Positions 1-47,388 of a stretch of 47,388 nucleotides of DNA are shown piece by piece. Numbering within the stretch: the first letter of the stretch is position 1; each line of letters begins with the position of its first letter. Origin of the DNA: Sphingomonas bacterium (lineage in GTDB: Bacteria > Pseudomonadota > Alphaproteobacteria > Sphingomonadales > Sphingomonadaceae). The notes beneath the pieces are model-generated. The model did not search any database. It was given only the letters and a program-made list of their open reading frames with translations, and was not told where the DNA came from. The stretch spans positions 1-47,388 of the forward strand of contig NZ_JAQGLK010000118.1 in NCBI RefSeq assembly GCF_028292925.1, written 5' to 3'. The position numbers were made by a program, and so were the translations under genes.

Positions 1-1112
<1,112 letters not shown>

Positions 1113-1134
1113 GATCGGAGCTTCCTTAGCGATG

Positions 1135-1160
1135 TGGGGAGCCGGCTGCCCGGCTCCCCA
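1135..1160 (-). other. Perfect hairpin between rpsG and fusA
   Basis: Inverted repeat with 11-bp arms (TGGGGAGCCGG and its complement) and a 4-base loop. It lies about 23 bases upstream of the fusA start. No U-run follows on the minus strand, so it does not look like a simple intrinsic terminator. It could tune the ratio of S7 to EF-G by attenuation, processing or RNA stabilisation; this is inference. The structure is read directly from the sequence. Confidence 0.7.
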
Positions 1161-1226
1161 TCATATAGGCGAGATTGTCGTCAATGTCAGCCCGTCAGCC
1201 GAAGCCGGCGTGCCGTTTACCGCCGT

Positions 1227-1697
1227 CTACCAGCGGTAATGGCTGAAGGCGCGGTTCGCCTCGGCCATGCGGTGCGCGTCTTCACGCTTCTTCACCGCAT
1301 TGCCGCGGTTGTTCGCGGCGTCCATCAACTCGCCGGACAGGCGCGAAGACATCGTGTTCTCGCTGCGGGCACGCGCCGCGGAGATCAGCCAGCGGATCGC
1401 CAGCGCCTGCGAACGCTCGGGGCGAACCTCGACGGGGACCTGGTAGGTCGCGCCACCGACGCGGCGGCTGCGGACCTCGATGCCCGGCTTCACGTTGTTG
1501 AGCGCATCGTGGAACACGCCCAGCGGATCGCGCTTGGCGCGGGTCTGAACCGTATCGAGCGCACCGTACACGATGCCTTCGGCGGTCGACTTCTTGCCGT
1601 CGAGCATCACCGAATTCATGAACTTGGAAAGGACCTCATCCCCGAACTTCGGGTCGGGCAGGATTTCGCGCTTTTCTGGGCGGCGACGACGAGCCAT
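1227..1697 (-). CDS. rpsG: 30S ribosomal protein S7
   Basis: Primary 16S-rRNA-binding protein that nucleates assembly of the 30S head and lines the E site. The product has 156 residues, the normal family length, starting [15 protein letters not shown] and ending AFSHYRW. The S7 signature around residues 20-46 ([18 protein letters not shown]) is intact. It sits between rpsL and fusA in the conserved str operon order. In E. coli S7 is the translational repressor of this operon. The gaps on both sides carry hairpins, but whether S7 binds them here is unknown. Confidence 0.98.
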
Positions 1698-1741
1698 CTG
1701 GTATTTCCTCTAAACTTCAGCCCTGGGGGTCGAGAACGGAC

Positions 1742-1762
1742 CGGCCGGTTATGCACCGGCCG
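1742..1762 (-). other. Hairpin between rpsL and rpsG
   Basis: Inverted repeat CGGCCGGT / ACCGGCCG, 8 bp, with a 5-base loop, about 13 bases after the rpsL stop and about 45 bases before the rpsG start. It is in the region corresponding to the S7 autoregulatory target of the enterobacterial str operon, although the sequence itself is not one I recognise. No U-tract follows, so termination is unlikely to be strong. Confidence 0.6.
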
Positions 1763-1774
1763 CGCCCGACCGGC

Positions 1775-2146
<372 letters not shown>

Positions 2147-2186
2147 GAAGCCCTTCACCTCTAGGAGTTACTTTACCGATGCACCC

Positions 2187-2212
2187 TGCATCCGCGGGTA
2201 AGGCGGAATGCA
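2187..2212 (-). other. Imperfect hairpin in the rpsL leader
   Basis: TGCATTCCGC and GCGGATGCA pair with one bulged base around a short loop, some 41 bases upstream of the rpsL start. It would form in the 5' untranslated RNA of the str operon. Function is unknown; a leader-control element is possible but the stem is short. Confidence 0.4.
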
Positions 2213-2652
2213 CAAAAGCCCCGGCGGCCACACTGGCCCCCTTGGCCTTCACACGCATCAGCAATGTTCAAGCGCATGCCCGTTCGTCGGACCGGCATTC
2301 AGGACGTTCGCCTGATCCCAGCCCGCGGGCAGTGCGGCGCTATAACGATGGACTCGGGGGCGGTCAACGCCCCTGCCCGCTTCTGTCGGCCGGCGCCGGC
2401 GCATGCAATCGTCGGCCGCGGGGAAGCCGCCGGGCGAGGCCCGCGCCACCGCCGGGTCGGCCGGATCCGATCGCGCACGTCCAGCGCGCCCGCTGGACGC
2501 CGAAGGGCAGCCGCTGGGCAGCCGCTGGCAATGGTCGGCGCCGTCGTCGCATGCTTCATGGCAACCACGGCAGCGATTTCGGCGTAGAGCGCGCGCTGCT
2601 CCAGCCGGGGGTGGCGTGGGCCGGCGGATTGCCCGCCGCAGCGTGATCCGCC
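2213..2652. other. Gene-free stretch upstream of the str operon
   Basis: Together with the rpsL leader this is about 500 bases between rpsL and lpdA. Short open frames exist on both strands (for example 2264-2587 plus and 2299-2568 minus) but they are arginine/alanine/proline-rich, lack ribosome sites and resemble no family I know, so I treat them as chance. The str promoter must lie here. A TTGAAC-like element on the minus strand near 2260-2270 is a candidate -35, with no convincing -10. Tandem GCAGCCGCTGG-type repeats occur near 2508-2528. Confidence 0.5.
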
Positions 2653-4050
2653 CTAGAAGTGGATCGCCCGCCCGTACGCCGAGAGCACGCTCTCGTGCAT
2701 CATTTCGGACAGGGTGGGATGGGCGAAGATCGTCTGCATCAGCTCGGCCTCCGTCGTCTCCAGCTGGCGGGCGACGACATAGCCCTGGATCAGCTCGGTC
2801 ACTTCCGCACCCACCATGTGCGCGCCGAGCAGTTCGCCGGTCGTTTCGTCGAACACCGTCTTCACGAAGCCTTCGGCCTCGCCCAGCGCGATGGCCTTGC
2901 CGTTGCCGATGAAGGGGAACTTGCCGACCTTGACCTTGTGGCCCTTTTCCTTGGCGAGCGCCTCGGTCATGCCGACCGACGCCACCTGCGGGCGGGAATA
3001 GGTGCAGCCGGGGATGTTCCATTTCTCCATCGGGTGAACGCCCTTGTAGCCGGCGATCGCCTCCGCCGCGACGACGCCCTCGTGGCTGGCCTTGTGCGCC
3101 AGCCACGGCGCACCGGCGACATCGCCGATCGCCCAGATTCCTTCGACGTTGGTGCGGCCATAGGAATCGGTCAGGATCGTGCCGCGCTCGGACTTCACGC
3201 CCAGCCCCTCCAGCCCGATGTTTTCGGTGTTCGAGATGATGCCGATGGCGACGATGACGTGGCTGTAGTCGCCCGTGGTGACCTTGCCGTCCTTGCCCTT
3301 GATGCTGGCGGTGATCCCGTTCGCCGATTTGTCGATCTTCTCGACGCCGGAGCCGGTCAGGATCTTGATCCCCTGCTTGGTCAGCGCCTTCAGCATGAAG
3401 TCGGAAACTTCGGCGTCCTCGACGGGCAGGATCCGATCGAGCATCTCGACGATCGTCACGTCGGCGCCCATATCGTTGTAGAAGCTGGCGAATTCGACGC
3501 CGATCGCGCCCGATCCGATGACAAGCAGCTTGGTCGGCATCTCCTTGGGCGTCATCGCGTGGCGGTAGGTCCAGATCCGCTCGCCATCGGCCGGCGCGAA
3601 CGGCAGGTCCCGCGCACGCGCGCCGGTGGCGACGATGATGTCCTTTGCCTCCAGATCGGTCGACTTGTCGCCGTTCCTGACGGTCATCCGGCCCTTGGCG
3701 GTGATCGTGCCGAAGCCCTCGACCACGGTGATCTTGTTCTTCTTCATCAGCCCCTTGACGCCGGCATTGAGCTGCCCGGCCACCTTGCGACTGCGATCGA
3801 CTATCTTGGCCAGATCGAAGGAGACGTTGCCGGCGCTCAGCCCGTAGGCCTCGGCATGCTGCATGTAATGGTAGATTTCCGACGTGCGCAGCAGCGCCTT
3901 CGTCGGGATGCAGCCCCAGTTTAGGCAGATGCCGCCCAGCCGCTCGCGCTCGACGATGGCGGTCTTGAGCCCCAGCTGCGCGGCGCGGATCGCCGCGACA
4001 TAGCCGCCCGGGCCCGAGCCGAGGATGATGAGATCGTACGTGTCAGCCAT
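2653..4050 (-). CDS. lpdA: Dihydrolipoyl dehydrogenase (E3)
   Basis: FAD enzyme that reoxidises dihydrolipoamide in the 2-oxoacid dehydrogenase complexes with NAD+. It has the N-terminal FAD motif GSGPGGY, the redox-active disulfide GGICLNWGCIPTK, the NAD-binding GSGAIGVEFASF, the second FAD motif AIGDVAG and the C-terminal HPTLSEMMHE with the catalytic His-Glu pair. Length from MADTYDL is 465 residues, normal. I chose the ATG at 4050 over one seven codons upstream because GGGGAAGA precedes it and MADTYDLIILG is the usual start. Last gene of an E2-thioesterase-E3 run on the minus strand. Confidence 0.97.
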   Translation of the reverse strand: MADTYDLIILGSGPGGYVAAIRAAQLGLKTAIVERERLGGICLNWGCIPTKALLRTSEIYHYMQHAEAYGLSAGNVSFDLAKIVDRSRKVAGQLNAGVKGLMKKNKITVVEGFGTITAKGRMTVRNGDKSTDLEAKDIIVATGARARDLPFAPADGERIWTYRHAMTPKEMPTKLLVIGSGAIGVEFASFYNDMGADVTIVEMLDRILPVEDAEVSDFMLKALTKQGIKILTGSGVEKIDKSANGITASIKGKDGKVTTGDYSHVIVAIGIISNTENIGLEGLGVKSERGTILTDSYGRTNVEGIWAIGDVAGAPWLAHKASHEGVVAAEAIAGYKGVHPMEKWNIPGCTYSRPQVASVGMTEALAKEKGHKVKVGKFPFIGNGKAIALGEAEGFVKTVFDETTGELLGAHMVGAEVTELIQGYVVARQLETTEAELMQTIFAHPTLSEMMHESVLSAYGRAIHF

Positions 4051-4095
4051 TGCTCTTCCCCGTTCCGTCATGCCGCCGATGTCTGGATCGCGGGC

Positions 4096-4515
4096 TCAAG
4101 GATCAATATTGCCCGGCGTCTCCGGCATCGGCGGCACGCTGCGCTTCTGCCGGTCCTCGCCGATGGCGACGAAGGTGAATACTGCCTCGGTCACCTTCTC
4201 CGTGGTCTCGTCGTTGCGCGCCCGCCGCCATGCCTCGGACCGGACCCGCATCGATGTCCGCCCCACGCCGATCAGCCTGGCGTAGACCGAAACCTCGTCG
4301 CCGACCGAGACCGGCTTGTGAAACACCATCGCGTCCGCCGCCACCGTCACCGCGCGCCCCCGCGAATGCCGGGATGCGACCGACGAGGAGGCGAGGTCCA
4401 TCTGGCTCATCAGCCATCCGCCGAAGATGTCGCCATACGGGTTGGTATCCGCGGGCATCGCGGTCACGCGGATCGCCGGTGCCTGCGGGGGCGGTCTATC
4501 CGGCTCTTCGCTCAC
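4096..4515 (-). CDS. YciA-like acyl-CoA thioesterase
   Basis: Hotdog-fold thioesterase expected to hydrolyse acyl-CoA esters to free acid and CoA. Motifs fit the YciA/BACH group: NPYGDIFGGWLMSQMD (catalytic Asp in the GD.FGG.L..MD helix), followed by the VFHKPVSVGDEVSVYA strand and a final FTFVAIGED. About 139 residues, usual size. It lies between the E2 and E3 genes of pyruvate dehydrogenase with a 14-base gap after E2, so it is probably co-transcribed and might relieve acetyl-CoA or acyl-CoA build-up (inference). The start is uncertain: GTG at 4515 follows GGAGG with no spacer, and an in-frame GTG at 4560 would overlap E2. Confidence 0.85.
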   Translation of the reverse strand: MSEEPDRPPPQAPAIRVTAMPADTNPYGDIFGGWLMSQMDLASSSVASRHSRGRAVTVAADAMVFHKPVSVGDEVSVYARLIGVGRTSMRVRSEAWRRARNDETTEKVTEAVFTFVAIGEDRQKRSVPPMPETPGNIDP

Positions 4516-4529
4516 CCTCCGGTCCCGGT

Positions 4530-5840
4530 TCAGGCCAGCATGCCCAGCGGGTTCTCGCACAGTCGCTTGAACGCCTGCATCAGCTGGGCGCCGTCCGCGC
4601 CGTCGATCGCACGGTGATCGAAGCTGCCGGTGGCGGACATCACGGTCGCGATCTTCAGCTCGTCGCCGACGACATAGGGGCGCTTTTCGCCCGCGCCGAT
4701 CGCCATGATCATCGCCTGGGGCGGGTTGATCACCGCCTCGAACTGCTTGATCCCGTACATGCCCATGTTCGACAGGGACGCGGTGCCGCCGGCATATTCC
4801 TCGGGCTTCAGCTTACCCTCGCGGGCGCGGCCGGCCAGATCCTTGATCTCGGTCGCGATGCGGGAGAGGCTCTTCGATCCGGCATCGACCACGACCGGGG
4901 TGATAAGCCCGCCGGGGATCGACACCGCGACCGAGATATCGGCGCGCTTGAACTGGAGCAGCTGGTCGCCGGCATACTGGACGTTGCACACCGGCACCTC
5001 GACCAGCGCGACGGCAAGCGCCTTCACCAGCATGTCGTTGACCGACAGCTTGACGCCCCGGCTCTCCAGACCCTTGTTCAGATCGCCACGCAGCTTCAGC
5101 AGCGCATCCAGGTTGATATCCACCGTCAGGTAGATGTGCGGCACCTGCTGCTTGGATTCGGTAAGCCGCCGCGCGATCGTCTTGCGCATGTTCGACAGCT
5201 TCACCGCCTCGTGCGGGATGTCGGACGTGGCCGGCGTGCTTGCCGTCGGCGCCGCGGCGTTCGCCGGTGCGGCGGACGACGTGGCGGCCGGAGCAGCCGC
5301 AGCGGCCGCCTTGGCATTGGCGAGATCGGCGCGGACGATGCGGCCGTTCGGCCCCGATCCGCTGACACCCTTCAGATCCAGCCCCTGCTGGGCGGCCAGA
5401 CGGCGCGCGAGCGGGCTTGCCTTGATCCGGCTGCCGGGCGCGGCGGCGGCCGGGGCGGCAGGCGCCTGCGGTGCATTGGCCGGGCTTTTCGGCGGAACGG
5501 CGTCCGCCTGCGGCTTGGCGGCAGCGCCCTTCTCCGCGACGGGCGGCTCCTTGGCCTGCGTCGGGGCCACGCTCGCCGTCGCGGCGCTCGCATCCTCGTC
5601 TTCGCCCAGGATCAGCGCGATCACCGTGCCGACCTTCACGCCGTCGGTTCCCTCGGGAACGACGATGCGGCCGATGGTGCCTTCATCGACGGCCTCGAAC
5701 TCCATCGTCGCCTTGTCGGTCTCGATCTCGGCCAGCAGGTCGCCGGCGGCAACGGTATCGCCTTCCTTGACGAGCCACTTGGAGAGGGTTCCCTCCTCCA
5801 TCGTCGGTGAGAGCGCAGGCATCTTCAATTCGATCGGCAT
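4530..5840 (-). CDS. pdhC: Pyruvate dehydrogenase E2, dihydrolipoyl acetyltransferase
   Basis: E2 core of pyruvate dehydrogenase, transferring acetyl from lipoamide to CoA. Domain order: one lipoyl domain (residues 1-80, lipoyl Lys in ETDKATMEF), a long Ala/Pro linker, the peripheral-subunit-binding domain ([11 protein letters not shown] ... [13 protein letters not shown]), a second Ala-rich linker, and the catalytic domain with [11 protein letters not shown] near residue 409 (catalytic His and Asp). 436 residues from [10 protein letters not shown]. The ATG at 5840 has GGAGAGG eight bases upstream; an in-frame start 13 codons earlier lacks support. E1 alpha and beta genes are not adjacent, so they must lie elsewhere. 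Confidence 0.96.
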
Positions 5841-5961
5841 TGGCGTCCGCCTCTCCGGGTCCGCTTTTCGGATGCGCAACTCTCTCGGCCAACAACGCTG
5901 CCGGGGTCAAGTCCGCCGCTTGCGCAGGGGCATCGAATGACGCACCGTCGCAGCCGAAATG

Positions 5962-6015
5962 AACGGGGGAACGGCGATGCGCACCTATAACGGGGGAACG
6001 GCGATGCGCACCTAT
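5962..6015 (+). repeat. 27-bp perfect tandem duplication of a ribosome site and start codon
   Basis: Bases 5962-5988 are repeated exactly at 5989-6015. Each unit contains a GGGGGAACGGCG ribosome-site region, an ATG and the codons for Arg-Thr-Tyr. Because 27 is a multiple of three, both ATGs (5977 and 6004) are in frame with the stress-protein gene. An additional upstream ATG at 5959 is also in frame. Confidence 0.97.
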
Positions 6016-6459
6016 CTGGTCGTGATCGACGAAGGAGAGGAATCGCGGGTGGCGTTGCGCTTTGCGGCACGGCGTGCGGCCAAGACGGGCGGCGCGATCG
6101 AGATCCTGGCGCTCGTCGCCCCGGCCGAATTCGTCCAGTGGGGCGGCGTCCAGGCGGCCATGGAGGAGGAGGCGCAGCTGCGCGCCGAGGCGCTGGTCGC
6201 CCAGGCGGCGGGCGAGCTGATCGAGGAGACCGGGCTGCGGCCGACGATCACCGTCCGCCAGGGCGAGCCGGTCGAGGTCGTCCGTGCCATACTCGAGGAC
6301 AGGCCGGATACCGCCGCTCTGGTGGTCGGCGCGCCGGCCGGCGGCGCCCCCAGCCCGCTGCTCGCCTACGTAGCGGGGATCGATGCCGGATCGATGCCCT
6401 GCCCGGTCATGATCATCCCGGGATCGCTCGGCGACGAGGCGCTCGACCGGCTGAGCTGA
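6004..6459 (+). CDS. Universal stress protein (UspA family)
   Basis: Single-domain Usp protein of 151 residues from MRTYLVVIDEGEES. The first strand, the acidic ATP-loop region, the central helices and the final VVGAP..GGAPSPLLAYV..MPCPVMIIPGS resemble the Usp nucleotide-binding fold, where a G-2x-G-9x-G(S/T) pattern is usual; the pattern here is degenerate. The ribosome site and first four codons are duplicated in tandem, so translation could begin at 6004 (normal N-terminus), 5977 (nine extra residues) or 5959. I chose 6004 because the longer forms repeat the MRTY start. It is divergent from pdhC and probably has its own promoter in the 120-base gap. Confidence 0.88.
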   Translation: MRTYLVVIDEGEESRVALRFAARRAAKTGGAIEILALVAPAEFVQWGGVQAAMEEEAQLRAEALVAQAAGELIEETGLRPTITVRQGEPVEVVRAILEDRPDTAALVVGAPAGGAPSPLLAYVAGIDAGSMPCPVMIIPGSLGDEALDRLS

Positions 6460-6525
6460 AGCGCGCCGCACCGCCGACGCCGCGGTTTTCCTTGGAGAAT
6501 CCGGTGCGCCGCCGCATGATCTGGC

Positions 6526-7842
6526 ATGCACCGCAACGCCCTCCGCCCCGCTGCCCTCCTCGCCACCGGCGCCGCGCTGATCGCCGCCGCGCCTGCACCC
6601 GGCCCGGCGCCCGATGCGGCACAGCTGCGCAGCACGATCGAGGCGCTGGTCGGCTTCGGCACGCGCCACACGCTTTCGTCGGCCACCGATCCGAAGCGGG
6701 GTATCGGCGCGGCGCGGCGCTGGGCGGCGAAACGCTTCGAGGCGATCGGCCGGACATGCGGCAACTGCCTCACCGTCGAGACGATCGGTCGCGATTTCAC
6801 CGGCCCGCGCGCGCCGGGGGGCGTGCGTGTCGAAGACGTCATCGCGATCCAGAAGGGATCGGGCGATCCCGACCGGGTAATCATCATCCAGGGCCATATC
6901 GACAGCCGCGTCACCGATGTGATGAACATCACCGCCGACGCCCCCGGCGCGAACGACGACGCCTCCGGCGTGGCGCTGACGATCGAGGCGGCGCGGCTGC
7001 TGTCGAAGCGGAAGTTCGCAGGCACGATCGTCTATGCGGCACTTTCCGGGGAGGAACAGGGCCTGTGGGGCGGCACCCTGCTGGCCGAGACGGCCAAGGC
7101 GCGCGGCTGGAAGATCGCGGCGGTGCTCAACAACGATATCGTCGGCAATACGCACGGCATCGGCGGTGAACACATCACCAATCGCATCCGCATATTCAGC
7201 GAAGGCATTCGCAGCAGCGCCGATCTACCCGGCCTGAAGGCGCAGCGGGCGATCGGGATGGAGGACGATTCGCCATCCCGCGCCGTTGCCAAGGCGGTGC
7301 TGCGGGTGGCCGCGGCGCGCCCGGACATCGGGCTTGAGGTGGTGGCGGTGCGCCGGCCCGATCGCTTCGGCCGCGGCGGGGATCAGACCCCCTTCCAGGA
7401 GGCCGGCTTCCCCGCCGTACGCTTTTCGGAACCGGCGGAGAATTACGACCGGCAGCATCAGGATCTGCGGACCGCGAACGGCAAACGATACGGCGACACG
7501 ATCGACGGGGTCGACTTCGCCTTTCTCGCCCGCGTGACCGCGCTGAACGTAGCCGTTGCCGCCGAACTGGCCGATGCGCCTGCCGCCCCGCACGACGTGA
7601 CCATAGCCGGTGCGCTATCCGCCGATACCACGGTAAAGTGGGCGGCCGTGCCGGGCGCCGCCGGCTACCGCGTCCGCTGGCGCCGCGCCGACGGGCAGAT
7701 GTGGACGGACAGCCGCGACGTGACCGGGACGACCCTCGTGCTCAACAACGTCAACATCGACGATCACTTCTTCGGCGTCGCCGCCCTCGCCGCGAACGGC
7801 GCGGAGAGCATCGTCACCTTCGCCGGCGCCGCCCCGCGCTGA
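6526..7842 (+). CDS. Exported M28-family zinc peptidase with C-terminal Fn3-like domain
   Basis: Predicted periplasmic or secreted aminopeptidase of the M28 family. A hydrophobic signal peptide covers residues 1-22. Two-zinc ligands fit the family: H124 in QGHIDSR, D144/D145 in GANDDASG, E176-E177 in SGEEQG, D204 in NNDIVG and H311 in YDRQHQD. The last about 90 residues (from HDVTIAGALSADTTVKW) look like a fibronectin-III or Ig-like domain, as in several secreted M28 enzymes. 438 residues. Stands alone on the plus strand; substrate unknown. Confidence 0.92.
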   Translation: MHRNALRPAALLATGAALIAAAPAPGPAPDAAQLRSTIEALVGFGTRHTLSSATDPKRGIGAARRWAAKRFEAIGRTCGNCLTVETIGRDFTGPRAPGGVRVEDVIAIQKGSGDPDRVIIIQGHIDSRVTDVMNITADAPGANDDASGVALTIEAARLLSKRKFAGTIVYAALSGEEQGLWGGTLLAETAKARGWKIAAVLNNDIVGNTHGIGGEHITNRIRIFSEGIRSSADLPGLKAQRAIGMEDDSPSRAVAKAVLRVAAARPDIGLEVVAVRRPDRFGRGGDQTPFQEAGFPAVRFSEPAENYDRQHQDLRTANGKRYGDTIDGVDFAFLARVTALNVAVAAELADAPAAPHDVTIAGALSADTTVKWAAVPGAAGYRVRWRRADGQMWTDSRDVTGTTLVLNNVNIDDHFFGVAALAANGAESIVTFAGAAPR

Positions 7843-7858
7843 GTGCCGGCCGGCGGCG

Positions 7859-8704
7859 TCAGCGGCGCCGCGCGATGTAGGTGGGCGCGGGTGGCGGCGG
7901 CGGCGGCGCGGCGGGCACGTAGCGTGTCGATGTCGTCACCTGCGGCTCGTTGCGGACGACCACCGTCGTCGAGCCGTCGGGATTGCGATGCACGGAGACG
8001 TTCGGCGAATCCGCGCCGGAGCGATAGACCTGCACGCCCGGGTCCACCGCCTCGCCTTGAGGCAGGAAGCCGCGATCATAATTGTCCGGCTCGTAGAACA
8101 CCTCGTCGACATAGGTCGTCCTGACCCCGTCGCGGTTCCAATCCACGTCATAGCGCGTATCCTGGACGCGGCCGTTCGCATCGATCAGCAGCGCATCGTC
8201 ATAATAGCGCACCCACCGCAGGCCATAGCCGGGCTGGGCGAGGCCGTAGCCGCGCCAATCCGTCACGAAATAGGTCGACGTACGCAGATAGCCGGGGACC
8301 ACGGAACCGCGACCGACCCGCAGGTAGCCGCGGGCGGAGGTATCGGCATTGCCGGGCCCACGATCGTCCCACCCGTCGCGCGCGGTCACCACGTCGTCTG
8401 CGTAGAAGTTGCCCGGAGGCGGAGCCGCGGCCGCCGCGGCGGCAAGCGGGGCAGGCGTGACCGGGTACAGAATATCGCCCCGGTAGCCCTCCGGCCCCCA
8501 GTTCGATCCCCGCGGCGGCGTGAGGCCGACCTGCGGCACGGCGCCCCACCCGCCTCCGTTCGCCACGGTGCCGACGGTGCCGACAGTGCCGACGGCCATG
8601 GCCGAACGACCGCTCGCCTGCGCGCCCAGGCCGGTCGCGCCCACGGCCAAAGCCGACGCGAGCGCGATCGCGCCGACATATAGCCCGAGTGCTGGGACTC
8701 GCAT
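7859..8704 (-). CDS. Exported RcnB-family protein
   Basis: Periplasmic protein of 281 residues with a signal peptide (MRVPALGLYVGAIALASALA). The middle segment GYLRTSTYFVTDWRGYGL followed by GLRWVRYYDDALLIDANGRV is the RcnB domain (YxxDWRxYGL...RWVRYxxDALLI). E. coli RcnB modulates nickel and cobalt efflux, but in sphingomonads this domain is widespread and its role is not settled. A 9-base tandem repeat (8565-8591) gives GTVGTVGTV, and the C-terminus is proline-rich. The ATG at 8704 has GGGAGC eight bases upstream; the longer frame to 8779 has no signal peptide at its start. Confidence 0.82.
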   Translation of the reverse strand: MRVPALGLYVGAIALASALAVGATGLGAQASGRSAMAVGTVGTVGTVANGGGWGAVPQVGLTPPRGSNWGPEGYRGDILYPVTPAPLAAAAAAAPPPGNFYADDVVTARDGWDDRGPGNADTSARGYLRVGRGSVVPGYLRTSTYFVTDWRGYGLAQPGYGLRWVRYYDDALLIDANGRVQDTRYDVDWNRDGVRTTYVDEVFYEPDNYDRGFLPQGEAVDPGVQVYRSGADSPNVSVHRNPDGSTTVVVRNEPQVTTSTRYVPAAPPPPPPAPTYIARRR

Positions 8705-8830
8705 GATCAATCGCTCCCTGCTGCAACGCCACGCCGGACATGCCCGCTGGTTAACGGCCTGCTTAGCATTTTCCTGCAAGGATCGCCAATCGCCCGGCGC
8801 ACAGGCCAGCCGGTAACCGCAAAGGCGCGT

Positions 8831-9319
8831 CTAGCCAGCGATTCGCCCGGCGAGCCGTTTCATCAGCATCGTGCAGCCGGCGACATCGGCATCGTCGAAT
8901 CGACCCGCGACGGGGCTATCCAGATCCAGCACCGCGATCAGCCGCCCGGCATGGATCACCGGCACGACCAGTTCGGCGGCGGATGCCGCATCGCAGGCGA
9001 TGTGGCCGGGAAAGGCGTGGACGTCGGCTACGCATTGCACCTGGCGAGTAGCCGCCGCTGCGCCGCAGACCCCGCTGCCGAACGGGATGCGGATGCACGC
9101 CGGCTTGCCCTGGAACGGCCCGAGCACCAGCGTCTCGCCGATCGCCCGGTAGAATCCGGACCAGTTCAGATCGGGCAGATATTGCCACAGCAGCGCCGCG
9201 GCATTGGCCATGTTGGCGATGGCGTCCGGCTCGTCCGCGGTAAGGGCGTCGAGCGCCCCGTCCAGTTCCCGGTACAGCGCCTGCTTGTCGGCCAGAGCCG
9301 CGATCGCAAAGTCGTACAT
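8831..9319 (-). CDS. msrC: Free methionine-(R)-sulfoxide reductase (GAF fold)
   Basis: Reduces free L-methionine-(R)-sulfoxide using cysteines in a GAF domain, with thioredoxin as donor. 162 residues. The three cysteines C75, C85 and C109 have spacings of 10 and 24, identical to the 84/94/118 set of the E. coli enzyme, and the core NWSGFYRAIGETLVLGPFQG plus GSGVCG and LDLDSP are conserved. An extra C96 lies between. First base of the next gene downstream is only 2 bases away: it is the last gene of an RluA-like, ArfB, fRMsr run on the minus strand. Confidence 0.93.
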   Translation of the reverse strand: MYDFAIAALADKQALYRELDGALDALTADEPDAIANMANAAALLWQYLPDLNWSGFYRAIGETLVLGPFQGKPACIRIPFGSGVCGAAAATRQVQCVADVHAFPGHIACDAASAAELVVPVIHAGRLIAVLDLDSPVAGRFDDADVAGCTMLMKRLAGRIAG

Positions 9320-9321
9320 CG

Positions 9322-9735
9322 CTACTCCATTTGCGGGCGGCCGCGGCCACGCTTGACCTCGCCGCGGGCGGCCTTCCCCGCCATTCGCTCCCGCTTCGCC
9401 GATCGGGTGGGCCGCGTCTTCACCCGCAGCTCCGGCCGCTCGCGCGCCTTGGCGACCAGTTCGGCCAGCCGCTCGCGGGCATCGGCGCGGTTTGCCTCGC
9501 GGGTGCGAAACCGGCGCGCGGTCACCACGATCGCGCCTTCCAGCGTCATCCGGCTGCCGGCCAGCAACTTGAGCCGCCGGTAGGCATCGGGGGCAAGGCC
9601 GAGCGCGAACACGTCGAGCCGCAGCTGCACCGCCGTCGCCACCTTATTGACGTTCTGCCCGCCCGGGCCGGTCGCCGCCAGGAACTTCTCCTCCAGCGCC
9701 GCTTCGGGCAAAGCCGGGCCGTCAGGCGCCGGCAT
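9322..9735 (-). CDS. arfB: Alternative ribosome-rescue factor ArfB (peptidyl-tRNA hydrolase)
   Basis: Class-I-release-factor-like protein that frees stalled ribosomes. 137 residues from MPAPDGPALP. The catalytic GGQ is at residues 25-27 in ATGPGGQNVNKVATAV, and the basic C-terminal tail (KTRPTRSAKRERMAGK) is the segment that enters the empty mRNA channel. I chose the ATG at 9735, which overlaps the last 14 bases of the upstream pseudouridine-synthase gene; an in-frame ATG six codons earlier is also possible. Translational coupling to its neighbour is likely. Confidence 0.94.
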   Translation of the reverse strand: MPAPDGPALPEAALEEKFLAATGPGGQNVNKVATAVQLRLDVFALGLAPDAYRRLKLLAGSRMTLEGAIVVTARRFRTREANRADARERLAELVAKARERPELRVKTRPTRSAKRERMAGKAARGEVKRGRGRPQME

Positions 9736-10390
9736 CAGCCGTCTCGTCGGCAAAGCCCGCCGCGGCGAAGCTTTCCGGCAGCGGCGACAGCGCGGCTATC
9801 GGCGGCTTGCTCGGCCGCGCCAAAGAAAGCGCGCGCGCGTGCAAGAGCATCGCCGGCCCGGCCCGGCCGTAAACGGGATCGCCGACGATCGGCAGTCCGA
9901 GCCCGCTCGCGGCGTGGACGCGGATCTGATGGGTACGCCCGGTCTCCGGCCGAAACTCGATCAGGGATCGGTTGCCTTCGCTGCGCAGCACCCGCCAGTG
10001 CGTCCGCGCCGGCTTGCCCTTGGCATCGGGGACGATCCGCCATCCCGCCTCCCGCGTGCTGGTCTTGCCCAGCGCCATGTCGATCGTCCCGGATGCCGCC
10101 TCCGGCACCCCCTCGACGACCGCCCAATAGAGCTTCTCCACCGCGCCAGCCTCGAACGCCGCGCTGAACTTCTTGTGCGCCTTGGGATGGCGGGCAAGCA
10201 GCAGGCAGCCGCTGGTATCGCGGTCCAGCCGGTGGACGGCGGAGGGTTGGCGCTGGAACCCGAAGCGCAGCGAGTCCAGGTGGTTCTCCACGCTCAGTCG
10301 CCCGTCGCGGCCGGGCGTGACGCCCAGCCCCGCTGGCTTGTCGACGATCATCGCCTCGGCATCAATGAACAGTATTCGGTCTCGCAGCAT
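9722..10390 (-). CDS. RluA-family pseudouridine synthase
   Basis: Isomerises uridine to pseudouridine in RNA. 222 residues from MLRDRILFIDAEAM. Motif II HRLDRDTSG holds the catalytic Asp (D56); RPETGRTHQIRVH is the conserved C-terminal motif. It is short for the family and has no S4 domain, resembling the RluA/TruC size class; the target base cannot be told from sequence. The frame stays open to 10636, but the family start and an ATG at 10390 agree, and the extension would run into the divergent NmrA-like gene. Confidence 0.9.
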   Translation of the reverse strand: MLRDRILFIDAEAMIVDKPAGLGVTPGRDGRLSVENHLDSLRFGFQRQPSAVHRLDRDTSGCLLLARHPKAHKKFSAAFEAGAVEKLYWAVVEGVPEAASGTIDMALGKTSTREAGWRIVPDAKGKPARTHWRVLRSEGNRSLIEFRPETGRTHQIRVHAASGLGLPIVGDPVYGRAGPAMLLHARALSLARPSKPPIAALSPLPESFAAAGFADETADAGA

Positions 10391-10493
10391 CCGCGCGATA
10401 TGGCCGCTGTGGCGACCGGGCGCAACGGTGCCCGGTTGCGGCCAACCCGCCGGCAGGCCAGATAACGCGGATAAGAACAGGGGAGAGGCAGCA

Positions 10494-11408
10494 GTGGCAA
10501 TCATCGTCAGCGGCGCGAGCGGCGGTTTCGGACGGGCGGCGACGGAGGCATTGCTGGGGCTGGTCCCGCCCGAGGACCTGATCCTGACGACGCGCGATCC
10601 CGCCGGGCTCGCCCACCTGGCGGAACGCGGCGTCACTATCCGCCGCGCCGATTTCGACGATCCCGCCTCGCTCGTTCAGGCGTTTCGCGGCGGCACGCGG
10701 ATGCTGCTCATTTCAACCGCCCGCGTCGGCACCCGCGTCGGCCAGCACAGGAATGCGATGCAGGCAGCGGCCGAAGCCGGCGTGCGGCAGATCGCCTACA
10801 CGTCGATCATCAGCGCCGAAAAGCCGGACAATCCCGCAATCGTGAAGCTCGATCACCGCGCCACCGAACTCGCGCTGATGGAATGCGGGGCGGAGTGGAC
10901 CTTCCTGCGCGACAATCAATATGGCGATGCCATGGCCGATGCGGCGATGCCGGTCGCACTCGCAGCGGGGGTCTGGCAGACGAACTGGGGGCAGGGCCGC
11001 GTCGGCTTCGTCGCCCGCGCCGATTGCGTCGCCTGCGCCGCCGCGGTGCTGACGCAGGACGGCCACGGCAACAAGGCCTACGACGTCACTGGCCCCGAGG
11101 CGCTGACCTTCCGCGATGTCGCCGCCCTCGCCGGCGAGATCCGCGGCCGCCCCCTGCCGACCGAGGATATCAGCGACGAGCAGAATTACGCGGTGTTCGA
11201 TGCCATCGGCGTCCCGCGCGAGGCATCGGACGATCCCGATCCGAACGTACCGATCCCCTGGTGCTCGGACGATATGGTGACGTTCGGGCAGGCGATCCGC
11301 GAAGGCTATATGGACCATGTCAGCGACACGGTGGAGCGGCTGACCGGCCGCGCGCCGATTCCGCTGCGGGCGGTGCTGGAGGCGGCGGCGCCGCGCTGGC
11401 CGGCCTAG
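10494..11408 (+). CDS. NmrA/QorB-like NAD(P)H-dependent reductase
   Basis: Atypical short-chain reductase of about 304 residues. The Rossmann motif GASGGFG (residues 7-13), absence of a YxxxK pair, and the order ILTTRDP, ADFDDPASL, YTSIISA and DVTGPEALTF fit the NmrA-like / quinone-oxidoreductase-2 group. It starts at GTG 10494, preceded by GGGGAGAGGC at suitable spacing; no ATG fits the N-terminal strand. It converges with the ROK-kinase gene with a 4-base overlap of stop codons. Substrate unknown; QorB-type quinone reduction is the nearest analogy. Confidence 0.85.
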   Translation: MAIIVSGASGGFGRAATEALLGLVPPEDLILTTRDPAGLAHLAERGVTIRRADFDDPASLVQAFRGGTRMLLISTARVGTRVGQHRNAMQAAAEAGVRQIAYTSIISAEKPDNPAIVKLDHRATELALMECGAEWTFLRDNQYGDAMADAAMPVALAAGVWQTNWGQGRVGFVARADCVACAAAVLTQDGHGNKAYDVTGPEALTFRDVAALAGEIRGRPLPTEDISDEQNYAVFDAIGVPREASDDPDPNVPIPWCSDDMVTFGQAIREGYMDHVSDTVERLTGRAPIPLRAVLEAAAPRWPA

Positions 11409-12304
11409 CGCCCGGCGGGATCCGCGACGAGATCCTGTGCCAGCGCCAGCGCGCCGAGGATACCGGAACGGCTGCCCAGCCCCGGCGCGACGATGATCCG
11501 CCGCCATTCCTCAGGCGTCGCGCGGTAGCCCTGGTCTGCGGCGCAGGCCGCGTCGCGGACGCGATCGATCAGTCCCGGCGTCTCCATCACTCCGCCGCCA
11601 AGCACGATGGAATCGGGCGCGATCGCCGCCATCAGCCCGGCGGCATGGCCGCCCAGATACCAGCCGACGATGGCGTGGCCGGGATGGTCGGCCGCCAGTG
11701 CCGACAACGGGGCGCCCCACCGCGCCTGGATCGCCGGGCCGCTCGCCAGCCCCTCCAGGCAGCCGCCATGAAACGGGCAGGTGCCGGCGAAGTCGCGGTC
11801 GTCAGGATGGCGGGCGGGGATCATGTGCCCCATTTCGGCGTGGCGGCGGCCGCGGCTGATCCGTCCGTCCACCACCGTGCCGCCGCCGATGCCCGTGCCC
11901 ACCGTCAGGTAGATCGCCGCGACGGCACCCTGCGCCGCGCCCCAGCGGGCCTCGGCCAACGCCGCGGCGGCAACGTCCGTATCGAACGCCACCCGTACGC
12001 CGAAGGCACGGCCGAACGCCCCGGCGATGTCCGCCCCTGACCAGCCTGGCTTCGGGGTGCGGGCGATCCGCCCCCATTCCGGCGATCCCCGATCCAGCAC
12101 GACCGGGCCGAAGCTCGCAATGCCGATCGCGGCCAGATCGCCCCCTGCCGCCGCTAGTTCGGTGAAGAAGGCGATTGCCCGGCCGAGCGTCTCCTCCGGC
12201 GTCGTCGTCGGGATCCGGCACGTCGCGGCAATCTCGTCCGGTCCGGTGGCGACCGCGCAGACGAACTTGGTGCCGCCCGCCTCGATGCAGCCGAACCGGC
12301 TCAT
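11405..12304 (-). CDS. ROK-family sugar kinase (fructokinase-like)
   Basis: ATP-dependent hexokinase of the ROK family, 299 residues. EAGGTKF is the phosphate-1 motif, VGTGIGGG the second ATP motif, and GHMIPARHPDD with CPFHGGCLEG gives the His/Cys3 zinc site of bacterial fructokinases (ScrK/Mak type). Its ATG (12304) overlaps the stop of the marR gene by the ATGA arrangement, so the two are translationally coupled. Why a cinnamate-type MarR regulator should be coupled to a sugar kinase is not obvious. Fructose is the likely substrate by family; glucose or mannose cannot be excluded. Confidence 0.88.
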   Translation of the reverse strand: MSRFGCIEAGGTKFVCAVATGPDEIAATCRIPTTTPEETLGRAIAFFTELAAAGGDLAAIGIASFGPVVLDRGSPEWGRIARTPKPGWSGADIAGAFGRAFGVRVAFDTDVAAAALAEARWGAAQGAVAAIYLTVGTGIGGGTVVDGRISRGRRHAEMGHMIPARHPDDRDFAGTCPFHGGCLEGLASGPAIQARWGAPLSALAADHPGHAIVGWYLGGHAAGLMAAIAPDSIVLGGGVMETPGLIDRVRDAACAADQGYRATPEEWRRIIVAPGLGSRSGILGALALAQDLVADPAGR

Positions 12305-12813
12305 GGCTCCACCCCCGGTCGCAACGCGGCGATCCGGCGCAGGGCGGGCAGCAACGCCCCGGCATCGATGTCGCCCAGCCGCTCCGCCAGCCGCGCCTCG
12401 TGCGCGGCGTGGGCCACATCCGCCGCCGCCAGCAACTTTGCGCCCACGTCGGTCAGCGACAAGGCATAGGCCCGGCGATCCGCCGGATCCACGGCGCGGC
12501 GGATCAGCCCCCTTTTCTCCATCCCGTCGATCATCGTCACAAGATTGGGGCGCTGGATGCCGAGCGCGGCGCCGATATCCTGCTGCCGGCTGCCTGGCGC
12601 GGCGCGCAGGATCAGCAGCACCGAATAGCCGCCTGGCCGCAACCCGAACGGCTGGAGCGCGGCGACCAGATCGCTCCATGCTGCCGCCTGTGCCAGCCGG
12701 AGATGGAAGCCGAAGCGATCCGCCAGCCCCGCCGCCTTCAGGAGCGGGTGCCCTGTCGCGTCGTCCGGGTCGTGGCCGGCAGGCTTCACCGGCGGCGTCG
12801 CGATCGTGTGCAT
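12301..12813 (-). CDS. MarR-family transcriptional regulator
   Basis: Winged-helix repressor of about 170 residues. The recognition region SRQQDIGAALGIQRPNLVTM and the wing MEKRGLIRRAVDPADRRAYALSLT are diagnostic. It is divergent from the aldehyde dehydrogenase and hydratase/lyase genes, the usual position of feruloyl-CoA or p-coumaroyl-CoA sensing MarR proteins (FerR, CouR, FerC type). Three in-frame starts exist (12879, 12840, 12813); I prefer 12813 because the upstream ones would start in the operator region. The ROK kinase follows with ATGA coupling. Confidence 0.88.
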   Translation of the reverse strand: MHTIATPPVKPAGHDPDDATGHPLLKAAGLADRFGFHLRLAQAAAWSDLVAALQPFGLRPGGYSVLLILRAAPGSRQQDIGAALGIQRPNLVTMIDGMEKRGLIRRAVDPADRRAYALSLTDVGAKLLAAADVAHAAHEARLAERLGDIDAGALLPALRRIAALRPGVEP

Positions 12814-12849
12814 CGTTCGTCCATGCCCGATCCCTAGCATAGTTGGTGA

Positions 12850-12876
12850 TTGAACATAACTATTATCCGTTATAAG
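12850..12876. promoter_or_regulatory. Promoter/operator between marR and the cinnamate genes
   Basis: An AT-rich island in GC-rich surroundings. TTGAAC (12850-12855) is a possible -35 for the rightward genes, with TATAAG (12871-12876) or TAAGCA two bases later as -10. The arms ATAAC (12856-12860) and GTTAT (12869-12873) form an 18-base imperfect palindrome, and ATAGTT (12839-12844) pairs with AACTAT (12858-12863). Either could be the MarR site. The assignment is inference from position and symmetry. Confidence 0.5.
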
Positions 12877-12923
12877 CAAATGGCGAGAGCCGCACGCACC
12901 GCTGCCCGAGAGGATGACCCCGC

Positions 12924-14330
12924 ATGAGCCAAGCGACCTTCACCCGCATCGATCCGATCACCCGCGAACCCGCCACCACCGCCCGCGCGATGACCCCCGC
13001 CGAGGCCTGCGCCGTAGCCGATGCCGCCGCCGCGGCGCTCCCCGCCTGGGCGGCGACCGGGCCGAACGCGCGCCGCACTCTGCTCAACAAGGCCGCCGAC
13101 GCGCTGGCCGCCCGCGCCGACGATTTCGTCGCCGCGATGATGGCCGAGATCGGCGCGACGGAGGGCTGGGCGCGCTTCAACGTCATGCTGGCGCTCGGCC
13201 TCGTCCGCGAGGCGGCGGCGATGACCACCCAGATCGGCGGCGAGGTGATCCCCTCCGACAAGCCTGGCTGCCTTGCCATGGCGATCCGCGAGCCGGCGGG
13301 CGTGATCCTGGGCATCGCGCCGTGGAACGCGCCGATCATCCTCGGCGTCCGCGCGCTCGTCATGCCGCTCGCCTGCGGCAACACCGTCGTCTTCAAGGCG
13401 TCGGAGATCTGCCCGCGCACGCACGAGATCATCGTCGAGGCGTTCGCCGAAGCCGGGCTGCCGGCCGGCGTGCTGGGCGTGGTCACCAACGCACCGGCCG
13501 ATGCCGGAGAGGTGGTCGGCGCGCTGATCGATCATCCCGCGGTGCGCCGCATCAACTTCACCGGATCCACCGCAGTCGGCCGGATCATTGCCAGGCGCGC
13601 GGCCGAACATCTGAAGCCCGTCCTCCTCGAACTCGGCGGCAAGGCGCCGCTGCTGGTGCTGGAGGATGCCGATCTGGACGAGGCGGTCGCCGCGGCTGCG
13701 TTCGGCGCGTTCATGAACCAGGGCCAGATCTGCATGTCGACCGAGCGGATCATCGTCGTCGACGCGGTGGCGGACGCCTTTATCGAGAAGTTCGCCGCCA
13801 AGACGCTGTCGATGAAAGCCGGCGATCCGAGGGCGGGCAATACCCCGCTCGGCGCGGTGGTCGACCAGAAGACCGTCGATCATGTCACCGCGCTGATCGA
13901 GGATGCCACCGCCAAGGGCGCGACGGTGCACGGCGGTGGCGCAGCGGACGGCGTGGTGATGCCCGCTGCCGTCGTCGTCGGCGTCACCGATGCGATGAAG
14001 CTCTACCGCGAGGAAAGCTTCGGCCCGGTCGTCGCCGTGATCCGCGCCACCGACGAGGCGGACGCCATCCGCCTGGCCAACGACAGCGAATACGGCCTCT
14101 CCGCCTCCGTCTTCACGCGCGATGTCGCGCGCGGGCTGACCGTCGCCCGCCAGATCAAGTCGGGTATCTGCCACGTCAACGGCCCCACCGTCCACGATGA
14201 GGCGCAGATGCCGTTCGGCGGCACCAAGGCCTCCGGCTACGGCCGCTTCGGCGGCAAGGCCGGGATCGACGCCTTTACCGAACTGCGCTGGATCACGATC
14301 GAGACGCAGCCCGGCCACTTTCCGATCTGA
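12924..14330 (+). CDS. vdh: Vanillin/aromatic aldehyde dehydrogenase
   Basis: NAD(P)+-dependent aldehyde dehydrogenase, 468 residues, expected to oxidise vanillin, protocatechualdehyde or 4-hydroxybenzaldehyde to the acids. Catalytic C270 (NQGQICMS), general base E236 (LELGGK), N135 (APWNAP) and the cofactor Lys158 (FKAS) are all present; GSTAVGR is the Rossmann loop. The short N-terminus and the ICMSTERIIV segment resemble vanillin and salicylaldehyde dehydrogenases. It is followed after 30 bases by a hydroxycinnamoyl-CoA hydratase/lyase, whose product aldehyde it would consume, which is the main support for the substrate. GAGAGGATG lies ahead of the start. Confidence 0.88.
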   Translation: MSQATFTRIDPITREPATTARAMTPAEACAVADAAAAALPAWAATGPNARRTLLNKAADALAARADDFVAAMMAEIGATEGWARFNVMLALGLVREAAAMTTQIGGEVIPSDKPGCLAMAIREPAGVILGIAPWNAPIILGVRALVMPLACGNTVVFKASEICPRTHEIIVEAFAEAGLPAGVLGVVTNAPADAGEVVGALIDHPAVRRINFTGSTAVGRIIARRAAEHLKPVLLELGGKAPLLVLEDADLDEAVAAAAFGAFMNQGQICMSTERIIVVDAVADAFIEKFAAKTLSMKAGDPRAGNTPLGAVVDQKTVDHVTALIEDATAKGATVHGGGAADGVVMPAAVVVGVTDAMKLYREESFGPVVAVIRATDEADAIRLANDSEYGLSASVFTRDVARGLTVARQIKSGICHVNGPTVHDEAQMPFGGTKASGYGRFGGKAGIDAFTELRWITIETQPGHFPI

Positions 14331-14360
14331 CCCACTCCCTGTTTCCAAAGGATCCTGCGC

Positions 14361-15203
14361 ATGACCGCCCTTCCCACCGACAATCCCGACGTCGTCGCCT
14401 ACCGCGTCGAGAATCGCATCGCCTGGGTGAAGTTCAACCGCCCCGACAAGCGCAACGCGCAGAGCCCCAACCTCAACCGCCGCATGGCCGAAATTCTCGA
14501 TGAGCTTGAGCATCGCGACGATGTCGGCGTGCTGGTGCTGACCGGCGAGGGCCAGGCGTGGAGCGCGGGCATGGACCTCAAGGAATATTTCCGCGAGTCC
14601 GCCGGCAAGGGGCTGGAAGGCACCCGCCGCGCCCAGCGTCAGGCCTATCGCTGGTGGGAGCAGCTCCGCTTCTACCAGAAGCCGACGATCGCGATGGTCA
14701 ACGGCTGGTGCTTCGGCGGCGCCTATGGCCCGCTCTACGCCTGCGACATCGCCGTGGCGGCGGACGAGGCGCAGTTCGGCCTGTCCGAGATCAACTGGGG
14801 CATCCTGCCCGGCGGCGGCGCCACCAAGGTCGCCACCAACTCGATGCCGTTCCGCAAGGCGATGTATCACGCGATGATGGGCGAGAACCTGACTGGTCAG
14901 CAGGCTGCGGCGCAGGGCCTCGTCACCGAATCGGTGCCGCTCGCCCAGCTCGAGGCGCGGGTCACCGAAATCGCCAACGTGCTGCTGAAGAAGAACCCGA
15001 CTGCGCTGAAAGCCACCAAGGATGCCGTCCGTCGCGTCATGGAAATGACCTACGACAATGCCGAGGATTATCTGATCCGCGCGCAGGAAGCCGCGGACAG
15101 CTTCGACAAGGAAGGGCGCATGGAAGGGATGAAGCAGTTCCTCGACGACAAGACGTACAAGCCCGGCCTGGGCGCGTACGACAAGGATCGGGCCAAGTCG
15201 TAG
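14361..15203 (+). CDS. p-Hydroxycinnamoyl-CoA hydratase/lyase
   Basis: Crotonase-fold enzyme that hydrates feruloyl-, caffeoyl- or p-coumaroyl-CoA and cleaves it to the benzaldehyde and acetyl-CoA (HCHL/Ech/FerB). 280 residues. The signature SAGMDLKEYFRE, the oxyanion segment IAMVNGWCFGGAYGPL, catalytic E143 in LSEINWG and the tail MKQFLDDKTYKPGLGAYDK closely follow the Pseudomonas fluorescens enzyme, even to the number of the catalytic Glu. The residue at 123 is Gly where the Pseudomonas enzyme has Ser. No feruloyl-CoA synthetase gene is adjacent, so the CoA ester must be made by an enzyme coded elsewhere. Confidence 0.93.
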   Translation: MTALPTDNPDVVAYRVENRIAWVKFNRPDKRNAQSPNLNRRMAEILDELEHRDDVGVLVLTGEGQAWSAGMDLKEYFRESAGKGLEGTRRAQRQAYRWWEQLRFYQKPTIAMVNGWCFGGAYGPLYACDIAVAADEAQFGLSEINWGILPGGGATKVATNSMPFRKAMYHAMMGENLTGQQAAAQGLVTESVPLAQLEARVTEIANVLLKKNPTALKATKDAVRRVMEMTYDNAEDYLIRAQEAADSFDKEGRMEGMKQFLDDKTYKPGLGAYDKDRAKS

Positions 15204-15225
15204 GCCGGACGGCGCGCGCGGGCGT

Positions 15226-15714
15226 TCAGCCCGCGTCGTCCTCCGCGATCGGGGCGACCGCGACGATCTCGATCGCGCCCGCCTTGCCGCCGAAGTCGAT
15301 CCGCTCCCCCTCGCCCGCCCCGATCAGCGCCCGGGCGAGGGGCGCGGTGAAGGCGATCCGCCGTTCGGCGGGATCCGCCTCGTCCGCCCCGACGATGTCC
15401 ACCGTCTGCGCCGCGCCGCCGTTCAGCGCGTAGGTGACGCGGGTGCCGAACGCCGCCTCCTCCACGTCCGGTGCGGCGGGGGGCATCACCCGCGCGGTTG
15501 CCCGGCGGACATGCCAGTAGCGCAGATCGCGCTTGATCGCCTTTACCGCCTCCTCGTTGCCGCCGGCCGCAAGCGCCGCCTCGAATTCGGCGACGCGCGC
15601 TTCGATCATCCGCGCGCCGCGGGCGGTGACGAGGTTGGGGCCGGGCGGCACCGGCAGCTCCGGCCGCGGCTCCAGATGTTCCTCGTCGCTGTCGCGGCGA
15701 AACGCGACGCTCAT
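15226..15714 (-). CDS. GreA/GreB-like transcription factor
   Basis: About 162 residues. The coiled-coil N-terminal half (LVTARGARMIEARVAEFEAAL) and the C-terminal FKBP-like half (FGTRVTYALN, ADPAERRIAFTAPLARALIGAGEGERIDF) resemble GreA/GreB. The coiled coil contains KRDLRYWHVRRATA, the region after the tip, but the acidic tip pair usual in GreA is not obvious. It may thus be a cleavage factor or a competitor of the Gfh/Rnk type. It starts with ATGA overlap after the exoribonuclease gene. Confidence 0.8.
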   Translation of the reverse strand: MSVAFRRDSDEEHLEPRPELPVPPGPNLVTARGARMIEARVAEFEAALAAGGNEEAVKAIKRDLRYWHVRRATARVMPPAAPDVEEAAFGTRVTYALNGGAAQTVDIVGADEADPAERRIAFTAPLARALIGAGEGERIDFGGKAGAIEIVAVAPIAEDDAG

Positions 15715-16166
15715 CGATCTTCCCCTTCCAGAACGAAGTCGCGCAGCGCGCGGGCATCGTGCAGCGCATTGTGCGGCACCCGGCTGTTGCGCGCAGTGCT
15801 GAACCCCGGCGTCCGCCTGAACTCGAAGCCGAGGCTGGCGACATCGACGATGTCCGTCGCGCCGATCAGCAGCAGCCGGCAGAACAGCGCGATATCCTCC
15901 GGCCAGTCGGCGACGATCAGCGGATCGCGATCGGTGGCGAGGTAGGCGGCCAGTTCGTGCGCCGCGGCGATCCGGTCCAGCGAAAGGTCCACCCCCTCGG
16001 GCACGCTGTGCAGATAAGGGACGACGTGCCGCTCCACCCACGGCTCCACCGCCTGCGGCAGCGGCAGGACGACGTAGAATTCACGGTCGCCATATTCGGG
16101 GACGAGGGCGAGGCTCAGGAGGTCGCCGCCGAAGCCGTTGAATTCCGTATCGAGGAAATAGCGCAC
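15711..16166 (-). CDS. 3'-5' exoribonuclease-like protein (DEDD fold, Rv2179c type)
   Basis: Small protein of about 151 residues starting VRYFLDTEFNGFG. DTEF supplies the first two acidic ligands of a DEDD exonuclease; PLIVADWPEDIALF carries the middle Asp, and PHNALHDARALRDFVL the final His...Asp. This layout fits the Rv2179c-like exoribonuclease family of bacteria. The GTG start at 16166 has GGAG nine bases upstream and places the DTEF motif at the expected position. It precedes the GreA-like gene with an ATGA overlap, pairing an RNase with an RNA-polymerase factor. Confidence 0.85.
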   Translation of the reverse strand: MRYFLDTEFNGFGGDLLSLALVPEYGDREFYVVLPLPQAVEPWVERHVVPYLHSVPEGVDLSLDRIAAAHELAAYLATDRDPLIVADWPEDIALFCRLLLIGATDIVDVASLGFEFRRTPGFSTARNSRVPHNALHDARALRDFVLEGEDR

Positions 16167-16336
16167 TATAACGGCTCCGCGTCTTTCGAGACTCCCGGCT
16201 ACGACGCCGCGCGCGGCCGGTCCACCCCGCTCCGGCCCGCCCCCGCCGCGCACGTGCGGGGTTGCATCGGCAGCCCGGTGTTCGGCACATGGGCATACCG
16301 GCCGCAGCGTCGGCACAAGCGCGACAGGAGCATGCG

Positions 16337-18274
16337 ATGACCGAAGCGGCGATCTACCCGGTGCCCGCCGAATGGGCCGCCCGCGCCAAAATCAACGCCC
16401 GCACCTATGCCGATCTCTACGGCCGCTCGCTGGCCGATCCCGGCAGCTTCTGGCTGGAACAGGCCAAGCGCCTGACGTGGATCAAGCGCCCGGAAATCGC
16501 CGGCGACTGGTCGTTCGACGAACGTGACTTCCACATCCGCTGGTTCCCGGATGGTCGCCTCAACGTCTCCGCGAACTGCCTCGATCGACACCTCACCGCC
16601 CGCGGCGATACGGTAGCCATCGTGTGGGAGCCCGACGAGCCCGGCGAGGAACCGCGCCGGCTGACGTACCGCCAGCTGCATGCCGAGGTCTGCCGCTTCG
16701 CCAACGTGCTGAAGGGTGCCGGCGCGAAGAAGGGCGCGCGGGTTACCCTCTACATGCCGATGATCCCCGAAACCGCGGTGGCGGTGCTGGCCTGCGCGCG
16801 GATCGGCGCGATCCATTCGGTCGTGTTTGGCGGTTTTTCGCCCGATGCGCTGGCGGGGCGGATCCAGGACTGCGACTCCGCGATCGTCGTCACCGCCGAT
16901 GAGGGCCGGCGGGGTGGCAAGCGGGTGCCGCTCAAGGCCAATGTCGATGCGGCGGCGGCGCACTGCCCCAGCCTGGAAAAGGTGATCGTCGTCCGCGCGA
17001 CCGGCGGCGCCGTCACCATGGGCGAGCGCGATGTCTGGTACGACGAGGCGATGGCCGCCGCCGATCCCGCCTGCCCGGCCGAGCCGATGGCGGCGGAGGA
17101 TCCGCTGTTCATCCTCTATACCTCCGGCAGCACCGGCAGCCCGAAGGGCGTGCTGCACAGCTCCGCCGGCTACCTGCTCTGGGCGTCGCTGACGCACGAC
17201 GTGGTGTTCGATTACCGGCCGGGCGAGGTCTACTGGTGCGCCGCCGATATCGGCTGGGTGACCGGGCACAGCTACATCCTCTACGGTCCGCTCGCCAACG
17301 GCGCGACGACCCTGATGTTCGAAGGCGTGCCGACCTGGCCGGATGCCTCGCGCATGTGGCAGATCGTCGATCGCCACAAGGTGACGACGCTTTACCTCGC
17401 CCCCACCGCGCTGCGTGCGCTGATGCGCGAGGGGGACGATCCCGTCACCCGTACCGATCGATCCAGCCTGCGACTGCTCGGTTCGGTGGGCGAGCCGATC
17501 AATCCGGAGGCGTGGCGCTGGTTTCACGATGTCGTCGGCGGCGGGCGCTGCCCGATCGTCGATACCTGGTGGCAGACGGAGACGGGCGGCCACCTCATCA
17601 CCCCCCTGCCGGGCGCGCACGCGCTCAAGCCGGGTTCGGCGAGCCGCCCCTTCTTCGGCATCGATCCGCAGATCGTGGACGGCGAGGGGCAGGTTCTGGA
17701 TGGCGTGGCGGAAGGCAATCTGGTGATCGCGCGATCGTGGCCGGGGCAGATGCGCACCGTCTGGAACGATCATGCCCGCTTCTTCCAGACCTATTTCAGC
17801 ACCTTCCCCGGCAAATACTTCACCGGAGACGGCGCCAGGCGCGACGAGGACGGCTATTACTGGATCACCGGGCGGGTGGACGACGTGATCAACGTCTCCG
17901 GGCATCGCATGGGCACGGCGGAGGTCGAAAGCGCGCTGGTGCTGCACGCGAAGGTGGCGGAAGCGGCGGTCGTCGGCATGCCGCACGCCATCAAGGGCCA
18001 GGGCATCTACGCCTATGTCACGCTGAACTCGGGCGAGGAACCGTCGGAGGCGCTGCGGCAGGAACTGGTCGGCTGGGTCCGTCGCGAGATCGGCGCGATC
18101 GCGACGCCCGACGCGGTGCAGTTCGCCCCCGGCCTGCCGAAGACGCGCAGCGGCAAGATCATGCGCCGCATCCTGCGCAAGATCGCCGAGGGCGACACCT
18201 CCAGCCTGGGCGATACCTCCACGCTGGCCGATCCGGCGGTGGTGGACGATCTGGTGGCGAACCGGGTGGGCTGA
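16337..18274 (+). CDS. acsA: Acetyl-CoA synthetase (AMP-forming)
   Basis: Converts acetate, ATP and CoA to acetyl-CoA. 645 residues. Motifs: adenylation P-loop [14 protein letters not shown], the acetate-selecting Trp in [10 protein letters not shown], the hinge [13 protein letters not shown] and the acetylatable catalytic K607 in TRSGKIMRR. The Trp favours acetate over longer acids. GGAG precedes the ATG at suitable spacing. It is convergent with the aminotransferase gene, whose stop codon begins on the next base. The acetate permease pair at 42.6-44.6 kb would supply its substrate. Confidence 0.96.
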
Positions 18275-19435
18275 TCAATCGGTCAGCTTCGCCCGAAACG
18301 CCGCCAGCCGCTCGGCGGCGGCGTCCAGCGTCGCATCCTCCTTGGCAAAACAGAGCCGGACGAGATGGCGGGGCCCGCCCGCGCCGAAGAAGGCGGAAAG
18401 CGGGATCGCCGCGACGCCGGCCTCGCGCACGATCCGCTCGCAATAATCCGCATCGTCCAGCGCGATGCCGGATGCGGGCAGATCGATCGTGCAAAAATAG
18501 GTGCCCTGCCCCGGCTGCACCGCATGACCGCCGGCGATCAACCCCGCCGCCAGCCGATCTTGCGCGCGGGCATATCCCGCCGCTTGATCCGCGAACCATC
18601 CGGCCTCCTTGCCGAGGCCGTAGGCGATGGCATGCTGCAGGTTGGGCGGGGTGGTGAAGGTGAGGAACTGGTGGGCGCGGGCGATCCCGCGGGCCATCTC
18701 CGGCGCGGCGACGATCCAGCCGACCTTCCATCCGGTGAGGGAAAAGATCTTGCCCGCCGATCCGATCTTCACCGTCCGCTCGCGCATTCCCGGCTGCGCG
18801 ATCAGCGGCAGGTGAAGCGCGCCATCGAACACGACATGCTCCCACACCTCGTCGCTGATCGCGACTGCGTCGTGGGCGATGCAGGCTTCGGCCAGCAGCG
18901 CCGTTTCAGCGCCGTCGAATACCCGGCCGGTGGGGTTGAGCGGGTTGTTGAGGATCACCAGCCGGGTCGCAGGGGTGAAGGCGGCGGCGATCAGATCGGC
19001 ATCGATCCGCCAGCCCGGCGGCTGCAAGCGCACCGCCCGCGCCACACCGCCCGCGCGTTGCACGAGGGGCAGGTAGGCATCGTAGAGCGGCTCGAACAGC
19101 AGCACCTCGTCACCCGGCGAAACCAAGGCGAGCAGGGTGGCGGCGATCGCCTCCGTCGCGCCGGAGGTGACGACGATCTCCTCGCCCGGATCGCACGTCA
19201 GCCCGTGATGCCGCAGATAGTGGCCGGCGATCGCTTCCCGCAGCTCGGGCAGGCCGGCCATCGGCGGATACTGGTTCGATCGCGTCAGCAGCGCATCGGC
19301 AGCGGCGCGCACCACGTCGTGCGGCCCGGCGCCGTCGGGAAAGCCCTGCCCCAGGTTGATCGCCCCGGACGCCCGCGCCAGCCCCGACATCTGTTCGCAG
19401 GTGGTGGTGCCGAGCGCGGCATAGACGGGGGTCAC
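18275..19435 (-). CDS. PLP aminotransferase, YbdL/methionine-aminotransferase type
   Basis: Fold-type I class-I aminotransferase of 386 residues. INLGQGFPDGAGP, the NQYPPMAGLPELREAI segment, NNPLNPTG, SDEVWEHVVFDG and the PLP-binding K229 in GSAGKIFSLTGWKVG match YbdL and kynurenine aminotransferases, which act on methionine, phenylalanine and kynurenine with 2-oxo-4-methylthiobutanoate. It starts at GTG 19435, 14 bases after the gor stop; the frame is open far upstream but that part overlaps gor in another frame. Probably co-transcribed with gor. Exact substrate not fixed by sequence. Confidence 0.9.
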   Translation of the reverse strand: MTPVYAALGTTTCEQMSGLARASGAINLGQGFPDGAGPHDVVRAAADALLTRSNQYPPMAGLPELREAIAGHYLRHHGLTCDPGEEIVVTSGATEAIAATLLALVSPGDEVLLFEPLYDAYLPLVQRAGGVARAVRLQPPGWRIDADLIAAAFTPATRLVILNNPLNPTGRVFDGAETALLAEACIAHDAVAISDEVWEHVVFDGALHLPLIAQPGMRERTVKIGSAGKIFSLTGWKVGWIVAAPEMARGIARAHQFLTFTTPPNLQHAIAYGLGKEAGWFADQAAGYARAQDRLAAGLIAGGHAVQPGQGTYFCTIDLPASGIALDDADYCERIVREAGVAAIPLSAFFGAGGPRHLVRLCFAKEDATLDAAAERLAAFRAKLTD

Positions 19436-19449
19436 CGCACCGCCGCCTG

Positions 19450-20796
19450 TCAGCGCAGCAGGACGAGTTCCTCGGCCATCGATGGATGGAGCGCAATGGT
19501 GTCGTCGAAATCCTGCTTGGTCAGCCCGGCCTTTACCGCCACCGCCGCAGCCTGCAGGATCTCCGGCGCGTCCGGGCCGATCATGTGCAGCCCGACCACC
19601 TTGTCCGTCTCCGCATCGACGATCATCTTGTAGAGCGCGCGTTCGTGCCGGTCGGCCAACACGTTCTTCATCGGGCGGAAATCGGACGTATAGATCTTCA
19701 CCGTGCCCAGCGTGTTGCGCGCCTGCGACTCCGTCAGCCCGACCCCGGCCAGCGGCGGATTGGAGAAGACGGCGCTGGGAATCGCCGAATAATCCACCCG
19801 GTGCGGCTTGCCGCCGAACACGCTGTCGGCGAACGCCTGCCCCTCGCGGATCGCGATCGGGGTCAGCTGGACGCGGTTGGTGACGTCGCCGACGGCATAG
19901 ATGCTGTCGCACGTCGTGCGATTGTCCGCATCGACCTTCACCGCACCCTTGTCGTCCAGCTCGACCCCCGCACTCTCCAGCCCGAGGCCCGGCGTCTTGG
20001 GGGACCGGCCGATCGCGAACAGCAGCACGTCGGCCGGAATCGGCTCGGCATTGGTGACGTGCACCATCAGCGATCCATCCTCCTGCTTCACCACCTTTTC
20101 GAAGTCGGCGTTGAAGCGGAACTCGATCCCCTTGGTCATCGAGATCTGGAGCAGGCGATCGCGGATCTGATCGTCATAGCCGCGCAGGATCTGATCGGAT
20201 CGGTTGACGATGGTGACGTGGCTGCCAAGCGCATGGAAGATTCCGGCGAACTCGTTGGCGATGTAGCCGCCGCCCGAGATCACGACGCGCCGGGGCAGGC
20301 TTTCCAGATGAAACACCTCGTTCGATGTGATGCCGTGCTCGGCACCTTCGCACTCCGGCACGACCGGCCATGCGCCGACGGCGATCAGGATGATCTTCGC
20401 GCTGATCGTCCGCCCGCTCGCCAGCGTCACCTCGTGCGGGCCGGTCACGGTCGCAGATTCGGGGATGATCGCCACGTTATTGTTGTTCAGCGTGTTGGTG
20501 TAGAGCCCGTTCAGCCGATCGACATCGGCCAGCACGTGATCGCGCAGCGTCGCCCAGTCGAACGTGCACTCCGGCACGTTCCAGCCGAACCGGCGGGCAT
20601 CCTGCAGATCCTCGGCAAAATGCGCGCCGTAAACCAGCAGCTTCTTCGGGACGCAGCCGCGGATCACGCAGGTGCCGCCGACGCGATATTCCTCCGCGAC
20701 GGCAACCTTGGCGCCGTGCGCGGCCGATACCCGCGCGGCACGCACGCCGCCGGAGCCGGCGCCGATGACGAAGAGATCATAATCGTAGTCAGCCAT
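19450..20796 (-). CDS. gor: Glutathione-disulfide reductase
   Basis: NADPH-dependent flavoenzyme that keeps glutathione reduced. 448 residues. FAD motif GAGSGGVRAAR, redox disulfide C43/C48 in GGTCVIRGCVPKK, nucleotide motif GGGYIANEFAG, the AVGDVTNRVQLTPIAI FAD segment and the C-terminal H437 in LHPSMAEE are all present. The CVIRGCVPKK form with Arg and Val is typical of glutathione reductases rather than lipoamide dehydrogenases. First gene of a gor-aminotransferase pair; pgi ends about 100 bases upstream behind a hairpin. Confidence 0.95.
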   Translation of the reverse strand: MADYDYDLFVIGAGSGGVRAARVSAAHGAKVAVAEEYRVGGTCVIRGCVPKKLLVYGAHFAEDLQDARRFGWNVPECTFDWATLRDHVLADVDRLNGLYTNTLNNNNVAIIPESATVTGPHEVTLASGRTISAKIILIAVGAWPVVPECEGAEHGITSNEVFHLESLPRRVVISGGGYIANEFAGIFHALGSHVTIVNRSDQILRGYDDQIRDRLLQISMTKGIEFRFNADFEKVVKQEDGSLMVHVTNAEPIPADVLLFAIGRSPKTPGLGLESAGVELDDKGAVKVDADNRTTCDSIYAVGDVTNRVQLTPIAIREGQAFADSVFGGKPHRVDYSAIPSAVFSNPPLAGVGLTESQARNTLGTVKIYTSDFRPMKNVLADRHERALYKMIVDAETDKVVGLHMIGPDAPEILQAAAVAVKAGLTKQDFDDTIALHPSMAEELVLLR

Positions 20797-20866
20797 CGCG
20801 CCCGCGCTCCACTCGCATATTCTCTTGCCTGCGCGATTTAGGCTGCGGCCGCGCCGATTGCGATCC

Positions 20867-20897
20867 CCTCCGGTCGATCAGTCTGATCGACCGGAGG
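20867..20897 (-). terminator. Perfect 15-bp hairpin after pgi
   Basis: CCTCCGGTCGATCAG, one base, then its exact complement, ending 4 bases before the pgi stop codon (minus strand reading: pgi stop, then hairpin). The stem is very stable but no U-run follows it on either strand, so it may be a weak intrinsic terminator, an RNA 3'-end stabiliser or a processing site. It separates pgi from gor, which lies about 70 bases further on. Confidence 0.65.
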
Positions 20898-20901
20898 CCA
20901 C

Positions 20902-22410
20902 CTATCCCAGCGCCCGCTCGATCAGCGCGCGGGTGGAGGGATCGAACTGGTCCGTGCCTTCGTCCTCGATCGAGCGGGCGAGCGCCTTGCCCAGTTCCAC
21001 TCCGAACTGGTCGAACGGGTTGATGCCGAGCAGCACCGCGTTGGCGAACACCCGGTGTTCGTAGAAGGCGAGCAGCGCGCCGAGCCGGGCGGGATCGAGC
21101 TGATCGAGCAGGATCGTCGTCGATGGCCGGTCGCCGGGATAGTCGCGCGCCGGATCCTCCGGGTTGGCCCGCCCCGCCATCAGCGCCGCACCCTGCGCGA
21201 AGCAGTTGATCAGAAGCGTGCGGTGATGCGCGTCGTCAAAGCCATGCTCGGGCTCGACCACCGCGACGAATTCGACGGGCACGAGGTGGGTGCCCTGGTG
21301 GAGCAGCTGGAACACGGCATGCTGGGCATCGGTGCCGACGCCGCCCCAGGTGATCGGCGCAGTCGGCCGGCCAACGGGGCTGCCGTCCACCTTCACCCTT
21401 TTGCCATTCGATTCCATCTCCAGCTGCTGGAGGTAGGAGGGCAGCAGCCGCAGCCGCTCGTCATAGGCGAAGACGGCGCGGGTCTCCGCCCCGCGCGCGA
21501 CAGCGTAGAACAGATCGGCGAAAGCCGCGATCATCGGCGCGTTCTCGCGCGGATCGGCGAGGCGGAAGTGGCGATCGACCGCGGCGGCGCCCTCCAGCAT
21601 CTCCTCGAACGCCTGCCAGCCGAGCGCCAGGGCGGCGGGGAACCCGATGGACGACCATAGCGAATAGCGTCCGCCGACACTTTCGGCGAAGGGCAGCACC
21701 CGGGTTTCGTCCACCCCCCATTCGATCGCCTTGTCGGGATCGGCGGTCAGCGCGACGACGCGGCCATAAGGATCCTCGACGCCGCCATCGGCCATCCACG
21801 CCAGCGCGCTTGCGGCGTTGAGCAGGGTCTCGGTGGTGGTGAACGTCTTGGAGGCGACGACCAGAAGGGTCGCGCCGGGATCGAACCCGACCAGCGCCTC
21901 CTCCAGGGCGGCGCCGTCCACGTTGGAAACTATCGCAACGTCGTAGCGGCTCTCGTCGCGACCGAGCGCGTCGATCAGCAGTTCGGGGCCGAGCGCGGAG
22001 CCGCCGATCCCGATGTGGACGACGTGGCGGACCGGGCCGAACGCCTCGGCCTCGATCGCGTCGATCAGCGATCGCATGCGCAGGTGCAGGCCGCGCGCCT
22101 GCGCCACGCTTTCCGGGGCACCCTGCCCGCGCTCGGCGCTATGTTCCGCGGCGCGGCCTTCGGTCACGTTCACCGCCTCGCCCGCGAACAAGGCGTCGCG
22201 CTTGGCGGCGAAATCCTGCGCCTCGGCCAGTGCGACGAACGCATCGATCAACGCCGTATCGAGGTGCGTCTTGGCAAAGTCGAAGCGGATGCCCGCCGCC
22301 TCGATCACCAGCCGGGAAAGGCGATCGGGCTCGGCCTCGAACAGCTGGGAGAGTGCCGGGCGATCCGCCTGCCGCTCGATCCCCCGCCATGCCGCTTCGC
22401 CGTCACCCAT
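20902..22410 (-). CDS. pgi: Glucose-6-phosphate isomerase
   Basis: Interconverts glucose-6-phosphate and fructose-6-phosphate. 502 residues, compact compared with the about 550 of E. coli but normal for alphaproteobacteria. HIGIGGSALGPELL binds the phosphate; VASKTFTTTETLLNA, WGGVGTDAQHAVFQLLHQGT (catalytic His) and FDQFGVELGKALA (catalytic Lys) are the family signatures; the catalytic Glu is in QQLEMESNGK. AAGGAG lies upstream of the ATG at 22410. Confidence 0.96.
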   Translation of the reverse strand: MGDGEAAWRGIERQADRPALSQLFEAEPDRLSRLVIEAAGIRFDFAKTHLDTALIDAFVALAEAQDFAAKRDALFAGEAVNVTEGRAAEHSAERGQGAPESVAQARGLHLRMRSLIDAIEAEAFGPVRHVVHIGIGGSALGPELLIDALGRDESRYDVAIVSNVDGAALEEALVGFDPGATLLVVASKTFTTTETLLNAASALAWMADGGVEDPYGRVVALTADPDKAIEWGVDETRVLPFAESVGGRYSLWSSIGFPAALALGWQAFEEMLEGAAAVDRHFRLADPRENAPMIAAFADLFYAVARGAETRAVFAYDERLRLLPSYLQQLEMESNGKRVKVDGSPVGRPTAPITWGGVGTDAQHAVFQLLHQGTHLVPVEFVAVVEPEHGFDDAHHRTLLINCFAQGAALMAGRANPEDPARDYPGDRPSTTILLDQLDPARLGALLAFYEHRVFANAVLLGINPFDQFGVELGKALARSIEDEGTDQFDPSTRALIERALG

Positions 22411-22796
22411 GTCGCTGTCTCCTTACGATTACAGGGCCTTGTACCCGCGCCCGCGCCAAGCGGCAAAGCGATACCGCAGGCGATATTCTGACCAACATGG
22501 ATTAGATCTGCCCGCAATTCACGACTTGGCACTTGCCGAATCGACACACCTCGTCCGCGCTCAAGAACCGCCCAAGAAACCGGCAAAAGTGCTCCTGCCG
22601 GGACAAGGCGAAAGACGGGCGCCGGCGGCTCGCGGGACGTTCGGGTCGCCGGCCCTGACCGCCTTCTATTGCGCGGGCCGTGCCTTATTGGTCCCCGGGA
22701 ACTATTGGCTGCTCACGTTTCTCCGCAGCGGTGAACCGTAACGGCTCGGGTGGAGCCCTCATGGCCGATGTCGGTCACGCAGGTGCACGACCTTGC
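22411..22796. other. Gene-free stretch at the boundary of the catabolic region
   Basis: 386 bases with no frame I believe in. The right part has lower coding character than its surroundings. It must contain the pgi promoter (minus strand). GGCTC...GAGCC (around 22743-22757) could form a weak 5-bp hairpin downstream of the flavoprotein gene. Immediately after the flavoprotein stop, an ATG overlapping it opens a 13-codon minus-strand frame that soon stops. This is the border between core genes and the accessory catabolic block. Confidence 0.5.
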
Positions 22797-24347
22797 TCAT
22801 CGCGGTCGCAGTCTCTTCGGCCAGATGCCCTGCTTGCCGGGAGCGAGGATGCCGTTGGGATCGAGCATGTCCTTCAAGCGGCCATTGAGACGTCGCATCG
22901 CATGATCGTTGAAGTCGAACGTGGCCGCAACCGCGTCCATCTGTTCGATATGGGTGCGGTACTCGCAATAGCCTGCCTCTGCCGCGTCGGCGATCAGCGA
23001 CGACATGAGGGCGGGCACCGCCTTTGCCATCTCCGGCCGGTCCCGGTCGTAGAGGATCTCGTTGATGTTCACGATCGTGCGCGCACCGACCGCGAAGGCC
23101 CCGTAATAGTCGATGCCGGCGGCTTCGTAGCGGCGCCGCGTCCGCTGGAACTGTTCGCCGGCAAGCGCGCCGTTCGCGGGCAGGAGCGGTGAGAACCCGA
23201 TATGGCCGCCGCGCCCGCCGTACCAGCCGATCATCGTCATATCGCGCGTGCCGGGGATGCCCGCCTTGCTGTTCGCAAACGGATCACCCTGGCGCCATAC
23301 CGTGTGGGCGAGGGGCTGGGGAAAGTGGTGCTGAAGCGCCGCCTTCACCACCGCCACCTTGGCCGCGATCACCGGCTCGGGTCCGTAGAAGTTCAGCTCG
23401 GCGTTCCACCACCCGATGCCGAGTTCGGAGCGGATGCGGCGGCCGATCTCCTCGGGAAGCAGGCCATCCCCTTCATACCATTGCGACCGGGGGCCGACGA
23501 ACGAGGCGATCCCGACATAGCTGACCCAGGCGGGATCGTGATCGATCAGGCCGCGCTGACGCAACGGGTAGAGCATGTCGACGCCGCGCCCGAGATCGTC
23601 CGCCTGCGGCAGGCTGAGCTGCATCGTCATCGTCGCTTCCGGCGCGGGCATCAGCCAGAGGCCGAGCTTGGTCACGACACCGAAGTTCGACTGGCAGAAT
23701 ATCTGATCCCAGCCAGGCCCGTAGGCATTGCGCGCGACGTTCCACGTTTTCGAGTTCGCCATCGCTCCTGCGCCGGTCCGCAGTAACGAGCCGTCGGGCA
23801 ACACGAGTTCGAGGCCGCAGATCTGCGCGCCATGATCGCCGTAGGGCTGCGGGCCTGCACCGCGCTCCAAGGCGTTGCCGGCGACGCTGCCCCAGGCGTT
23901 ACCCGGCACCGACAACCACAGCGGGGAGCCCATCTCCTGCAGCCGTTCGTAGAGATCGAAGAAGCCGACGCCGGGCTCGACCACGCAATATCCGAGCTTC
24001 TCGTCTATCTCCAGGATCCGTCGCATCCGCGACAGATCGAGCACCACGGTGCCGCGCAGCGCGGGCGCCGAGCCGCCATAGCCGAAATTCTTTCCTCGCG
24101 AGATCGGCCATAAAGGGGCGCCGCATTCGTTGGCGATGCGGAGCAGCGCCTGGATCTCCTCGACAGTCTCCGCTGCGACCGCGCCGGCGGGCGCGTGGAG
24201 CGATGGATCGAAGGCAAGTGCGTCCGAATAGGCGTCCCGATCATCGTTCCGGCCGAACACGCAGTCGGCGCCGACGACGCCCGCCGCGCGCCCGAGGAAC
24301 AGCGCCGCAGCGCGCCGCACATCGGCATCGAAGGCCAGAACCTGCAT
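22797..24347 (-). CDS. VAO/4-cresol dehydrogenase-family flavoprotein (copy 1)
   Basis: Covalent-FAD oxidoreductase for para-substituted phenols (vanillyl-alcohol oxidase, eugenol hydroxylase, 4-cresol dehydrogenase family), 516 residues. The FAD-binding domain shows WPISRGKNFGYGG and the loop VPGNAWGSVAGNAL; the cap domain follows. The phenolate-holding set Tyr-90, Tyr-463 and Arg-464 (FGYGG and EYRTH) is kept. His-382 in GGRGGHIGFSP is where the family attaches FAD (Tyr384 in PchF, His390 in EUGO; alignment by position). I prefer ATG 24347 over the adjacent GTG 24350 on spacing from GGGAG. It lies 15 bases after tetR. No signal peptide. Oxidase or cytochrome-linked use is not settled. Confidence 0.85.
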   Translation of the reverse strand: MQVLAFDADVRRAAALFLGRAAGVVGADCVFGRNDDRDAYSDALAFDPSLHAPAGAVAAETVEEIQALLRIANECGAPLWPISRGKNFGYGGSAPALRGTVVLDLSRMRRILEIDEKLGYCVVEPGVGFFDLYERLQEMGSPLWLSVPGNAWGSVAGNALERGAGPQPYGDHGAQICGLELVLPDGSLLRTGAGAMANSKTWNVARNAYGPGWDQIFCQSNFGVVTKLGLWLMPAPEATMTMQLSLPQADDLGRGVDMLYPLRQRGLIDHDPAWVSYVGIASFVGPRSQWYEGDGLLPEEIGRRIRSELGIGWWNAELNFYGPEPVIAAKVAVVKAALQHHFPQPLAHTVWRQGDPFANSKAGIPGTRDMTMIGWYGGRGGHIGFSPLLPANGALAGEQFQRTRRRYEAAGIDYYGAFAVGARTIVNINEILYDRDRPEMAKAVPALMSSLIADAAEAGYCEYRTHIEQMDAVAATFDFNDHAMRRLNGRLKDMLDPNGILAPGKQGIWPKRLRPR

Positions 24348-24362
24348 CACATCTGCTCCCGT

Positions 24363-24941
24363 TCAGCTCTCGCGCGCCTTGGCCTCGACCCCGCGCACCA
24401 GCGCGTCGAGCGCATATTCGAACGCTTCCTCGGGATCGTGGAACGCCCGGACGAACTCCCTGGTCTCCGGCCTTTGCTCATATACCACCCAGCCGAGGAT
24501 CAGGCCCGCCAGCGCACCGGCGGCGCCGCTCGCCTGCCGTTCGGGGAGGCCGGCCGCGAGCATCGGCGCCATGATCCGCGGAAACACCTCCTTCTGCAGC
24601 CGCTCCGTCGGCGGCGTGCTGGAGGCGATGATCGCGCTGTCGCGGTGCGCCATCAGTGCGCGCCGCTGCTGCCGCCCGACGAAGCGCAGCCAGTCGGGCC
24701 AGTCCAGCCCGGGCGGCGGGGTGCCGATGCTGTCGCGCAGAACATGCTCCAGCATCAGGCTGAGCAGGGCCTGCTTGTTGCGGACGTGCCAGTAGAGGGC
24801 GGGGCTCTTGACATCGAGCGCCGCCGCCAGGGCGCGCGTCGAGAGCGCGGCGACGCCACTCTGATCGACCAGCGTCCACGCCGCCGCGACGATGCGGCCC
24901 AGGTCCAGTATCGGCCCGTCCTTCCGTCGCCCGCCCGTCAT
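24363..24941 (-). CDS. TetR-family regulator (TetR_C-like)
   Basis: 192 residues. The N-terminal helix-turn-helix STRALAAALDVKSPALYWHVRNKQALL, with LYWHVRNK in the recognition helix, is the form found in TetR(A-E) proper and near relatives rather than the generic YYYFGSK form. The C-terminal half (helix with GWVVYEQRPETREF) would be the ligand and dimer domain. It is divergent from a lactonase-MFS-flavoprotein operon and followed by flavoprotein copy 1. AAGGAGG precedes the ATG. Likely represses both arms and itself; the inducer is probably a phenolic substrate (inference). Confidence 0.88.
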   Translation of the reverse strand: MTGGRRKDGPILDLGRIVAAAWTLVDQSGVAALSTRALAAALDVKSPALYWHVRNKQALLSLMLEHVLRDSIGTPPPGLDWPDWLRFVGRQQRRALMAHRDSAIIASSTPPTERLQKEVFPRIMAPMLAAGLPERQASGAAGALAGLILGWVVYEQRPETREFVRAFHDPEEAFEYALDALVRGVEAKARES

Positions 24942-24951
24942 ACGCCCCTCC

Positions 24952-24986
24952 TTGACCCTGCGGGACCTCTAGCTTATCGATGATAA
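24952..24986 (+). promoter_or_regulatory. Promoter with tet-operator-like palindrome
   Basis: TTGACC (24952-24957), 17-base spacer, TATCGA (24975-24980) forms a plausible promoter for the rightward operon. Over the -10 lies TTATC-GAT-GATAA (24974-24986), a perfect 5-bp-arm palindrome. It closely resembles the core of tetO (CTATCANTGATAG), matching the TetR-like recognition helix of the adjacent regulator. Palindrome and hexamers are read directly; binding is inference. Confidence 0.65.
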
Positions 24987-25016
24987 ATAACAAGAAGCCC
25001 TGGGGAGGGTGAGTTC

Positions 25017-25886
25017 GTGAAGATCGAACGTGTGGACACGCGGCACTGCATGGTGGGCGAGGGCCCGCTGTGGGACGTTGCCGAACAGGCGCTCTACTAC
25101 ATCGATATCGTCGGCAAGGCCGTGCATCGCTTCGACCCGGCGGCCGGGGAGACGCGAAGCTGGGATGTCGGCCAGGTCATCGGCTCCATGGCCCTTCGCG
25201 AGCAGGGGGGGGCGATCGTCGCGCTGAAGGATGGCATCTTCACCCTCGATCTCGACAGCGGCGACACGGCACTGCTTGCCCCTGCCAGGCATCTGAACCC
25301 GCGCGCGCAGATGAACGACGGCAAGGTCGATCGGCGGGGCCGGTTCGTGGTCGGATCGGGGGATTCCGACATTCGCGAGTGCCGCCCCTACGGATCGCTT
25401 TACCGGCTCGACGGGGATCATTCGCTGCACGAGCTGGATCGGGAGATCGCGATCAGCAACGGCCCGTGCTGGTCTCCCGACAACAAGACGCTCTATTTCT
25501 CCGATAGCCTGCCCTGCCACATCTATGCCTACGATTATGACATCGAAACTGGCGCGGTTGCGAACAAGCGGCTGTTCGCCGACACGACCGATCTGGGCGG
25601 CATTCCGGATGGCGCAACTGTCGACAGCGACGGATTGATGTGGATGGCGATATGCGAAGGCGCCAAGATCGTCGCCTACACGCCGCACGGCACGATCGAG
25701 CGGGTGATCGACATGCCCGTCACGCTCCCGGCGAGCGTCATGTTCGGCGGGCCGGACCTCGACCAGCTCTACGTCACCTCGATCGATCCCCGGCTGCTCG
25801 GGCGTGATCCGGACGGTGGCGGCGACACGTTCGTGATCACCGGGCTCGGCGCTCGCGGTATCGCGGAGTCACGTTATGCCGGCTGA
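25017..25886 (+). CDS. SMP-30/gluconolactonase-family lactonase
   Basis: Six-bladed propeller enzyme of 289 residues that would open a lactone with a divalent metal. Metal ligands align with human SMP30 E18/N154/D204: E15 in GEGPLWD, N148 in ISNGPCWSPD and D198 in IPDGATVD; N100 is the substrate Asn. The GTG start at 25017 follows GGGGAGGGTG. No signal peptide, so cytosolic. First gene of a run whose genes overlap. In this context the lactone may come from aromatic side-chain or lignan breakdown, but that is a guess. Confidence 0.88.
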   Translation: MKIERVDTRHCMVGEGPLWDVAEQALYYIDIVGKAVHRFDPAAGETRSWDVGQVIGSMALREQGGAIVALKDGIFTLDLDSGDTALLAPARHLNPRAQMNDGKVDRRGRFVVGSGDSDIRECRPYGSLYRLDGDHSLHELDREIAISNGPCWSPDNKTLYFSDSLPCHIYAYDYDIETGAVANKRLFADTTDLGGIPDGATVDSDGLMWMAICEGAKIVAYTPHGTIERVIDMPVTLPASVMFGGPDLDQLYVTSIDPRLLGRDPDGGGDTFVITGLGARGIAESRYAG

Positions 25887-27096
25887 GGCCGCGCCGCCCG
25901 GCCTGCCCACGCACGCGCTGCTCCTGATTCTGGTCATCGTCTTCGTCAACTTCGCAGGCTTCAGCCTGATCATTCCGCTACTCCCGTTCTACGGCCGCGT
26001 GCTTCAGGCGAGCCCCCTCGAGATCACCCTGCTTTTCGCCGCTTATTCGTTCGGCGGCGTCTTCGGCGAGATCTGGTGGGGCCGCACGTCGGATCGGTAC
26101 GGGAGGCGCAAGGTGTTGATCGGCGCGACTGCGGCGACGGCGCTCAGCTACCTCGCCTTCGCCTTCGTCCCTAATCTGGGTGCGGCGCTGGCGATCCGCG
26201 TTCTGACGGGCTTCTTCAGCGGCACGGTCGGCGTCTGCCAGAGCTACATCGCCGACGTGACGCGGCCGGAGGAGCGGGCGCGCAGCATCGGCCTGCTCGG
26301 TGCCGCGCTCAACCTCGGCTTCGCGGTCGGCCCTGCCATCGGCGGCCTGCTCGCCTCGCCCGATCAGGGCCTCGCCGGATTCCGCCTGCCGATCCTCGCC
26401 TCTGCGGGGGTGGCGGCGGCGGCGGCGCTGTGGAGCACCTTCGTGCTCGTCGAAAGCCACCCGCCCGGCATCGCACGCCCCCTGCCCCGCTGGGGTGAGG
26501 CGGTGCGGTTCGTGACGACGGATCAGCTGCTGGTGCGGTTGTTCGCCATCGCATTCATCGGCATCGGCGCCTTCGCCTCCATGGAAGCGGTGTTCGGGCT
26601 GTGGACGGCGCTCAACTTCGGCTGGTCGACACATGAGGTGGGCCTCAGCTTCATCGCCGTGGGCCTCAGCGGCTTCGTGGTGCAGATCCTGCTGATCGGG
26701 CGGGCAACGCGCGCGTTCGGCGAGGCGCGGGTGATCGTCGGCGGGCTGAGCGTGCTCGCGCTGAGCATGCTGCTTCAGCCGATGCTGCGCGATCCGATTG
26801 CCGCGGTCGTGTTGATGTCCGCGCTGATGGCCGGCCACAGCATCGCCTTTCCCAGTGCGGGGGCGCTGATTTCGCGCTCGATCAGTGCGGACGTTCAGGG
26901 CAGCGTCAACGGCCTGCTGATGGCGAGCAACGCTCTTGGCCGGATCGTCGTGCCGCCTGCGTTCGGCTTGATCTACGCCGTCGGTGGGCCGGATGCGCCT
27001 TATTATATCGGCGCTGCGCTGGTCGGCGTGGCGATCCTCATCGGCTGGCAGGTGGTGACGATCCGCGATGCCCGATCCAAGGTGGTGGCAGCATGA
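25876..27096 (+). CDS. MFS transporter, TetA-like (DHA1)
   Basis: Twelve-helix major facilitator, 406 residues. The motif after helix 2, GRTSDRYGRRKVL, is the MFS motif A; PSAGALISRSISADVQGSVNGLL is like the helix-10/11 loop of TetA proteins. Proton-coupled antiport is the usual mode for this group, which would mean export of a phenolic or a drug, but uptake cannot be ruled out. It starts inside the lactonase gene (11-base overlap) and ends with an ATGA overlap into the flavoprotein, so it is part of the operon. Neighbouring a TetR-like regulator and a tetO-like site, the pairing echoes tetR/tetA. Confidence 0.87.
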   Translation: MPAEAAPPGLPTHALLLILVIVFVNFAGFSLIIPLLPFYGRVLQASPLEITLLFAAYSFGGVFGEIWWGRTSDRYGRRKVLIGATAATALSYLAFAFVPNLGAALAIRVLTGFFSGTVGVCQSYIADVTRPEERARSIGLLGAALNLGFAVGPAIGGLLASPDQGLAGFRLPILASAGVAAAAALWSTFVLVESHPPGIARPLPRWGEAVRFVTTDQLLVRLFAIAFIGIGAFASMEAVFGLWTALNFGWSTHEVGLSFIAVGLSGFVVQILLIGRATRAFGEARVIVGGLSVLALSMLLQPMLRDPIAAVVLMSALMAGHSIAFPSAGALISRSISADVQGSVNGLLMASNALGRIVVPPAFGLIYAVGGPDAPYYIGAALVGVAILIGWQVVTIRDARSKVVAA

Positions 27097-28640
27097 CGAC
27101 GCACGGGATCGATCCGGCCGCGCTTGCAGCGGCGCTGCGCGACTTCCGCTCGGCGGTCGGCGCGGCCAACGTGTTCGACGGCGAGGAGGACCGGCTCGCC
27201 TATTCGGACCATTATTCGCCCGACGAGACGCGGCACATGCCGGGCGCGGCGGTCGCTCCGTCCAGCGTTGAGGAGGTGCAGGCGATCGTCCGCATCGCCA
27301 ATCGCCACAAGGTGCCGCTGTGGCCGATCAGCCGCGGCAAGAATTTCGGCTATGGCGGCGCGGCGCCGGTGCTCAAGGGTTCGGTCGTCCTCGATCTCAG
27401 CCGCATGAAGCGGATCGAGGTGGATCGCGAGAACGGCACCGTCCTGGTCGAGCCCGGCGTCGGCTTCTTCGACCTTTACGACCATCTCCAGAAGAACGGT
27501 ATTCCGCTGTGGCTGTCGGTGCCCGGCAACAGCTGGGGCTCGGTCGCCGGCAACGCGCTCGACCGTGGCGTCGGCTACACCAGTTATGGCGATCATGCCG
27601 CGCGCATCTGCGGGCTGGAGGTTGTCCTGCCGGAGGGTGGGCTGGTCCGCACCGGCATGGGGGCGATGCAAGGATCGTCCACCTGGCAGCTCTACCGCAA
27701 TGGCTATGGCCCCGGCTGGGATACGATGTTCTGCCAGTCGAACTTCGGCATCGTCACCAAGCTCGGGCTGTGGCTGATGCCGGAGCCCGAGACGGTGCTG
27801 GGGCTGGATTTCGAGTTCGACAAGCCGGACGATCTCGGCTGGGCCATCGACACGATCATGCCGCTTCGCCGCGAGGGCGTCATTCAGCAGTCCCCCTCGA
27901 TGGGCAACTGGCTGCGCTCGGCCGCGGTGATGACGACGCGCGAGCAGTGGACCAAGGACAAGGGGCCACTGGACGAGAAGGTTGTCACCGCGATCCGCAA
28001 GCAGTTCAACATCGGCTGGTGGAGCGTGCAGGTGCGCTTCTTCGGGCCAGCGGAGATCACGGAGGCCTCGATGAAGGTGCTGCGCCGCGCCTTCGACAAG
28101 AAGCCCGTGCTCGCGATCAAGGAAGCGCGGTGGAAGCGGGGCGACCCGCCGGAGGGGTCGCCCTCAAGCGGCGTGCCGGTCAGCTTCCCGCTGGCCAATG
28201 CCAACTGGCACGGCGGCCGCGGCGGCCACACCGGCTATTCGCCCGTGCTGCCGCCCCGCGGCGACCTCGCCATGGACCAGTTCCGGCGAACCTACGATCT
28301 GTACGCCAAATTCGGCATGGATTATCATGCCAGCTTCGCCATGGGCGATCGCAGCCTCACCAACGTCAACCAGATCCTGTTCGACCGGGACGATCCGGAA
28401 ATGATGCGGCGCGTCGACGGGTTTTTCCGCGCGCTGGTGGCCGACGCAAAAGCCAAGGGTTATGGCGAGTACCGGACCCATATCGAGTATATGGATCTGG
28501 TCGCCCAGACCTATGATTATGGCGGCCACGCGCTGCTCCGTCTCAATGAGCGGGTGAAGGATGCGCTCGATCCGAACGGCATCGTCGCCCCGGGGAAGAG
28601 CGGCATCTGGCCGGCGCGTTACCGGGAGAAGAAAGCGTGA
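27093..28640 (+). CDS. VAO/4-cresol dehydrogenase-family flavoprotein (copy 2)
   Basis: 515 residues, clearly paralogous to the protein at 22.8-24.3 kb over its whole length. WPISRGKNFGYGG and VPGNSWGSVAGNALDRGVGYTSYGDH mark the FAD-binding domain; Y87, Y460 and R461 form the phenolate pocket of the family; H379 in GGRGGHTGYSP is the expected FAD-attachment residue. Directly followed, with overlap, by a c-type cytochrome, the arrangement of 4-cresol dehydrogenase (PchF/PchC), eugenol hydroxylase and pinoresinol hydroxylase. So it likely hydroxylates a para-alkylphenol through a quinone methide with water as oxygen source and passes electrons to the cytochrome. No own signal peptide. Confidence 0.88.
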   Translation: MTTHGIDPAALAAALRDFRSAVGAANVFDGEEDRLAYSDHYSPDETRHMPGAAVAPSSVEEVQAIVRIANRHKVPLWPISRGKNFGYGGAAPVLKGSVVLDLSRMKRIEVDRENGTVLVEPGVGFFDLYDHLQKNGIPLWLSVPGNSWGSVAGNALDRGVGYTSYGDHAARICGLEVVLPEGGLVRTGMGAMQGSSTWQLYRNGYGPGWDTMFCQSNFGIVTKLGLWLMPEPETVLGLDFEFDKPDDLGWAIDTIMPLRREGVIQQSPSMGNWLRSAAVMTTREQWTKDKGPLDEKVVTAIRKQFNIGWWSVQVRFFGPAEITEASMKVLRRAFDKKPVLAIKEARWKRGDPPEGSPSSGVPVSFPLANANWHGGRGGHTGYSPVLPPRGDLAMDQFRRTYDLYAKFGMDYHASFAMGDRSLTNVNQILFDRDDPEMMRRVDGFFRALVADAKAKGYGEYRTHIEYMDLVAQTYDYGGHALLRLNERVKDALDPNGIVAPGKSGIWPARYREKKA

Positions 28641-29014
28641 AGCAGCTCGCTTCGTTCGCAGCCATGGCGTTGTTCGTCGGCGGCGGCGCGCTCGCGCAGG
28701 GGCAGCCGGGCACCGAGATCAAGAACGCCGCGCGCGGTGGCTTGCAGGATCGTTCGGCCCGATCTGCGCCCGAGGCGCTGTTCGTCGAGAAGTGCGGCAT
28801 GTGCCACCGCCAGATGGGCATGGGCACCGTGATCCTGGCCCGCCGGATGCCACCCGCCCTCGCCATGCTCGAGCAGCGCAACGACCTTACCGTCGATTAT
28901 GTGAAGGAAGCCGCGCGATCGGGCATCGGCAACATGCCCCGTATCCAGCGCGGCGAGGTCAGCGACGCGCAGCTCGCGGAGATCGGGCGATACCTGGCGA
29001 AAGGCAGGCCATGA
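28637..29014 (+). CDS. c-type cytochrome subunit of the flavocytochrome
   Basis: 125-residue monohaem cytochrome with a signal peptide (first about 20 residues ending ALAQ). Haem site C53-G-M-C56-H57, and M100 in GIGNMPRIQ is a good axial Met. It begins at GTG 28637 with a 4-base overlap with the flavoprotein, like PchC beside PchF. Expected to accept electrons from the flavin and hand them to the periplasmic respiratory chain. How a flavoprotein without a signal peptide joins it in the periplasm is the same puzzle as in the known family members. Confidence 0.9.
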   Translation: MKQLASFAAMALFVGGGALAQGQPGTEIKNAARGGLQDRSARSAPEALFVEKCGMCHRQMGMGTVILARRMPPALAMLEQRNDLTVDYVKEAARSGIGNMPRIQRGEVSDAQLAEIGRYLAKGRP

Positions 29015-29355
29015 TCAGCCGGCGGGGAGTGATAGCGGGCGGCACGGTTGCCGGAGCGGCGAGTTTGCTGCCTTTGCCGCTGCTGGCGCAGGGCACGGCG
29101 CGGCTCCTGCTCGTCGACGGCAGTCTTGCCGCTGCCGATCGCATGCAGGTGCCGGCAGGAGGGGTGCACCTGGAGCCGGAACTGGTGGCGCAATGGCGCC
29201 GCGTTCTGCGCCAACGCTTCCTGGATGGCGAGCGAGGGATCGCGCTGGTGCGTTGGGACAAGGCGCTGCTGCTCTCCGGCCTCGCCCGCGAGGACAGGCT
29301 TGCCGTGCGGCAACGGCGGCTCGGCCGCTCGCTGTTCGCCGTCGAGATCGGGTGA
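29011..29355 (+). CDS. Small Tat-signal protein of unknown function
   Basis: 114 residues. The N-terminus MISRRGVIAGG followed by a hydrophobic stretch ending LPLLAQ is a twin-arginine signal. The mature part, about 88 residues, is Arg- and Leu-rich (VAQWRRVLRQRFLDGERGIALVRWDKALLL) with no cysteines and no family I recognise. ATGA overlap with the cytochrome gene ties it to the flavocytochrome. A Tat substrate is folded in the cytoplasm, so this could escort the FAD-loaded flavoprotein, or be an assembly factor. Position recalls the uncharacterised pchX in the 4-cresol cluster; no homology is claimed. Confidence 0.75.
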   Translation: MISRRGVIAGGTVAGAASLLPLPLLAQGTARLLLVDGSLAAADRMQVPAGGVHLEPELVAQWRRVLRQRFLDGERGIALVRWDKALLLSGLAREDRLAVRQRRLGRSLFAVEIG

Positions 29356-29359
29356 ACGC

Positions 29360-30115
29360 ATGATGCCACGGTTCGAGAACCGCGTCGTCCTAATCACCGG
29401 GGCAGCAAGCGGCATCGGCCTCGCCACCGCGCGCCGCTTCGCCGCCGAGGGGGCGCGGGTCGTGCTGGGGGACCGGAACGAGACAGCTGTGCTCGCGGCG
29501 GCGGCCGCGATCCGCGGCAGCGGCGGCGCCGCGACGGGGATCGGCGTGGACGTGGCCGTCTACGCTGCCTGCGAGGCGATGGTCGGGCACGCCGTGGAAA
29601 CGTTCGGCGGCCTCCACATCGCCGTCAACAATGCCGGCATCCCCTCCGAGATCGGCGGCTTGTTCGAGGATTTCCCGGTGGCCGACTGGGATCGGCTGAT
29701 CGCGACCAACCTGAGCGGCGTTTTCCACGCGATGCGGGCGGAAGTGCCGGCGCTCAAAGCCTCCGGCGGAACCGCGATCGTCAATACCGCGTCGATCGCA
29801 AGCCTGGTGGCGGCGCCCGGCATGGCCGCCTACGTCGCCAGCAAGCACGGCGTCGCGGGGCTCACCAAGGCAGCGGCGCTCGACCTGATCGCCCACGGTA
29901 TCCGGGTCAACGCGGTGTGTCCGGGCCTGATCGACACGCCCATGCTGGCCGGCGCGCCGCCCGAGGCACAGGCGGCGATGGCGGCGCAGGCGCCGATCGG
30001 ACGCATGGGCACTGCCGACGAGATTGCCGAGGTCGTGCTCTTCCTCGCCTCTGACGCCGCCAGTTACATGTGCGGCGCACTGATGACCGTCGATGGCGGC
30101 GTCACACTCGCCTGA
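29360..30115 (+). CDS. NAD-dependent short-chain dehydrogenase
   Basis: Classical SDR of 251 residues. GAASGIG (14-20) binds the dinucleotide, D38 in LGDRN selects NAD over NADP, NNAG at 90-93, and the catalytic set S145, Y158, K162 is complete. The end VNAVCPGLIDTPM ... MTVDGGVTLA is typical. Last gene of the rightward operon, 4 bases after the Tat protein. By context it would oxidise the secondary benzylic alcohol made by the flavocytochrome to a ketone, as in 4-ethylphenol degradation. The natural substrate remains a guess. Confidence 0.9.
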   Translation: MMPRFENRVVLITGAASGIGLATARRFAAEGARVVLGDRNETAVLAAAAAIRGSGGAATGIGVDVAVYAACEAMVGHAVETFGGLHIAVNNAGIPSEIGGLFEDFPVADWDRLIATNLSGVFHAMRAEVPALKASGGTAIVNTASIASLVAAPGMAAYVASKHGVAGLTKAAALDLIAHGIRVNAVCPGLIDTPMLAGAPPEAQAAMAAQAPIGRMGTADEIAEVVLFLASDAASYMCGALMTVDGGVTLA

Positions 30116-30286
30116 CCGTCGCCCCGCCTGATCGGTCGAGCCCCGTATCCGGCAATGTCCCCATTCAGGCCGCGGCTCGATGCCGCCGCCGTTGAAGCCG
30201 GTCGGGACCTGCGCACAGATCATCAGCCCGCCGCCCCGACGATAGCCCGCGGAGTAGTTTTCGCACCATCGGCGTTGGTCGCATCG

Positions 30287-31123
30287 TCAGGACCGGGCGG
30301 CGAAACTCGCGTGCATCCGCTCCTTGTCGCTGCGGTGCCCGGTGATGATTTCGAACGCCGCCGCCGCCTGCCCGACGACCATCCCGCTGCCGTCGAGCGT
30401 ACGGCACCCCAACGCGCGTGCGGTACGCAGCAACTCGGTCTCGAGCGGGAAGTAGACGATGTCCGCCACCCACATCGACGGACGCAACCGCTCTGCCTCG
30501 ATCGGTGAGCCGGGAGCGGAGGCCATCCCGATCGGGGTCGTGTTGACCACACCATCGACGCCCACAATGTCCCTGTGGTCGGCCGATCGTGCCACCGCCC
30601 GATCGGCGCCGAAGCGGGCCCGCAGCCGATCGACGAGTGCCGTGGCACGGCCCGCATCGACGTCGCAGATCTCGACCGTGCCGACGCCGAGCGCCAGCAG
30701 CCCGCTCGCCACCGCGGCGCCGGCGCCGCCCGCGCCGAACTGGAGCACGCGGCCGAGTTCCACACCCGGCAGCCCCTCCCGGACGCTGTCGCGAAATCCG
30801 CTCATGTCGGTGTTGTGGCCCACGAGCCGACCGTCGCGCATGGCGACTGTGTTCACGGCGCCCACCGTCGCCGCGCTGTCGGCCAGTTCGTCGAGCAGCG
30901 GCAGGATCGCCTGCTTGAACGGGTAGGTGACGTTGACCCCGGCGAAACCGCGCGCGCTGAGATCCGCGAGCAAAGGCGCGAGCGCGTCGTCATCGAGGCC
31001 GCGTGCCGTGAAGTCGAACAGCTCGTACCGGAGCGCGAGTCCCTGGGCGCGAGCCTCCTGCTCGTGCAACCAGGGCGAGCGCGACGCCAGGATCGAGCGA
31101 CCGATCAGACCGGAAAGGATCAT
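30287..31123 (-). CDS. NAD-type quinate/shikimate dehydrogenase
   Basis: AroE-fold enzyme of 278 residues. Substrate residues are kept: S14 and S16 (ASRSPWLHE), K70 (NVTYPFKQ), N91 (GAVNTV), D106 (GHNTDMSGF) and the Gln of MVVGQAAAAF. After the GAGGAG loop comes EICDVDAGRA: an Asp (154) where NADP-dependent AroE has NRT, as in the NAD-dependent Corynebacterium glutamicum quinate/shikimate dehydrogenase, which it also resembles in VYFPLETELL and ARALGCRTLDG. So it is likely catabolic, not the biosynthetic AroE. It follows the TonB receptor by 54 bases on the minus strand. The ATG at 31123 has AAGG seven bases upstream. Confidence 0.88.
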   Translation of the reverse strand: MILSGLIGRSILASRSPWLHEQEARAQGLALRYELFDFTARGLDDDALAPLLADLSARGFAGVNVTYPFKQAILPLLDELADSAATVGAVNTVAMRDGRLVGHNTDMSGFRDSVREGLPGVELGRVLQFGAGGAGAAVASGLLALGVGTVEICDVDAGRATALVDRLRARFGADRAVARSADHRDIVGVDGVVNTTPIGMASAPGSPIEAERLRPSMWVADIVYFPLETELLRTARALGCRTLDGSGMVVGQAAAAFEIITGHRSDKERMHASFAARS

Positions 31124-31177
31124 GGCTGGCCTTCGATCAGGCTTCGGCGGCATGTGGGCATTTCCCGGTGGGTCCGA

Positions 31178-34156
31178 TCAGAAATTGAACCGCACGCCAG
31201 CATAAAAGGATCTGCCGATCGGATCATACAATGCGACGTCGGTTCCGTTTTGCGAGCTGGCGACGAAGGGGAGGTCCTTGTCGAACAGGTTGGTGACGCC
31301 GCCACGCAGTTCGAAATCGCGATTGACCTTGAACGACCCGAACAGGTCCCACAATCCGTAGGACGGCACGCCGATCTGGGCGGTCGCCGGCGTCAGCACC
31401 GCGCTCACGTCATCGAGCTTGCTCTGGTAGCGCCAGCGGAGGCCGATATTTGCCGCATCCGATCGATAGCCGAACGAAGTCAGCGCCTTCCACTTGGGAG
31501 TGGCACGCGGTGGCACGCTGGTCGGAAGCGCGCTGCCGTTGCTGATCCCGGTATAATCGAGGAAAGGCGTGCCGGGCAGCAGCTGCACCTTGTAGTTGCG
31601 CGTCCAATCCACGCCGCTGTTCACGAACAGGCGGCTCGAACCGCCAAGGAACGGCGCGGCAACGCTCCAGTTCGCCTGCACCTCGATCCCGTCGGTCTTG
31701 AGCCCGCCGATGTTGAGGTATGGCGTGGCCACGGTCACGATCTGCCCTGTCGCGTCGCGCTGGATCAGCGCGCAGTAGCTGTTCGCGACGTCGTAACCGG
31801 GGTTGGTGCCATCGAGGTTGAAGCATTTCGACAGCACGGTGAGCCCGGGCACGTTCGAGATCACGTTGCGGATCTTGATGTTGTAGTAATCGACGGAGAG
31901 CGTGAAATCACCGAACAGGCCCTCCCGCGCCGGCGAGTTGAAGACGGCGCCGATGTTGAAGGTATCCGCCTTCTCGGGCGTGACACCGGTATTGCCCGTG
32001 ATCGTCTGTCCAGTCGCGGTCGTCGGAAAGGTGTAGGATCCAAGCGCCTGAGCAGGCACGCCCTGCGCCACGCAGAGCGTCGCCACACGTGCGGCGTTGG
32101 CCCCGGCGCGGGCGGTCGAGCGGACATCGCAGGGGTCGCCCAGCGATCCGGGCGGGGTGCCGATCACCAGCTGCGTGCCCGAAGCCGGCGTAAACAGCTC
32201 GCCGATGTTGGGCGCGCGGACCGCCCGCTGGTAGCTGCCGCGGATCAGCAGTGCTTCGACCGGGCTCCACCGGGCGTCGGCCTCGTAGCTCGTGACCGAT
32301 CCCGTCACCGAATAGTCCGAGTAGCGGACCGCGGCCCCGATCCCGAGTTCGTGGAAGAACGGACGATCCGCGAGCAGCGGCACGTCGATCTGCGCGGCGA
32401 TCTCGCGGACGGAGATCTGGCCCGACGCCGGTGCGGAGGCGATAACGGACTCGATATTCTGCGCACTCAGATCGCTGTCGGGCACATAATCGTACGTGTT
32501 GCGCCGATAGCCGCCGACGAAAGCGACCTGCGCCGGCCCCGCGCCGAGATCGAACAGTTTGCCGTTGATCTGCGCCTGTGCCTGCGTCTGCGATAGCTTC
32601 TCCCGCGAGAAGCCGGTCTTGGTGATATAGTCGCGGCATGCCGGCGAAAGCGCGCGCGCATTGGTGTCGCCGAACGGGTTGAAGCCGCCCGCGCAGATCG
32701 ATGCGCCCCCGTCTGCCGCGTTCAGCAAAGTCTGCACGCGGCTCTTGAGCACGGCATCGGTGATATCCTGATCGTGCTTGGACTCGTCGTAGGCGACATA
32801 GGCATCGAAGGTCCAACCGGCGGCGATGTCGCCGCGGACCCCGCCGAGATATTGCTGGACGTCGAAATTCTCGTTGAAGCCCTTGAACGGTACGCCGACG
32901 TAGCGGCCGTTCCAGCTGAACGGGGCGGCGGCATTGGGCCGGGAGGCGAGCACCGTCCGCAGGTCGGCAGGAATGAACGGATTGGTGACGGGGATCGTCG
33001 TCAGGGTGCCGAACTGCGTCAGGCTGCCGCCCTGCTCGGTGCGGACCGCCAGATCGACGTACATGAACTGGCCGTACACCGTCAGCGAAGGCGACAGATC
33101 GTAATCGCCCTTCAGGAAGGCGGTCTTGCGCTTGAGGCCGTTCTGAAACTGGATCTGCTGGCCAACCGGCATGCGTACGTTGTTGGCGACCAGCAGGTAG
33201 CCGTTGCCGTCGCGTGGCCCCTTATAGTTGGCAGCGCCGGTCTGGACGTAGAGCGTACGATCGTCGTTGAAGCCAAGGTTCAGAAGCGGATTGATCGCGC
33301 TCGTCACGCCGTAGCGGGCGAAGACGGATCGCACGGCCGCCGCGGTCGGCGCGTTGGTCGCGCTGGGCACGAACGTGCCGGTGCCGACGAACGAGGACGG
33401 CGTCTTATCGTAGAAGAAGGGCCGGGTGCTGCCATTGACCGGATTCTGCTCGGCGTAGCTGAACGCGGCAACGACGTGGCCGCGGTCCTCGGCGAAGGTG
33501 GTGCCGAACGACAGCGATCCATTCAGCTTGTAGGCATCGCCGCGCTCGCTGATGCCGTTCTGGATGTCGACGCGGACCCCGTCGAGGCGCCGCACCGTCT
33601 TGAAGTTGACCACGCCGGAGATGGCGTCCGAACCGTACACTGCGGAGGCCCCGCCGGTGATCACGTCGACGCCGCCCAGGATCGCATCGGGCAGGATGTT
33701 GATGTCGACATTGCCGTTGATGTCGGAGACCGGCAGCCGCCTGCCATCCAGCAGCACGAGATTGCGGTTCGAACCGAGGCCGTGGAGGCTGACCGTCGAT
33801 CGGCCCCCGCCGCCGGCGCCGCCGGTATTGCCGTTGCCTGCCGTCGTGAAGCTGGGGATCTGGTTCAGCGCGTCGACGACGTTGACCGCGCCGGTTTCCT
33901 TTATCGCCTGGTCGCTGAAGGTGACGATCGGGCTCGCCGAGCTGTTGTTCGGCCGCTGGATAAGCGATCCGGTGACGACGATTTCATCGATCTGGCCGGC
34001 CGTCATATCGTCTCGCGCCGTGGGATCGACGGCCGGGACATCGCTTGCCGGCGGCTCGGCCGCCCCCTGATCCTGTGCGAGTGCCGGCGCCGCACCCAGC
34101 GCCGCGATCACTGCCAACGAGACCGAAAGCGCCAACCGCGCGCGCGCATGCCGCAT
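31178..34156 (-). CDS. TonB-dependent outer-membrane receptor
   Basis: About 992 residues: signal peptide (ALSVSLAVIAALGAAPALAQ), a TonB-box-like IDEIVVTGS, plug domain (VDALNQIPSFTTAG, LHGLGSNRNLVLLDGRRLPV, DVITGGASAVYGSDAISGVVNF), and a long beta-barrel ending in SFYAGVRFNF with the terminal Phe. The large barrel and N-terminal pattern fit the sphingomonad receptors used for plant-derived and aromatic substrates. I prefer the second ATG (34156): the first (34162) directly abuts GGGAGG with no spacer. Its promoter contains the ACGAACTNGTTC palindrome. Clustered with quinate/shikimate genes, so its ligand may be a quinate or shikimate ester (inference). Confidence 0.92.
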   Translation of the reverse strand: MRHARARLALSVSLAVIAALGAAPALAQDQGAAEPPASDVPAVDPTARDDMTAGQIDEIVVTGSLIQRPNNSSASPIVTFSDQAIKETGAVNVVDALNQIPSFTTAGNGNTGGAGGGGRSTVSLHGLGSNRNLVLLDGRRLPVSDINGNVDINILPDAILGGVDVITGGASAVYGSDAISGVVNFKTVRRLDGVRVDIQNGISERGDAYKLNGSLSFGTTFAEDRGHVVAAFSYAEQNPVNGSTRPFFYDKTPSSFVGTGTFVPSATNAPTAAAVRSVFARYGVTSAINPLLNLGFNDDRTLYVQTGAANYKGPRDGNGYLLVANNVRMPVGQQIQFQNGLKRKTAFLKGDYDLSPSLTVYGQFMYVDLAVRTEQGGSLTQFGTLTTIPVTNPFIPADLRTVLASRPNAAAPFSWNGRYVGVPFKGFNENFDVQQYLGGVRGDIAAGWTFDAYVAYDESKHDQDITDAVLKSRVQTLLNAADGGASICAGGFNPFGDTNARALSPACRDYITKTGFSREKLSQTQAQAQINGKLFDLGAGPAQVAFVGGYRRNTYDYVPDSDLSAQNIESVIASAPASGQISVREIAAQIDVPLLADRPFFHELGIGAAVRYSDYSVTGSVTSYEADARWSPVEALLIRGSYQRAVRAPNIGELFTPASGTQLVIGTPPGSLGDPCDVRSTARAGANAARVATLCVAQGVPAQALGSYTFPTTATGQTITGNTGVTPEKADTFNIGAVFNSPAREGLFGDFTLSVDYYNIKIRNVISNVPGLTVLSKCFNLDGTNPGYDVANSYCALIQRDATGQIVTVATPYLNIGGLKTDGIEVQANWSVAAPFLGGSSRLFVNSGVDWTRNYKVQLLPGTPFLDYTGISNGSALPTSVPPRATPKWKALTSFGYRSDAANIGLRWRYQSKLDDVSAVLTPATAQIGVPSYGLWDLFGSFKVNRDFELRGGVTNLFDKDLPFVASSQNGTDVALYDPIGRSFYAGVRFNF

Positions 34157-34202
34157 CGTCATCCTCCCTTATCTCACCTGTGAGCCGGCGAGTCGGGAGC
34201 CT

Positions 34203-34231
34203 GATTAGTGGTACGAACTCGTTCCTGTCAA
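34203..34231 (-). promoter_or_regulatory. Receptor promoter with TetR-type palindrome (site 1)
   Basis: On the minus strand: TTGACA (34226-34231), 17-base spacer, CTAATC (34203-34208). The spacer is filled by the near-palindrome ACGAACTCGTTCCT (34213-34226, plus strand). A repressor bound there would block RNA polymerase. The same motif recurs at 35071-35084 and 42051-42064. Confidence 0.7.
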
Positions 34232-34319
34232 TAACGCCGCTGAGCACAACGCCGGGACAGCCCGGCTCGGCGGCCGCGGCATGCCGGGTTCATCCGGGAA
34301 GTTGCGTCGGGCAGTTGCG

Positions 34320-34967
34320 TCAGCGGGGCGCGGAAACCCAGGCGAGAAGGATGTCACCGACCTGCTTGGCCCGCCGCGCGACCGCTTCCTCGCCCGCCAT
34401 GTCCACCTCGAAATTGTGCGAAAAGGTGAACTGGTTCGAGACGTTGTAGAAGGCGAGCGCGGTCATGTTCATGTGCAGGTCGATCGGATCGATGCCGGGC
34501 CGAAAGCTGCCCTCCGCCTCGCCGCGCGCGATGATCCCCGCAAGCAGATCGATGACCCGGTGGTTATCCTCGCGCAATCCTTCGATCTGCTTCAGGTGTT
34601 CTGCGCGGTGGATGTTCTCGTTCATCACCAGTCGCACGAGTTCCGGATGCTGTGCGTGATAGTGCACGTCGTGCTCGATCAGGCGCCGCAGCGCATCCGC
34701 GGCGCTGCCGCTGTCAACGTCGACCTGGCCCTCGCTCGCGCGGACGCCGCGATAGGCGCGCTCCAGCACCGCCCGGTAGAGCTCGTCCTTGCTGCCGAAA
34801 TAATAGTAGATCTTGCGCTTGGTCGCCTTGCCCGCAATCTCGTCGATGCGCGCACCCGCCAGCCCCTTTTCGACGAATTCCTCGGCGGCGACATCGAGAA
34901 TGGCGTTGATTGCTTCTTCACGGGATTGCGCACGGGATCGGCGCGGGGGCTTGGCAGCCTCGGTCAA
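34320..34967 (-). CDS. TetR/AcrR-family regulator
   Basis: 215 residues. Helix-turn-helix GARIDEIAGKATKRKIYYYFGSKDELY, then an all-helical ligand domain with HDVHYHAQHPELVRLVMNENIHRAEHL. It starts at TTG 34967: AGGAGA lies seven bases upstream, and no ATG is available before the helix-turn-helix. It sits between the receptor and the esterase operon, with its own operator-like palindrome about 100 bases upstream. It is the best candidate for the protein that binds the three palindromes. The inducer might be quinate, shikimate, protocatechuate or a cinnamoyl ester. Confidence 0.9.
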   Translation of the reverse strand: MTEAAKPPRRSRAQSREEAINAILDVAAEEFVEKGLAGARIDEIAGKATKRKIYYYFGSKDELYRAVLERAYRGVRASEGQVDVDSGSAADALRRLIEHDVHYHAQHPELVRLVMNENIHRAEHLKQIEGLREDNHRVIDLLAGIIARGEAEGSFRPGIDPIDLHMNMTALAFYNVSNQFTFSHNFEVDMAGEEAVARRAKQVGDILLAWVSAPR

Positions 34968-35070
34968 CTATAGTCTCCTGGCCTCATACCGCGGGCAGTA
35001 GGCAGGTCCTACCCGCGGAGACGGCGGGTGCAACGGAAATCGGGCGCGGAGCTCTTGCGTTGCTAGTGTT

Positions 35071-35084
35071 ACGGACTGGTTCCT
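35071..35084. promoter_or_regulatory. TetR-type palindrome between tetR and esterase operon (site 2)
   Basis: ACGGACTGGTTCCT, a degenerate copy of the ACGAACTAGTTCGT palindrome. On the minus strand the flanks AGGAACCAGTCCGTAACACTA align closely with the receptor promoter (AGGAACGAGTTCGTACCACTA), suggesting a leftward, autoregulated tetR promoter. It could also control the rightward esterase operon; I do not see clear -35/-10 hexamers for that. Confidence 0.6.
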
Positions 35085-35168
35085 CTTTTTACTTCTCTCC
35101 GCTGGCCCCGCATGATAATTTCCGCGGGAGAGAGCGCACATGCGCCGAACCGCAGGGGAGGATATCGC

Positions 35169-36152
35169 TTGAAGCCGATGCACCGGATCGTCACCGCGGC
35201 CGCCGTGGCCGCGACCGTCGCCTGCCCCACCGGCGTTTGGGCACAGGGCCGCGACTTCCCCGTCGCCGCGACGCCGGTGCTGGAGGATCGCTTCCCATCC
35301 GTTCCCGTCGCCTTTCCGCAAGGCGTAAAGGCGTGGCGTGACATCGTCTATCAGGCGGTGCCCGGCTTTCGGCCCCAGATAATCGACGTCTACGTTCCCG
35401 CCGCCCCGGGGCCGCATCCGCTGATCCTCTACATCCACGGTGGCGGCTGGATGGGCGGGCACACCCGCCACTCGGGCGCGCTGGCCGATTTTCCCAAGGT
35501 GCTGGCCGCGCTGGCGGCGGAAGGCTTCACGGTCGCCAGCCTGGAATATCGGCTCTCGGGCGAGGCGCGCTTCCCGGCGCAGCTCCAGGATTCGAACGCG
35601 GCGCTGCGTTTCCTGCGGGCGCATGCGCGCGACTACAAGATCGATTCCACCAAGGTGGGGGTCTGGGGCGGGTCGGCAGGCGGCCACCTCGCCGCGCTGA
35701 CGGCGTTGGCGCCGCGCGACACCATGCTGGATCCCGCCTCGGCAGGCGATGGCGGCGTGCAGGCGGCGGTGACGTGGTACGGCGTGTACGACTTCGCGGG
35801 AATGTCGGCGACGCCCGATGGTAACGCCGCCGGCGTGCGCCTGCTCGGCTGCGAGGGCGCGTGCTCCCCCGATCGGATCGCTGCCGTCAGCCCGGTCACC
35901 TACATCGACGCCAAGGACCCGCCGTTCCTGCTGATCCACGGCGACGACGACAGGACGGTGCCGGTCTCCCAGTCCCACATCGGCGAGGCGGCGCTGCGCA
36001 AGGCCCGCGTTCCGGTCGAGGCGATCTACATTCCGGGCGTCGATCACAGCTTCATCGGCAAGACGCCAGATGCGACCCGCGCGGCCACACTCAAGGCGAT
36101 CGACGCTACCTTCGACTTCTTCCACAAAACGCTGGGAGTACCGCAGCGGTGA
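35169..36152 (+). CDS. Exported alpha/beta-hydrolase, feruloyl-esterase-like
   Basis: 327 residues with a signal peptide (IVTAAAVAATVACPTGVWAQ). HGGGW (90-94) is the oxyanion motif; the nucleophile S169 is in WGGSAGGHL; HGDDDRTVP and GVDHSF hold the acid and His. This arrangement fits the BD-FAE / acetylxylan-esterase group that acts on feruloyl and acetyl esters. The TTG at 35169 is the likely start: GGGGAGG sits seven bases upstream, while the next ATG is 16 bases away. First gene of a four-gene operon. It probably cleaves an ester in the periplasm; the acyl and alcohol parts are not known. Confidence 0.87.
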   Translation: MKPMHRIVTAAAVAATVACPTGVWAQGRDFPVAATPVLEDRFPSVPVAFPQGVKAWRDIVYQAVPGFRPQIIDVYVPAAPGPHPLILYIHGGGWMGGHTRHSGALADFPKVLAALAAEGFTVASLEYRLSGEARFPAQLQDSNAALRFLRAHARDYKIDSTKVGVWGGSAGGHLAALTALAPRDTMLDPASAGDGGVQAAVTWYGVYDFAGMSATPDGNAAGVRLLGCEGACSPDRIAAVSPVTYIDAKDPPFLLIHGDDDRTVPVSQSHIGEAALRKARVPVEAIYIPGVDHSFIGKTPDATRAATLKAIDATFDFFHKTLGVPQR

Positions 36153-37738
36153 TGCGGCGGCTCGCCAGGCTCGCGCTCGCCGCATCGGCGCTGGTCTCCG
36201 CCAGCGTCACGGCGGCGCAGCGCGGGCAGGACGCGATCGAAATCGATGGCGGGCGCATCGATGGTGTGTCGCTGCCATCCGGCGTGTCGGCATGGCTCGG
36301 CATACCGTTCGCGGCGCCACCAGTTCGTCAGCTGCGCTGGAAACCGCCGCAGCCCGTCGCCCCATGGCGAGGCACACGCCACGCCGATCGCTTCGCGCCG
36401 GAATGCCTTCAGCCGCTGCGCGGATCGCGCCAGAACCACTATTTCGGCGAGGAGGCGACGAGCGAGGATTGCCTCTACCTCAACATCTGGGCGCCTCCCG
36501 CGGCCCGCGGCGCGCCAGTGATCGTCTGGATCTACGGCGGTGGCTTCAACATCGGCTCGGCGAGCATGGCCAATTATTCGGGCGAGCCGCTTGCTCAAGC
36601 GGGCGTGGTCCGGGTCAACCTGGCCTACCGGGTCGGCCCCCTGGGGTTCCTCGCCCACCCCCAGCTGAGCCGTGAATCCGGCTATGGGAGTTCGGGCAAT
36701 TACGGGCTGATGGATCAGATCGCCGCGCTGCAGTGGGTGAAGCGCAACATCCGGCGCTTCGGCGGCGACCCTGGCAACGTCACCATTGTTGGCCAGTCCG
36801 CCGGATCGATGTCCGTCACGCTCCTGCAGATGAGCCCGCTCGCCAGGGGACTGTTCAACCGGGTGGTGGGCATGAGCGGCAGCCCGTTCGGTGGCATGCT
36901 CGGCCCCGCCCCGCTCGCCACCGCCGAGGCACAGGGCGTCAGGCTGCAGAACGAGGTTGGCGCCGCCTCTCTGGCCGAGCTTCGCGCCATACCGGGCGAT
37001 CGGATCATCGCCGCCACGACGCCGCGCGACGCGATCGTCGCTGACGGTCATGTCGTCACCGGCACTGCCGAGCAAGTGTTCGCAGCCCGCCGTCAGGCCG
37101 ACGTGCCGGCTCTGATCGGCTATACGCTGGACGAGAGCTTCCGGCCGCTCGGCCCGGTCCGCGACCGGCGCGGGCTGGAGCGCGCAGCCCGGCAGCAGTT
37201 CGGCGCTCAGGCCGACGCGATTCTAGCGGCCTATGCCAGCGGCGATCCCACGCGCGCCGCCGCCGACATTGCCCGCGATGCGAGCGTCGGCGCGCAGATG
37301 GCGGCATGGGCGACGCACCAGCAGCGGTTCGGCACGGCGCCTGCGTACGCTTATCTTTTCACGCGGCGCCAGCCCTATGCCGCCGGCATCACGTTCAGCG
37401 ATCACGATCCCGCGACTGTCGGCGCGTACCACAGCGGCGACGTGCCTTACTGGCTGCGCACCCGCGGCTCGCTCGACCTGTTCCGAAAAACGCGGGCGTG
37501 GGAGCCGGGCGACGTTTCGCTGGAGGCCGAAATGTCGGCAGCCTTGCTTTCCTTTGCGCGCAGCAGCGTCCCCGTCAGCCCGGCACTCGGCCGGTGGCCG
37601 GCGTTCGATGCGGCCGAGCCCAGGCTCGTGTGGCTCGCTCCCGAAAGCCGCGTGGTCGCATGGCCACACTTCACCGACATGCGCCTGTTCCCGAGCGCCG
37701 CTGCAACGCGCCCCGGCGGCGCGCGGCCGCGCGATTGA
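36152..37738 (+). CDS. Exported type-B carboxylesterase
   Basis: 528 residues with a signal peptide (first 22). The type-B signatures are clear: SEDCLYLNIW (104-113), GGGFNIGS oxyanion loop, nucleophile S216 in VGQSAGSMS, an acidic member around YTLDES and the His in AYHSGDVPYW. C85 and C107 match the family's first disulfide. The start overlaps the previous stop by one base. Having two unrelated exported esterases side by side suggests attack on a compound with more than one ester, or on several related esters. Confidence 0.92.
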   Translation: MRRLARLALAASALVSASVTAAQRGQDAIEIDGGRIDGVSLPSGVSAWLGIPFAAPPVRQLRWKPPQPVAPWRGTRHADRFAPECLQPLRGSRQNHYFGEEATSEDCLYLNIWAPPAARGAPVIVWIYGGGFNIGSASMANYSGEPLAQAGVVRVNLAYRVGPLGFLAHPQLSRESGYGSSGNYGLMDQIAALQWVKRNIRRFGGDPGNVTIVGQSAGSMSVTLLQMSPLARGLFNRVVGMSGSPFGGMLGPAPLATAEAQGVRLQNEVGAASLAELRAIPGDRIIAATTPRDAIVADGHVVTGTAEQVFAARRQADVPALIGYTLDESFRPLGPVRDRRGLERAARQQFGAQADAILAAYASGDPTRAAADIARDASVGAQMAAWATHQQRFGTAPAYAYLFTRRQPYAAGITFSDHDPATVGAYHSGDVPYWLRTRGSLDLFRKTRAWEPGDVSLEAEMSAALLSFARSSVPVSPALGRWPAFDAAEPRLVWLAPESRVVAWPHFTDMRLFPSAAATRPGGARPRD

Positions 37739-38823
37739 GGTGGAAAGCCCTATCGGCGCTTGCGGCGGCGCTGCTGGCGACGGCGCCGGCGGCCGCGCAG
37801 AACTGCGCACCCGATGCCGAACTCGCCTACGTCTGCGGCCCCGAGAAGCCCGAAGACCTGCTTGCCATCCCGGGTACACCATGGCTGATCGCGAGCGGCT
37901 TCGCGGCCGGCGCCGGACTCAAGCTGATCGACACCCGCACGCGCACCTACACGCCGTGGTTCACCGCCGCGCCGGGGCAGATCGCGCCGGACCGCCGCGC
38001 CTTTCCGGCCTGCCCGGGCCCGCTCGATCCGCGTCTCTTCAACGCCCGTGGCCTGTCGCTGCGGAAGCTTGGCAACGGCACCTGGCGGCTGCTCGTCGTC
38101 AATCATGGCGGTCGGGAATCGATCGAGGCATTCGACGTGGCGGAGACAGCGGGTGAACCGAAGCTCGCCTGGCGCGGCTGCCTGCCAATGCCGCCGGGCC
38201 AGGTCGGCAACAGCGTCGCCGGCTTCGCCGATGGCACCGTGCTCGTCACCGTCCTCACCCGCCCCGGCACGACCATCGCCGACTTCGTCGCCGGCAAGGC
38301 AACCGGGGGCGTCTGGGAACATCGCCCCGGCGGCGGCGGCTTCCGCCTGCTCCCCGGCACCGGGCTGCCCGGCAATAACGGGATCGAGATCGATCCCGAC
38401 CAGCGACGCTTCTACGTCGTCGCCTTTGGCTGGCACGCCGTCGTCGTTTTCGACCGGCACGACACGCGCATCCCGGTCGCGCGGATCGACGCGCCCGACT
38501 TCATGCCCGACAACATCCACTGGAGCGGTGACCGCCTGCTGCTCGCGGGCATGCGGCTCGACGAGCCGACGTGCGGCGGGCTGCGGCGTATCACCGGGGG
38601 AGTCGCCGATCCGATGCTCTGCCATCGGGGCTGGATCGTGGGCGAGATGGACATCACCGCCGGGAGGATCCGCACCGTCGCCTACGGGGGGCCGCAACCC
38701 GGCTTCAACGGCCTTTCGGCGGCAACGATCGTCGGTGACCAACTATGGCTCGGCTCATTCCAGTCGAGCCGTGTCGCGATCGTCCGCGACTGGAAAGCAC
38801 CTCTCGAGGGCCCTCTGCCATGA
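37735..38823 (+). CDS. Exported paraoxonase/SMP-30-like propeller protein
   Basis: About 362 residues. The start is probably the TTG at 37735, overlapping the esterase stop (TTGA); it gives a signal peptide MRWKALSALAAALLATAPAA. The blades FNARGLSLRKLGNG ... LLVVNHGGRESIEAFD, then GQVGNSVAGFADGTVLVT and GNNGIEIDPDQRRFYVV, recall the paraoxonase pattern (FNPHGIS, LLVVNHP, ND.VA, NGI..SPD). Paraoxonases are calcium lactonases/arylesterases. It may open a lactone such as quinide or act as an arylesterase, but the family link rests on motif resemblance only. Strict ATG starts are absent in this frame. Confidence 0.72.
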   Translation: MRWKALSALAAALLATAPAAAQNCAPDAELAYVCGPEKPEDLLAIPGTPWLIASGFAAGAGLKLIDTRTRTYTPWFTAAPGQIAPDRRAFPACPGPLDPRLFNARGLSLRKLGNGTWRLLVVNHGGRESIEAFDVAETAGEPKLAWRGCLPMPPGQVGNSVAGFADGTVLVTVLTRPGTTIADFVAGKATGGVWEHRPGGGGFRLLPGTGLPGNNGIEIDPDQRRFYVVAFGWHAVVVFDRHDTRIPVARIDAPDFMPDNIHWSGDRLLLAGMRLDEPTCGGLRRITGGVADPMLCHRGWIVGEMDITAGRIRTVAYGGPQPGFNGLSAATIVGDQLWLGSFQSSRVAIVRDWKAPLEGPLP

Positions 38824-40673
38824 TCAACGCCATTGCCACCGTCTCGCTCAGCGGCACGCTCGAGGACAAGTTGTTGGCCGCCGCCGGTGCGGGATTCGCC
38901 GGGGTGGAAATATTCGACACCGATTTCCTCGCGTCGCCGCTCTCGGCGCGCGAGGTCCGCGCGCTGCTCGACGAGCTCGGGCTCGATTGCGTGCTCTACC
39001 AGCCGCTCCGCGATTTCGAGGGGCTGCCGGATCCGCACCGCGCCCGCGCCTTCGCCCGCGCCCGCCAGAAGTTCGAGGTCATGCGCGAGCTGCGCTGCGA
39101 CCGCATCTTGCTCTGCTCGAGCTGCTCGCCCCTCGCTTCGCCCGATCGGGCCAGGATCGTCGCCGACTTCCGCGAACTGGCCGACGTTGCGGCCGAATAC
39201 GGCGTCACTGTCGGCTATGAGGCGCTCGCATGGGGGCTTCACGTCTACGATCACCGCCAGGTGTGGGAGATCGTCCGCGAAGTCGATCACCCCAATTTCG
39301 GCATCCTGCTCGACAGCTTCCATTCGCTCGCGCGTGGTATACCCAGCGAGTCGATACGCCAGATCACGCCGGATAAGCTGGTGTTCGTCCAGCTCGCCGA
39401 TGCGCCTCTGCTGGACATGGGGCACCTCTACTGGAGCCGTCACTTCCGCAATCTGCCCGGCCAGGGCAATTTCGACCTGACCGGCTACGTCGCCGAGATC
39501 CTGCGCATCGGCTATAACGGTCCGCTCAGCCTGGAAATCTTCAACGACAGGTTTCGTGCCAACTCGGCGCCGATGGTCGCCCGCGATGGCGTGCGCGCGC
39601 TCGATGCGCTGCGCGACGCGGCATTCCGCGCGATCGGCCGGCCGGCGACGATGCCCGCGCGGGCCGCGATCGACCGGATCGAGTTCGTCGAGTTCGCGGT
39701 GCTCGACGGGGACCGCGCCGAGCTCACGGCGATGCTCCACGCCGCCGGCTTTGCGTGCGTCGGCCGCCACCGCAGCAAAGCGGTGGAGCTGTGGCGCAAC
39801 GGAGCCGCCAACTTCGTCCTCAACTTCGCCGAAGAGGGCTTCGCCGCCGCCTATGGCCTGACCCACGGCACCGCGATCTGCGCGATCGGGCTTGTCGTCG
39901 CCGACGGCGCCGCGACGATGGCGCGGGCCGACGCGCTCGGTATCGAGCGGCAGGCCAGCGACCTGCCGGCGATGCCTGCGTTGCGCGGCGTTGCCGGTAG
40001 CCTTGTCTACGTGCTGGACCGCGAGGCGGCGCGGACGATCTGGGCAGACGAGTTCGTGCTGGAGCCCGCGGCCGACCTGTTGCGCGACGTCGTGGCGATC
40101 GATCATCTCGCCGCCGCAGTCAGCAACGACGAATTTCTGTCGTGGCAACTCTACTGGCGGGCGCTGTTCGACGTCGATGTCCAGACGCCTCAGGACGTTA
40201 TCGACCCCAACGGCCTCGTCCAGAGCCAGGCCGTGCAGAACAAGAGCGGCACCTTCCGCCTGACGCTGAACAGCACTGATGCGCGCGAGGCGCTGTCATC
40301 GCGGTTCCTCAGCCAGTCGTTCGGTGCAGGATTTCAGCATCTGGCGCTCCGCGTGCGCGATCTCGCCAGCGCGGCCGGGCTGCGCGAGACGCGGGGCATG
40401 GAGCGGCTGCCGGTCCCCGCCAACTACCAGGACGATGTCGCGGCGCGGTTCGGGCTCGATCCCACGGCGAGCGCGGAACTGCGCGACCACGATCTGCTGA
40501 TCGACGAGGACGGGGCGGGACGCCGTTATCGTCAATTCTACAGCCGGGCCTTTCACCGCACCTTCTTTTTCGAGTTCGTCGAACGGGACGGCTATGAGGG
40601 CTACGGCGCGCCCAATGCGCAGATCCGCCTCGCCGCCCAGAGCCGCTTCCGCCCCGCTACGTCCGCCAACTAA
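38820..40673 (+). CDS. quiC: 3-Dehydroshikimate dehydratase with VOC domain (QuiC/QsuB type)
   Basis: 617 residues, two domains. Residues 1-275 form a xylose-isomerase-like TIM barrel with metal ligands E134 (GYEALAWG), D165 (LLDSFHS), Q191 (FVQLADAP) and E239 (SLEIFND), the same set and numbering I recall for Pseudomonas putida QuiC1. Residues 285-617 form an HPPD-like VOC domain with its own metal triad H429 (DHLAAAV), H507 (QHLALRV) and E585 (FFEFVER). It converts 3-dehydroshikimate to protocatechuate; the role of the second domain in this family is unclear. ATGA overlap with the preceding gene. Its end overlaps the convergent MFS gene by 4 bases. Confidence 0.93.
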   Translation: MINAIATVSLSGTLEDKLLAAAGAGFAGVEIFDTDFLASPLSAREVRALLDELGLDCVLYQPLRDFEGLPDPHRARAFARARQKFEVMRELRCDRILLCSSCSPLASPDRARIVADFRELADVAAEYGVTVGYEALAWGLHVYDHRQVWEIVREVDHPNFGILLDSFHSLARGIPSESIRQITPDKLVFVQLADAPLLDMGHLYWSRHFRNLPGQGNFDLTGYVAEILRIGYNGPLSLEIFNDRFRANSAPMVARDGVRALDALRDAAFRAIGRPATMPARAAIDRIEFVEFAVLDGDRAELTAMLHAAGFACVGRHRSKAVELWRNGAANFVLNFAEEGFAAAYGLTHGTAICAIGLVVADGAATMARADALGIERQASDLPAMPALRGVAGSLVYVLDREAARTIWADEFVLEPAADLLRDVVAIDHLAAAVSNDEFLSWQLYWRALFDVDVQTPQDVIDPNGLVQSQAVQNKSGTFRLTLNSTDAREALSSRFLSQSFGAGFQHLALRVRDLASAAGLRETRGMERLPVPANYQDDVAARFGLDPTASAELRDHDLLIDEDGAGRRYRQFYSRAFHRTFFFEFVERDGYEGYGAPNAQIRLAAQSRFRPATSAN

Positions 40674-41971
40674 GGCGCGATCACGATCCGCTTCACGTCT
40701 CCCAAAACGACGAGGTAGGCGAGCGCGCCGATCAGCGCGATCGCGGCGATGAAGGCCAGCGCGTAGAAAAAGCTGCCGGTGCCGGCGACGATCGCGCCGA
40801 TCGCGATCGGCGTCACGATCCCGGCGAGGTTCGCGGCGAGGTTGAAGACACCGCCGGTAACACCAAGCATTCCCTCCGGCGCGATGTCGGACACCAGCGT
40901 CCAGCCGAGCGCCGCCATCCCCTGCGCGAAGAAGGCGACGCTGAGTATGGCGATCACGATATTGTTGTCGTCGACGAAGTTGGCAGCGACGATCGTCGAG
41001 GCGAGCAGCAGCCCGAGGATGATCGGCAGCTTGCGCGCGACGTTGGGCGAGTAACCCTGGCGCAGCATGCGATCCGACCACCAGCCGCCGAACAGCACGC
41101 CGATCGAGGCGGCGATGAACGGCATCACGGCGAAGAAGCCGATCTTGAGCCAGTCCATGTGCCGCTCGGTCGCCAGGTAGGTCGGGAACCAGGTGAGGAA
41201 GAAAACGAGCGTCGAATTGCCGGCGAACTGCCCGATGCAGATGCCCCACATCTGGCGGTGCTGCAGCAGCCGGCTTGCGGCGCGCCAATCGAACTTCTGC
41301 ATCGCCGGCTGCGCGACCAGGCCGCCGCCGGCAACGATCAGGTCGATCTCGGCGGCGTTGGCGCGGCTCTCCGGCGGATCGCGATACTTGATCCACCAGA
41401 CCAGGGCAAAGACCAGGCCGAGGACGCCCGCGGCCACGAACAGGCTCCGCCAACCGAACGCCGCCATCATCGCGAACAACAGCGGGCTGAGGAACGCCAG
41501 ACCGATATACTCGCCCACGGTGTAGACGCCGGTGGCGAACGCCCGCTCCTGCCGCGGAAACCAGGTCGCGACGACCCGGCTGTTCGCGGGAAAGCACGGG
41601 CTCTCGGCGACGCCTAGCAGCAGTCGCAGCCCGAGCAGCGAGCCGATCCCGCCCACCAATGCCTGGCACAGCGTGAAGAACGACCAGAAGCCGGCGGAAA
41701 GACAATAGGTGAGCCGGGTGCCGAAACGATCGAGGAACACGCCGCCGGGCACCTGCGAGGCGGCATAGGTCCAGCTGAAGGCCGAGAACACGATGCCCAT
41801 CAATGCCGGGCTGATATCGAGTTCGGTGGTGAGTGCCGGTGCGGCGATGCCGAGGATCGTCCGGTCGAGATAATTGATCAGCGTGCCGGTGGCGATGAGC
41901 GCGAGCGCGGCGTAGCGCACCCGCGTCGGGCGCTCGGCGGAATGGGCGGCAGCATGGGTGGCGCCGCTCAT
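40670..41971 (-). CDS. MFS transporter, anion/cation symporter family
   Basis: Twelve-helix carrier of 433 residues. NYLDRTILGIAAPAL in helix 1, FLDRFGTRL, GVAESPCFPANSRVVATWFP and the segment SDIAPEGMLGVTGGVFNLAANLAGI are typical of the ACS family (glucarate, hexuronate, tartrate and phthalate carriers), which import organic anions with protons. Its promoter contains the perfect copy of the ACGAACTAGTTCGT palindrome, so it belongs to the same regulon as the receptor. Quinate, shikimate or dehydroshikimate is the likely cargo by context. Confidence 0.88.
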   Translation of the reverse strand: MSGATHAAAHSAERPTRVRYAALALIATGTLINYLDRTILGIAAPALTTELDISPALMGIVFSAFSWTYAASQVPGGVFLDRFGTRLTYCLSAGFWSFFTLCQALVGGIGSLLGLRLLLGVAESPCFPANSRVVATWFPRQERAFATGVYTVGEYIGLAFLSPLLFAMMAAFGWRSLFVAAGVLGLVFALVWWIKYRDPPESRANAAEIDLIVAGGGLVAQPAMQKFDWRAASRLLQHRQMWGICIGQFAGNSTLVFFLTWFPTYLATERHMDWLKIGFFAVMPFIAASIGVLFGGWWSDRMLRQGYSPNVARKLPIILGLLLASTIVAANFVDDNNIVIAILSVAFFAQGMAALGWTLVSDIAPEGMLGVTGGVFNLAANLAGIVTPIAIGAIVAGTGSFFYALAFIAAIALIGALAYLVVLGDVKRIVIAP

Positions 41972-42043
41972 GCGCGCCGCCTCCGGCGAGCGTCAGATCC
42001 CGAGCAGCCTGCCATATCCCCTCCAAAGCTTTGCTTTTGCAAT

Positions 42044-42072
42044 GTAGGTAACGAACTAGTTCGTCCCGTCAA
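42044..42072 (-). promoter_or_regulatory. MFS promoter with perfect TetR-type palindrome (site 3)
   Basis: On the minus strand TTGACG (42067-42072) is a good -35; the -10 is weak (ACCTAC or CCTACA at 17-18 bases). Between them lies ACGAACTAGTTCGT (42051-42064), a perfect 14-base palindrome, about 80 bases before the MFS start codon. It is the strongest of three related sites. Confidence 0.7.
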
Positions 42073-42220
42073 CTGCGGTGGCTGGCCTGGTCCATGGAAA
42101 CCGGCGTCCGTGGCGGCAGGAGTGGACACCCAGGACAAGCTCGGTATCGATCGACCCTTGGCGTAGGGATGCCGGCTGCAATGCCGCGTTCGGCAACGCA
42201 ACGAAAGTGAAGGCAGACGC

Positions 42221-42559
42221 GTGGCCCGCAAGCAATCCAGACGTGACCCCTACGAAGAGTCAGATAGCGAGAACGAGGCGCCGGCAGTAGCGCCCCCATG
42301 CTGGCTCTGTGGACGGCCGACCGGCAAGACCATCGTCTGGCACCATCCCGTGCCTAAGAGCCGGGGCGGTCGCGACGTCGTGCCCATGCACCCGATTTGC
42401 CAGCAGACGGTGACAGCTCATTTCACCAATTCGGAACTGCAGCGTCACGGGATGGATGTGGAGGCCTTGCTGGACAACCCCGCCATCCGAAAGTTCGTCG
42501 ACTGGGTGGCGAAGAAAGACCCCGATTTCAGCGCCACATTGACCAAGAAACAGCGCTGA
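42221..42559 (+). CDS. Small HNH-fold protein
   Basis: 112 residues. C27-x2-C30, then WHHPVPKSRGG (H41, H42), MHPIC (H57, C60) and H67 give an HNH / zinc-ribbon nuclease-like core (CxxC ... HH.P.S.GG ... H..C). The N-terminus is charged and disordered-looking. It starts at GTG 42221 with GAAGG upstream. Stand-alone small HNH proteins are common in alphaproteobacteria; whether it is an active nuclease is unknown. It is not obviously tied to its catabolic neighbours. Confidence 0.8.
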   Translation: MARKQSRRDPYEESDSENEAPAVAPPCWLCGRPTGKTIVWHHPVPKSRGGRDVVPMHPICQQTVTAHFTNSELQRHGMDVEALLDNPAIRKFVDWVAKKDPDFSATLTKKQR

Positions 42560-42565
42560 TAAGGA

Positions 42566-44266
42566 TCAGTGCACCGCGGCTTCATGGACGCCGATGCCTG
42601 TTTCGGACCGAAGCCGCTGGTCGGGATAGCCCGCCTTGTCGATCGCTGCGCGGGGCGACCTGTCGAGCCTCGATATCGCCCAGATCGCGAAGAACCCGGC
42701 GGGAACCGAGAACAAAGCCGGCGAGCTGTACGGAAAGATCGCCTGCTCGAACCCGAATACGGCGACCCAGATCACCGGCGACAGCACGGTCAGCCCGAAC
42801 GCCGCCAGCAAACCGATCGCGCCGCCCCACGCCGCGCCTCTGGTCGTGCACCCCTCCCACAACAGCGACATCACCAGCACCGGGAAGTTGCCCGAGGCGG
42901 CGAGCGCGAAAGCCAGGCTCACCATGAACGCGACATTCTGCTTTTCGAAGACGACGCCGAGCAGGATCGCCGTGATGCCGAGCAGGATCGTGGTGATCCG
43001 CGACACGCGCAGTTCCTTCGCTGGATCGGCCGATCCCTTGCGGATCACGCTGGCATAGATGTCGTGCGAGATTGCGGAGGCGGCCGACAGCGTCAGCCCT
43101 GCCACCACCGCCAGGATCGTCGCGAACGCCACCGCCGAGATGAAGCCCAGGAACAGGTTGCCGCCGATCGCGTGGGCGAGGTGCATCACCGCCATATTGT
43201 TGCCGCCGCGCAACGCGCCGCCGGCACCGACATAATCGGGGTTGAACGAGATCAGCACGATCGCGCCGAACCCCAGGATGAAGGTGAGCGCGTAGAAGTA
43301 GCCGATCCACACCGTCGCCCACATGATCGACTTGCGGGCTTCGCGGGCGTTCGGGACGGTGAAGAAGCGCATCAGGATGTGCGGCAGCCCCGCTGTCCCC
43401 AGCATCAGCGCGAAACCGAACGAAAGCGCCGAAATCGGATCCTTGATGAACCCACCAGGCCCCATGATCGAGCGCCCCTTTGCGGCAGCCTCGTCGGGAG
43501 GCAGGCCGCTATCCGCCGCCAGCCTTGTCTTGACCGCGACCGCGCGGGCGAACAGCGCCTCGAACGAGAAGCCGACATGCGCCATGACACCCAGGACGAG
43601 GAAGGTCGCGCCGCACAGCAGCATCACCGCCTTGATGATCTGCACCCACGATGTCGCGCGCATCCCGCCGAACAGCACATAGACCATCATCAGCCCACCG
43701 ACGACGGTGATCGCGTAGAGATAGGGCAGCCCGAACAGCAATTGGACGAGCTGCCCGGCGCCGACCATCTGGGCAATCAGGTAGAAGGCGACGACGAGCA
43801 GCGTGCTGATCGCCGCGAAGCTCCGCACCGGCCCCTGGAGGAAGCGGTACGAAGCCACATCGGCAAAGGTGAAGCGACCGAGGTTGCGCACCTTTTCGGC
43901 GATGAGGAACAGGACGATCGGCCAGCCGACCAGAAAGCCGATCGCGTAGATCAGCCCGTCATAGCCATCGTTGAAGATCTGCGCGCTGATGCCGAGGAAC
44001 GAGGCGGCGGAGCAATAATCGCCGGCCATCGCCAGACCGTTCTGAAAGCCGGTGATGCCGCCGCCGGTGTAGAAATCGGAAACGGTGCGCGTCCGCCGCG
44101 CCGCAGCGCCGGTGATCCACAACGTGATCGCGACGAAGCCGCCGAACATCAGGATCGCAGTCCAGTTGGTCGGCTGCCGCTGGACCGCGCCGGCGATCGC
44201 GGCACTCGCGCCGGTCGCCCAGGCGAGCAGCACGAGCAGCGCCGCGCTCCGCCACAGGCTCCACAT
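42566..44266 (-). CDS. actP: Cation/acetate symporter ActP
   Basis: Sodium/solute symporter family protein of 566 residues with about 13 membrane segments. [29 protein letters not shown] is the diagnostic ActP start, preceded by an additional N-terminal hydrophobic segment like a signal sequence; [28 protein letters not shown] is the SSS signature. Takes up acetate and related short acids. It starts with a one-base overlap with the DUF485 partner, the conserved yjcH-actP order; the acs gene is at 16.3 kb rather than adjacent. Confidence 0.95.
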
Positions 44267-44589
44267 CAGCGCACGCTTGCCAGCAGCTCGGCCAGGCGTG
44301 CATCATATTCGCCGTTCGCCCGCTGAACATAGACGGCGCAGATCGCCACCGTTCCAACCAGCACCGCCGCCCCGAGGATCACGGCAAGGCTGATCGTGCC
44401 GCCGCCGACAGGCTGCGCCATGAACGGCTTGTCAAAGGCGATCAGCGAAATGAAGCCGCTGTAAACCGCCACGGTGATCGCGGTCAGCGTCCACGAAAAA
44501 CGCTGCCGATCCCGAACCAGCGCGGCATAGCGAGGATCGGCGGCGATCCGCGCTTCGTAGCTGCTGCTGGATGCTGTGGGCGCCTGCAT
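44266..44589 (-). CDS. yjcH: DUF485 membrane protein (YjcH-like)
   Basis: 107 residues with two membrane helices ([22 protein letters not shown] and a second about residues 65-88). The N-terminal part with [20 protein letters not shown] fits DUF485. Always found upstream of actP; probably an accessory to the acetate symporter, but the mechanism is not known. A GTG/ATG choice does not arise: ATG at 44589 is the only suitable start. Confidence 0.92.
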
Positions 44590-44752
44590 GACGCATCATC
44601 GACGAGCCCGCGGTCAATGGCAACGCCTGGTGAGAACCCGCGGCGAGTTTTCAGGTAGCACAGGCACCCTTGCAGACGTGCAGAATGGCTCCACCGGCGA
44701 AGGCGGAAGGTGGAGGATTGCCGCGCTCGCCCGCCCTCCTCCGTCCCGCGCG

Positions 44753-46357
44753 TCACGAATGCGCGATCCTGAAGCCGCGGTAATCGTCCGCGGCGATCTC
44801 GTCGCACGTGTGCCGGTAAGCGCCGCAACCGCCGACATAGGGCATGAAGACGTCACGGCCGTCGCGGGTGCGGCCCTGATACCAGCTGTTGGCGCGCGGA
44901 AAGAGCGTGGAATGCGCCACCTCGTTGGCATGGTCCATCCACGCGCTTTCCGCCTCCTCGGTCGCTTCGATCCGGTCCGATCCGTGCGCGCGCAGGTCCG
45001 CCAGGCAGCGCACGATCCAATCGACATGCTGCTCGATCGACAGCACGACGTTGCTCAGCACGGACGGGCTGCCCGGGCCGTTGACGGTGAACAGGTTGGG
45101 GAAGCCGGCCACCGCCAGGCCGAGATAGGAACGTGGCCCGACGGACCACTCCTCCCGCAGCGACCGGCCATCCCCGCCGCGTACATCGATCGCCTTGATC
45201 GCGCCGACCATCGCATCGAAGCCGGTGGCGAACACGATCGCGTCGATGCTGTAGCGATCCGCCGCCGTCTCGATCGTATCGGCGGTGATCGCGGTGACCG
45301 GCTCTTCGCGGACGTCCACCAGGCGGACGTTGTCGCGGTTAAGCGCCTCGTAGAAGCCGATCTCGGAACACATCCGGCGCGAACCGAGCGGGTAACCCTG
45401 CGGCGTCACCTTTCGCGCGACCTCCGGGTCCTCGACTGTCGCGGCGATTTTGCGGCGCGCGAATTCCGCGGCGTAGGAATTCGATTCCTCGTCGATCAGC
45501 AGGTCCTCGTAGGCGAGCAGCAGGCCCGTCGTGCCGGCTCGCCACTGCTCCTCGAAGCGCGCCTCGCGCGCCTCGTCGCTCTCCGCCTTGGCACTGCCGC
45601 TGCGCGGCTGCGCGAAGAAGCCGAGCGCCGACTGCCGCGCCGCCGCCCGGTTGTCGGGCAGTTCGCGCTGCATGGTTTCCCGCAGTTCGTCCGTCATCGC
45701 ATGATTGTTCGCCGGCACCGCGAAGTTGGGCGTGCGCTGGAACACGACCAGCTGTCCGGCAGTCCGGGCGAGCGGCGGTACTACCTGGATGCCGGACGAT
45801 CCGGTGCCGAACACGGCCACGCGCTTGCCCGCGAGATCGACATTCTCGTCCCATTTTGCAGTGTGCAGCACCGATCCCTTGAACTCCCCCAAGCCGGGCA
45901 GGTCGGGTGCCTTCGGTTCGGAGAGTGCGCCTGTCGCCAGGATAACGTAGCGCGCGGCGTAGGTGTCGCCCGCATCGGTGGCGACGAGCCAGCGACGATC
46001 ACCCTCGTTCCAATGCGCGGAAGCGACGCGCGTGTTGAACGAGATGTCCCGCGCAAGATCGAACCGCTCCGTCACATGTTCGAGATAGGACAGGATTTCG
46101 GGTTGGGCCGCATAGCGCTCGCTCCACCGCCACTCCTGTTCCAGCTCGGGCGAGAAGGAATAGCTGTATTCGACGCTGGGGACGTCGCAGCGTGCGCCGG
46201 GATAGCGGTTCCAGAACCACGTGCCACCGACCCCGGCGCCCGCCTCCACCGCGTGCACGGAGAAGCGTTCGGACCGCAGCTTGTGGAGCATGTACAGCCC
46301 GGCAAAACCTGCCCCGACGACGAGGACGTCAAGTTCCTGCGTTTGGTTGACCATCAT
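44753..46357 (-). CDS. Type I Baeyer-Villiger monooxygenase
   Basis: FAD/NADPH enzyme of 534 residues that inserts oxygen next to a ketone to form an ester. GAGFAGLYMLHKL (first Rossmann), GTGSSGIQVV (second Rossmann) and between them the fingerprint F159-x-G-x3-H165-x3-W169-D in FKGSVLHTAKWD are diagnostic. GTWFWNRYPGARCD is the loop of cyclohexanone-type enzymes. Its start follows the esterase stop directly (TGAATGATG), so the two are coupled: ester made, then hydrolysed. The second ATG (46354) has the better ribosome-site spacing. Ketone substrate unknown; an aryl ketone fits the cluster. Confidence 0.92.
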   Translation of the reverse strand: MMVNQTQELDVLVVGAGFAGLYMLHKLRSERFSVHAVEAGAGVGGTWFWNRYPGARCDVPSVEYSYSFSPELEQEWRWSERYAAQPEILSYLEHVTERFDLARDISFNTRVASAHWNEGDRRWLVATDAGDTYAARYVILATGALSEPKAPDLPGLGEFKGSVLHTAKWDENVDLAGKRVAVFGTGSSGIQVVPPLARTAGQLVVFQRTPNFAVPANNHAMTDELRETMQRELPDNRAAARQSALGFFAQPRSGSAKAESDEAREARFEEQWRAGTTGLLLAYEDLLIDEESNSYAAEFARRKIAATVEDPEVARKVTPQGYPLGSRRMCSEIGFYEALNRDNVRLVDVREEPVTAITADTIETAADRYSIDAIVFATGFDAMVGAIKAIDVRGGDGRSLREEWSVGPRSYLGLAVAGFPNLFTVNGPGSPSVLSNVVLSIEQHVDWIVRCLADLRAHGSDRIEATEEAESAWMDHANEVAHSTLFPRANSWYQGRTRDGRDVFMPYVGGCGAYRHTCDEIAADDYRGFRIAHS

Positions 46358-47254
46358 TCAATCCTGATTTTGCCCGACCTGTCGGGAGAGGAAAGCGGCG
46401 GCATTCCCGACGGCCTCGCGGCCCTCGGGAAGCATGAAGGCGAAGCTTTGCCAGACGTGGATCATCTCCGGCCAGATCTCCAATCGCACGGAGGTTCCCG
46501 CCGCGCCGGCTGCGGCGGCGAGGCGGGTGGCGTCGTCCAGCAGGACCTCCGAGGAGCCGACCTGAACCATCAGCGGCGGCAGGCCGGACAGATCGGCGTA
46601 GAGCGGGGAGGCCAGTGGATCGCGGGCGGCGGTGGCGCCTAGATAATGCGCGGCGCACGCGCGCAACCCTTCGGGCGAGAGGGACGGATCGGCCGCAGCC
46701 TTGCCCTCCATCGAACCACCCGCGCAGGCCAGATCGAGCCACGGTGACAGCAGCAACGCGGCGGCCGGCAGCGGGAGGCCGCCGTCCCGCAGCCGGATCA
46801 ACACCGACAGTGCAAGCCCGCCGCCCGCGGAGTCACCCGCGAACGCGATCGAGCCGGGCGCGACGCCGCGATCCAGCAGCGCCCGGTAGGCGGCAACGCC
46901 GTCGTCCAGTGCTGCGGGGAACGGCGCTTCGGGCGCGAGGCGATAATCGATCGAGATGGTGTGGAGCCCGGCCGCGCGGCCGATATCGGCGGCAAGGCCG
47001 CGATAGCCCGCCGCGCTGCCCGCGATATAGCCACCGCCATGGAAGTAGAGGAGCGTGCCGCCTTGTGCATCCGTGACGCATTCGAGCGCCGGCACGCCGC
47101 CAAGGCTTGTCGCCTCGAAAGTTTCCCCTTCGGGCGAAGGCATCGTAGCGAGCAGGCCATCGAACTTGCGGCGCACCTCGGCCGGGGGTGCGGCGAAGTC
47201 GAGCCCGCTCCCACGCATCGCCTGGATAAGCTGATCTAAAACGGCGTTTGGCAT
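46358..47254 (-). CDS. HSL-family alpha/beta-hydrolase (esterase)
   Basis: 298 residues, no signal peptide. FHGGGYIAGS (oxyanion), nucleophile S142 in GDSAGGGLALS, LAPEAPFPAALDD, the acidic residue in QVGSSEVLLDDA and His in MIHVWQSF identify a hormone-sensitive-lipase-type esterase. It is followed without gap by the Baeyer-Villiger monooxygenase gene, the usual pairing for ketone degradation. The ATG at 47254 is preceded by GAGGATCGG; a longer frame reaching 47386 lacks family support. Confidence 0.9.
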   Translation of the reverse strand: MPNAVLDQLIQAMRGSGLDFAAPPAEVRRKFDGLLATMPSPEGETFEATSLGGVPALECVTDAQGGTLLYFHGGGYIAGSAAGYRGLAADIGRAAGLHTISIDYRLAPEAPFPAALDDGVAAYRALLDRGVAPGSIAFAGDSAGGGLALSVLIRLRDGGLPLPAAALLLSPWLDLACAGGSMEGKAAADPSLSPEGLRACAAHYLGATAARDPLASPLYADLSGLPPLMVQVGSSEVLLDDATRLAAAAGAAGTSVRLEIWPEMIHVWQSFAFMLPEGREAVGNAAAFLSRQVGQNQD

Positions 47255-47267
47255 GTCATACCGATCC

Positions 47268-47388
47268 TCACTTCCCGGGCGCGCTCGGAGCCGAGCACGG
47301 GCTTGCTGCTCGTCTGGTGCCGGCGGCTGGGCGCGCTGATCGCGGCGGCTTGTCCGGGGCATCGAGCTGGATGAACAGCGCATCACAA
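47268..47388 (-). CDS. Possible C-terminal end of a further gene (cut by window edge)
   Basis: On the minus strand from the window edge an open frame of 39-40 codons reads CDALFIQLDAPDKPPR... and ends at TGA (47268-47270), 13 bases before the esterase start. The first half has the codon bias of neighbouring genes; the second half less so. Too short to identify. It would be upstream in the same operon as the esterase and monooxygenase. Confidence 0.3.
   Translation of the reverse strand, partial: CDALFIQLDAPDKPPRSARPAAGTRRAASPCSAPSAPGK

Follow-up and report, generated by a model that had tools for sequence, protein, structure and literature searches.

p-Cresol methylhydroxylase (PCMH) is the textbook periplasmic flavocytochrome. 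To our knowledge, its crystal structures contain no third subunit, and the enzyme purifies and crystallises without the protein described below. The ORF between pchC and pchF in the P. putida PCMH operon is, we take it, pchX, named long ago with no function given. In Streptomyces, tyrosinase is a signal-less metalloenzyme with a small partner, the Tat-signalled caddie MelC1, and the carrier of the E. coli PaoABC enzyme is an iron-sulphur redox subunit. PaoABC is described as a Tat hitch-hiker complex in which one subunit carries the signal for its signal-less partners (PMC4273604, partial text). Likewise, in FAD-glucose dehydrogenase (GDH) the gamma subunit, which bears a Tat signal, is described as the hitch-hiker needed for folding and secretion; it has five alpha-helices and stays bound to the catalytic subunit (PMC6719666, partial text). 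For BpfAB, the flavoprotein is supposed to be guided across by the signal of the cytochrome, in a source that also cites the periplasmic site of P. putida PCMH and whose passages considered here do not mention a Tat-signal ORF after the cytochrome (PMC12724174, partial text). Among the literature matches listed, mostly without subscription papers, none assigned a Tat carrier to PCMH-type enzymes.

A PchF-type operon encodes a predicted twin-arginine protein

The window, i.e. the whole 47,388-nucleotide stretch of Sphingomonas DNA that we analysed, contains a flavocytochrome operon ending in a small gene, here called X (Table 1). Its flavoprotein, P0003, belongs to the VAO/PCMH family (match to 1WVE, E 1e-108; bacterial oxidase-type entries score higher), and the only match of its cytochrome, P0002, is the PCMH cytochrome chain 1dii_C (E 0.0011). 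A VAO/PCMH flavoprotein thus adjoins a small c-type cytochrome, as in PCMH/4-cresol dehydrogenase flavocytochromes. The genes run in the order SMP-30-like, MFS transporter, P0003, P0002 and X, and every neighbouring pair overlaps, which is why we place the SMP-30-like and MFS genes in the same operon as P0003. The GTG start of the cytochrome gene (28637) overlaps the stop of P0003 (28638-28640) in the same way as the start of X (ATG 29011-29013) overlaps the cytochrome stop (TGA 29012-29014). The earlier note had read X as a Tat-signal ORF coupled by ATGA to the cytochrome gene; its coordinates were exact, and the gene, on the + strand, belongs to a conserved family. The note had also spoken of signal-less flavoproteins with a periplasmic cytochrome partner. 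Both P0003 and P0004 indeed lack a signal, but only P0003 is part of the cytochrome/X operon. In the flavoprotein tree P0004 groups with three similar lone genes in a four-row clade, and it is perhaps a cytoplasmic oxidase.

Table 1 Features of the operon and its surroundings in the window.
Feature	Position	Strand	Basis or remark
Gene X, small twin-arginine-signal protein, 114 aa	29011..29355 (stop included)	+	ORF call, conserved family
ATGA overlap of X start and cytochrome stop	29011..29014	+	Sequence reading
Predicted Tat signal peptide of X (SRRGVI...)	29011..29088	+	Weak Tat-model matches; low structure-model confidence over most of residues 1-21
Mature alpha/beta domain of X (b-a-b-a-b-b), family core with D36, R81, E94	29104..29352	+	Alignment, structure model
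Cytochrome c subunit P0002, PchC-like, CGMCH, N-terminal export signal by eye	28637..29014	+	
PchF-type FAD flavoprotein P0003, without signal peptide, proposed cargo	27093..28640	+	
SMP-30/gluconolactonase-like gene and MFS transporter gene	25017..27096	+	Overlap each other and the P0003 gene
Second PchF-type flavoprotein P0004	22797..24350	-	Without signal, own cytochrome or X

The protein of gene X (P0001) begins MISRRGVIAGGTVAGAASLLPLPLLAQG, its start reading MISRRGVIAGG.... Both Pfam TAT_signal (E 0.0039) and TIGR01409 (E 0.031) match it under the model cut-off, so that the signal on its own is a borderline call. Comparison across the family decides for a Tat signal, which we accept because of the in-frame conservation, the constant position and the signals of the other members. 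X is conserved in frame at the same place (45% identity to its counterpart in L032, from Sphingobium xanthum NL9, and 48% in L038), and 68 of the 117 family members start with the 4-nt overlap with the cytochrome stop. The candidate Tat-like ORFs for family building were chosen by an [RK]R rule, which makes the RR/KR share among them uninformative; a profile of the mature part only is the fairer test. A signal lies upstream of its match in 117 of 119 distinct hits (113 twin-Arg RR, 4 Lys-Arg KR), and 81 of the 83 hits from loci that did not feed the profile have an RR/KR signal. A Tat-like ORF starts no more than 600 nt downstream of the flavoprotein gene in 100/176 loci, compared to 29/1288 random anchors. 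With its twin-arginine motif, its uncharged hydrophobic core and a TatC gene in the same genome (242 bits), X has the sequence features expected of a Tat-exported protein.

X belongs to a family that adjoins PCMH-type flavoprotein genes

A plain search of 397 genomes with P0001 found, outside its own genome, two strong true relatives and a weak one that was later confirmed; the X family comes to light only via gene neighbourhood and profiles. Scanning 84,980 species genomes with P0003 yielded 20 loci, in 17 of which a small twin-arginine-signal ORF follows the flavoprotein and cytochrome genes, usually overlapping the latter (exceptions: L033, L035 at a contig end, and the distant L051). Iterated profiles seeded with X of the window united 117 of 168 adjacent Tat-like candidates in one family, and the mature-part profile A3, built from 36 mature parts, hit the locus of 118 of the 124 flavoprotein genes labelled as having X. 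In the six divergent loci (L082, L087, L090, L092, L232 and L237) it left the adjacent Tat-signal ORF unmatched, and kinship to X is argued there from place and signal, because the family profile misses the ORF. Seven X labels had been set by eye (L082, L087, L092, L232, L237, L240 and L049); of these, the mature-domain profile later picked up L049 and L240 and missed the other five, while the ORF of L090 had been taken in by an earlier profile. L082 is a S. yanoikuyae cluster similar to the bisphenol F cluster; its 189-aa Tat-signal ORF (L082:4940-5509) comes directly after the cytochrome gene.

In Sphingomonadales, in Roseomonas and in Caballeronia with its relatives, members of the family adjoin PchF/PCMH-type flavoprotein genes. 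Plasmid-borne X-like genes annotated as "hypothetical protein" occur in Sphingobium yanoikuyae, Paraburkholderia, N. aromaticivorans (pNL1 and pNL2), Roseomonas, Massilia, Rhizobium daejeonense, S. fuliginis and N. pentaromativorans, and the counterpart on a Sulfuricurvum plasmid is annotated as a twin-arginine signal protein. At the pNL1 locus of N. aromaticivorans DSM 12444 (L089), X is a family member with no cytochrome gene beside it. The Sulfuricurvum protein aligns with the X profile at the expected core, albeit weakly (hhalign P 0.027, probability 1.8%), and kinship to X is unproven for this ORF and that of L237. For four plasmid relatives (two Rhodococcus, Corynebacterium and R. leguminosarum), the annotation shows neither a cytochrome c nor a small Tat-signal neighbour up to 3 kb away. 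In L169 (about 5150-5520) and L193 (about 5200-5585) X lies on the opposite strand, divergent from the flavoprotein gene; its adjacency thus survives a change of orientation. Newly examined X genes adjoined further flavoproteins at six places (L289-L294) and did not at two (L287, L288). One of these is an orphan paralogue in the genome of the window (L287:4752-5135, contig C10), with the Lys-Arg signal MNKRDFLKASG...; it sits just after an apparent ribosomal protein S1 gene, with no flavoprotein in the 10 kb around, and L288 is its counterpart in a congener.

A Pfam and NCBIfam scan of 40 members returned no named family beyond single-member matches, apart from Tat-signal models (15 members in Pfam, 8 in NCBIfam). 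The strongest non-Tat match, to a rifamycin glycosyltransferase model in one member (E 9.9e-7), was put down to chance or shared composition. In this sense X is unrecognised, as the earlier note had it; yet an ORF in the same slot of the classical operon, presumably pchX, already has a name, though no function.

X was found at 42-99 bits in 18 of the 24 genomes of a profile search. In the other six genomes all paralogues are self-signalled (G118) or cytochrome-less, as judged by a flavoprotein scan scoring at most three candidates per genome. In 80 Sphingomonadaceae taken as flavoprotein-free because they are not among the 61 positives of that scan, which names only 20 of its negatives, no convincing X appeared, only six weak matches, none above 21 bits, with up to 55 candidates scored in each genome.

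Most cytochrome-linked flavoproteins have either X or their own signal

The set drew on the window, 20 named loci, 12 plasmid stretches and 140 genome stretches, some near-duplicate genomes included, and came to 186 PchF-type genes, of which we counted 172 after setting 14 truncated genes aside. The pinoresinol flavocytochrome PinVW (PMC12607616, partial text) was considered as additional genetic evidence and left out of it. Among those with an adjacent cytochrome gene, 98 had X or an equivalent Tat-signal ORF (six of them unmatched by the mature-domain profile), 12 had a Tat signal of their own and 6 had neither; without a cytochrome the numbers were 29, 1 and 26. No flavoprotein gene among the 172 had both. 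One or the other was present in 110 of 116 cytochrome-linked genes. The earlier note had proposed looking for X beside other PchF homologues and named its absence from all related clusters as the outcome that would speak against a carrier; instead, X or its equivalent adjoins 98 of the 116. A further check, which the note had not foreseen, came from the other 18, of which 12 are self-signalled, not as one clade, and none has both.

These figures include four amendments to a first tally (with cytochrome: X 95, own signal 12, neither 8; without: 29, 1 and 27), namely the divergent X genes of L169 and L193, an X gene just past the distance limit in L259, and the cytochrome of L049, where the flavoprotein frame is broken and both cytochrome and X adjoin. 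Own-signal calls in L127, L129 and L130 were discarded, since there the motif is part of the conserved domain. At 95% non-redundancy, with untruncated genes and the amendments applied (L049 outside the set), the counts are 81, 12 and 4 with a cytochrome and 25, 1 and 25 without; before amendment they were 79, 12 and 6, and 24, 1 and 26.

The six cytochrome-linked genes with no local X or own signal (L033, L121, L124, L125, L137 and L158) belong to five genomes, each with an X gene at another place, and it is possible that X is supplied to these flavoproteins in trans. Of the 29 X genes beside flavoproteins without an adjacent cytochrome, 22 come from a single Caballeronia-like clade (L085, L239-L257, L259 and L260). 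In family f71 (L239-L260), taken for Burkholderiaceae since its flavoproteins group with one from Caballeronia, X mostly lies directly downstream of the flavoprotein gene with no cytochrome nearby; these enzymes must pass their electrons to an acceptor of another kind or one with its gene at a distance. Flavoproteins with neither X nor signal fall mainly into a 16-row clade and the four-row clade of P0004, have no adjacent cytochrome and are probably cytoplasmic oxidase-type enzymes.

Signal scoring gave the same picture at the protein level. A signal-like core was present in all 13 self-signalled flavoproteins, one of which is the ES2-1 protein in L088, compared to 18 of 122 X-type flavoproteins, where by eye it corresponded to a conserved N-terminal helix or upstream starts; the remaining 104 of the 122 with a start had none.

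In a FastTree phylogeny of 148 flavoproteins, the own-signal state requires at least two changes, one for a clade of 12 and one for L123, which groups, by a long branch, with genes that have X beside them. The same came from a mixture-model tree of 32 rows, among them 10 of the 13 self-signalled ones, and the AU test on these rejects a single self-signalled clade (p 2e-17). The self-signalled groups nevertheless amount to about two evolutionary changes only, of either direction. L123 lies in the genome of the window (contig C26, flavoprotein about 3400 to 5007) and begins with its own Tat signal, MLTRRDFVWASSAAAAL...; it has a cytochrome and no X, in contrast to the window operon within one genome.

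X is a candidate Tat carrier for the flavoprotein

We propose, with a probability of roughly three in four, that X is a dedicated Tat carrier, a hitch-hiker partner that takes the signal-less, FAD-loaded PCMH-type flavoprotein to the periplasm. The flavoprotein, which has no export signal, would fold and take up FAD in the cytoplasm, where the small folded X would bind it. The twin-arginine signal of X would then take the pair through TatABC and be cleaved, probably after LLA, with X leaving or staying in a minor role, and the holo-flavoprotein would meet in the periplasm the cytochrome c, which has a signal of its own. Self-signalled flavoproteins have no X gene beside them and, on this reading, can do without one. 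The pattern is that expected of a hitch-hiker: the putative cargo lacks a signal, X is encoded with it (98/116), and X is missing where the cargo is self-signalled (12 cytochrome-linked cases, 13 in all). We place the flavoprotein in the periplasm because of the cytochrome signal and the location of P. putida PCMH (cited in PMC12724174, partial text). The carrier idea of the earlier note, which began as a guess, is now well supported by comparative sequence evidence.

The main competitor, an improbable one in our estimate, is that X is exported by Tat on its own and acts in the periplasm as an assembly factor joining flavoprotein and cytochrome, the flavoprotein crossing by another route such as the cytochrome signal, as supposed for BpfAB (PMC12724174, partial text). 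All 95 cytochromes of X-type loci have a signal-like core, and in a comparison of trees from 74 operons over all distances X is tied more to the cytochrome (partial r 0.48) than to the flavoprotein (0.09). The same holds with ranks (0.36 vs 0.06), with logarithms (0.37 vs 0.21) and without the 15% most divergent X (0.48 vs 0.08). For close flavoprotein pairs the order reverses, X-flavoprotein values being 0.44, 0.63 and 0.44 against -0.04, 0.16 and 0.26 for X-cytochrome (limits 0.6, 1.0 and 1.5), and we let the comparison decide for neither partner. An assembly factor does not predict that X is absent just where the flavoprotein has a Tat signal. In its occurrence X goes with the flavoprotein, not the cytochrome: 29 X genes stand beside flavoproteins that have no cytochrome gene next to them, and the 12 self-signalled cytochrome loci lack X, which favours the flavoprotein as cargo. 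Finally, a folded, FAD-loaded subunit is not expected to cross on a Sec signal.

The structure model bears on another alternative. It is confident from residue 31 on (ten-residue means 85-98; signal part low) and predicts a mature alpha/beta domain of about 85 residues in the order b-a-b-a-b-b. Foldseek returned no match at E 0.001 or better. The best VIA-align hit was a SirA-like protein (Z 7.2), with IF3-C and Alba within 1, a common arrangement to which we attach no functional meaning. Such a confidently modelled domain would suit a stable third periplasmic subunit of the flavocytochrome, for example an anchor or electron-transfer helper that also gives the signal, and GDH gamma does remain bound to its catalytic subunit (PMC6719666, partial text). 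The family alignment shows no conserved Cys or His that could hold a cofactor, and self-signalled enzymes do without X. PCMH, as far as we know, was purified and crystallised without it, and we regard this reading as less probable still. That X instead serves periplasmic substrate handling or sensing, its place in the operon being unrelated to export, fits catabolic operons, some of which also hold transporters and regulators, but is very improbable given that, in different catabolic settings, X is present or absent according to whether the flavoprotein has its own signal.

For X as a Tat carrier, we hold a wider picture to be somewhat more probable than not. X and its equivalents would form an undescribed Tat-carrier family, with a fold unlike known hitch-hikers, whose cargo is the PCMH-type flavoproteins of Proteobacteria, that of the classical p-cresol methylhydroxylase among them; separate carrier and grafted signal would have been swapped more than once, and several flavocytochromes may share a carrier in trans. 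With a candidate carrier gene, the export of the signal-less PCMH flavoprotein becomes open to direct test. For the expression of cresol- and bisphenol-F-oxidising flavocytochromes X is a third gene worth trying, and separate carriers and built-in signals offer natural contrasts for studying how Tat partners bind.

Comparison with known systems

In L237 the flavoprotein is identical to P. putida PCMH (1WVE) at 383 of 506 positions (76%). The operon consists of a cytochrome with an N-terminal signal, a Tat-signal ORF (L237:5100-5612) beginning MQTDRRSLLKGLAAAGL, and the flavoprotein, so that the ORF sits in what is presumably the pchX slot. Unlike X, it falls outside the X profile, and its likeness to pchX is one of position only.

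Like MelC1, X is small, Tat-signalled and encoded beside a signal-less enzyme; the cargo differs. We do not count X as a MelC1 member, since the match of the X profile to MelC chains is confined to profile positions 2-33, the signal; the NCBIfam MelC1 model hits one of 40 X members (E 0.0012). Unlike the PaoABC carrier, X is without an evident cofactor.

A precedent is the gamma subunit of Burkholderia cepacia GDH, which is likewise small and Tat-signalled and goes with an FAD subunit, the cytochrome c of GDH having three haems (PMC6719666, partial text). The gluconate/glucose dehydrogenase gamma Pfam family matched none of the 40 X members at E 0.1. That gamma subunit, of the kind known from FAD-dependent glucose, gluconate and fructose dehydrogenase complexes, has five helices and serves a GMC flavoprotein (PMC6719666, partial text), whereas X is modelled as alpha/beta and stands beside VAO/PCMH flavoproteins. 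If X is a hitch-hiker, it therefore looks like a different invention from the five-helix partner reported for GDH.
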